Origin: Gemmatimonadota bacterium | Lineage (GTDB): Bacteria; Gemmatimonadota; Gemmatimonadetes; Longimicrobiales; Gaopeijiaceae | NCBI GenBank assembly: GCA_040882465.1 | Contig: JBBEBG010000010.1 | Coordinates: 1 to 37,841, forward strand | Reading direction: 5' to 3' | DNA: 37,841 nt | Shown: piece after piece, positions 1 to 37,841 of the stretch | Numbering within the stretch: position 1 is the first letter of the stretch | Layout: every line of letters starts with the position of its first letter | Program-made: the position numbers and the translations under genes | Notes under the pieces: generated by a model | The model's input: only the letters and a program-made list of their open reading frames with translations | What the model was told of the DNA's origin: nothing | Databases searched by the model: none

Positions 1-65
1 GCGTCCCGTACCTGCGAATAAAGCGAGCGGGTAAGTCGCAGTTCAACGGCCAATCTGGATTCTAG

Positions 66-377
66 GTCCTGGACTGCGCGAGAGGTAAAGGTCCTAGTCC
101 CTTCCTTTTCCGCCAAGTGGACACCTTCCTCCCGGCGAAGTGGCTGCGAAAGGCGGAGGAGCTGGCCGGCTTGGACCCGATGGACGGCTCGCTCTGGCAT
201 GCGTACAGGCGACGCTGGGCAACGGTCCGGAAGCATCTGCCCGCCGTGGACGTGGCCGCGGCCGGCGGATGGGCCGGACCCCATACCCTCCAACCCATCT
301 CCCAGCGGCCTGACGAGGACACGATGCACGAGGTCGTGACGGGTGGAGGGCACGTCCGAGAGTCGAAGCGGTCTTGA
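66..377 (+). pseudogene. C-terminal remnant of a tyrosine-type phage integrase
   Basis: The readable part (best from a GTG at 117; the frame is open back to a stop at 63-65) matches the end of a tyrosine recombinase. It has a WLRKAEELAGL helix, then HAYRRRWAT, which carries the HxxR pair of the catalytic core, then VDVAAAGGW and a PDEDTM tail. In this family the nucleophilic tyrosine sits just before the PDE..M tail; here that place reads ISQRPDE, so the tyrosine appears replaced by serine. The N-terminal domain, the first catalytic arginine and a proper start are missing within the window, with an in-frame stop upstream. I read it as a dead fragment. It lies 0.9 kb from the 3' end of a tRNA gene, which fits an old island. 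The opposite-strand reading of 62-421 looks like a shadow. Confidence 0.7.
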
Positions 378-436
378 GGGGGGCGGGCGCCGGCCCGCTC
401 CGGCTTCCCTGGAGGGCCCAAGGGGGCCGCGCCTGT

Positions 437-808
437 CTACCACCTCTCGTTCCCGGCCTCGGCCAACCGATCCAGCAACGCCCGAATACGAGGCTCTGCA
501 GTTGGAATGTCCTCCCGGACCGTCTTCAGGAGGATCTCCACGTCGACGGTCTCGTAGGCGTGGATGAGCTTGTCCCTCATCCCGGCCATCTCTTTCCAGG
601 GGATCGCGGAATCCAGGGCTCGGACAGAGGGCGGCACGCTTTTCGTGGCCTCGCCTACGATTTCGAGAGCTCCCATGACGGAGTCGCGGGTCTTGGGGTC
701 AGCCTCCAGCTCATTGATCGTGCGAACCGCTCCGGCAAATTCCTTGGCAAGAGCCATGTTGTGGAGGGTGTCCTCCAGGGCATCGACGGGATCGCGCTCT
801 GCGGTCAG
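437..808 (-). CDS. hepT: HepT-like RNase toxin (DUF86 family)
   Basis: This is a small all-alpha HepT/DUF86 protein. The diagnostic RX4HXY motif is present as RDKLIHAY (R61, H66, Y68 when counted from the ATG at 757). HepT proteins are ribonuclease or AMP-acceptor toxins silenced by a MntA nucleotidyltransferase, and such a gene lies directly upstream here. The first ATG is at 757, but homologous-looking sequence (RDPVDALEDTLHN) continues in frame upstream of it, back to a CTG at 806-808 that overlaps the stop codon of the antitoxin. The true start is therefore probably near 808 with a non-ATG codon, giving translational coupling; the conservative start is 757. The family assignment is firm and the start is uncertain. 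Confidence 0.82.
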   Translation of the reverse strand: MTAERDPVDALEDTLHNMALAKEFAGAVRTINELEADPKTRDSVMGALEIVGEATKSVPPSVRALDSAIPWKEMAGMRDKLIHAYETVDVEILLKTVREDIPTAEPRIRALLDRLAEAGNERW

Positions 809-1107
809 ACCGGGATGGCCTCCGCCAGGATCCGGTCCCGGAGCCGGGGCTTCAGAGACCTGCGCATGACGAGGTCCACCGGAACACCCAGCCGGTCGGC
901 GATCTCATTCTCCAACCGGATGAACTCGAAGAGGCCAGGCGTCACCGTGAACGTCACCAGGATGTCGAGATCGCTCTCCTCGCGCGCATCCTCCCGGACC
1001 CGTGAGCCGAAGACCTCCAGCGTGTCGACGGAGTAACGCTTTTGGAGCTCGGGGAGGAGGTCCCGCAGGCGTTCCAATACCGGCTCCAGCTTCTCATTGG
1101 TCTTCAT
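805..1107 (-). CDS. mntA: MntA-like minimal nucleotidyltransferase antitoxin
   Basis: This 100-residue protein has the minimal nucleotidyltransferase (Pol beta superfamily) signature: GS at 34-35, then the DxD at D46/D48 (SDLDIL), with a third acidic residue likely at D78 (VPVDLV). MntA antitoxins transfer AMP to a tyrosine of their HepT partner and so inactivate it. The gene is immediately upstream of the HepT gene on the same strand and their ends touch, the usual order for this type VII toxin-antitoxin system. All catalytic residues I can recognise are intact, so the pair is probably functional. It lies between an integrase remnant and a tRNA gene, so it was probably brought in by an island. 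Confidence 0.85.
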   Translation of the reverse strand: MKTNEKLEPVLERLRDLLPELQKRYSVDTLEVFGSRVREDAREESDLDILVTFTVTPGLFEFIRLENEIADRLGVPVDLVMRRSLKPRLRDRILAEAIPV

Positions 1108-1295
1108 GGTGGCCCCCGTGTGTTGCGGACCGCGACGGCCGCCGCTGTGCCATCTGGGCCAATGGCGGCTCTACCCCGCTCGGACCCAAGGAGCCCCTCT
1201 CGAGGTCCTCGCCCAACATACCCACCAACATACCCACGGCCCTTCATCCCTCCGTTATAACGTGTGTAAGTCCTTTATCCACTTTTACTTACAAG

Positions 1296-1368
1296 TGGAG
1301 CCAGCCGGGATCGAACCGGCGACCTCCTGCTTGCAAAGCAGGCGCTCTCCCAACTGAGCTATGGCCCC
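1296..1368 (-). tRNA. tRNA-Ala (anticodon TGC)
   Basis: Read on the minus strand, the gene starts GGGGCCATAGCTCAGTTGG and folds as a full cloverleaf. The 7-bp acceptor stem (GGGGCCA with TGGCTCC, one G-U) is followed by discriminator A. The anticodon stem CCTGC/GCAGG closes the loop TTTGCAA, giving anticodon TGC (1333-1335). The T arm contains GGTTCGATCC. CCA is not encoded. The 3' end faces the integrase remnant and the toxin-antitoxin pair, the usual geometry of an island inserted at a tRNA 3' end. Confidence 0.95.
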
Positions 1369-1433
1369 TCGACGCCGAAAACTACCCCTGACGGGCAGGC
1401 CGAGGAAGTGCAGGTTGGGGGATGGAAGCCACC

Positions 1434-1979
1434 CTACTCGAGCGCGACAAGGACGCGGGCCCGCTGTCCCGAACGGCGATCCGGATTCTCGATCGACAGC
1501 GTCAGGGCGGAGAGGGGCGTATCCGCATACCGTTCGGCCAATTCGCCCGAGTCGGCCATGGCCCCCGCGTTCGTGGGAATGAGGTCCACCTCTGCGCGCC
1601 AGCGCTCGGACCGGCGGTCTCCCCGGCCAGTGGGATACAGGACGACGGCGAAGGTCGCACCGTCCGAGTGCTCGAGCTCCACGTGGGGAGAAATCGTCGT
1701 GGTGCCCCAGTCGTATCCGTTGATGAAATCGCCGAATGGCGTCGCGAGCTGCTCCGTGAAGTTGTGGAGCCGAATGGTCACGGTCACGGTCATCAGGCGA
1801 CCGAGGCTGGGCCGCGTTCGACTCGCCTCCTGAACCCGCTCGACCTCGAAGGCCCACGGGCCCATTTCGATGACCTCGCCGAGCGTTCGGGTTTCGGAGC
1901 TGGAGCATGCGGCGAGGGCGACGATCCCGAACGGGGACAAGGCGCCGAGGCCGCTACGGAAGATCCGCGACCGCGACAT
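1434..1979 (-). CDS. Small lipoprotein, DUF4352-like (uncertain)
   Basis: This 181-residue exported lipoprotein starts MSRSRIFRSG and has a hydrophobic stretch ending in the lipobox LAAC (Cys25), so it should be lipid-anchored. The mature part has alternating beta-strand segments (MTVTVTIRLHN, ATFAVVLYP) typical of small immunoglobulin-like DUF4352-type domains, but I cannot assign a family firmly. The start at 1979 is supported by GGGAGGAG six bases upstream; the same frame stays open far upstream inside the next gene, but that part is shadow. It is the last gene of a five-gene run on the minus strand and lies 49 bp after the TPR lipoprotein, so the two are probably co-transcribed. Function unknown. 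Confidence 0.75.
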   Translation of the reverse strand: MSRSRIFRSGLGALSPFGIVALAACSSSETRTLGEVIEMGPWAFEVERVQEASRTRPSLGRLMTVTVTIRLHNFTEQLATPFGDFINGYDWGTTTISPHVELEHSDGATFAVVLYPTGRGDRRSERWRAEVDLIPTNAGAMADSGELAERYADTPLSALTLSIENPDRRSGQRARVLVALE

Positions 1980-2028
1980 CGAAGTCTCCTCCCGCGGCCA
2001 AGCACGCCGCCTCATGCGCATGGTTCCG

Positions 2029-3702
2029 TTAGCCCTCGGGATACGCCGGCGGCTCGAAATCCGCCGTCTCCCAGACCCGGCGGAACTCCGCTTCGACCTG
2101 GTCGGCCTCGGCTTCCCTTCCCTGCCTCCGGATGGCGACGGAGAGTCCGTGAAAGGACCAGCCGTTCTCCGGGAACTTCGCGAGATCGGCTCGGAACGCC
2201 TGCTCCGCGTCCGCGGGCCGGCCGGCCACGAGGAGTAGCGCACCCAGATCCTGGCGGGTCGGCACGCTCCATTCCGGGGGCTCGCCGTAGAGGAGCGCGT
2301 CCTCGCGAGCCACGGCCTCCTCCATCGCGGCCACGGCGGGTTCGAAGCGACCGGCGGCCGCTTCCGTCCATCCGGTGAGCACCCGCTCCGCGATGCCGAG
2401 CAGATCCGTGGCGGCGTTGAACTCCATCCGCACGCCCTCGAGCGAAGGATCGCTCTGAATCGCCCGGAGCTCGGCCAGCTCACCTTCCGCGCCCGCGACG
2501 TCATTTGAAGCCGCGAAGGCGCGACCCCTCGCGTAGTGCCAGAGACCTCGGGCGTACGGAAACGTCTCGCGCGGCTCCGGCGTGGCCATGATCTCGTCCC
2601 AGCGCGCGAATCGGACCCGGAGCTGGAGCGGGCGGACCGACCAGTGCTGGAGGAAGTCCATCCCCGGGGATCCGAAGAGCGCCTCGGGCAGGAGTCCCGT
2701 GACGTTTTCGGCGGCGGCGATCGCATCCTCGCTTCGCCCGATCATCATCGCCGCGAAGGCGAGGAAGTCGTAGTTGTGCGGATAATAGCCCGCGGTATAC
2801 ATCCCCAAGGCCGGATTCTGGTCCTGGATGTAGGTCTCATCCGCGTGGACCGCGTGCTCGTTCGCTTCCACGGCCTCCAGGTAACGCCCCACCCGGATGT
2901 AGATGTGGCCCGGCATGTGGACGATGTGGCCGGCTCCCGGCATGAGCGCGGCGAGCCGCTCCGCACACGGGACCGCCCGCTCCGGATAGACCTTCTCCAC
3001 GGCGTGAATGAAGAAGTGGCAGGCGCCCGGATGGTCCGGCTCTCGAGCGAGCACCTCTTCGAGGAGTGAAAGCGCATCCGCGATTCCCGGCTGGGGCTCA
3101 CCCTCGGCCGTCCAGTAGTCCCACGGGCGGAGGTCCATGAGCGACTCGGCCGCGAGCGCCGCGATGTCGGCGTCGTCCCGGTAACGCGCCACCAACGCGG
3201 TCATCGCGTCGGCGTAGGCCTGGTCCAGGGCGGCACGGTCGGCCGGCGGGGTCTCGGCGTACCGTACCGCAAGGGCGTCGATCAGGGCCTGCTCGCGCTC
3301 CGAGGCTTCGCTTCGAACGGCAAGAGCGCCCTGCATCGCGGCGTAGGCTGCCACCGCCGACGCCGAGTCCATGGCGAGGTTGATGTTCGGCCCCCAGGAC
3401 AGCGCCTCGCCCCACCAGCAGATCGCGCACTCCGGGTCGAGACGCTGGGCCTCCCGGAACGAGCGGATCGCCTCCGCGTGGTTGAAGGCATAATAGAGCC
3501 GGAGCCCCTGGTCGAAGTACTCCTGGACCTGCGGCTCCCCGGACGAGATCTCGCGGTGGTGGTCGCCGAGGTCGTCGTAGAGGGGCACGGGATCGGCACC
3601 CATCCGCTCGGCGTCCGGAACGTCACCCCCGCATGACGCGAAGGCGAGGGGAAAAGCAGCTGCGACGGTGAGCCTGAGAGCACGAATTCGAAAGGCGCGC
3701 AT
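2029..3702 (-). CDS. TPR-repeat lipoprotein
   Basis: This 557-residue protein has an N-terminal signal peptide with lipobox FASC (Cys24). Most of the rest is tetratricopeptide-like helical hairpins, for example FDQGLRLYYAFNHAEAIRSF near the start and RPADAEQAFRADLAKFPENG near the end. Two cysteines lie close together in PECAICWWGEALSWGPNIN, and several histidines follow (HFFIHAVEK, HIVHMPGHIYI), so metal or haem binding is possible, but this is inference. TPR lipoproteins of this layout are common in environmental bacteria and have no assigned role. The gene is 83 bp downstream of the large BTAD/TPR regulator. Its first 15 codons and leader are duplicated almost exactly at 21476-21528. Confidence 0.8.
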   Translation of the reverse strand: MRAFRIRALRLTVAAAFPLAFASCGGDVPDAERMGADPVPLYDDLGDHHREISSGEPQVQEYFDQGLRLYYAFNHAEAIRSFREAQRLDPECAICWWGEALSWGPNINLAMDSASAVAAYAAMQGALAVRSEASEREQALIDALAVRYAETPPADRAALDQAYADAMTALVARYRDDADIAALAAESLMDLRPWDYWTAEGEPQPGIADALSLLEEVLAREPDHPGACHFFIHAVEKVYPERAVPCAERLAALMPGAGHIVHMPGHIYIRVGRYLEAVEANEHAVHADETYIQDQNPALGMYTAGYYPHNYDFLAFAAMMIGRSEDAIAAAENVTGLLPEALFGSPGMDFLQHWSVRPLQLRVRFARWDEIMATPEPRETFPYARGLWHYARGRAFAASNDVAGAEGELAELRAIQSDPSLEGVRMEFNAATDLLGIAERVLTGWTEAAAGRFEPAVAAMEEAVAREDALLYGEPPEWSVPTRQDLGALLLVAGRPADAEQAFRADLAKFPENGWSFHGLSVAIRRQGREAEADQVEAEFRRVWETADFEPPAYPEG

Positions 3703-3785
3703 GGGAGACCTGCCCGTGATTGGATGGGAGGGGTGCTCCGTCCATATATGATGTCCGTCAAAGGCCGGTCAAGCGCCGACCGAAA

Positions 3786-6700
3786 CTACCGGACTTCTCC
3801 GGCCTCCAGCTTCGCTCCCAGGCGCTTCGCCGCCGCGACGTACCAGAGCATCCCCATCGCTTCGAAGCTCGACGTGCACCGCCGGAGCTCTCCCGCGGCT
3901 TCTTCGAGCCTCCCCCCTTCGGTCAGAACCTCCGCCGCGGCCAGCCGGGTGATCGCTGCCTCGCGCTTCGATTGTTTTTTCGCACTCCGCTCGAGCGCGG
4001 CGTCGATGTGCTTGTCGAAGCCCTTCCAGTCGGGCGGATCTCGGCGTGCGGCCACTCGAGCGAGGGCACGGTGGGCTGGCGGCTCCCCGAGCCAATCGTG
4101 CACCGAACCACGTTCGAGCGCGAGCTCTGCCATTTGTTCGGCCTTCCCGTCGTGACCTGCCATCGCCAGCGCTTCGGCAAGGCAGGCGCGGTTCCACGAC
4201 ATGATGAGATGCGCCCCAGACTCCTCGAGTAGGGCCACGGCCTCGCGCAGAAGCTCGAGCCCTCGTTCCCCCTCTCCCGTGACAAACCGTGCGTAACCTT
4301 CGAGGGTCCGAGAGATCGCGTCGATGTAATTGCTCCCGATTTCCGCCCCGACCTTACGGATCTCCGTGACCTGGGCCAGGCATCCTTCCCAGTCTCCCTG
4401 GAAGAAGTGGAGCATCGCCCCCTGAGTCCGCACCGACCCTTCGACGGAACGCACGCCGAGCTTCTCCACCTGCTCCAGCCCCTCCGCGATCTTCGCCCTG
4501 GCGGCTTCGAATTCACCCCGGTCCGCGTGGATCATCGCCTCGTAGCCGAGGGCGTAGGCGAGCCCCTGTGAGGCCTTCTTCGCCTCGAGAGGCCGCCGCT
4601 GCCTTCCCTTACGGAAGTACACGAGCGCCTCGTCGTATTCGGTGGAGGCCGCGTGGCTGTACCCGATGTTGAGGTAAATCTGCGCGAGGAACCGCTCCTC
4701 CCTCCACATGAGGAGCATCTCCATGCACTCGCCGAGGTGGCGCTGCGCGTCGAGCTGATTGCCAAGCGCATAGTGCGCCCACCCGAGCCAATAGAGCGCT
4801 CGCGCCTCACGCACCGAGTCGTCCAGATCGAGGGCGATCGCGCGCGACTTTTCGAGCACGGCGACGAGCCCCGAGGAAGCGGACTGGATGGAGGCTTCCA
4901 CGAGCTTGAAGCTGAGATCGATCCGGCGCTCGTCCGCGATCCCCGCCTCGTCCAGGAGGCCGATCGCGCGCTGGTAATGTTCGCGCGCGTCCGAGAGGGA
5001 AACGGCCCGTTTCGCCTTGTCCCCCGCCTTCTCTAGATAGGAGACCGCCTTCGTGAGATCCCCGCTCTCCGTGTAGTGGAATGCGAGCTCTTCGACGTCG
5101 GTCTCGATGTCGTCCCCGGTATGTTGGGCTTCGATCGCCTCCGCCGCTTTGCGGTGGAGCTCCTGGCTCCGCGGCTTCGATACGGCGTTGCGCGCCGCGT
5201 CGAGGGTGAGGTCATGCCGGAATTCGAAGGAAGGCTCCCTGGCGCTCGGGACGGCCCGGAGGAGATCCATCGCTTCGAGCCGCTCCAGCGCCTCGGGAAG
5301 CGCTTCGGGGGCGTCGGAGATCTGGCGCAGGAGCCGGACGGTGAGCTCCGCCCCCAGGACCGCCGCAAGCTCGAGGGCTTCCCCGTCCGTGCGCTCCAGG
5401 CGGGCGAGACGCGACCGCAGAACTTCCTCGACGGTCGTGGGAATCGCTGGGGGGTCTAGCGCACGTCGCGTACGGAAGAAGCCTCGGTCGGCTCCTCCCT
5501 CGGCATCCAACACTGCGCGACATGCCTCTTCGATGTGGAAGGGATTCCCGTTCGTCGAGTGGTTCAGGAGGGACACGAGCTCCGGGCGCGCCCCCTCCTC
5601 GCCGAGGAGAGACTGCACCAGCCCGCCGACGTCCGCCGGTTCGAGGGGACCCAGCTCGATCCCGGTGCGCTCCAGGTCGCGCCATTCGGGGGCGAAGTAC
5701 GAGCGATAGCCGATGATGAGGAGCGCGGGCATCTCCGAGATCTGGCTCGCGAGCGCAAGCACCGCGTCGCGGGACGCCTCGTCGGCCCACTGCCAGTCGT
5801 CGAGGAAGAAGATGCGGGGGCATTCCCGCGTGAGCGCTTCGACGATCTGGACGATCTTCCTTTCCACCGCCGCCCGGAGACGCTCGCCCTGAAGGCTCTT
5901 TCCGCTCTCCTCCGCGACATTTCCCATGCCGAGGAGATGGAGGTGCGCACCCCCCTCCTCTACGAGGCCCGGGTCGAGTGCCCGGAGCGTGTCCTCTGCG
6001 ATTCCAGCGAGCTCCCGCGCCGGGACATCGGGAAGGTGGAGCGCGTCCCGGAGGATCGCAGTAATCGGGAAGAAGGGCGCGCTTGCGCGGTGAGGCCGGC
6101 AACGCGTGTGGTGGACCGAAGCTTCGAGAGCGTCCACCCCCTGCCTGAACTTGAAGAAGAGGCTGCTCTTGCCGATTCCCGCCGCGCCCGAAATCGTGAC
6201 GAGCCCCCCATGGCCATCAAGCGCGCGGTCGGCCGCGCCTTCGAGTTGCGCGAGCTCGGCCGTTCTCCCGCGGAATTCCGCGAGCCGGGACTGGAGCCCC
6301 AGCTTCTCGTATGAGTCGGAAATGCGGGAACGGGCAAGGCGGAAGCCGGGATCCCGCTCGACGGCACGTTCCAGGAAGTGCAGCCCCTCGCGAAGGGAGC
6401 CCCCGTCCGGAGCCGAAGCCAGGAATCGACCCCGCAGATAGAGATCGTACGCCTCGGCGTCGTGCGTGGGGACGCGGGATGCGGGCGCCCCGCCGGCGGA
6501 AGAGGTGCCGCGGCCGAGTGCTCGAGCGATTTCCCTTGCGACCTCGCTCTGAATCTCGAACACGTCGTCGAGAGTCCCGTCGTAGGTTTTCGCCCACCGT
6601 GTGGCCTCGGTACGCGCGTCCGTGAGTTGCGCACTCACGCGCAGTCGGCGCCCCGATTTCTGCACGCTTCCCTGGACGATCGTTCCGGCTCCGAATGCCT

Positions 6701-7676
6701 CTCCGACCGCTCCGACCCTTACCCTTCGGCCCCGAAATCGGGCCACGGACATTCGCGGCACGACCGTGAGCGCGGGATCCGACACCAGGGTCGAGCCGAT
6801 CGTTTCGGCGATCCCATCGGCGAAGTACTCGTTTTCCGGGTCGGGGCTCAGATTCTCGAATGGAAGGACGACGACGCGCATCGGATCGAGCGGAGGGGCG
6901 CGTGGCGAGGGAACGGTGGCTCCTCCTCGCGCCGGGTCCTCCTTTCCCGGACTCAATGCGCCGACTTCTCCTTCACGAACGCGGGCGATCAACGCCTCGA
7001 GCCGGGCGGGTGGCGCGGCCCTCAGCTCCCCACGGTGCCGCCGGTCGTATTCCTCGAATTGGCGAAGGGCCTCGGCGCGCCGCCCTGTTCGGGCCAGCGC
7101 TTCGAGGAGTAGGGCCTCGGCTTCTTCGCTCGTTGGGTTCGCCTCCCCCCAGCGACGAGCGATCGCCAGCGCCTCCTCGGCCATCCCCGCCTCGAAGAGC
7201 TCCTTTATTCGGGCTCGAGACGCCGCGCGAAACCCCAGGTCCAGCCGCGGACGGACGACATCCGACCAGTCCTCGAACCCTTTTGTGCCACCGATCGCGT
7301 GCGCTCCGAGAAAAGTCCCACGGTAGAGCGGGAGCGCGCTCGCCCAGTCCTCCGCCTGGACGGCTCGCTCGAACTTGTCGGCATCGGTCTCGACCAGGTC
7401 GGTGACCATCAGCCGATCCGAGCGGCGATCGAGCCAAGTCACCGTTCCGAGAACTCGGTTCAGCTCATAAAGCGTCTGGCTGAGGGAGTGTCTTGCACCC
7501 TTCGCGTCGTCCGCGTTCGGCCAGAACATCTCCAGAAGCGACTCACGAAGCGCCTCGCGCTCGATCGCAAGGTGGACAAGGAGCCCGCACCGGATCGCCT
7601 GACCGGGAAGCTGCTTCACCTCCCGGCCGTCCACCAAGACCCTCAGGTCGCCGAGCGTCTCGATGCGAATGGACAT
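3786..7676 (-). CDS. BTAD/SARP-type regulator fused to TolB-like, AAA ATPase and TPR domains
   Basis: This is a cytoplasmic signal-integration regulator of about 1,296 residues. Domain order: winged-helix DNA-binding domain (IRIETLGDLRVLVDGREV, residues 1-90); BTAD helical repeats (95-250); a TolB/FlgO-like domain beginning VVVLPFENLSPDPENEYF (about 265-395); a short TPR piece; a STAND-like ATPase with Walker A GAAGIGKSS (near 500) and Walker B FFLDDWQWAD (near 625); then many TPR repeats to the end. Such proteins activate transcription when the ATPase/TPR part senses a ligand; the target and ligand here are unknown. I prefer the ATG at 7676 (MSIRIETLGDL) over the GTG at 7685; neither has a clear ribosome binding site. 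It starts about 25 bp after the DyP stop, so co-transcription with the peroxidase is likely. Confidence 0.88.
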   Translation of the reverse strand: MSIRIETLGDLRVLVDGREVKQLPGQAIRCGLLVHLAIEREALRESLLEMFWPNADDAKGARHSLSQTLYELNRVLGTVTWLDRRSDRLMVTDLVETDADKFERAVQAEDWASALPLYRGTFLGAHAIGGTKGFEDWSDVVRPRLDLGFRAASRARIKELFEAGMAEEALAIARRWGEANPTSEEAEALLLEALARTGRRAEALRQFEEYDRRHRGELRAAPPARLEALIARVREGEVGALSPGKEDPARGGATVPSPRAPPLDPMRVVVLPFENLSPDPENEYFADGIAETIGSTLVSDPALTVVPRMSVARFRGRRVRVGAVGEAFGAGTIVQGSVQKSGRRLRVSAQLTDARTEATRWAKTYDGTLDDVFEIQSEVAREIARALGRGTSSAGGAPASRVPTHDAEAYDLYLRGRFLASAPDGGSLREGLHFLERAVERDPGFRLARSRISDSYEKLGLQSRLAEFRGRTAELAQLEGAADRALDGHGGLVTISGAAGIGKSSLFFKFRQGVDALEASVHHTRCRPHRASAPFFPITAILRDALHLPDVPARELAGIAEDTLRALDPGLVEEGGAHLHLLGMGNVAEESGKSLQGERLRAAVERKIVQIVEALTRECPRIFFLDDWQWADEASRDAVLALASQISEMPALLIIGYRSYFAPEWRDLERTGIELGPLEPADVGGLVQSLLGEEGARPELVSLLNHSTNGNPFHIEEACRAVLDAEGGADRGFFRTRRALDPPAIPTTVEEVLRSRLARLERTDGEALELAAVLGAELTVRLLRQISDAPEALPEALERLEAMDLLRAVPSAREPSFEFRHDLTLDAARNAVSKPRSQELHRKAAEAIEAQHTGDDIETDVEELAFHYTESGDLTKAVSYLEKAGDKAKRAVSLSDAREHYQRAIGLLDEAGIADERRIDLSFKLVEASIQSASSGLVAVLEKSRAIALDLDDSVREARALYWLGWAHYALGNQLDAQRHLGECMEMLLMWREERFLAQIYLNIGYSHAASTEYDEALVYFRKGRQRRPLEAKKASQGLAYALGYEAMIHADRGEFEAARAKIAEGLEQVEKLGVRSVEGSVRTQGAMLHFFQGDWEGCLAQVTEIRKVGAEIGSNYIDAISRTLEGYARFVTGEGERGLELLREAVALLEESGAHLIMSWNRACLAEALAMAGHDGKAEQMAELALERGSVHDWLGEPPAHRALARVAARRDPPDWKGFDKHIDAALERSAKKQSKREAAITRLAAAEVLTEGGRLEEAAGELRRCTSSFEAMGMLWYVAAAKRLGAKLEAGEVR

Positions 7677-7702
7677 TGGGGGCACAGGTAGCGGTGGCGT
7701 GA

Positions 7703-9343
7703 CTATCCGCGGGACCTGGCGGCAGTTGGGCGTTCCGACCCGCTCGCGTTCATGCCCGCGAGTGTCCGAAGGCTCTCAATCCCCGGCATGAAGAAATACG
7801 CACCGGCCTTGGTCGTCACGAACCGACTGAGCTTCTGAAGGCGGCGGGGACCCTGTACCGTCGGGATCGTCATGCTCGCCGCGTTGGAGGGGGGGAGAGG
7901 TCCAGGGCCGGTAATGGGATCCGGGTCCTCCTGGAGCCCACCAAAAAACGGGTTATTGATCCAGGTCCTTTGTACGTGCTCGAACTGACGGGAGATGTCC
8001 GCGTTGAAGCCGAGGAAGAAGAGGCCTCGGCCGTGGGATCCCATGTCGCTCAGGCGGTTGCGGAAGTCGCTCCCCGCGAGAGGATCGGACTCGACTCCGT
8101 TGGGAAAGAGCAAGGCGGTGAGAGTCCCCTCTTCGAAAGGATTCGTCCCGTAGGTGCGCCCGCGGCGCAGGAGCCTTCGCCGATTCACGAGGTCCCGCCG
8201 CTGCGCCGGGGACTGCGGGGAATGGTCGAAGACCGTGTCGCGCGGATGCACTCGCCGTACGTGGGCGCCGAAGGGGCACCCGATGCCGCCCGCGTCCGCC
8301 GCATAGTCGAAGTCGTCGAGGTGCCGGACGGAGGTGGTCGCGAAACCCTTCATGTCGTGGAAGTAGCGCGCGATCGAGACCGGGGCCCCGTTCGGCCAGC
8401 GCCCGACCATCTTCGACGCGATGGTGACGACTTCCTGGGCGTGGGCTTGGGGATTCTGGAACTCGCCGCCGGCGTTGGACCAAGCGAACTGGAGGAAGGC
8501 CGGAACGTCCTGTTCGAGCTTCCTGGCAACGAGATAGCTCCCGTCCCGCAGGAACTGGTCCACGGGGCGATGCGCTTCGTCCGTTCGATCGAACCGCCCC
8601 CTCATCCTCATGAAGTCGAGGCCGAACAGGTTCACCTCGTCCTGATCCGGATACCCGAGGATGAATTCCCCCGGCTCGACCTCGTTCCCCTTCTCCGGAG
8701 GCCCCTGGGCCCCGCGGCTCCACCCCCGGATGGCCGGGTTTCCGAGCCCGTCCGTAAAGCCGAAGTGCTCCTTCACCCGCCCGTCCTCGGTTCGCATCGT
8801 CTCGGTGTGGCTGCGCCCCACCTCGACCATTCCTCCCTCCCGGACGGGGTGTGCGGGGTCCCAGGGCGCCGAGGCCCACTGGGGGGGAACCACGGGGTTG
8901 GGATCTATCGGGTCCGGCTCGCTCCAGTAATAAGCAAGAAGGACATCGACACGGCCTTCCCCGCCCCCCTCGCCAGCGGCAGGCCCGTCGCGCCACTCCC
9001 AATTCTCGCACGCGCCGGCACCGGTGTCACCGAGCGCCCTGGCCCTCGACGCCATTCCGACCCGGAACTCGTCCGAAAACCCTCGGTCCCGGAGGGAGGG
9101 CCGTTCCGAGAGAAGGGTACGAAGCGCGTGCGCCGTGAAGGCGATGTTGAACGCCTCGCCGGTCGGGGACCTCCTGTGGTCTGCCGTCGTGATCGAGGGA
9201 ATCCGCGACTCGAGCCACCTCCTGAATTCGCCCGGGTCGTCGATTCTCCGCAGCGAATAGGTGGCGAGGGGAAGGCGCCCGTACCCCCAAAGGACGAGCC
9301 CTTGGACGTTCTCCGCATGGATGATCTCCGGGACGCTCGTCAC
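7703..9343 (-). CDS. DyP-type haem peroxidase
   Basis: This 546-residue dye-decolourising peroxidase has the family's GXXDG motif as GFTDG (near residue 196, distal aspartate). The haem region CPFGAHVRR (near 357-362) holds the presumed proximal histidine, and LLRRGRTYG further on holds the presumed distal arginine. DyP enzymes oxidise organic substrates with hydrogen peroxide. I see no signal peptide, so it is probably cytoplasmic or membrane-associated through its partner. The start is the GTG at 9341-9343: it follows the upstream stop by two bases, and AGAGG precedes it by about 11 bases. The frame is open for another 290 codons upstream, but that part overlaps the membrane-protein gene and is shadow. 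It is somewhat longer than many DyPs, with an insertion between the His and Arg motifs. Confidence 0.9.
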   Translation of the reverse strand: MTSVPEIIHAENVQGLVLWGYGRLPLATYSLRRIDDPGEFRRWLESRIPSITTADHRRSPTGEAFNIAFTAHALRTLLSERPSLRDRGFSDEFRVGMASRARALGDTGAGACENWEWRDGPAAGEGGGEGRVDVLLAYYWSEPDPIDPNPVVPPQWASAPWDPAHPVREGGMVEVGRSHTETMRTEDGRVKEHFGFTDGLGNPAIRGWSRGAQGPPEKGNEVEPGEFILGYPDQDEVNLFGLDFMRMRGRFDRTDEAHRPVDQFLRDGSYLVARKLEQDVPAFLQFAWSNAGGEFQNPQAHAQEVVTIASKMVGRWPNGAPVSIARYFHDMKGFATTSVRHLDDFDYAADAGGIGCPFGAHVRRVHPRDTVFDHSPQSPAQRRDLVNRRRLLRRGRTYGTNPFEEGTLTALLFPNGVESDPLAGSDFRNRLSDMGSHGRGLFFLGFNADISRQFEHVQRTWINNPFFGGLQEDPDPITGPGPLPPSNAASMTIPTVQGPRRLQKLSRFVTTKAGAYFFMPGIESLRTLAGMNASGSERPTAARSRG

Positions 9344-9345
9344 GG

Positions 9346-10782
9346 CTATGTCATCCTCTTCAGGGTCATCCAGTCCTTCTCCGCGGAATCCCAACGCCGG
9401 ATTCCGATCCACCGAAGGCGCGCCAACACTCCTTCGCGCACGAGCGTGTTTCGATTGATGTGTACCGCCGGAAGGTTCGGGTAGGCCCGGAACCAGACCT
9501 GCGTCGCATGCTGGAAGGCGCGTCCAAATTCGACGAAACGCCGGACGCGCTCCCGGGCGCCCCCACGAAACACCCTGCGGGTCTGCGGAAAGCCGACGCA
9601 GTTGCTCCAGATCGCGTTCACGCCGTAGTGCGTGCCGAGGAGCGCGAAGTCGTGGAGGTAATTCTCGAATGTGCCATCGTAGTGCGAGACGAAAAGGAGC
9701 CGCCTCGGCTTCCCAATGATCGTCCAGTAACCGAAGTGAATCGTCGTGATCCCCCCGAGGTTCATCGCCCTCGCCGCGAAGAGCCGGGCCACGAGATTCA
9801 ACCAGAAGAGGACCACCCACAGGGTCCAGAGCCGGATCCACCCCGGCTTGATCGGGGCGAGATGGGTGATCTCGTTCAGCTCGGAGCCGATCTCGCGCTC
9901 CGAGGGATCCCCATCCGCCGTGTTGTCCGGAAGATAGGACGGAGGCGGCGGTTCGCTCTCGAGCTCCTGCCGTTCCTTCTCCGCGACCATCCGAAAGAGC
10001 GCGGCATGTACGATTCCGGCGACGATGAACAGGAGGGCGACCGCAGTCAGGAGGGACGAAAGTCCCAGCCGCACGGACTGCACGACACTCCCCGCATCCC
10101 GGTACGCGAGGAACGCCGTGAGTCCCGCAAGGATCGCGAGAACGAGGAGGATTTCGAGAACGGGGCGCGGCCGGATCGGGAACGCGGGCCCCCGCTTCCA
10201 GCGGCGCATCCAATCGGGAGCATCGTCATCGTTCATCCGTCGTCGAATCCAGGAGAGCGGATCCCCCACAAATCCCATCAGGGGCAACTCGAGCTCGCGC
10301 TGGATCCATGCCCATCCGGTCCGCTCGAGATCAATCTGGTCGCGAGTCCGAAGGTGAGTTCCGTTGAAGTAGAGGTTGGTGCCCGAGCTTCCCCTCCTCA
10401 CCACCTTGACGATTTGTTCCCCGCTCCAGCGATCCGCACCGGAAACGACCGCACCGTAGATCTCCCGGAGCTCGTCCTGGAGGACGGCCGCGAGCTCGGA
10501 GAGATGTTTTCGCCGCGAGCCGTCGAAGACGCTCGTGAGGAGAAGCGCGGGGCCGAAGGGCCTTCCATCACCGGCCTTCCTTGGCTCCCCGGAAGAGGCG
10601 CCGGCTTCCGGATTCTGCCGTTCTTGTAGAATCGTCCAGCGGAGGAAGTGTGTCGTGCGGAGGTTGGTGAAGGGCGCGGTTCCCGTCCGCCTATCGACCG
10701 AGGCGAGGACGGCCCGAAGCTCGTCCAACTGCACTTCGGGAATTGGGGTCACCGCGACGAAGACACGCTGACGTGTGGCCAT
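9346..10782 (-). CDS. Membrane protein with duplicated DyP-like (ferredoxin-like) domains, peroxidase partner
   Basis: This 478-residue protein has two soluble domains separated by three hydrophobic segments (about residues 211-231, 240-264 and 315-340). The two domains look like copies of one another: THFLRWTIL followed by ALLLTSVFDGSRRKHLSEL in the first, and IHFGYWTII followed by RLLFVSHYDGTFENYLHDF in the second. The H-F-x-x-W and F/Y-D-G patterns resemble the ferredoxin-like fold of DyP peroxidases, but I see no haem-binding motif. I infer a membrane scaffold or substrate channel for the DyP gene that begins 2 bp after its stop. It is the first gene of the operon and diverges from the P450 gene 142 bp away. 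Function is inferred only from context and repeats. Confidence 0.72.
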   Translation of the reverse strand: MATRQRVFVAVTPIPEVQLDELRAVLASVDRRTGTAPFTNLRTTHFLRWTILQERQNPEAGASSGEPRKAGDGRPFGPALLLTSVFDGSRRKHLSELAAVLQDELREIYGAVVSGADRWSGEQIVKVVRRGSSGTNLYFNGTHLRTRDQIDLERTGWAWIQRELELPLMGFVGDPLSWIRRRMNDDDAPDWMRRWKRGPAFPIRPRPVLEILLVLAILAGLTAFLAYRDAGSVVQSVRLGLSSLLTAVALLFIVAGIVHAALFRMVAEKERQELESEPPPPSYLPDNTADGDPSEREIGSELNEITHLAPIKPGWIRLWTLWVVLFWLNLVARLFAARAMNLGGITTIHFGYWTIIGKPRRLLFVSHYDGTFENYLHDFALLGTHYGVNAIWSNCVGFPQTRRVFRGGARERVRRFVEFGRAFQHATQVWFRAYPNLPAVHINRNTLVREGVLARLRWIGIRRWDSAEKDWMTLKRMT

Positions 10783-10924
10783 CTCAGTGCCGCTGCGCTC
10801 GACCGCCGCGTGGGGTGCGCCGGTCGCCTTGACAGGAGACCGCCCGCGGCGGAACCCTTCTGGATACGAGACCGATTCCCTCTCGAACGGTCAAGGTAAG
10901 AGCGGTCGTGCGGAGGAGGCCAGA
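10783..10924. promoter_or_regulatory. Divergent promoter region between the peroxidase operon and the P450 gene
   Basis: These 142 bp separate the starts of two divergently transcribed units, so they must hold both promoters or a shared regulatory site. I do not see a convincing -35/-10 pair. The P450 ribosome binding site (GGAGGAGGCCAG) lies at 10912-10923. Confidence 0.45.
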
Positions 10925-12253
10925 ATGAGCGGCATCTACCGGTTCCCGATCCTTCCACTTCCCTGGATCCCGAGCGCCCCGCGGAAGGATTTCCAGATGT
11001 ACGGGCGGTCGAGGCTCTTCCGCCGCATTTACCTGGTACTGCGAACCTCGGATGTCCGCGAGGTTCTCGCGAACGACTCCGGGCGAAGCGCCGCATTCTC
11101 CGTGGCCGACTACGGCGACCACATGCGCGAGACTGTCGGGGATTTCTTCCTCGGCCTGGACCAAACGGCAGGCAACAGCTACGACGTCGAGAAGGAACTC
11201 GCCCTCAAGGCCTTCCTCGCGGAGACCATACATGGGAGTGACGCCTTTGAAGCCCTTCGCGCGGACCTGACCGAGATCGTCCGGCAAGAGACGGCCGCCG
11301 CCGTCCAGTCCCTCGAAACCGTGTCCCGCAGGGAGATCGACGTCGTCTCGGACCTCGCGAACAAGGTCCCCGTACGGCTCGTCGAGCGTTACTTCGGAAT
11401 CCCGGACCGCGACGGAAGCCTCCTCCAGGACTGCCAGGAGATCAGCTTCTATATCTTCAACTTTTTTTCCGAGCTTCCCGGCATCCGCGCGCTGTTCCGC
11501 GTCAGGCGCCGCGCGAGGAAGGCGGGAGCACGACTGCGCGAAAACGTGGGACGCGAAGTGATGGAACGTTGGAAGATCCTTCGCGGCCCCTCGGGTCCGC
11601 CCCGTCCCCAACACGTCCTCGACCGGCTTCTCCTCTCCGATCCCACTCCCAAGGATGAGAAGGAGCACCTCGATCGGGTGCGCCGGACTCTCACCGGCCT
11701 GATCTCCGGAGCCCTGGTCGCGACCGTCGGGCAATTCGTCTCGGCGGTGGACCGGCTGATGGATCTCCCCGCGGACGACCGGCGGGCCCTCCAGTACGCC
11801 GCGCTCGCGGCGGCCCATCGTGGCAATCCCCGACCGCTCTGGAACCAGCTCCGCGAAGCCTCGCGCTTTGGAGCGGTCCCGCCGTTTCTCTTTCGGCGGT
11901 GCCGGCGCCCTTTCAAGATTGCCCGGGGAAGCGCGAGGGAAAAAACGGTCTTCCCGGGCGACCTCGTGGTCGTGTCGCCCATGTTCGCTGGACGCGATCC
12001 CTTCACCTTCCAGGATCCACTGGCGTTCAACCCTCTGCGCCCGGACTCCTCCTATCTGCTCTTTGGATATGGGCTTCATGCCTGTATCGGGGCCTTTTTT
12101 GGAGAGATCCTTATGGTCCAGATGGCTGCCCAGCTCTTCATGCTCCGCGGACTCGAGCGGAACCGGGAGCGTGGACGCTCCGTTTCCTACCGCGGCGCGC
12201 CACAGAGCTTCGTGCTGAATTTTCTCCCGGCCCAACCTCCACTCGGGGTCTAA
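10925..12253 (+). CDS. Cytochrome P450
   Basis: This 442-residue protein carries the haem-thiolate signature FGYGLHACIG with the ligand at Cys387 and the K-helix ExxR as EASR (E311, R314). The I-helix region reads SGALVATVGQF and lacks the usual A/G-G-x-D/E-T-T acid-alcohol pair; this occurs in P450s that use peroxide or have unusual chemistry. There is no signal peptide or membrane anchor. The ATG at 10925 has GGAGGA six or more bases upstream and begins MSGIYRFPILPLPW; the 50 codons available further upstream look like leader shadow. No ferredoxin or reductase gene is nearby, which also suggests a non-classical electron source. Its stop overlaps the stop of the convergent patatin gene. Confidence 0.9.
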   Translation: MSGIYRFPILPLPWIPSAPRKDFQMYGRSRLFRRIYLVLRTSDVREVLANDSGRSAAFSVADYGDHMRETVGDFFLGLDQTAGNSYDVEKELALKAFLAETIHGSDAFEALRADLTEIVRQETAAAVQSLETVSRREIDVVSDLANKVPVRLVERYFGIPDRDGSLLQDCQEISFYIFNFFSELPGIRALFRVRRRARKAGARLRENVGREVMERWKILRGPSGPPRPQHVLDRLLLSDPTPKDEKEHLDRVRRTLTGLISGALVATVGQFVSAVDRLMDLPADDRRALQYAALAAAHRGNPRPLWNQLREASRFGAVPPFLFRRCRRPFKIARGSAREKTVFPGDLVVVSPMFAGRDPFTFQDPLAFNPLRPDSSYLLFGYGLHACIGAFFGEILMVQMAAQLFMLRGLERNRERGRSVSYRGAPQSFVLNFLPAQPPLGV

Positions 12254-14514
12254 CAGCCGATCGGGACCGGATCCGCGTCGCGAAGCGCGGGATGGACTCT
12301 CACCCAGTACGATTTCAGGCGCGCGAGCTCGGACCGGTTCGGCTCGGTGCACCAGGTGCCGTCGATGCGCGTGCGCGCATCGTCCGTCAGCCCCCAGAAG
12401 ACCGGCCCGACAGTTTGCATGGTGAAGGCAAAGCGCTCCACCGGGATCCCAGCTGCCTCCCACTGACGCGCGAGCAGGTCCAGCTCAGCATCGTCGCGCG
12501 CCGGTTGGCTCGTGAGACTCGAGCGAAGGAGCGCCTGGACGGGGCCGGCCGTTCCCCACCACCAGGCGCGACCCGGACGGCCTTCGTCCCGCTCCCACTG
12601 CAATCCTCGGAGCTCCACGATCACCAGGCCATCCCGATCGCCCATCGCTTCGGGCCCGACCCTCCTCAGGAACTCGACGACGCTCCAGACCCCGGTGTTG
12701 TCCACGTAACCACCGTCCCCGACGTGACAGATCCGGGAATGTCCCGCAGGCCGTGACAGCGGGAGGACCCAGGGCGCCGAAGCCGAGAGGCGCACCGCCG
12801 TTCGCACGTGCAAATCGGCATTTTCATAGAGTTGGCGGAAGCCCATCGGACCGGCGCCGCATCCCTCGACCGATCCCATGTCCAGGTCCACGGGGGAAAT
12901 GACGAGCTTGGCACCCGAGGGTGCCACGATCCCGTTGAACATCGCGATCGGGCGGCGTCCCTCCCGAACGTCCTCCCGCCAGGCGTCGATCGTGAGATTC
13001 GGATCGGTCAGGACCCGGGCGCGCTCCCAACCCAGCTCGAGCGCAGAGCCGCGGTTGCGAAGCGTGTCTCCGGGGAAGAGTCCCCCACTTACCGTCCGGA
13101 GAAAGTCTGGGAACGCGAGACCCCAGGTGACGGCGGCGAGCGTCGGCGTACCCGATCGTGCCCGCAGCTCCTCGAACTCCCCGGGGCCGGGGGGCTCGCC
13201 CTCGTCGAAGGCCTCGACGTAGAGGGCGGAGCCGAGTGAGCCACCGGAATTCGCACTGATCAGGACGATGGATTTCCCGAATCCCTCGAGCTCGCCCTGG
13301 AGGGCCGTAAGGACGTAGGTCGTCCAGTACGAAGCCCCGACTCCCCCTCCGCTCGCCGCGACGATAACCGGGACCGGATGGTCTCCCGGCCCGTGGGTGC
13401 GCTCCCATGCATCGTACGCCTCCCTGGGAAGGAGAAGCGGAGCGTCCGGGCGCTCCGTCTCAACAAGCGAAAAGAGATAGTCCGCGTCAAAGACCTGGTG
13501 GAGGGAGAGTGCGATCAACACGACCCCGAGAATCACGGGTATCCGGTACCGGTCGAGGAAGAGGGCCGTGGCCGCGAACACCCAGAGGACGAGGATGCCC
13601 AGGAGAAGGAGATAGCCGAGCGCCGAGATCGCGGGTGCGATGGTAGGAAGGACCGGCACTCCGCTGTCCGGGGCGAGCAGGAGATACACGCCCATGTAGA
13701 ATGTCAGCGCGATGAGGAGGTAGGAGCTGAATCGGATCGACTTGGGGAGCCAATCGGCGAACCAGGCTTCCAGCCCCTTCCGCGCGACCCAGGCGACGAA
13801 GATGCCGGCGGACACTGCCCCGATGTTGACGATGAAGGGGCTCGGCCATACGCGAGCATGAACGTACAGAACGACCACGGCGACCGCGATCGCAATCGCG
13901 GCGACCCAAAGGAACGCGGCCCCGAAGAGGGCGCGCCTCCGGAGCGGGTACCAGGCGCGGCGTACGAGGAGGCCGACGAGCGCCCCCAGGGCGAGGGCAA
14001 ATGCGGACATCGTCGGGGCAGATACGTCCATGCGCGTCTCGCCTCGCGACTCCCCGAGCCAACTCCACCCATCCGTGGACGAGAACCAGACGACCGTGAC
14101 GAGGAGTGGAACCGCTGCGATGAGGGCAGTCGTCTGGCCGTGGCGGACCAATACCGCCACCGGGCGGTAGTGGATTCTTCCAAGAGGAACGCGGCCATCC
14201 TCTGGCAGTTTCCGAAACGGAAGACGGTGCTCCCTCTCCGCGTTTTCCCACGCGACTTCCCCGGAGAAGGCGAGGCTATGGGCGGTGAACGCCGCCAGCA
14301 CGGTCGTGGTGAAGACCTGAAGCGGGGTCAGCGTGAGGAGATTTCCGAGGAGAAGCGCCACATCGGAATCGAGGACCAGGAGTGGAGCGAGGGCGATGAT
14401 CCCGGCGAGAATCTGGAACCGCAGAAAGTAGGCGTACTGGAAAACATGGTGACTCCTGGCGAACCCGACGGCGAGGAGCCCCACGAGCGCGACTACGATT
14501 GCGATCCAGATCAT
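12250..14514 (-). CDS. Polytopic membrane patatin-like lipase
   Basis: The first 345 or so of 754 residues contain about eight to ten hydrophobic segments (for example MIWIAIVVALVGLLAVGFA and IPVILGVVLIALSL). The C-terminal part is a patatin-like acyl hydrolase: glycine-rich oxyanion loop ASGGGVGASYWT (near 388), nucleophile elbow ISANSGGSLGS with the serine near 422, and catalytic Asp in GDGGYVDN (near 600). Patatins cleave acyl esters of phospholipids by a Ser-Asp dyad. The membrane domain should place the enzyme at the inner membrane beside its lipid substrate. Transcription is towards the P450 gene and the stop codons overlap (12250-12253). The ribosome binding site is weak. The family call is firm; the substrate is unknown. 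Confidence 0.87.
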   Translation of the reverse strand: MIWIAIVVALVGLLAVGFARSHHVFQYAYFLRFQILAGIIALAPLLVLDSDVALLLGNLLTLTPLQVFTTTVLAAFTAHSLAFSGEVAWENAEREHRLPFRKLPEDGRVPLGRIHYRPVAVLVRHGQTTALIAAVPLLVTVVWFSSTDGWSWLGESRGETRMDVSAPTMSAFALALGALVGLLVRRAWYPLRRRALFGAAFLWVAAIAIAVAVVVLYVHARVWPSPFIVNIGAVSAGIFVAWVARKGLEAWFADWLPKSIRFSSYLLIALTFYMGVYLLLAPDSGVPVLPTIAPAISALGYLLLLGILVLWVFAATALFLDRYRIPVILGVVLIALSLHQVFDADYLFSLVETERPDAPLLLPREAYDAWERTHGPGDHPVPVIVAASGGGVGASYWTTYVLTALQGELEGFGKSIVLISANSGGSLGSALYVEAFDEGEPPGPGEFEELRARSGTPTLAAVTWGLAFPDFLRTVSGGLFPGDTLRNRGSALELGWERARVLTDPNLTIDAWREDVREGRRPIAMFNGIVAPSGAKLVISPVDLDMGSVEGCGAGPMGFRQLYENADLHVRTAVRLSASAPWVLPLSRPAGHSRICHVGDGGYVDNTGVWSVVEFLRRVGPEAMGDRDGLVIVELRGLQWERDEGRPGRAWWWGTAGPVQALLRSSLTSQPARDDAELDLLARQWEAAGIPVERFAFTMQTVGPVFWGLTDDARTRIDGTWCTEPNRSELARLKSYWVRVHPALRDADPVPIGC

Positions 14515-14657
14515 GGCTCACAGCCCTGAAGATCGGGGGCGCCGTACTACTTCGATCGTACATCGCGTGGGGGGAGGGAGCAACCAAATTCGCTCAGCCC
14601 TCTGGCGGCCCCCTCCCCCGCTGCGACTTCCCGTCCATGCTTTCTCCAATGGCCCGA

Positions 14658-14834
14658 TCACAGGAAGAGCCGAAGGAGCTCGGAGCCACTCGCGGGCCAC
14701 CTTCCCTGAATGAGCGCCGCAGCGAGGGCGTGCGCGTTCGCCTTTTCCGATTTGTTCTCACCCTGAGATTCGTCCTGCGTCCGCTCAGCGTCCGGCCGCG
14801 GGCATTCCGGGGTCTTCTGGAGCGCGTTCGACAT
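14658..14834 (-). CDS. Small hydrophilic protein, 58 residues
   Basis: A short reading frame starts MSNALQKTPECPRPD at 14834 with an excellent ribosome binding site (AAGGAGG, spacing 5). It ends with a TGA at 14658-14660. The first half is polar and acidic (ERTQDESQGENKSEK); the second half could form an amphipathic helix (AHALAAALIQGRW). I recognise no family. A run of 24 C (minus-strand sense) lies 16 bases upstream of the ribosome binding site, in the position of a leader or promoter spacer. The gene probably shares a transcript with the 44-residue membrane peptide upstream. Confidence 0.5.
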   Translation of the reverse strand: MSNALQKTPECPRPDAERTQDESQGENKSEKANAHALAAALIQGRWPASGSELLRLFL

Positions 14835-14856
14835 GTTTGCCTCCTTGGGGCGGGTC

Positions 14857-14880
14857 GGGGGGGGGGGGGGGGGGGGGGGG
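14857..14880. repeat. 24-base G/C homopolymer
   Basis: An uninterrupted run of 24 G on the plus strand (C on the minus strand) lies between two small minus-strand genes, just upstream of the ribosome binding site at 14839-14845. Tracts of this kind slip during replication and can switch nearby genes on and off, but such a run is also a classic place for assembly or base-calling error. Confidence 0.9.
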
Positions 14881-14964
14881 CGGCGCGCCCCCCGGCTCGG
14901 TCCGTCTGGCGGGCCGACGCGAGGAGCGCGCCTTCTCGTCCCCGGTTTGAGTCGCGAGGATGGA

Positions 14965-15099
14965 TCAGGCCAGCGTGCGCGTTGCGTCGAATACCGGGTA
15001 TGTCACCAGCACGATGATCGCGATGTACGCGACCGGCACGGCCAGCCCGTGGGCCACCAACTTTCCGGTCTCGATCCAGCTCTCTTTCGACCGCTTCAT
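14965..15099 (-). CDS. Small single-span membrane protein, 44 residues
   Basis: This reading frame of 44 codons plus stop starts MKRSKESWIETGK and has a near-perfect ribosome binding site (GAGGAGGAACC before the ATG at 15099). A positively charged N terminus is followed by one long hydrophobic stretch (GLAVPVAYIAIIVLVTYPVF) that should span the inner membrane, and a short polar tail. The layout is that of small membrane subunits or regulatory peptides; I recognise no family. A 19-bp palindrome (15141-15159) lies about 40 bp upstream and may control it. The 58-residue gene follows on the same strand. Confidence 0.65.
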   Translation of the reverse strand: MKRSKESWIETGKLVAHGLAVPVAYIAIIVLVTYPVFDATRTLA

Positions 15100-15140
15100 G
15101 GTTCCTCCTCATGTCTTCGGCGCGAAGCCGAGTGGGTTTC

Positions 15141-15159
15141 CCTCGGCACGGTGCCGAGG
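15141..15159. promoter_or_regulatory. Perfect 9-1-9 palindrome, possible operator
   Basis: CCTCGGCAC-G-GTGCCGAGG is a perfect inverted repeat upstream of the 44-residue gene. It has no T run on either side, so it is more likely an operator or a leader hairpin than a terminator. Confidence 0.5.
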
Positions 15160-15563
15160 GCGGGGGACTAGCGGGTCCTGGTGGACCTCGACCCCCGATT
15201 GCTGCGTCGTGGGAGAAGCATGAAGAAAACCCGTCATGCGGCGTTCAGACGGTTTTCAGATGGGGGATGGGGAGCCCATCATTTCCGAGGTGTCCTCCGG
15301 CCTTTCCTGGTGCGTCGAAGGATCGTTCAAGGGATCCGGAGAACGTGACGAATCGTCCAGAAGGCGGCGGACGTGGCCTGGCCACGATGGAATCGTCCAG
15401 TTGGGCTGAGCGGAATCCAACGGGCAACCTCTACGGGGCGACGGCCAGGACTGTGGCCGGAACCCCGCACCTTGCGTACGATCACGGCATCGTTGAGCGG
15501 TGGCCGAAGCCGACGTCGAGCGGGGAATGATCGCGGCGAACGTCCCAGACTGCATGCGAGCGC
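15160..15563. other. Non-coding stretch with no recognised gene
   Basis: About 400 bp without a reading frame I can support. The only structure seen is the 11-base direct repeat GAATCGTCCAG, present twice about 35 bp apart near 15354 and 15389. It could hold the promoter of the small-gene unit on the left. Confidence 0.5.
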
Positions 15564-15728
15564 CTAGTGTCCCGTCGCGGAAGTTCGTTGAGCACCGAGG
15601 GTACCGATGCGCCGCGCCGGCAAGGCGCGACGACGAGGAGTAGCAGGGCTACTTCGAGGAGGAGCAACGCTGCCGGGGCGGATGCAGCGGCGCACGAATG
15701 CCAACGAACTTCCGGGACGGGACACTAG
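15564..15728. mobile_element. MITE-like element, 165 bp
   Basis: Terminal inverted repeats of 27 bases (26 matching) begin CTAGTGTCCCGTC at both ends, reading inward. The interior has two further hairpins (CGCGCC/GGCGCG at 15613-15629 and AGTAGC/GCTACT at 15639-15653) and no gene. The CTAG ends include a possible TA target duplication, as in IS630/Tc1-mariner-type elements; no transposase is in the window. It ends 35 bp before the next gene. Confidence 0.8.
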
Positions 15729-15763
15729 CTCGCTCACGCGCACCTGAGGCGCGAAGTCCCACG

Positions 15764-18700
15764 ATGCCCTGGCCGAAGCCCCGCAACTCGGAGCGCACGC
15801 GACTCCTCGCGATGATGGGGCTCTACTTCCTCGTCCTCTTCGCGGTGGGGATCCTGAAGCCGATCCGGAACGCGCTCGCGCTCGACGGACTCGGGGAGAG
15901 CGAATTCTACAAGGTCTACCTCGTCAGCGCGGTCGTCATCCTGCTTGCACCGGCATTCAATCACCTGTCCGACCGCATTCCGTGGCGCACGCTCATTCCC
16001 GCGACAGCCGCCTTCTTCGCCGCGAATCTGTTCTTGTTCCGCGGCATCTACTCCGAAGGGAGCGCGGCGTTGGGCATGGTCTTCTACGGTTGGTACGACC
16101 TGTTCGCTGCGGCCCTCGTCACACAGTTCTTCATGGCGGTTCAGGTATTCTTCAATGCCCGGGACGCCAAATCTGCGGTTCCGCTCGTCATCGCCGCCGG
16201 CTCCTGTGGCGCCACCCTCGGTGGACTACTGACCGGCCTGATGGCCCAGAGGATCGGCACCCCTAACCTGATCCTCGTGGCGGCCTTTTTCGTCGGGTTT
16301 TTCGCAGTGGGATTGCCCTTCGTCTGGACAGGATACCCAACCGTCCGGCGGCCCGGGCGCAGGGTGATAGGGAGTGGAGCCGGAGGAGTTCGGTTCGTGA
16401 TCGAAGACTTCGTTCGCGTCTTCTCTCATCGTCACGTTCGACTCATCGCCGGGCTCGTGCTGGCCACGGTCATCGTGAAGACCCTCGTGGATTACGAGTT
16501 CAACGAGGCGGTGGCCGCGCACGCCGGAGATCGAGATGCCATCAGCTCCTTCCAGGGCTACGTCTTCGGCGCGATCAACTGGCTCCCGATCGTGATCCTG
16601 CTTCCGCTCGGGCCCCTCCTCAAGCGATGGGGCGTGGGGTTGGTGGTCCTCATGCTCCCGCTCGCCATGCTCGGATTCACCGTCGCGCTTGCCACCGCGT
16701 TCAGCGTATGGACGGCAACGCTCGCGAAGGCGGGCGACTCCACCTTCCGCTATTCGGCGGAACGGACGGGACGGGAGATCCTGTACGTCCCCGTCCCGAC
16801 TGAGCTCAAGCTCAGGGCGAAGGCGTACGTGGACATGGCATTGGAGAAGGGGTTCGGAAAGGCGTGCTCGGGACTTCTGATTCTCGTCCTACTGGCATTC
16901 ATGGACTACAGACGCATCGCCTGGGTGGCAGCAGCTCTTGCCGCCATATGGTGTGTCATGGCGGTCGCCGCGAACCGCGAGTACGTGAGGGCCTTGGCGA
17001 CGGCGATCCGGAGCCGATTCTCGACGCTCGAGGTTGGAGTCGCGTCGCTGACGGAGCGAAGCGCGCTCGCGATGGTGGGGAAAGCGCTCCGCGGAGATAC
17101 GGTCCAGGTGAGCTTCGCGCTCGATCTCGTGGAAGAAGCGGGAAGCGTGGACGCCGGGCATCTCGGGGCCGATCTCCAGCGACTCATGGATCACTCCGAT
17201 GCGGACGTGCGATCGCGGGTCCTGCGCCTCCTCACCCGCTTTCCCGGGCTGATCCCCGACGACGTCGTTCGACGGCGGCTCGGCGACGAGGACGAAGCCG
17301 TCAGAAAGGCTGCCGTGGGCGCGCTGGCGGCCCGATGCTCGGAAATAGCGGCGCGCGAGGAACTCCTGCGAGGGCTCCTCGAGTCCGACGATTGGGGAAC
17401 CCGATGTGCGGCTTTGAGTTGGCTCGCCGACGAGGATGAGGACATGGATATGACCGAGCGGCTTGGGGCCTTCAGAGTCGCCGCGCTCCATGCAAACGGA
17501 GCCGTTTCGGAGCACCCGTCGGCAGCCCGTCGGGAATTGGCGCTCGCCCTTGGCCTCGGGCCGCCCGGTTCCATGCCGGCCCGCATCCTCGCGCGTCTCA
17601 TGGACGATCCGGACGCCGCGGTGGCGAGGTCGGCGGTGCGAAGCGCGGGACGCCTGGGTGCCGTCCAGCTTCGTTACTCACTCATTTCGAAGCTCGGCGA
17701 CCGCTCGCTTCGGGGGGAGGTCCGAGCTGCGCTGGTAAGAGTCGGTCCCGATGTCGTCGAGAGTTGTGTCGCACCCATGCGTGATCCGGCCGTCCCCATG
17801 GCGATTCGGCGGAGCCTCGCGTCCGTGATCGGGCTCGTCGACTCGGACCGGTCGGTGCGGGCTCTGATGGAGATCGTGTCCGATCGGAAGATCGACCGTG
17901 AGGTCCGATTCCACGCGCTCAAGGCGCTGAACAAGTTCCGCGCGCGAAATGGGACGATGCGCCTCGAGCCGAGCGATGTACTTTCCGCGATTGATGTGGA
18001 GATCCAGGAAGCGGAGCGATACTCGGACTTCCTGTCGATCCTCGATGGCGCACCTGCGGAAGCCCGGACGGTTCGACTTCTCCGGACCGCCCTGCGCGAG
18101 TCGTGGAGGGACCGGAGGGAGGCGGTATTTCGCTTGCTGGGGCTGGTCTTCCCCCACGACGAGATATATCGTTCGCACTTCGCACTCGTAGGAGATGACG
18201 ATCGAGCGCGCGCCAACGCGACGGAGTGGCTGGAAAGAACGCTCGGACATCGGTTCTTTCAGCACGTTGGGTCCGTCATCCCCGGTGAGCCGACCCCGGA
18301 CGCTAGCGAAGTGCAGCGGGACTGGTCTGCAGTTCTGAACGATCTTGGAGGCGACCGGGACCCTTGGATGGCAAGCGTCGCCACATGGGCCCGCGACGAG
18401 ACAAGATCGCAGCGCGAAGGGGGAGGGAGCGGGGCCATGGATCTCATCGAGAAGCTCTTCCTTCTCCAGAAGGTCGATCTCTTGCAGGAAGCCCGGAGCA
18501 CGCATCTGGGTCTCCTCGCCTCCATCGCGGAGGAGCTCGACGTGGACCGGGGAGACGTGGTCCTCCGCCCCGGTGAGCCGAACGATGCACTTTATGTCAT
18601 CGTCCGGGGATCCGTGGAGTTGAGCGGGGTGGGCGACGAGAGGCTCGAGCTCGAAGCCGGCACGCCATTCGGAACCTGGTCGCTTTTCGATGCCGACCCG

Positions 18701-18847
18701 AGCATGATCGGCGCGAGGGCTCTCGAGCCCTCGCGTCTCCTGCGCGTGACGCGGAGCGACTTCCAGGATCTCCTCGGGGACCACCCCGAGCTCGCCACCG
18801 GCATCCTCCAGGCGCTGGCCCGGCGAATGCGGTCCCTCGTCGCATAG
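15764..18847 (+). CDS. ADP/ATP-carrier-like transporter fused to HEAT repeats and a cyclic-nucleotide-binding domain
   Basis: This 1,027-residue fusion has three parts. Residues 1 to about 410 form a polytopic transporter of the NTT/TLC (Npt1/Npt2-like) type, starting LYFLVLFAVGILKPIRNAL, a typical first helix of this family. Residues about 434-780 are HEAT-like helical repeats (DADVRSRVLRLLTRFPG, DEAVRKAAVGALAARC). Residues about 895-1025 form a cNMP-binding-type domain (VVLRPGEPNDALYVIVRGSVEL). Classical NTT proteins exchange ATP/ADP across membranes in intracellular bacteria; in free-living bacteria the fused forms have no known substrate. I chose the ATG at 15764, after the MITE; the frame runs back to an ATG at 15698, but that part lies in the MITE repeat. 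Confidence 0.88.
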   Translation: MPWPKPRNSERTRLLAMMGLYFLVLFAVGILKPIRNALALDGLGESEFYKVYLVSAVVILLAPAFNHLSDRIPWRTLIPATAAFFAANLFLFRGIYSEGSAALGMVFYGWYDLFAAALVTQFFMAVQVFFNARDAKSAVPLVIAAGSCGATLGGLLTGLMAQRIGTPNLILVAAFFVGFFAVGLPFVWTGYPTVRRPGRRVIGSGAGGVRFVIEDFVRVFSHRHVRLIAGLVLATVIVKTLVDYEFNEAVAAHAGDRDAISSFQGYVFGAINWLPIVILLPLGPLLKRWGVGLVVLMLPLAMLGFTVALATAFSVWTATLAKAGDSTFRYSAERTGREILYVPVPTELKLRAKAYVDMALEKGFGKACSGLLILVLLAFMDYRRIAWVAAALAAIWCVMAVAANREYVRALATAIRSRFSTLEVGVASLTERSALAMVGKALRGDTVQVSFALDLVEEAGSVDAGHLGADLQRLMDHSDADVRSRVLRLLTRFPGLIPDDVVRRRLGDEDEAVRKAAVGALAARCSEIAAREELLRGLLESDDWGTRCAALSWLADEDEDMDMTERLGAFRVAALHANGAVSEHPSAARRELALALGLGPPGSMPARILARLMDDPDAAVARSAVRSAGRLGAVQLRYSLISKLGDRSLRGEVRAALVRVGPDVVESCVAPMRDPAVPMAIRRSLASVIGLVDSDRSVRALMEIVSDRKIDREVRFHALKALNKFRARNGTMRLEPSDVLSAIDVEIQEAERYSDFLSILDGAPAEARTVRLLRTALRESWRDRREAVFRLLGLVFPHDEIYRSHFALVGDDDRARANATEWLERTLGHRFFQHVGSVIPGEPTPDASEVQRDWSAVLNDLGGDRDPWMASVATWARDETRSQREGGGSGAMDLIEKLFLLQKVDLLQEARSTHLGLLASIAEELDVDRGDVVLRPGEPNDALYVIVRGSVELSGVGDERLELEAGTPFGTWSLFDADPSMIGARALEPSRLLRVTRSDFQDLLGDHPELATGILQALARRMRSLVA

Positions 18848-18908
18848 CGACGCGTGACATTTTTCGCTCGGCGCGGTCTCCGCTCCGGGGTCGAGGGAGG
18901 AGGAAGCC

Positions 18909-19029
18909 ATGTCGGAAGGATATCGTCGGGCGACACGGAGGGGAAATCACCCTAGCGAGCGAGGTGGGCACGGGATCGGTCTTCACGCTCGTCTTCCGCG
19001 AGTCTCTTCCGATCGACCACCCGAAATGA
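18909..19029 (+). pseudogene. C-terminal remnant of a sensor histidine kinase
   Basis: In one frame (18919-19029) the sequence reads DIVGRHGGEI, TLASEVGTGSVFTLVF and then stops at 19027-19029. This is the last strand-helix-strand of a HATPase_c domain; the ATP lid and everything before it are missing. A second frame opens with ATG at 18909 after GAGGGAGGAGGAAGCC and runs 45 codons to a TAA overlapping the next start (TAATG), but its protein resembles nothing. I infer a deletion scar of a kinase gene. Confidence 0.6.
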
Positions 19030-19045
19030 TCGAGGGAGGACCCTA

Positions 19046-20008
19046 ATGCGCACACTCCAGTCGGTTCTGGTGGCCGCCATGGCGGCGTTCGTCGCGCAGC
19101 CGGGCACGCTTCCTGCGCAGGACCTCAACGTCCCACTCCCGACGGACTCGATCGAGCACCTCCTCGCGTATGCCCCGTTCGAGCCGCCAGCTGTCCTGAT
19201 CGGGACCCGTTCCCCGAACGATCGCACTCAGCGGGTGGAACTCTTGTTCGAGGACGGGACCGTACTTCTGACCAAGTGGGCGCCGGCACCCCGAGGTGGG
19301 AACAGATTCAACAACGTGCCCCGGTACGAGATCGCGGCTTACGAGATCCAGAAGCTCTTTCTGGACGAACCCGATTTCGTCGTGCCTCCGACGGTCCCGA
19401 GAATCGTGTCCCTCGAGTGGTACGAAGCGGTGAACGACGACGTGGATCCCACCTTTTCCGGTGCCGCGTCCGTGCTCGTCGTCCTCCAGTACTTCTTGTA
19501 CGGGGTAACCGACGAGGGCGTGTTCGACCTTCAACGTTTCGAGGCGGATTCCCTGTACGCCCGGCATTGGGCCAATGCGAATCTCTTCACCCATCTGATC
19601 TGGCACTCGGATTCGAATCCAGGCAACCTGCTCATTTCCACCTTCGATGGAAATCCCCGCGTCTTCTCCGTGGACAACGGCGTCGCCTTTCGAAGCCCGG
19701 ACAGCAACCGGGGCACGGAGTGGCGGACGCTCCATGTGAATCGATTTCCGGGAGCCACCGTTGAACGACTTCGAGGCCTCTCAGAGGCGCGCCTTCGGGC
19801 CGAGCTCGGCGTGCTGGCGCAATTCGAGATCGTGGATGGGGAGCTGGTCCGGGTCGGGCCGGCCGCAAACCTGGACCCCGGCGACGGTGTACGGGAAGAA
19901 GATGGCGTGGTCCAGATCGGCCTGACGGACCGGGAAATCTCGGAGATTTGGAACCGGATCGAAGCCTTTCTCGCGAGGGTCGATCAGGGTCGCCTGACAA
20001 CGTTCTGA
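19046..20008 (+). CDS. Exported kinase-like protein (PI3/4K- or Fam20-like fold, inferred)
   Basis: This 320-residue protein has a signal peptide (MRTLQSVLVAAMAAFVAQPG, cleavage near PAQ). It then shows a set of kinase-like elements: LLTKW with Lys77, YEIAAYEIQKL with a helix-C-type glutamate (E95 or E100), VVPPTVPR, then HSDSNPGNLL (D189, N194) and FSVDNGVAF (D210-N-G). The spacing matches the catalytic and metal-binding elements of atypical kinases of the PI3/4K/HipA/Fam20 group, in which an HxD-type loop and a D-N/F-G element bind ATP-Mg. With a signal peptide it should act in the periplasm. The start has GGGAGGA five bases upstream. It lies 35 bp before a secreted phosphatase gene. The fold is inferred from motifs; activity is not certain. 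Confidence 0.65.
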   Translation: MRTLQSVLVAAMAAFVAQPGTLPAQDLNVPLPTDSIEHLLAYAPFEPPAVLIGTRSPNDRTQRVELLFEDGTVLLTKWAPAPRGGNRFNNVPRYEIAAYEIQKLFLDEPDFVVPPTVPRIVSLEWYEAVNDDVDPTFSGAASVLVVLQYFLYGVTDEGVFDLQRFEADSLYARHWANANLFTHLIWHSDSNPGNLLISTFDGNPRVFSVDNGVAFRSPDSNRGTEWRTLHVNRFPGATVERLRGLSEARLRAELGVLAQFEIVDGELVRVGPAANLDPGDGVREEDGVVQIGLTDREISEIWNRIEAFLARVDQGRLTTF

Positions 20009-20043
20009 CCACGGACCGCGCCGCGATCGCATCCGGAGGACCC

Positions 20044-21348
20044 ATGAGCCAGATGGCGCACCCCAATCCCTCCGCACGGGGGGCCCGGACGTGGCATTGG
20101 CGGCGCGCCACCCCGGTGATCGCCGCCCTCGTCCTGCTTCATCCCTTTCCCCTGGCCTCCCAGCCGCGTGTCGAGGGTGAGTATGGCCTCCGGGTCTCGC
20201 GGAGCGGAGGAGATCTCGCGGTCGGATGGCTCACGCCGTCACCGGCCCGAGGGGTCCTTGAGGTCGTTGCCGCCGGACGCACGATCCACCGTGTTGAGAC
20301 GCCGGTCGATTTTTCCCACTTGGCGACGATTCCCATCCCATCTTCCGAGGACATCGTCCTCCACTATGGCGCTTCGACGGAGGCTCCTCTGCACATCACG
20401 ACGATCCGCCTGCAGGAAGAAGGTCCCCCAGCGGCGGTCCTGAAGGGAGTGGATTCTCTTTTCGTCGTAGGGGACGTGCACGGCGAGTACGATCGTTTGA
20501 TCGCACTCCTGGGAAACGCGGGTCTCGTCGACAGAGGAGGACGATGGACCGGTGGACGCAGCCACGTCGTCTTCCTGGGAGACATATTCGACCGAGGGTC
20601 CGACGTGACGCGCACGCTCTGGTTCCTTTACGGGCTCGAGCGCGAGGCTGAGACAGCGGGCGGTGGTGCCCACGTAGTGCTGGGCAATCACGAGACGATG
20701 ATCTTCACGCACGACCTGCGCTACGTCACTGAAAAAGAGCTACTCCTCGCCTCGCTTCACGGCGTGCCATATCCGGAGCTCTTCGACACCCGAGAGTCGG
20801 TCCTGGGACGATGGCTCGCCGATCGCCCCGCCGTGATGTGGGTCGACGGTGTTCTACTGGCGCACGGGGGTGTCGCCCCCAGCGTCCTGGAAACGTCGGT
20901 CGAGATGTTGAACGACTCGATCCGCGCCTTCCTGCACGATGAGATTTTCTACCGATGGGCCGATAGTACCGTGGCCGTCGTCACCGACCGGGCGGCGGTT
21001 CCCTTCCTTCGGGACCAGTACGACGAGGTCATCGTCACCGACTCGGCAGCCCTGGCACGACGCTACGAGTTGGTGTTCCAGGAAGAGAGCGTTCTCTGGT
21101 ACAGGGGCTACGTGAACCAGGACACGCTGGGCCCGGCTCTCGATGCGGTTCTGGAGCGCTTCGACGCACATCTCCACGTGGTGGGTCACACCCCCCTTCC
21201 CTCGATCGAAGGCCGGTACGAGGGCCGCCTCGTAGCGGTCGATCTCCTGGAGCCGGCGACCGAGCTCCTTCTCCTCGTGAGAGATGCGAGCGGCGGGCGG
21301 CATCGGAGTTGGCGAATCGGGGTGGAGGGTCCCCCGGAGCCATTGTAG
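20044..21348 (+). CDS. Secreted PPP-type (Shelphs-like) metallophosphatase
   Basis: This 434-residue protein has an N-terminal hydrophobic segment (ATPVIAALVLLHPFPLASQP) that looks like a signal peptide, then a beta-rich N-terminal domain. The C-terminal domain is a calcineurin-like/PPP phosphatase with the complete motif set: GDVHG (143-147), GDIFDRG (179-185), GNHE (214-217), a later AHGG and VGHTP. This order fits bacterial Shewanella-like PPP phosphatases, which dephosphorylate phosphotyrosine or phosphoserine/threonine. It has a GGAGGA ribosome binding site for the ATG at 20044; the earlier in-frame start at 19948 overlaps the kinase-like gene. The spacing suggests one transcript with the upstream gene. 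Confidence 0.88.
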   Translation: MSQMAHPNPSARGARTWHWRRATPVIAALVLLHPFPLASQPRVEGEYGLRVSRSGGDLAVGWLTPSPARGVLEVVAAGRTIHRVETPVDFSHLATIPIPSSEDIVLHYGASTEAPLHITTIRLQEEGPPAAVLKGVDSLFVVGDVHGEYDRLIALLGNAGLVDRGGRWTGGRSHVVFLGDIFDRGSDVTRTLWFLYGLEREAETAGGGAHVVLGNHETMIFTHDLRYVTEKELLLASLHGVPYPELFDTRESVLGRWLADRPAVMWVDGVLLAHGGVAPSVLETSVEMLNDSIRAFLHDEIFYRWADSTVAVVTDRAAVPFLRDQYDEVIVTDSAALARRYELVFQEESVLWYRGYVNQDTLGPALDAVLERFDAHLHVVGHTPLPSIEGRYEGRLVAVDLLEPATELLLLVRDASGGRHRSWRIGVEGPPEPL

Positions 21349-21352
21349 AGAA

Positions 21353-21384
21353 GCGCCTCGTCCGTGGGTGGAGCACCGAGGCGC
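21353..21384. terminator. Possible hairpin after the phosphatase gene
   Basis: An 8-bp perfect stem GCGCCTCG/CGAGGCGC with a 16-base loop begins 5 bp after the phosphatase stop. There is no T run, so it may not be a rho-independent terminator. Confidence 0.35.
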
Positions 21385-21475
21385 CGTCGCGGCCGTCCAA
21401 ACGGTCCGCGGGTCCTTGCGAATCGCAGGTGGGACGGAGGATCCTACCCGCGGCCTTTGAAGCTCCTATCCTCCC

Positions 21476-21528
21476 GCGACGGTGAGCCTGAGAGCACGAA
21501 TTCGTAAGGCGCGCATGGGAGACCTGCC
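21476..21528 (-). repeat. Copy of the TPR-lipoprotein gene start (53 bp, one mismatch)
   Basis: These 53 bp match 3662-3714 at 52 positions. Read on the minus strand they contain a leader, the ATG (21516) and codons for MRALRIRALRLTVA, then diverge into GG and a TAG at 21466-21468. The copy is a truncated gene start without a downstream protein, about 17.8 kb from the intact gene. Confidence 0.88.
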
Positions 21529-21581
21529 TCTGCTCGGAAAGCGTAACTGGCAAGGAAGATTCGTCCTGTCCCTACCCCACC

Positions 21582-23342
21582 CTACATCGGCCAGAAGACG
21601 GGCACCAGCACGAGCAAGACGGCAATCAGCACGAGCGTCAGCGGCCCTCCCACGATCACGAAGTCGCGGAAGCGATACTTCCCGGGCCCGTACACGATGA
21701 GGCAGGACGGTTCGAGCGGGGTCGCGAGCGAGACCGAGGCCGCGAGCGCGATGGTCACCGCGAAGGTCCTCGGGTCCACACCGAGCTCGGTCGCGGCATG
21801 GATCGCCACCGGGAGGACGAGAAGCGCCGCCGCGGCGTTCGACATGGGCTGGGTGAGGAGGACGGTCAGCACCGCGAAACCCCCGAGGACGGCCAGCGGA
21901 CCCAGCGGACCGAGCGCGCCGGCGATCCCATCCGCGAGAAGCGCGGCCGCTCCGCTGTCCGTCATCGCCGTGCCGAAGGCGGTCATCCCGCCGATCAGGA
22001 TCAGCAGCTTCCATTCGATGAACCGGTACGCCTCCTCCGTGGTGATGGCGCGCACGAGCACGGAGGCGACCGCGGCGGCCAGCAGCGCGGCCGAGAGTGG
22101 CACGAGACCCGAGGCGCCGAACGCCAGGGCGACGACGAAAAATCCGGCGACGTAGAGTCCCCTTCGCCGCTCGGGGAGACTCCGCGCTCCCGGCGTCTCC
22201 AGCACCCAGAGGTTCGGGTCACGAAGGAGCGTTTGGACTCGATCGCGCGGGCCCTGGATCAGGAGGAGGTCGCCCTGACGCAGGCGCTCGCGGCCGACTC
22301 TCGCCGGCTCCGCGTGCCCGCCCCGGTGGATGGCCAGCGCCGTGACTCCGAACTGTTGACGGAATCTCACCTCGGCGAGCGTCCGCCCGATCAGGTTGGA
22401 CTTGGGCGCCACCATCGCCTCGGCGAGCCGCACCGCTCCGGGCTGGAGCTCGCGGTCCCCCACCCGGAGCTCCTTGATGGCGAGGCCGGGGGTGGTCCGA
22501 AGTCGTGCGAGTTGTTCGACGCTCGCCTGGATAAGGAGGACGTCGTCCGCCTCCATGCGGGTTTCCGAAGTGGGGAGGAAGACGTGCCCCTCCCGCTCGA
22601 CTTCGAGGACGCGGTATCCCATCCGTGCGAGATCGGATTCGAAGACGCTCTGACCCACGAGTCCCGCGTCTGCGCCCACTACGATCTCCGTGAGGTATTC
22701 CCGGATCTCGTAGGCGTCGGAGAGGCTTTCGTCGCGGTGATCGGGGAGGAGCCGGTAACCGATGGTGGAGAGATACAGAATTCCGACGCCGAAGAGGATC
22801 AGGCCGACGGGCGTCAGCTCGAAGAGCGTCAGCGGCTCCAGCCCGTATCCCGCCATCGCGCCGCTCACGGCCACGTTCGTCGAGGTTCCGATGAGCGTGC
22901 AGGTCCCCCCGAGGATGGACCCGTAGGCAAGAGGGAGGAGGAGCTTCGAGGGACTCGTGCGGCTCTCGCGGGCGGCCTCGAGCGCTGGGGTCAAAAAAAC
23001 CGCGGTGGCGGTCGTGTTGTTCGTCACCGTCGAGACGAGGCCGGTGGCTCCCGAAAACAGGGTCGCGAGCCTGCGCGCGTTCCCCCCCGCCGATCGGGAG
23101 AGGCGCTGCCCCAGTCCACCCAGGACGCCGGTGTGCTGAAGAGCGCCGCTCACGACGAAGATCGAGGCGAGAATGAAGATGATCTCGCTCGCGAAACCCG
23201 CGAACGCATCGGCGGGTTCGAGCACACCCCCCAGGACAAGAGCGACGATGAGAAGAAGCGTGACGAGATCCACGGGAAGGATCTCGAGCGAAAAGAGGAC
23301 CACCGCGAGGACGAGCAGCCCGAGGACGAACGCGATCTCCAT
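21582..23342 (-). CDS. SLC13/DASS-type permease with two TrkA-C (RCK_C) domains
   Basis: This 586-residue inner-membrane transporter has two blocks of hydrophobic helices separated by a soluble region of about 165 residues (about 205-370). The soluble part holds two RCK_C/TrkA-C-like domains (VGADAGLVGQSVFESDL and VAPKSNLIGRTLAEV). The first membrane block has STVTNNTTATAVFLTPAL and GGTCTLIGTSTNVAVSG, the repeated N-N-T and S-N-T substrate-binding motifs of the DASS family; the second has TQPMSNAAAALLVLP. DASS proteins carry sulfate or dicarboxylates with sodium; the substrate here cannot be read from sequence. It stands alone on the minus strand and diverges from a secreted hydrolase. Confidence 0.88.
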   Translation of the reverse strand: MEIAFVLGLLVLAVVLFSLEILPVDLVTLLLIVALVLGGVLEPADAFAGFASEIIFILASIFVVSGALQHTGVLGGLGQRLSRSAGGNARRLATLFSGATGLVSTVTNNTTATAVFLTPALEAARESRTSPSKLLLPLAYGSILGGTCTLIGTSTNVAVSGAMAGYGLEPLTLFELTPVGLILFGVGILYLSTIGYRLLPDHRDESLSDAYEIREYLTEIVVGADAGLVGQSVFESDLARMGYRVLEVEREGHVFLPTSETRMEADDVLLIQASVEQLARLRTTPGLAIKELRVGDRELQPGAVRLAEAMVAPKSNLIGRTLAEVRFRQQFGVTALAIHRGGHAEPARVGRERLRQGDLLLIQGPRDRVQTLLRDPNLWVLETPGARSLPERRRGLYVAGFFVVALAFGASGLVPLSAALLAAAVASVLVRAITTEEAYRFIEWKLLILIGGMTAFGTAMTDSGAAALLADGIAGALGPLGPLAVLGGFAVLTVLLTQPMSNAAAALLVLPVAIHAATELGVDPRTFAVTIALAASVSLATPLEPSCLIVYGPGKYRFRDFVIVGGPLTLVLIAVLLVLVPVFWPM

Positions 23343-23600
23343 CGGGGTCTGGTCGAGAGGGGTCTTGGGGGGACTACGGGGGCCGTGGCGGAATCAGTCT
23401 AACGGTGCGCCCGCCTCCGGGGCTACGCCCGCCCCCTCTGATCGAAAGTGTCCGGTGGTCCAGCCTTGCACCCGGAGCCGGACCGCTCCTATTCTGGATC
23501 GGCTCGGGTGGCCCCCCCGATGGCCCCATGGCCCGGGGGACCCAGCCCGATGTGGGGCGCCCTCGCGGGCGCCTCGGCCTTTCAAAGGAGAAGAACAACG

Positions 23601-24464
23601 ATGAGCCGCGCACTGAGACCGAGACTCCTTCTTCCGATCCTCCTCCTGGCCGCCCTCCCGGTGGCTGCCCAGGCCCCGGTCGAAATCACGCCGGACGTGG
23701 TCTACGGGCACAAGGACGGGATGGCGATGACCTTCGACGTGTTCCAGCCCGAGTCGAACGCCAACGGGATCGGGCTCATCCATATGGTGAGCGGCGGATG
23801 GGTGTCGAGCTGGACGCCGCCCGAACAGGCGGTCCAGCGCTACCGCTTCCTCCTCGACCAGGGCTTCACCGTCTTTTCGGTGCGACACGGAAGCAGCCCG
23901 CGCTACCTCGTCCCCGACGCCTTCTCCGACGTGAAGCTCGCGACCCGCTACATCAATCTCCACGGGACGGAGTTCGGCGTGGATCCGGAGCGGCTCGGCG
24001 TCTGGGGCTCGAGCGCGGGGGGTCACCTCTCGCTCATGCTCGGCTTGACCGCCGACGAAGGGAACGCTGCCGGCACGACCCCGGTCGAGTCCGCTCCCAG
24101 CCGGATCGCGGCGGTCGTCGCCTATTTCCCCCCGACGGACCTCCGTAGCTGGGCCGGCCCGAGCGAGCGTTTCCCCGCGCTCGACTTCGACCCGACGCTC
24201 GCGGAGTCCATCTCGCCCGTTCTCCATGTGGACGGGGACACTCCGCCCACCCTCCTGATGCACGGGGACGAAGACACCCTGGTGCCGATCGCGCACAGCG
24301 AGCGCCTCCACGCCATCTTCCAGGAGAGCGGCGTCACCGCCGAGTTCATCCCCTTCCCCGGCCAGGGGCACGGATTCCGGGGGGAGGACGCGCAACGCGG
24401 CCAGCGGGAGGTCGTGGAGTGGTTCACCAAGCACCTCGTCAACGCCGCCGTCGCGACGCGCTGA
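23601..24464 (+). CDS. Secreted alpha/beta hydrolase
   Basis: This 287-residue protein has a signal peptide (LRPRLLLPILLLAALPVAAQ) and an alpha/beta-hydrolase fold of the esterase/prolyl-oligopeptidase-like type. The nucleophile elbow is GSSAGG (Ser138), the acid is in HGDEDTLVP (Asp225), and the histidine is in GQGHGF (His257). An HMVSGGW segment near residue 61 supplies the oxyanion-hole region. The substrate is probably an acyl ester or a short peptide in the periplasm. The start at 23601 follows AAAGGAG by 11 bases; the longer frame from 23448 covers the 5' region and lacks a signal-peptide-like start. A strong terminator follows. Confidence 0.88.
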   Translation: MSRALRPRLLLPILLLAALPVAAQAPVEITPDVVYGHKDGMAMTFDVFQPESNANGIGLIHMVSGGWVSSWTPPEQAVQRYRFLLDQGFTVFSVRHGSSPRYLVPDAFSDVKLATRYINLHGTEFGVDPERLGVWGSSAGGHLSLMLGLTADEGNAAGTTPVESAPSRIAAVVAYFPPTDLRSWAGPSERFPALDFDPTLAESISPVLHVDGDTPPTLLMHGDEDTLVPIAHSERLHAIFQESGVTAEFIPFPGQGHGFRGEDAQRGQREVVEWFTKHLVNAAVATR

Positions 24465-24489
24465 GGTCTCGGGCACACCCGTGATCGAA

Positions 24490-24536
24490 AAAGAAGGCCC
24501 CGCCCGGACACATCGTCCGGGCGGGCCTTCTTTTTT
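24490..24536 (+). terminator. Rho-independent terminator after the hydrolase gene
   Basis: A long GC-rich stem (AAGAAGGCCC, CGCCCGGAC paired with GTCCGGGCG, GGCCTTCTT) closes a 5-base loop and ends in a T run (TTCTTTTTT). The A run on the left makes it potentially bidirectional. Confidence 0.93.
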
Positions 24537-24774
24537 CCCGCGACTTCGTATGGCGGGCTTCCGGCGCGCGGCCGCTGTGATTTATGGCGATCGGTGGGGC
24601 ACCAAAGTCGGTCGACGGAGAGGCGGCGACATCTCGATCCTTTCCCGGATTCCCGGGATCGCCACAGTCGACTGCGGGTTGGGTGTTCTGAACCCTGCGC
24701 ACTCAGCCGGCCGCGCGCCGGAGGAGGAATCGCTCGACTCATCTGGTTGGAGCCGCCAGGCGCGGGATCGTTAA

Positions 24775-25449
24775 ATGCCCTCCCGATCAAAAAAAAATCC
24801 CCTCGTCTTCCTGACGGGGTTCGCGCTCTACTTCGGTGCGCTCTGGTTCCTCTGGAACACACCCGTCGTTTATCCGCTCAAGCTCTTCGTCATCTTCCTC
24901 CACGAGATCAGCCATGGGATCGCGGCCGTGGCGACCGGCGGCTCGATCCAGGAAATCACGATTAACCCACGGCTCGGGGGTGCCTGTTATTGCCCGGGAG
25001 GAAACGCCTTCCTCACCCTCTCCGCCGGTTATCTGGGAAGCCTCGTCTGGGGCGGCGTGATCCTCGAGGCGGGATGGCGCGCCCGAAGCCGCGTGCACCT
25101 CGTGGTGCGGATCGCGGGTGCGATGATGCTCCTCCTTACCCTTCTCTTCGTGCGCGGGATCTTCGGCTTCGTTTTCGGCGCCGCCTTCGGGATCGCCCTC
25201 ATCCTCACGGCTCGACACCTTTCGCTTCCCACGAACCGGAGGGTTCTCGAAGTCCTCGGGCTCACGAGCTGCCTCTACGCCGTTCTCGACATCAAGAGCG
25301 ACGTCCTCGACCGCCCGGAGCTCCCTTCCGATGCCGCGATGCTCGGTGAGCTCACCGGAGTGCCGACACTGGTCTGGGGAGCCCTCTGGATTACCATGGC
25401 TCTCGGCATCTCGGCCTGGCTCTTCCGACGCGCGTACCGGCATTATTGA
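24775..25449 (+). CDS. M50-type (M50B-like) membrane metalloprotease
   Basis: This 224-residue polytopic membrane protein has the zinc-protease motif HEISH at residues 43-47 inside a hydrophobic helix. A possible third ligand lies in YAVLDIKSDVLDR near residues 171-183. This matches the M50B group of site-2-protease-like or peptidase-fold membrane proteins. At least six hydrophobic segments can be seen, ending WITMALGISAWLFRRAY. There is no PDZ domain. The ribosome binding site is weak. The gene stands between a terminator and the blaI operator, so it is probably its own transcript. It may cut membrane-bound regulators or may be an inactive relative. Confidence 0.8.
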   Translation: MPSRSKKNPLVFLTGFALYFGALWFLWNTPVVYPLKLFVIFLHEISHGIAAVATGGSIQEITINPRLGGACYCPGGNAFLTLSAGYLGSLVWGGVILEAGWRARSRVHLVVRIAGAMMLLLTLLFVRGIFGFVFGAAFGIALILTARHLSLPTNRRVLEVLGLTSCLYAVLDIKSDVLDRPELPSDAAMLGELTGVPTLVWGALWITMALGISAWLFRRAYRHY

Positions 25450-25525
25450 AGGCGCCGCCAACCCGCCTCCCGGCTTCACTACGAACAAAAAGGTAGACAT
25501 CGGGGCGACGGGGTATTATCGTAGG

Positions 25526-25543
25526 ATACGAATCAGTTCGTAT
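25526..25543. promoter_or_regulatory. Operator-like palindrome upstream of blaI
   Basis: ATACGAA-TCAG-TTCGTAT is a perfect 7-4-7 inverted repeat 77 bp before the blaI start. It overlaps a second one (TCGTA-GGA-TACGA, 25519-25531). A flanking inverted pair, ACGAACAA (25481-25488) and TTGTTCGT (25543-25550), repeats part of the half-site. BlaI-family repressors bind such dyads and repress their own operon. Promoter elements are not clear. Confidence 0.7.
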
Positions 25544-25619
25544 TGTTCGTCCTTCCCGGCGAGTGTGCATCCCCGGGGAGATGGCTCGTCTCACCACTTG
25601 AGAGCAAGGAGGAAACCGA

Positions 25620-26018
25620 ATGGGCGGGGATGTCGTCTTCACGGAACGGGAGCTGGACATCATGAGCGTCCTCTGGTCCGAGGGGTCCGGAACGGTGACC
25701 GAGGTGCGCGAGAGGCTCCCTTACGAGACGGGTTACACCTCCGTCCTGAAGTTCCTCCAGATCCTGGAAGAGAAGGGGCACGTGCGCCATGAGCAGGAGG
25801 GTCGCGCGTACCGTTATTTCCCCACCGTCGAGTCGGAGGACGCCGGGAGAACCGCGCTCGGGAGGATCGTGAGCAAGATCTTCCACGGATCCGCGGAGCT
25901 CACCCTCGCCCGACTCGTCGAGGAACGGCCGATCTCTCCCGCGGAGCTTCGCAGGATGAAGAAGATCCTGGACGAGCTCGTGGAGGAAGAGGGCGAAGGA
26001 GGCGATGCGGACCCATGA
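25620..26018 (+). CDS. blaI: BlaI/MecI-family transcriptional repressor
   Basis: This 132-residue winged-helix repressor is close to the usual BlaI length. It begins FTERELDIMSVLWSEGSGTV, the first helices of a BlaI/MecI/CopY DNA-binding domain, followed by TEVRERLPYETGYTSVLKFL (recognition helix) and a wing (YRYFPTV). The acidic C terminus supplies dimerisation. BlaI-type repressors sit on palindromes and are cut by a BlaR1-type membrane protease on signal; that protease is encoded immediately downstream with a 4-bp ATGA overlap. The signal could be a cell-wall-active compound, but BlaI/BlaR pairs in this kind of bacterium often control TonB-related genes, as here. Confidence 0.93.
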   Translation: MGGDVVFTERELDIMSVLWSEGSGTVTEVRERLPYETGYTSVLKFLQILEEKGHVRHEQEGRAYRYFPTVESEDAGRTALGRIVSKIFHGSAELTLARLVEERPISPAELRRMKKILDELVEEEGEGGDADP

Positions 26019-27565
26019 CGCTCACGGGGTGGATGGTCTATGCGTTGGTGGTGAGCCTCCTCGTCGGCGGCGCCGCGTGGTCCCTGGACCGTGGGCTCGC
26101 GCTACAGCGCGCCCCCACACGCTGGATCTGGCTGGCTTCCCTGCTTCTCTCCATCGGGGTTCCTCTCGGAGGCGCGTTATTCCCATCGCCGAGCCAGGGG
26201 GAAGCGCTCGCCGAATCGGGCCTCCCGGCGACGGTCTCGGGGGCGAGCGGAGTCGAGTTGGGCGGAGCGCTCGGCTCCGAAAGCGAGTTCCTGAACGCGG
26301 GGCCGCTCCTCTTCCTCTCGCGGCTCGGGGAGCGCGTGACCGAAGCGTTGAGGGATGGGCAAGCTCTCCTCCCGGCCGGAGAAAAGGTTCAGAGGGGGGT
26401 CGCGGCCGCCTGGATCACGGGATCGCTCGCAATGGCGATCGTCCTCCTCCTCGCCGGGGCGACGACGACCCGCCGGAAGCGTCAGTGGTCGGTGCGCAGA
26501 ATTCGAGGACGGAAGGTGCGCGTCTCTCCCAGAATGGGACCGGCGGTCATCGGCGTCGTGCGGCCGGAGATCGTCCTCCCCGCCTGGGCCGAGTGGGCGA
26601 ATCCACAGGAGCTCGATCTCATGCTCGCGCACGAAGAGGAGCATCTGCGGGCCGGGGATCCGCGTCTTCTAGCGCTGGCTCTCCTCCCCCTCGTCCTCAT
26701 GCCTTGGAATCCATCGCTCTGGTGGCAGTTCCGGCGGCTGCGCGACGCCGTGGAAGTGGACTGCGACCGTCGCGTCCTCGCGCGAGGCGCCCCCGCGGCG
26801 AAATACGGCCGCCTCCTCCTTCATCTGGGCAGCGTGCGGTGCCGCGAAGCGGTCCTGTCGCCGGCCTTCGCCGGGTCGTCTTCTCTCCTCGAACGCAGGT
26901 TGAAAGCCATGCAAAAGAAATCACGACGGATCGGCGTCCCGCTCTCGATACTCGCGGGAGTGATCGCCGTGGGGCTGGTGGCCGTCGCCTGTGAAGCGGA
27001 CGCCCCGGCCATCGAGGAGGAGGTCTCGGCTGCGGCGCAGGACCCGCCGCGCTCGTCCGGAACCGACCCGCTTCCGGACCGCGAGACAGGGGTCGCACCC
27101 TCCGAGGCCGTGGGCGACAGTCCGGTGGCGGCGGATCAGCCGCGGACTCCCCAGTTGACCCCACCGGCCGCGTACGACAGCGTCTTTCGCTCTGAGTTTC
27201 GTGACGTCCCCGTGAGCGAACTGGAGGCCGAAGCAGCCGCAGCCCGGATGCGCGACGCGCCCGCCTTCACCCCCTTCGAAGTGGCGCCTCAGCTCCGAAA
27301 CGCACCAAGCGTCCAACGGATCCTGGAAAGTGAGTACCCAGCCATGCTCCGCGACGCGGGAGTCGGCGGAACGGTCATCGTCCACTTCTTCATCGACGAG
27401 ACCGGCGCGGTCGGAAACGCGGCCATACACGAGAGCTCCGGGCAGGCCCAGCTGGACGCCGCCGCCCTTCGTGCGGCACGCGAATTCGAATTCGCCCCCG
27501 CGCTCAACCGGGATCGGCCCGTCCCCGTGTGGGTGTCCATTCCCGTCACCTTCCGGTCCAACTGA
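26015..27565 (+). CDS. blaR1: BlaR1-type (M56) sensor protease fused to a TonB C-terminal domain
   Basis: Of 516 residues, about 1-330 form the M56 membrane protease. They have hydrophobic segments at the N terminus and zinc motif HEEEH (206-210) in LAHEEEHLRAGD, with the downstream acidic segment AVEVDCDRRVL. The protease is expected to cut BlaI. A last hydrophobic segment (LSILAGVIAVGLVAVACEAD) is followed by a proline-rich linker, and residues about 425-516 form a TonB C-terminal-like domain (YPAMLRDAGVGGTVIVHFFI, DAAALRAAREFEFAPALNRD). No penicillin-binding sensor domain is seen, unlike classic BlaR1, so the inducer is unlikely to be a plain beta-lactam. It overlaps blaI by 4 bp. Confidence 0.9.
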   Translation: MTLTGWMVYALVVSLLVGGAAWSLDRGLALQRAPTRWIWLASLLLSIGVPLGGALFPSPSQGEALAESGLPATVSGASGVELGGALGSESEFLNAGPLLFLSRLGERVTEALRDGQALLPAGEKVQRGVAAAWITGSLAMAIVLLLAGATTTRRKRQWSVRRIRGRKVRVSPRMGPAVIGVVRPEIVLPAWAEWANPQELDLMLAHEEEHLRAGDPRLLALALLPLVLMPWNPSLWWQFRRLRDAVEVDCDRRVLARGAPAAKYGRLLLHLGSVRCREAVLSPAFAGSSSLLERRLKAMQKKSRRIGVPLSILAGVIAVGLVAVACEADAPAIEEEVSAAAQDPPRSSGTDPLPDRETGVAPSEAVGDSPVAADQPRTPQLTPPAAYDSVFRSEFRDVPVSELEAEAAAARMRDAPAFTPFEVAPQLRNAPSVQRILESEYPAMLRDAGVGGTVIVHFFIDETGAVGNAAIHESSGQAQLDAAALRAAREFEFAPALNRDRPVPVWVSIPVTFRSN

Positions 27566-27575
27566 GGAGGGTCCC

Positions 27576-28250
27576 ATGCCATCCGGCACGAGTCCGAACG
27601 GTCGCCCCGAGACCGCCAACGACCGGCTGAAGCGGTCCTTCGACTCCTGGCTCTGGAACGCGATCGTCGCCGCCACGATCGCGCATGCGGCCGTCCTCGT
27701 CCTCTGGCCCGAGCTCCAAGCCTCCGCGGCGGGCTTCGACATGAGCGAGATCACCACGATCGACATGCCGCCCGAGGTGGCCCCGCCCCCACCGCCCGAG
27801 CAGATCCAGCGCCCGGCGAGCCCCGTGGTCACCGCGGCGCAGATCGACGAGAACATCACGATCCCCGTCACGACCATCGAGGAGTACCTGAACACGCCGC
27901 TCCCGGCGCCGCGGGCGCAGAGCGCGGTCGACCTCACGAACGCGCCCCACTTCACCCCGGTGGAAGTGGCTCCCGAAGTCCGGAACCGGGACGAGTTTCG
28001 CCGTCTCCTCCAGGCCGCTTACCCCGCGATGCTGCGCGACGCGCGGATCGGAGGGGAGGTCCGCCTCCACTTCTTCATCAACGCCGAAGGCGTCGTGGAG
28101 ACGGCGCTGGTCGCGGTGAGCTCGGGGCAGTCCCAGCTCGACGAAGCGGCGCTCCAGGTGGCCCCGCGCATCGAATTCACCCCCGCCCTCAATCGTGGCG
28201 AGCGGGTTCCCGTCTGGGTCGAGATTTCGATTCTTTTCGAGCCGGAATGA
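27576..28250 (+). CDS. TonB-family protein
   Basis: This 224-residue protein has an N-terminal membrane anchor (WNAIVAATIAHAAVLVLW, about 27-44), a proline-rich segment (PPEVAPPPPPEQIQRP) and a C-terminal TonB domain (YPAMLRDARIGGEVRLHFFI, EAALQVAPRIEFTPALN). TonB links ExbB/ExbD energy to outer-membrane receptors, but no exbBD genes are in the window. The C-terminal domain strongly resembles that of the BlaR1 protein upstream (YPAMLRDA, IGGEV versus VGGTV, FTPALNR versus FAPALNR), so the two probably arose by duplication. It begins 10 bp after blaR1, with a GAGGAGG ribosome binding site. Confidence 0.9.
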   Translation: MPSGTSPNGRPETANDRLKRSFDSWLWNAIVAATIAHAAVLVLWPELQASAAGFDMSEITTIDMPPEVAPPPPPEQIQRPASPVVTAAQIDENITIPVTTIEEYLNTPLPAPRAQSAVDLTNAPHFTPVEVAPEVRNRDEFRRLLQAAYPAMLRDARIGGEVRLHFFINAEGVVETALVAVSSGQSQLDEAALQVAPRIEFTPALNRGERVPVWVEISILFEPE

Positions 28251-28543
28251 AGAGTCTTTACCTGAGGACGTTCGTTACATACCTTCGGAGCGTCCCCCGT
28301 ATGGGGACTGGGCCGATCGAGCCGAGCCAGAGTGCAAAGCCGATCCGGACCGCGGGACTCTGATCCCGCCGGAGACACGCCCGATGTTTCCCCGTAAAAA
28401 GGAGGTGATCCCTTGTCTAGCCCTAGTAGTCCATCCAGCCTGGCACGGGCAAGCGGTCGCCGCATCGGCCGGTAACAGCCGAATCGATCGCTCGCTGTTC
28501 AGGCCGCGCGTTTGATCGCGCTAGGCTGGACGGCGTGAAAAAA
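28251..28543. other. Structured intergenic region with a mini-ORF
   Basis: Two hairpins are visible: GTCCCC/GGGGAC with a 5-base loop (28291-28307) and GCGGGA-CTCTGA-TCCCGC (28352-28369) with extra flanking pairing. At 28396-28412 is AAAAAGGAGGTGATCC, a full-length complement of the 16S 3' end, followed by TTG. From there a 20-codon frame (28413-28475) runs LSSPSSPSSLARASGRR to TAA. The bidirectional terminator follows. It could be a leader-type or small-RNA transcript; no protein family is recognised. Confidence 0.45.
28413..28475 (+). CDS. Mini-ORF with full-length Shine-Dalgarno sequence, 20 residues
   Basis: A TTG start follows AAAAAGGAGGTGATCC directly, and the short frame (SSPSSPSSLARAS, then arginine-rich) ends with TAA. 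The unusually perfect ribosome binding site, not the peptide itself, makes it a candidate. It could be a leader peptide or chance. The 106-codon frame in a different register across this region seems less likely. Confidence 0.35.
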   Translation: MSSPSSPSSLARASGRRIGR

Positions 28544-28577
28544 GGGCCGCCGACGAAGTCTGTCGGCGGCCCTTCTT
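28544..28577. terminator. Bidirectional rho-independent terminator
   Basis: An 11-bp perfect stem (GGGCCGCCGAC/GTCGGCGGCCC) closes a 7-base loop, with an A run before it and TTCTTC after it. It serves the plus-strand unit and the minus-strand redoxin gene that ends at 28606. Confidence 0.93.
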
Positions 28578-28605
28578 CATTTCCGGTTGGGGCCCGGCCC
28601 CGCGT

Positions 28606-29187
28606 TCACCCCCCGAAATAGTCCGGCGCGTTCCCCGGCTTCCATTTGATGTTGCACCCGAGGCTCGGCATCTGGTTCTCTGAGACCGCCTTTCCGGCGA
28701 GAAGGGCGTCGGCCGCGCGGCGAAGGTCCGCCCCAGTCACGGGGACGTCGTTCCCGGGACGGCTCCCATCGAGCTGGCCCCGATACACGAGCTTCCGCTC
28801 CCCGTCGAAGAGATAGAAGTCGGGGGTGCACGCGGCGCGATACGCGAGCGCGGCGTCCTGGCTCTCGTCGTAGAGGTAGGGAAAGGTGTACCCGACTTCC
28901 TTGGCTTCCTCCGCCATCTTCTCCGGTGCATCGTCCGGAAACTGCGCGACGTCGTTCGAGTTGATCGCGACGACCGCGAGCCCGCGCGGCTGGTAGTCGC
29001 GCGCGAAGGCCGCGAGCTCGGCGCGCACGTGCCGAACGAAGGGGCAGTGGGGACAGATGAACATCACGAGGAGCCCGGACGCGTCGGCGAAGTCTTCGGA
29101 CGACACTACCTTTCCGGAAGGATCGGGGAGAGAAAAAGAGGGCGCCCTGGTACCCAGCGCGAGCATCGTGGAGGGGACGCGTGCCAT
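28606..29187 (-). CDS. Thioredoxin-fold (AhpC/TSA-Redoxin-type) protein
   Basis: This 193-residue protein has a thioredoxin fold. APSFSLPDPSGKVVSSEDF is the typical start of a peroxiredoxin/redoxin domain, and GLLVMFICPHCPFV carries a CPHC motif (C45, C48) in place of the peroxiredoxin T-x-x-C, so it is more likely a thiol-disulfide oxidoreductase than a peroxidase. The pattern GNDVPVTGADLRRAADALLAG near the end is seen in environmental thioredoxin-family proteins. It has no signal peptide. The ATG at 29187 has CAGGAG six bases upstream; earlier in-frame starts overlap the promoter region. It diverges from a carboxylesterase gene. Confidence 0.9.
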   Translation of the reverse strand: MARVPSTMLALGTRAPSFSLPDPSGKVVSSEDFADASGLLVMFICPHCPFVRHVRAELAAFARDYQPRGLAVVAINSNDVAQFPDDAPEKMAEEAKEVGYTFPYLYDESQDAALAYRAACTPDFYLFDGERKLVYRGQLDGSRPGNDVPVTGADLRRAADALLAGKAVSENQMPSLGCNIKWKPGNAPDYFGG

Positions 29188-29337
29188 CAGCGGCTCCTGG
29201 TTTTGTGCATGGTTCGTCCGGTGGAGTGATCGGGCTTCGCGTACCCCTCCCTCGGGGTCGGGGTCCACGCTGTTCGACGTCTCGCGGGCCGTTGGCCGCG
29301 AGGAACTTCCGCTCCGGCATGTGCTATCAACTGGACC

Positions 29338-29991
29338 ATGAGCCTCGAATCCCTCAGTCACATCCCCGAAGGCGCGCGCGACGGGAGCCCGCTCGTCGTC
29401 CTCCTCCACGGGCGGGGCTCCGACGAGCACGACCTCCAGGGGATCGTCTCCTTTCTTCCCCCCGACGCGATCCTCGTCACGCCCCGCGCACCCTTCCCCG
29501 GAGCGCCCTGGGGATACGGCCCCGGCTGGGCCTGGTACCGTTACTCCGGTGGACGTCGGGTGGCGGACGAGACGCTCGAGGAGGGCCTCACGGCGCTCGA
29601 CGACTTCCTCGATACCCTGGGTGCCAACCTTCCGGTGCGGCCCGGTCCCAAAATCCTCGGGGGCTTTTCGCAGGGAGGGACGATGGGACTGGCCTGGGCC
29701 CTTTCGCGGCCGGGGCAGCTTTCCGGAGTGGCCGTCCTCTCGGGCTTCCTGGTGGAATCCCCCGTCGTGGAGATGGGCCCCGGGTCGGCCGCGGGCCTCG
29801 AGGTCTTCTGGGGGCATGGCCGCGCCGATCCCAACATCCCCTTCACGATGGCCGAAGAGAGCCGGCGCATCCTCGGCGAAGCGGGCGCCGTGCTCGACAC
29901 CGTGGATCACCCCGGCGGGCACCAGATCTCGCCCGGCGAGTTGCGGGCCTTCCGCCGCTGGTTGGATCGCGTCGCAGCGGAGAAAGCTTAA
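29338..29991 (+). CDS. Phospholipase/carboxylesterase-type alpha/beta hydrolase
   Basis: This 217-residue cytoplasmic hydrolase has all elements of the family: oxyanion segment LLHGRGSDEHD (23-32), nucleophile elbow GFSQGG (Ser111), acid in HGRADPNIP (Asp164) and histidine in HPGGHQI (His195). The length matches small carboxylesterases and acyl-protein-thioesterase-like enzymes of the YpfH type. It ends 7 bp from the greA stop on the opposite strand, with no terminator between them. It diverges from the thioredoxin-fold gene. The ribosome binding site is weak. Confidence 0.9.
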   Translation: MSLESLSHIPEGARDGSPLVVLLHGRGSDEHDLQGIVSFLPPDAILVTPRAPFPGAPWGYGPGWAWYRYSGGRRVADETLEEGLTALDDFLDTLGANLPVRPGPKILGGFSQGGTMGLAWALSRPGQLSGVAVLSGFLVESPVVEMGPGSAAGLEVFWGHGRADPNIPFTMAEESRRILGEAGAVLDTVDHPGGHQISPGELRAFRRWLDRVAAEKA

Positions 29992-29998
29992 CGCGCGA

Positions 29999-30481
29999 TC
30001 ACTCGGCGAGTCCGAGCTGCTGAGGAAGGGTGAGGACTTCCTTCACCTGGAAGCGGCGCGCCCCGACGGGAAGCTCCACGGTCACGTCCTCTCCTTCCCT
30101 CGAGCCGAGGAGGCCGCGTCCGATCGGCGAAGCGAGCGACACCTGCCCGCCGTCCAGATCCATGAAGTCTCCCGCGACGAGAGTGAAGGTCATCTCCGCC
30201 TTCATCTCCACGTCCACGATCGTCACCCGCGAGCCGAAGCCGACCCGGTCGAGGGGCATCGCCTGCACATCGATCTTCGAGAGCTCCGACATGCGGAGCG
30301 AAAGGTGGCTGATCCGCACCTGCACGAAGATCTGCCGCTCGAGGGCGGACTTGTATTCGGAGTTCTCCCGCAGGTCGCCGAGCTCCACCGCCTTCGAAAT
30401 CCGGTCGGGGAGTACGACGTTGAGCTCGTGCGCGAGGTTCTCGATTTCCTGTTCGATCCGCCCTCGGATTTCGTCCAGCAT
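29999..30481 (-). CDS. greA: Transcription elongation factor GreA/GreB family
   Basis: This 160-residue protein has the coiled coil with GDLRENSEYKSALERQ near residues 35-50, the acidic tip seen in Gre factors. The C-terminal FKBP-like domain includes VGFGSRVTIVDVE and the closing SPIGRGLLGSREGEDVTVELP. Gre factors insert the coiled coil into the RNA polymerase secondary channel and rescue backtracked complexes. The start has GAGGAAGG upstream. It is convergent with the carboxylesterase and stands alone. Confidence 0.95.
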   Translation of the reverse strand: MLDEIRGRIEQEIENLAHELNVVLPDRISKAVELGDLRENSEYKSALERQIFVQVRISHLSLRMSELSKIDVQAMPLDRVGFGSRVTIVDVEMKAEMTFTLVAGDFMDLDGGQVSLASPIGRGLLGSREGEDVTVELPVGARRFQVKEVLTLPQQLGLAE

Positions 30482-30639
30482 GGCCCTTCCTCGGGTGCAA
30501 TAAGAACCCGGGGCCCGGCTCCAGAGGACTCAAGTTGCCTGGGAAGGCGGACCCGCGGTGGGACTCTCCGTCGTGACGGCCGACCTGCGCCGTATTGGAC
30601 CATAGTATCACCCGCACGGGCCGGAGGGGAGGGCACCTC

Positions 30640-30676
30640 TTGACTCGGTCTCTCTCTTAATGATATTATATTATCG
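30640..30676 (+). promoter_or_regulatory. Promoter with Fur/Zur-type box before the MerC-like gene
   Basis: TTGACT (30640-30645), an 18-base spacer and TATTAT (30664-30669) form a good sigma-70-type promoter. The -10 lies inside the AT-rich near-palindrome GATATTATATTATC (30662-30675, 12 of 14 positions symmetric), which resembles a Fur/Zur box and would block the promoter. The gene two downstream is a Fur-family regulator. Confidence 0.65.
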
Positions 30677-30696
30677 TTTACTGCGAGGGAGGAATC

Positions 30697-31095
30697 TTGC
30701 TGGAAACCAGTTACGGAACACCCCGGCATCCAACGGGGACGAGCACGCGCTGGACGGCGCTGGCCCCGCTCGCCTGCGCCATGCACTGCGCGGCGACTCC
30801 CGTCCTCGCGGCGGCGCTTCCCGTCTTCGCCACCACCTCCGGAGTGGAGTGGGGATTTCTCGGGGCGACGGTCCTCTTCGGAGGGATCACCGTCCCCCGG
30901 CACCGGCACACCTCACGCGACCTCCGTCCCGCGGGTCTCCTCCTTCTCGGAGTCGCGCTCTGGGTCGCGTCCCTTCTCCGAGTCCTCGATCCCCTCCCGC
31001 AGGACCTCACGACCGCGTTCGCATCACTCGCCGCCGCCGCCGGCCTCTTCTGGCTCGCACGCGCTCGCCACACGCACCGTGTCGCGGGCGGTTGA
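30697..31095 (+). CDS. MerC-family membrane protein
   Basis: This 132-residue membrane protein has a TTG start preceded by GGGAGGAATC. It has about four hydrophobic segments and the metal-binding segment LACAMHCAATPVLAAALP, in which the C-x-x-x-C and H residues match MerC proteins. MerC was described as a mercuric-ion transporter, but MerC-domain proteins beside Fur/Zur genes probably handle zinc or a similar metal. No merA or merR is present here. Fur-type control is suggested by the box at 30662-30675. Confidence 0.85.
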   Translation: MLETSYGTPRHPTGTSTRWTALAPLACAMHCAATPVLAAALPVFATTSGVEWGFLGATVLFGGITVPRHRHTSRDLRPAGLLLLGVALWVASLLRVLDPLPQDLTTAFASLAAAAGLFWLARARHTHRVAGG

Positions 31096-31167
31096 ATCCC
31101 GCCCTGGTCCGTAGTACCCTAAGCAACACGATTCGCGGTCCTTCTTCCTGTACTGCGTGCCCTTCCG

Positions 31168-31542
31168 TTGATCCAAAGAGAAACGCGTCAGCGACGCGCG
31201 ATTCGAAAAACCTTCGAGGAGGCCGGGCATCCGCTCAGCCCCAAAGAGCTCCTCGACGCCGCCCGCTCCCATGTGGGTGGTCTCGGGATCGCGACGATCT
31301 ACCGCAATCTCAAGAGTCTTCAAGACGACGGATGGATCGTCCCCGTGGATCTCCCGGGCGAACCCTCGCGCTACGAGATCGCCGGGAAGGGTCATCACCA
31401 CCACTTCCACTGCCGGAGTTGTGACCGGGTGTACGAGGTGGACGGGTGCCCCGGAAACCTCCGGTCCGTGACTCCCGACGGCTTCCGGCTCGAGAGCCAC
31501 GAGTTCGTCCTCTACGGCCTCTGCGAGGCCTGCGCGGCGTAA
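31168..31542 (+). CDS. Fur-family metal-dependent regulator, probably Zur-like
   Basis: This 124-residue protein has the Fur winged helix (ELLDAARSHVGGLGIATIYRNLKSL), the histidine-rich metal site HHHHFH (76-81), and two CxxC pairs, C82/C85 and C119/C122, that bind structural zinc. The start is a TTG at 31168 with no clear ribosome binding site. It lies 72 bp after the MerC-like gene and is likely co-transcribed from the promoter at 30640. Zur, Fur and PerR proteins cannot be told apart by sequence alone; the neighbour and the AT-rich box favour a zinc or iron repressor. Confidence 0.88.
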   Translation: MIQRETRQRRAIRKTFEEAGHPLSPKELLDAARSHVGGLGIATIYRNLKSLQDDGWIVPVDLPGEPSRYEIAGKGHHHHFHCRSCDRVYEVDGCPGNLRSVTPDGFRLESHEFVLYGLCEACAA

Positions 31543-31546
31543 GAAG

Positions 31547-32680
31547 TCAGCCGCGCAGCACTTCTTCCACCAGAGCGATCTTCCGTTCCCGTTCCCCCGG
31601 GGATGCGGCCACGACGTTCACGTGGCCGAGCTTTCGGCCGGGAGCGGGCGGCTTGTCGTAGAGGTGGAGATGGGTCCCGGGGAGGGCGAGGAGGGCGGCG
31701 GGTTCAGGCATGGTCCCGAGTAGATTCACCATCCCCGACCAACCCCGCGGCTCCGGACTCCCCAGCGGGAGCCCGAGGATGGCGCGGAGGTGATTCTCGA
31801 ACTGGCTGGTCGCCGCGCCGTCTTGTGTCCAGTGCCCCGAGTTGTGCACGCGAGGCGCGATTTCGTTCGCGAGAAGTCCCTTCGAGGTGTCGAAGAGCTC
31901 GACCGCGAGGACTCCCACATAGTCGAGCTCGTCCAGAATCCGCGCAGCGATCTCCTCGGCTTCTTGTTGGCGTCCTTCGGCGAGCCGTTCCGCCGGAGCA
32001 CGCGACGTCCGGAGGATGCCCTCCCGATGCACGTTTTCGACGAGCGGGTAAAAGAGGGTCTCACCCTCCCGACCACGGACGCCGAGAATGGAGAGCTCGC
32101 GCTCGAAGGAGACGAATCCCTCCGCGAGGAGGGGAACGCCGCCGAGGGCCTCCCATGCCGGCGTCACTTCCGGCTCCGCGCGCAGGACGCGCTGCCCCTT
32201 CCCGTCGTAGCCGAACCGCCGCGTCTTGAGGACGACCGGGAACCCGAGCTCGCGGACCGCTCCCTCCAGCTCCGCGAATCCATCCACGGCCGCGAAGGGG
32301 GGCGTCGGGATCCCGAGTCGCCGGAACGCTTCCTTTTCCGCCAGCCGGTCCTGCGTCATCTCGAGCGCGGCGGGAGGCGGAAGGACGAGCGCCATCGAGG
32401 CGAGGCGCTTCGCCGCCCCGGCGGGGACGTTTTCGAACTCGTACGTGATGACGTCGAGCCCTTCACCGAAGGCCTCGAGGACCTCCGGGTCGTCGTAGGC
32501 GGCGCGCACGACGGTGCCGAGCTCGCGCACGGGAGGATCGGGGTTCGGATCGAGGAAACGAAAGCGAAGGCCGAGACGAATGCCCGCTAGCGCGAGCATC
32601 CGGCCGAGTTGTCCGCCCCCGATGACCCCGACGGTGCGACTCCAGGGCGAAGAGGGGGGCGGTGTCCTCCCGACGCTCAC
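31547..32680 (-). CDS. purK: 5-(carboxyamino)imidazole ribonucleotide synthase (PurK)
   Basis: This 377-residue ATP-grasp enzyme of purine synthesis makes N5-CAIR from AIR, bicarbonate and ATP. It opens with [14 protein letters not shown], the classic PurK N-terminal nucleotide-binding-like segment. [19 protein letters not shown] is the ATP-grasp loop, and [17 protein letters not shown] is the conserved metal-binding and catalytic segment. It starts with GTG at 32680, overlapping the purE stop by 4 bp. It works with the PurE mutase, which is encoded just upstream. Confidence 0.97.
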
Positions 32681-33177
32681 GGAGGCGGAAGGGTCGGATC
32701 CGGATCCCGCAGCACCGCTTCGGTCCGCACGGCGCGGTAGGCGCGAAGCCGCTCACGGATCCCCGCGTCTGCCGTGGCGAGAATTCCCGCGGCGAGGAGG
32801 GCTGCGTTGATCGCGCCGGCGCGGCCGATGGCGAGCACTCCCACCGGGATTCCCCCGGGCATCTGCACGATCGAAAGGAGCGAGTCGAGCCCCTGGAGCG
32901 CGCGCGACTGCACCGGAACGCCGAGGACCGGAAGGATCGATTTGCTCGCGAGCATCCCGGGGAGGTGGGCGGCGCCTCCCGCGCCCGCGACGATCACCTT
33001 GAGCCCCCTCGACTCGGCGGTCGAGGCGTATTCGAAGAGAAGGTCGGGGGTTCGGTGCGCGGAGACGATCCGGGATTCGTGCGGGATCTCGAGCGCCGAG
33101 AGGGTCTCGGCGGCGTGTGACATCGTCTCCCAATCCGACCGGGACCCCATGACGACGCCCACGAGCGGACCGGCCAT
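32677..33177 (-). CDS. purE: N5-CAIR mutase (PurE)
   Basis: This 166-residue PurE has the N-terminal [27 protein letters not shown] with the catalytic histidine, [14 protein letters not shown], and [20 protein letters not shown]. It moves the carboxyl group from N5 to C4 to give CAIR. It overlaps purK by 4 bp, and its start lies 6 bp after the stop of the DUF411 gene, so it may be transcribed with it. Length is normal. Confidence 0.97.
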
Positions 33178-33183
33178 GCGGGG

Positions 33184-33762
33184 TTAGTTCCGGCCTTGCT
33201 GGGAGTAGACCCGGGTCCGGCCGTCGGAGGTGAAGAGGAGGACGTCGTAGGGCTGTACGATCCCGTCCACCTCCATCCCCGGCGAACCCACCGGCATCCC
33301 CGGCGCCGTGATCCCGCGCGCGGCGGGCGCTTCGGCGAGGAGCTGACGGATGACCTCTCCCGGCACATGTCCCTCGACGACGTACCCGTTCACGACCGCG
33401 CTATGGCAGGAGGAGAGCTCAGGACTGATCCCAAGCTCCCCTTTTTTCGCCCCGAGCTCCGCGTCACTCATGTAATGGAGCTCCGCTTCGAACCCGTGTT
33501 GGGCCAGGTGCTCGACCCACCCGGCGCAGCAGCCACAGGTCGGGGTCAGGTAAACCGTCATCGGGATGGCCTCGGTGCGCTCCAGCGAAATCGGCGACAT
33601 CGCCGGATCCGCGGGCCCCGAGGCTCCGAAAAGAGTTCCGGCCGGGGCCCCCGCCGCAGCGGCCAAAGGGGCTTCTTGAGACCGGTACCAGAGGACGCCC
33701 ACGGCCAGCACGACGACCGCGAGGAGGGCACCCCCGTAAATGAATGGCTTTCGATCGTGCAT
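33184..33762 (-). CDS. DUF411 metal-binding protein, membrane-anchored
   Basis: This 192-residue protein has an N-terminal hydrophobic anchor (FIYGGALLAVVVLAVGVLWY) and then a DUF411 domain with CGCC (76-79) in TPTCGCCAGWVEHL and a second conserved segment (SSCHSAVVNGYVVEGHVPG). DUF411 proteins are periplasmic and often linked to copper resistance. I use the ATG at 33762; a GTG at 33801 would add 13 polar residues before the anchor. It is upstream of purEK with a 6-bp gap and is divergent from an outer-membrane protein gene. Confidence 0.88.
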   Translation of the reverse strand: MHDRKPFIYGGALLAVVVLAVGVLWYRSQEAPLAAAAGAPAGTLFGASGPADPAMSPISLERTEAIPMTVYLTPTCGCCAGWVEHLAQHGFEAELHYMSDAELGAKKGELGISPELSSCHSAVVNGYVVEGHVPGEVIRQLLAEAPAARGITAPGMPVGSPGMEVDGIVQPYDVLLFTSDGRTRVYSQQGRN

Positions 33763-33976
33763 ATCCGTGCCCTGAAATGGTGTGTTCTCTAAGCTAGCCA
33801 CGGACTTGCATCCGGGCTACTGGCCCGGGGCTTGCAGGTTCCGACGGGGCAATTCGGACTTTCGCGTCCCTTATAAACAGATGTTTCGCATTTGGACGGT
33901 AATGGATAGATTTGGCTGGCCGCCGGCTCCCCGAGCCCCGGATTCCCCGAGGACGAGTTCAGAGGAGAAGAGCTTC

Positions 33977-35023
33977 ATGCCGCGTTCGCGCCCGACGGTG
34001 ATGTTCCTCCTGTCCATCGGCCTGTTGGCCTGCACCGGATCCGCGTCGGCCCAGCTTCCCGTGGAAGACTGGATGCCGCGTCCCGATGCCCGGGCCCCGG
34101 CAGGGATCTCCGAAGATGCCTTCCTCTCCCAGGGGGGGATCGAAGTCTCGTACACCTTCCGTGTGATGAGCTACGAAGATCTCCTCTTCGAGACCGACGA
34201 GATTCCTCCCATCCTCGTCCTGAGCGGGACACCACAGTGGCCGGCTTTCGACATGGTCCCGCTCTCGATGTCCCGTCAGCGGCACGAGTTCGAGGCACGC
34301 GTCGGACTTCTGGATTGGCTCGGCGCATCGGTCCGCGTCCCCTTCGTCTCGAACTCCGCCGAGTTGGCCACCGAAAATCTCGTGGGATCCCCTTCGGCCT
34401 CCGGCCTCGGAGACATCGAGTTTCATCTGCTTTACGCGTTGCACCAGGCCTGGCCCTATCGGGCGCACCTCTCGATCGGCGCCGCCGTCCCGACCGGGAG
34501 CGTGGAGGAGATCGGCCAGCTCCCGAATGCGCCTTTCGCGGACCAGCTCCTTCCTTATCCGCTTCAACCCGGAGACGGCACCCTGGTCCTCCTCCCGGGC
34601 GCGGCCTTCGTGGCGGAAAACGAGGCCGGGACGGTCGGAATCCGGGGGCATGCGCGGATCCCCATCGGGGAAAACGACCGGGGGTGGACTCGCGGGGGCG
34701 GCTTCGAAGGAAGTCTCTGGATGGCGTACCGCTTCACCGACTGGGTGAGCGGCTCGGTGCGCATCCACTTCCGGAAGACGGGGAGCATCGAGGGCTTCGA
34801 TCCCGACGTGGACCACCTGAGCAGTCCGATGGCCCACCCGGAGCTCCAGGGGGGGACGCGCATCGAGCTTCCGATCGGAATCAACATCCGCTTCGCAGAG
34901 GGCCCCCTCCGCCGCAATTTGATCCGGGCGGAGTTCCTCCTTCCGGTGCATCAGAACCTGGACGGACCGCAGCTCAAGGCGAAATACGGCGCTGCGTTCT
35001 CCTGGAGTGTGGGGATCATATAG
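33977..35023 (+). CDS. Outer-membrane beta-barrel protein (transporter-like)
   Basis: This 348-residue protein has a signal peptide (MPRSRPTVMFLLSIGLLACTGSASA). The mature part has alternating beta strands such as RQRHEFEARVGLLDWLGASVRVPF, GDIEFHLLYAL and LSIGAAVPTG, and it ends in a hydrophobic C-terminal strand (AAFSWSVGII), typical of outer-membrane barrels of the transporter/MetA-like type found near metal genes. The start has AGAGGAGAAG upstream; the longer frame from 33782 overlaps the DUF411 gene region. It is divergent from DUF411 across a 214-bp region, which hints at a shared metal-related role. Confidence 0.82.
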   Translation: MPRSRPTVMFLLSIGLLACTGSASAQLPVEDWMPRPDARAPAGISEDAFLSQGGIEVSYTFRVMSYEDLLFETDEIPPILVLSGTPQWPAFDMVPLSMSRQRHEFEARVGLLDWLGASVRVPFVSNSAELATENLVGSPSASGLGDIEFHLLYALHQAWPYRAHLSIGAAVPTGSVEEIGQLPNAPFADQLLPYPLQPGDGTLVLLPGAAFVAENEAGTVGIRGHARIPIGENDRGWTRGGGFEGSLWMAYRFTDWVSGSVRIHFRKTGSIEGFDPDVDHLSSPMAHPELQGGTRIELPIGINIRFAEGPLRRNLIRAEFLLPVHQNLDGPQLKAKYGAAFSWSVGII

Positions 35024-35076
35024 GAGCGCGAAAAACGCGTTCGCCCCTCGCGATCAGCCCGACTGCGCTGGAGCGA

Positions 35077-36363
35077 TTACCCCTCCACTCGCGCGAGGTG
35101 GTAGCTCTTTTTCCCGCGCCGGAACAAGAGGAAGCGCCCGTGCAGCGGGTCCGCCGAAACGAGCGTGCGGTGCGGATCGGTGACCCGCTCTCCGTTCAGG
35201 TAGATTCCCCCCTGCTCCAGCGCGCGACGGGCGTCCCCACGCGAAGTGGCGACCCCGGTCTCGGCGAGAAGGACGACGAGCTCGACTCCTTCACCGGACA
35301 GTCGTTCCTTGGAAAGCATGCTCGAAGGGACATCGGCGAAGATCTCCTCGACCTCTTCCGGAGAGAGCCCCTGCACTTCCCCACCGAAGAGAACCTGCGA
35401 GGCCTTCCGCACGCGGGCGACGGCGTCTTCCCCGTGTACGGTACGCGTCACTTCCGCGGCGAGCCGCTCCTGGGCTTCGCGCGCATCGGGTCGCTCTCCG
35501 GCGATCCGCTCCAGCGCCTCGATCTCCTCCCGCGAGAGGAGAGTGAAAAAGCGGAGGTTTCGCCCGGCGTCCGCATCCTCGGTGTTCAGCCAGTACTGGT
35601 AGAACTTGTACGGGGAAGTGCGTGCCGGATCGAGCCAGACGGCACCCTCTTCCGTCTTCCCGAACTTCGCTCCGGAGGCGGTGGTGATGAGCGGGAAGAC
35701 GACGCCGTAGGCCCTTTCCCCCGTGACCCGGCGCACGAGATCGATTCCTCCGGTGATGTTCCCCCATTGGTCGGCGCCCCCGAATTGGAAGCGGCACCCC
35801 TCGTCTTCGAAGAGGCGGAGGAAGTCGTAGGATTGGAGGAGGAGATAAGAGAACTCGGTGTAGCTGATCCCCGAGGCCTCGTCCTCGAGCCGACGCCGCA
35901 CCGAGTCCTTCCGGAGCATGGCGTTCACGGAGAAGTGCTTCCCGACCTCGCGGAGAAACTCGAGCATCCCGAGCCGACTCAGCCAGTCGCGGTTGTTCCG
36001 CATGCGCGCAGGGTTCGGCACGCCATCGAAGTCGAGGAAGGCCTCGAGCTGGCGGTAGATCGCCTCGGCGTTCGCGGCCGTCTCCGCGAGGGTGAGGAGT
36101 TTGCGCTCGGCGCTCTTCCCGGAAGGGTCTCCGATGAGTCCCGTCCCCCCGCCGACGAGCGCGATCGGACGGTGGCCGGCGCGTTGCAGATGCACGAGCC
36201 CCATGACCGGAACGAGATTTCCAACGTGCAGGGAAGCTGCGCTCGGATCGAACCCCGCGTACGCCGTCTGGACGCCCTCAGTGAGGGCCTCCTCCGCGCC
36301 CTCGGTCGCGTCGTGGAGCATCCCGCGCCAGCGGAGCTCCTCGAAGAAGGCAAGTCGGGACAT
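35077..36363 (-). CDS. tyrS: Tyrosyl-tRNA synthetase
   Basis: This 428-residue class I synthetase has HVGN (46-49, the HIGH element) and the KMSKS-equivalent KFGKTEEG near residue 232, typical of bacterial TyrRS. Other family segments are QTAYAGFDPSAASLHVGNL, FQFGGADQWGNITGGI and YKFYQYWLNTED. The C-terminal S4-like domain (GDARRALEQGGIYLNGERV) binds the tRNA. It charges tRNA-Tyr with tyrosine in the cytoplasm. The ATG has no clear ribosome binding site. It is probably alone in its transcript. Confidence 0.97.
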   Translation of the reverse strand: MSRLAFFEELRWRGMLHDATEGAEEALTEGVQTAYAGFDPSAASLHVGNLVPVMGLVHLQRAGHRPIALVGGGTGLIGDPSGKSAERKLLTLAETAANAEAIYRQLEAFLDFDGVPNPARMRNNRDWLSRLGMLEFLREVGKHFSVNAMLRKDSVRRRLEDEASGISYTEFSYLLLQSYDFLRLFEDEGCRFQFGGADQWGNITGGIDLVRRVTGERAYGVVFPLITTASGAKFGKTEEGAVWLDPARTSPYKFYQYWLNTEDADAGRNLRFFTLLSREEIEALERIAGERPDAREAQERLAAEVTRTVHGEDAVARVRKASQVLFGGEVQGLSPEEVEEIFADVPSSMLSKERLSGEGVELVVLLAETGVATSRGDARRALEQGGIYLNGERVTDPHRTLVSADPLHGRFLLFRRGKKSYHLARVEG

Positions 36364-36513
36364 GACGTTCAGGCTTTTTGGACGCGGCGGATCATGAGGG
36401 ACGGGTTTCCGAACATATGCGGCGGCCGCGCGCGGGAAAGGGGGCGGAGGCGCGCGCGCGGGAATTCCCGTGAGCCCTTCGCCTCGGCGTCGCGCCGCCG
36501 AGGTGCCGCGACC

Positions 36514-36978
36514 CTACCAATCGAGGAATCGGGCGGACTCCTCCGGAGTCGGGAGGGTGCAGGCCTCCTGCATCCCGGGAATCCTTCGGCGATAACGCGC
36601 GAAGAAGTCGTACGCCCAGTCGCGGAGAGGTCGTGGGATGAGCCGACCGAGGCGCGCCACCCCACCCCAAAAACCCCCGAGGTAGAGGCCCGCGGCGATC
36701 ACCGCCCCCGAGCGCGATTGAACCCGCTCAGGGTTGGCGCCTGCTCGGGGATCCAACCAGACCATGGAGTCCACTCCCGCGAGCTCGGGGTGGCGCCCGA
36801 CGACCTGCGCGGCGACCTCCCCCTGGAGACTCGCGAAGCGGACGGTCCGCCGGTCCTTGTCGCGGGCGAGGAGGAAACGCACGCTCCTCGTGCAAACGCC
36901 GCAGTCCCCGTCGTAGAGGAAGATCGGGCCCTCGTCGGTCACGGAGGCCCCGGAGCCTTTCGCCAGACTTTCATCCAT
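36514..36978 (-). CDS. DCC-family (DUF393) thiol-disulfide protein
   Basis: This protein of about 154 residues has the DCC signature YDGDCGVCTRSVRFLLARD near residue 22, in which D-x-D-C-x-x-C resembles a thioredoxin-type active site, and a C-terminal RRRIPGMQEACTLP. These proteins are predicted oxidoreductases with no firm role. The start is uncertain: ATG at 36978, GTG at 36942 or ATG at 37014. The last overlaps the divergent outer-membrane gene, and the GTG at 36942 leaves most room for promoters. Confidence 0.85.
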   Translation of the reverse strand: MDESLAKGSGASVTDEGPIFLYDGDCGVCTRSVRFLLARDKDRRTVRFASLQGEVAAQVVGRHPELAGVDSMVWLDPRAGANPERVQSRSGAVIAAGLYLGGFWGGVARLGRLIPRPLRDWAYDFFARYRRRIPGMQEACTLPTPEESARFLDW

Positions 36979-36995
36979 CCGAGCCGGAGCCGAGC

Positions 36996-37688
36996 ATGAA
37001 TTTTTCCCGAGCAACTTGGAAGGTGGCGCTGCCCACCCTAATCCTCATCCTTTCTCCCGGGTTCCTCCAGGGCCAGGACGGACCTCTGGGAATCTCGCCG
37101 GCGGTCGGGGTGACGATCGGCACCTCGGGGATCGGCGGGGAGCTGGGCGCGCGCCTGCATGAGCGGCTTGGGGCCCGGCTCGGCGTGAGCTGGATTCCGA
37201 TCGAGCCCGAGATCGACGAAGACGAACACGACGTAACGGGGAGCGCGGAGCTCCCGTCGCCGATCATTCGCCTGATGGCGGACTTCTTCCCCTGGGGCGG
37301 AAGCTTCCATCTCACGGCCGGGGTGGAACACTTCTCGGGCGGCCTGACGCTTCACGGAATTCCCTCCGACAGTGTCGCAATCGGAGACAGCAAATATTCC
37401 GCGGAAGAAATCGGGGAGATCGAGGGAAAGTTCTGGGGAAGTGAGACGGCTCCCTATTTTGGAATCGGTTGGCAGAAGGTGACCGGACGCGTGCAGCCCT
37501 ATTTCGAGCTCGGCGCGGCGCTGACGGGAGCACCGAAGGCCTCGATCCGAATCCTGGGCCCGGCCGGCGGGCAGGTGGACCTCGAAGAGGACCTGGAGGA
37601 GGAAATTCGGGAGATCGAAGACGACGCCTCGAGCTTTGTCGCTTACCCGCATCTGATGTTCGGGCTGCGGGTGCGGTTGGGGGGTTGA
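36996..37688 (+). CDS. Exported beta-barrel protein, unknown function
   Basis: This 230-residue protein has a signal peptide (WKVALPTLILILSPGFLQGQ). The mature part alternates short amphipathic strands (GELGARLHERLGARLGVSW, FHLTAGVEHFSGGLTL, YFGIGWQKV, PYFELGAALTGA) and ends in PHLMFGLRVRLGG, so it is probably a small outer-membrane barrel. An acidic segment (DLEEDLEEEIREIEDD) lies before the last strand. GGAG precedes the ATG by 7 bases. It is divergent from the DCC gene. Confidence 0.75.
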   Translation: MNFSRATWKVALPTLILILSPGFLQGQDGPLGISPAVGVTIGTSGIGGELGARLHERLGARLGVSWIPIEPEIDEDEHDVTGSAELPSPIIRLMADFFPWGGSFHLTAGVEHFSGGLTLHGIPSDSVAIGDSKYSAEEIGEIEGKFWGSETAPYFGIGWQKVTGRVQPYFELGAALTGAPKASIRILGPAGGQVDLEEDLEEEIREIEDDASSFVAYPHLMFGLRVRLGG

Positions 37689-37697
37689 GAGGCGCCT

Positions 37698-37841
37698 TCA
37701 GCCCGGGAGAACGCGCAGCCCCTCGAGCCGGGCCGCGACCGTGAGGCGTTCGTCGAAGGTGACGAGATCGGTGCCTTCCGTTCGCTCCGACCAGATCAGG
37801 GCCGCCGCGAGTTGCAGGGCGTCGGCGGCGCGGAGCGAGTG
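37698..37841 (-). CDS. PIN-domain protein (VapC-like), 3' end only
   Basis: The last 47 residues of a PIN domain run in from the right edge: LRAADALQLAAALI carries the third catalytic aspartate, and LVTFDERLTVAARLEGL matches the domain end. VapC proteins are toxin ribonucleases, usually next to an antitoxin gene upstream, which would be outside the window. The stop is at 37698-37700. Confidence 0.8.
   Translation of the reverse strand, partial: HSLRAADALQLAAALIWSERTEGTDLVTFDERLTVAARLEGLRVLPG

Follow-up and report, generated by a model that had tools for sequence, protein, structure and literature searches.

Fungal fusions of a fatty-acid dioxygenase and a cytochrome P450 (LDS, EAS and AOS) contain P450s that need no reductase (PMC13049297). 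The coral AOS-LOX pairs a catalase-related allene oxide synthase with a lipoxygenase (PMC5617202), and a catalase-related lyase of Nostoc with a 10S-DOX is mentioned, as a cited work, in PMC13049297. The gene module described in this study is like the fungal fusions in that a heme peroxidase-type enzyme is paired with a P450, often in a single chain. It differs from them in having a DyP-type peroxidase instead of the cyclooxygenase-like dioxygenase, in its P450 family, and in its membrane barrel partner, which the fungal enzymes lack (PMC13049297). The catalase-related allene oxide synthase and hydroperoxide lyase systems also unite a catalase-related protein with another heme or lipid-oxidising enzyme, sometimes in fusions, and are, among those found, the nearest PDB relatives of the catalase-like protein of the module. 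Their companion is a lipoxygenase or dioxygenase, whereas in the module it is a DyP, and half of the catalase-like proteins of the module lack the distal His. No description of the module was found in the open-licence papers searched.

The long (D/V type) DyPs 7anv, 8re3 and AnaPX (5c2i) belong to the same family as the DyP of our locus and possess the catalytic Asp, His and Arg. They have been studied as single enzymes, and we know of no long DyP of solved structure with such a partner and a P450. To our knowledge, few DyP peroxidases have an established physiological role, and dyes are not their in vivo substrates.

The window, which is the whole analysed stretch of 37,841 nucleotides from a Gemmatimonadota bacterium, holds the four genes of a preliminary description (DyP, membrane partner, P450 and membrane patatin) where that description had placed them (Table 1). 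The GTG start of the DyP lies 2 nt past the stop codon of the partner gene, and the regulator begins 18 nt downstream of the DyP stop. The P450 and patatin genes run tail to tail with stops overlapping by 4 nt, and the head-to-head arrangement of partner and P450 is also present in relatives from the phylum (L150-L153). Because the P450 is convergent with the patatin and divergent from the partner, one operon is possible only for the partner and DyP, perhaps together with the regulator. Several other loci also have, close to the module, relatives of the regulator and kinase-ATPase-TPR proteins. PADLOC gave the window proteins no defence-system match, and a viral-structure search gave no match.

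Table 1. Features of the locus, with positions in the window.
Feature	Position	Strand	Remark
BTAD / AAA_16 / TPR regulator, 1299 aa	3786..7685	-	module membership uncertain
DyP-type peroxidase, 546 aa	7703..9343	-	GTG start; no hydrophobic segment
Partner, 478 aa	9346..10782	-	two ferredoxin-like repeats with a hydrophobic hairpin between them
Partner/P450 intergenic region	10783..10924		head-to-head gene pair
Cytochrome P450, subfamily of the module	10925..12253	+	divergent from partner gene; acid-alcohol pair lost
Membrane patatin-like protein, 754 aa	12250..14514	-	convergent with P450; probable accessory

The presence of a DyP peroxidase gene on the minus strand, as first described, is borne out by family matches and by the conserved Asp, His and Arg. 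The start was set by homology at GTG 9343, the 836-aa open reading frame being an over-extension. Against NCBIfam TIGR01413 the protein scores 88.9 bits (E 3.8e-25), below the cut-off of 100.5, and against Pfam Dyp_perox_C it scores 22 bits, above the cut-off of 20. It matches DyPs in the PDB, down to E 6.5e-29 (7anv). In an alignment of 38 homologues, D198 (the Asp of GFxDG, in the GXXDG motif), the proximal His361 and the distal Arg393/394 are invariant. By sequence match and motif, the window protein is a member of the DyP-type peroxidase family.

Linkage, fusions, parallel phylogeny and companion alternation were computed across genomes. A DyP of the window subfamily adjoins the partner in 84 of 85 loci. 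Among 200 Gemmatimonadota genomes the two proteins occur in the same 11. At 40 loci, spread over seven phyla, a P450 of one subfamily is present as well. Within the 200 phylum genomes only three P450s exceed 350 bits, all adjoining the partner, and the next best reaches 129. The partner is fused to the DyP in G180 (L002/L010), L019, L091, L150 and L152-L154, the DyP to the P450 in L083 and L158, and the DyP to a catalase-like protein in L078. Distance matrices correlate between DyP and P450 (r 0.83) and between DyP and partner (r 0.85), with none of 2000 permutations as high. The association of the DyP/partner core is beyond chance. The preliminary description had proposed a joint system of DyP, membrane partner and P450, and had staked it beforehand on homologues being neighbours elsewhere. 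These three are neighbours across phyla, and the fusions, the parallel phylogenies and the near-exclusive P450 linkage in the phylum speak for the joint system as well. The module is spread over bacteria of at least seven phyla as DyP and partner plus a P450 or a catalase-like enzyme, sometimes fused.

Conservation and fusions suggest that the module is a heme system at the membrane that has so far escaped study and whose target is probably lipid peroxides. Our main reading is a cytoplasm-facing, membrane-anchored heme module that would act on lipid or fatty-acid hydroperoxides, to which we give a probability of about 0.5.

The companion proteins bear on this substrate from both sides. A catalase-like protein joins DyP and partner in nine loci, and it never shares a locus with the P450 (40 loci against nine); we read the two as alternatives for one slot. 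Its profile matches MAP-2744c (E 2.8e-9), then the coral AOS (6.9e-8) and then catalases (7e-5), and on this profile it is nearer to coral allene oxide synthase and the mycobacterial catalase-related protein than to catalases. The proximal R-x-x-x-Y motif is invariant. The distal position, read by hand from the alignment, is His in four of eight and Asn or Gln in the rest, and the lack of the distal His in half of these proteins counts against our main reading. So does the fact that about half of the module loci have neither a P450 nor a catalase-like protein.

Patatins tell a similarly divided story. The 754-aa window protein carries a putative patatin domain at its C-terminus (21.5 bits, under the Pfam cut-off of 27.7; E 2.9e-4) and some nine hydrophobic segments, and NSGGS and DGG are visible in its sequence. 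It had been taken for a part of the system, and as a conserved part it has to be given up, with no counterpart at the other module loci: its subfamily gave only two weak matches among the module loci and 101 phylum genomes, with no module part found beside either. At L042, L043, L063 and L181, however, the module has a patatin of a different subfamily next to it, the hosts including Archangium, a member of the Armatimonadota and a second Gemmatimonadota, and a reading in which patatin has no role at all was revised on their account. A lipase-like hydrolase lies between the DyP and P450 genes at L181/L182. A P450 is present at every one of these loci, which are a minority of the module loci, and this minority also counts against our main reading. 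The lipid reading first proposed therefore keeps indirect support from the other-subfamily patatins, the lipase-like hydrolase and the coral-AOS-related protein, and loses the window patatin as a conserved part. A fused GST domain occurs in Methylomonas. A search of the genome of the window for lipoxygenase and animal-type heme peroxidase (An_peroxidase) detected neither, which counts against our main reading, although the control matched nowhere either.

The same companions would fit oxidative-stress defence, in which partner and DyP would repair membrane lipid hydroperoxides, with P450, catalase-like protein, patatin and GST as optional helpers and no specific product. This account differs from our main reading mainly in purpose. 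The patchy distribution, the alternating catalase-like protein and companions that include patatin and GST agree with it; however, the strict DyP-partner pairing and the one conserved P450 subfamily suggest a defined reaction, and stress regulators do not recur among the neighbours. We regard stress defence as possible, although not probable.

The P450 raises the question of the oxidant. Its best start is ATG 10925 and its end 12253 (10922-12253 was used as query), and it is the only P450 found in its genome. It matches Pfam at E 4.6e-7, and Cys388 (thiolate) and E312/R315 (ExxR) are invariant in 21 alignment rows. The preliminary description had noted that the I-helix pair is missing and had argued from this for a possible use of peroxide. 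The window sequence GALVATVGQF indeed has no acid, and eight other members have also lost the acid-alcohol pair (D/E-T). As a family trait the loss does not hold, since 24 of the 33 subfamily P450s keep the pair, and the argument for peroxide as a family property is not supported. ANQXQ is the I-helix motif of fungal LDS; an ANQXQ-like reading of this helix was dropped, as most relatives have GAVDTT at this place in the alignment.

An ordinary P450 monooxygenase would have to be weighed, with ferredoxin and reductase encoded elsewhere, hydroxylating a hydrophobic metabolite while DyP and partner clear or exploit peroxide from uncoupled turnover. The 24 members with the pair could be such O2 monooxygenases with a distant redox partner, and the profile resembles that of general bacterial P450s; these points also count against the lipid-hydroperoxide reading, and the Methylomonas GST domain would suit detoxification. 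As to a place among the self-sufficient P450s (CYP74, CYP152 or LDS type), the best matches within the PDB are general bacterial P450s. However, no redox partner stands next to the window P450, as was first described, and no redox-partner family recurs among module neighbours. Moreover, the pair is lost in nine members and a catalase-related protein fills the same slot, and we hold the monooxygenase to be doubtful.

The partner has no Pfam or NCBIfam family above its cut-off. It had been described as a membrane protein with DyP-like repeats, of which the duplication (hhalign between the two repeats, 99.83%, E 5e-30) and the hydrophobic stretches (at about 203-251) stand. The DyP-like sequence does not: hhalign gives a probability of 1.3% against DyP, the likeness is one of broad fold class only, and the partner was rejected as a DyP homologue. 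In the AlphaFold model (pLDDT 83, pTM 0.85) the predicted repeats close as one dimeric alpha+beta barrel, ABM-like, with a membrane hairpin. For the partner-DyP fusion of L019 the model reached only pTM 0.59 and, being poor, was left out of the analysis. The best structural matches are ABM-type barrels, namely WhiE-ORFI (9lmn, VIA Z 14.2) and a polyketide decarboxylase (Z 11.1). WhiE-ORFI, a tandem ABM-like barrel, shares two ferredoxin-like repeats per chain over 222 aligned residues, but only 9% identity, and the partner differs in its inter-repeat membrane hairpin and its surrounding genes. The partner might itself be the key enzyme, an ABM-like cofactor-free oxygenase or isomerase with a conserved His and Asp-Gly per repeat as active sites, which would receive its activated substrate from DyP, possibly within a secondary-metabolic pathway. 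The ABM-type matches, the invariant H349, W353, S366 and D369 and the soluble single-repeat forms (L012, L158, L159) are in favour of this reading, but polyketide or other biosynthetic genes do not recur nearby and fold similarity does not show function, which makes it improbable.

For the membrane-anchored hydroperoxide module, we infer anchoring, topology, substrate, chemistry and reaction order as follows. The partner would tether the DyP at the membrane, with the inter-repeat hairpin entering the bilayer. The DyP would take a peroxide as oxidant or substrate, probably a lipid or fatty-acid hydroperoxide. The second heme enzyme, a P450 or a catalase-related hydroperoxidase by lineage, would then convert either the hydroperoxide or what the DyP makes of it, and would need no reductase of its own. 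At loci that have a patatin or lipase, this enzyme may free the acyl chain from a membrane lipid. More tentatively, and with the odds against it, the module could be a bacterial oxylipin or lipid-peroxide machine, in which DyP stands in for the lipoxygenase or cyclooxygenase and the new barrel protein keeps it at the membrane. Its hydroperoxide-derived product would go to either a P450 or a catalase-related isomerase, the two being interchangeable, and the acyl chain would come from a patatin.

By linking a single DyP subfamily with a single P450 subfamily and with a membrane partner that no family model covers, the module offers a concrete, testable physiological setting. The natural fusions, such as DyP-P450, are candidate single-chain biocatalysts. 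The module may be a bacterial counterpart of the eukaryotic dioxygenase-P450 and catalase-related oxylipin enzymes.

The DyP-type peroxidase, its 478-aa two-repeat membrane partner and the P450 encoded together in the window very probably form a real functional module (probability about 0.95). Scanning a partner alignment against genome contigs returned 80 loci, which with the window and four loci of related genomes make 85, one contig being counted twice (L009 and L021). A function-blind, all-against-all comparison of their open reading frames (ORFs) placed DyP at 80 loci, the partner family at 64 and one P450 family at 31, with no other ORF family nearly as frequent. A profile search of the 85 found DyP at 84 and P450 at 33, and all of these counts are frequencies given the partner, through which the loci were retrieved. 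The module genes adjoin directly on the same strand, the P450 lying either ahead of the partner or behind DyP. The window's head-to-head layout, with the P450 facing partner-DyP, recurs in four relatives from its phylum, Gemmatimonadota (L150-L153; in L151 partner and DyP are adjacent at a contig end). Of 200 genomes of the phylum, 11 carry DyP, and exactly these 11 also have the partner, on the contigs that bear DyP; just three P450s there score above 350 bits against the subfamily (next best 129), each adjoining the partner.

Fusions link the same genes. Partner and DyP are fused in genome G180, in Aquimarina (L019 and L091) and in L154, as well as in the head-to-head loci L150, L152 and L153. 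DyP is fused to P450 in L083 of Acidobacteriota (957 aa) and in L158 (1021 aa), and to a catalase-like domain in L078 of Litchfieldella. The ORFs were taken from raw contigs, so that one open frame lies behind each fusion, and assembly error is an unlikely source because the fusions recur in separate lineages.

The genome to which the window belongs, as contig C10, measures 3.53 Mb and is nearly complete, and Pfam detects no P450 in it other than the window's. An 836-aa ORF was rejected as the true length of DyP, being an over-extension of a kind typical of high-GC DNA. Eleven other module loci have AAA-TPR proteins related to the 1299-aa regulator. In nine loci, none of which has a P450, a kinase-ATPase-TPR family is found near the module.

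Genes of the window in and around the module
Feature	Position	Strand	Remark
BTAD / TolB-like / AAA_16 / TPR regulator, 1299 aa	3786-7685	-	starts 18 bases past DyP stop
DyP-type peroxidase	7703-9343	-	starts two bases past partner gene
Partner, 478 aa	9346-10782	-	
P450	10925 (ATG) to 12253		divergent from partner
Patatin-like membrane protein, 754 aa			convergent with P450 gene; stops overlap
1049-aa protein	15698-18847	+	MFS / ATP-ADP translocase-like membrane part, HEAT repeats, C-terminal cyclic-nucleotide-binding domain

The partner matches no Pfam or NCBIfam model above cut-off. Its two repeats are homologous (E 5e-30), which upholds the duplicated fold of the preliminary description. 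The AlphaFold model (pLDDT 83, pTM 0.85) arranges them around a hydrophobic helical pair, and on this predicted structure they belong to the dimeric alpha+beta barrel class. The closest structural likeness is to WhiE-ORFI (Z 14.2, rmsd 4.3, 222 residues), followed by sulfur oxygenase reductases (Z 6-7). The supposed DyP-like character of the repeats holds only as fold class (Z 3.2 to a DyP), whereas sequence-profile comparison found no kinship with DyP. Some Gemmatimonadota carry the partner as one or two single-repeat proteins (L011, L012, L158, L159, L181-L183), an indication that two soluble units were joined to give the 478-aa form.

The window DyP is a family match with its catalytic residues present and invariant across 38 homologues. 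Second DyP genes occur in genome G032 (L184:8488-9972, minus strand), without a detectable adjoining partner, a situation seen nowhere else in the phylum sample, and in a Modestobacter MAG (L048), on the opposite strand 2766 bases downstream of a P450-partner-DyP set. The window P450 retains the Cys and ExxR and lacks the I-helix acid-alcohol pair, from which peroxide use had been argued. This argument fails, as the pair is kept in 24 of 33 subfamily P450s (E-P in three, no acid in six). Methylomonas loci (L023:7819-9909 and others) encode a GST-P450 fusion of about 697 aa with an N-terminal glutathione S-transferase domain.

Counting only well-supported branches, the P450 label changes at least 13 times on the DyP tree (quickly built, several of its deep branches weak and that of the window DyP long); P450 has therefore been repeatedly gained or lost, across Bacteroidota, Pseudomonadota, Myxococcota, Armatimonadota, Acidobacteriota, Actinomycetota and Gemmatimonadota. 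The DyP, partner and P450 distance matrices correlate at 0.74-0.85, a level reached in 0 of 2000 permutations, with a contribution from shared species history.

A P450 is present in 40 loci and a catalase-like protein in nine, and never both. The catalase-like profile matches MAP-2744c and coral allene oxide synthase ahead of all true catalases; the R-x-x-x-Y proximal motif is invariant and the distal His is missing in half. Fatty-acid hydroperoxides are substrates of catalase-related enzymes in corals (PMC5617202), and P450s that are joined to fungal dioxygenases isomerise them with no reductase needed (PMC13049297). Mainly because two unrelated heme proteins with relatives of this kind interchange beside the same DyP, we put a lipid hydroperoxide as the module's substrate at roughly even odds.

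The patatin had also been assigned to the system. Its own subfamily was not found at other module loci, but other PF01734 patatins are immediate neighbours of the module in two Archangium loci, L042 and L043 (gene order patatin-partner-DyP-P450), and in L181 (patatin-partner-DyP-hydrolase-P450). L063 (partner-DyP-P450-patatin), with Ser and DGG motifs present, is the likeliest source of a third patatin match among the neighbours tallied. In both L181 and L182 the hydrolase that separates DyP from P450 bears a lipase-like GVSMGG motif and has no Pfam match. P450 is present in the window and in all five of these loci. Four patatin-bearing loci among the first 85 all fall within the 33 with P450 (probability near 0.02, counted after the fact).

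The open-licence papers searched yielded no description of the DyP-partner-P450 association. All parts except the partner fall in known superfamilies, and the logic resembles that of known dioxygenase-P450 pairs. The module would represent a membrane-anchored heme unit, in which the partner may hold DyP at the cytoplasmic membrane face, since DyP and P450 both lack hydrophobic segments. Together with the second heme enzyme, DyP would convert a peroxide, probably of fatty acid or lipid, and this conversion may serve either defined oxylipin synthesis or the repair of damaged membrane lipid.
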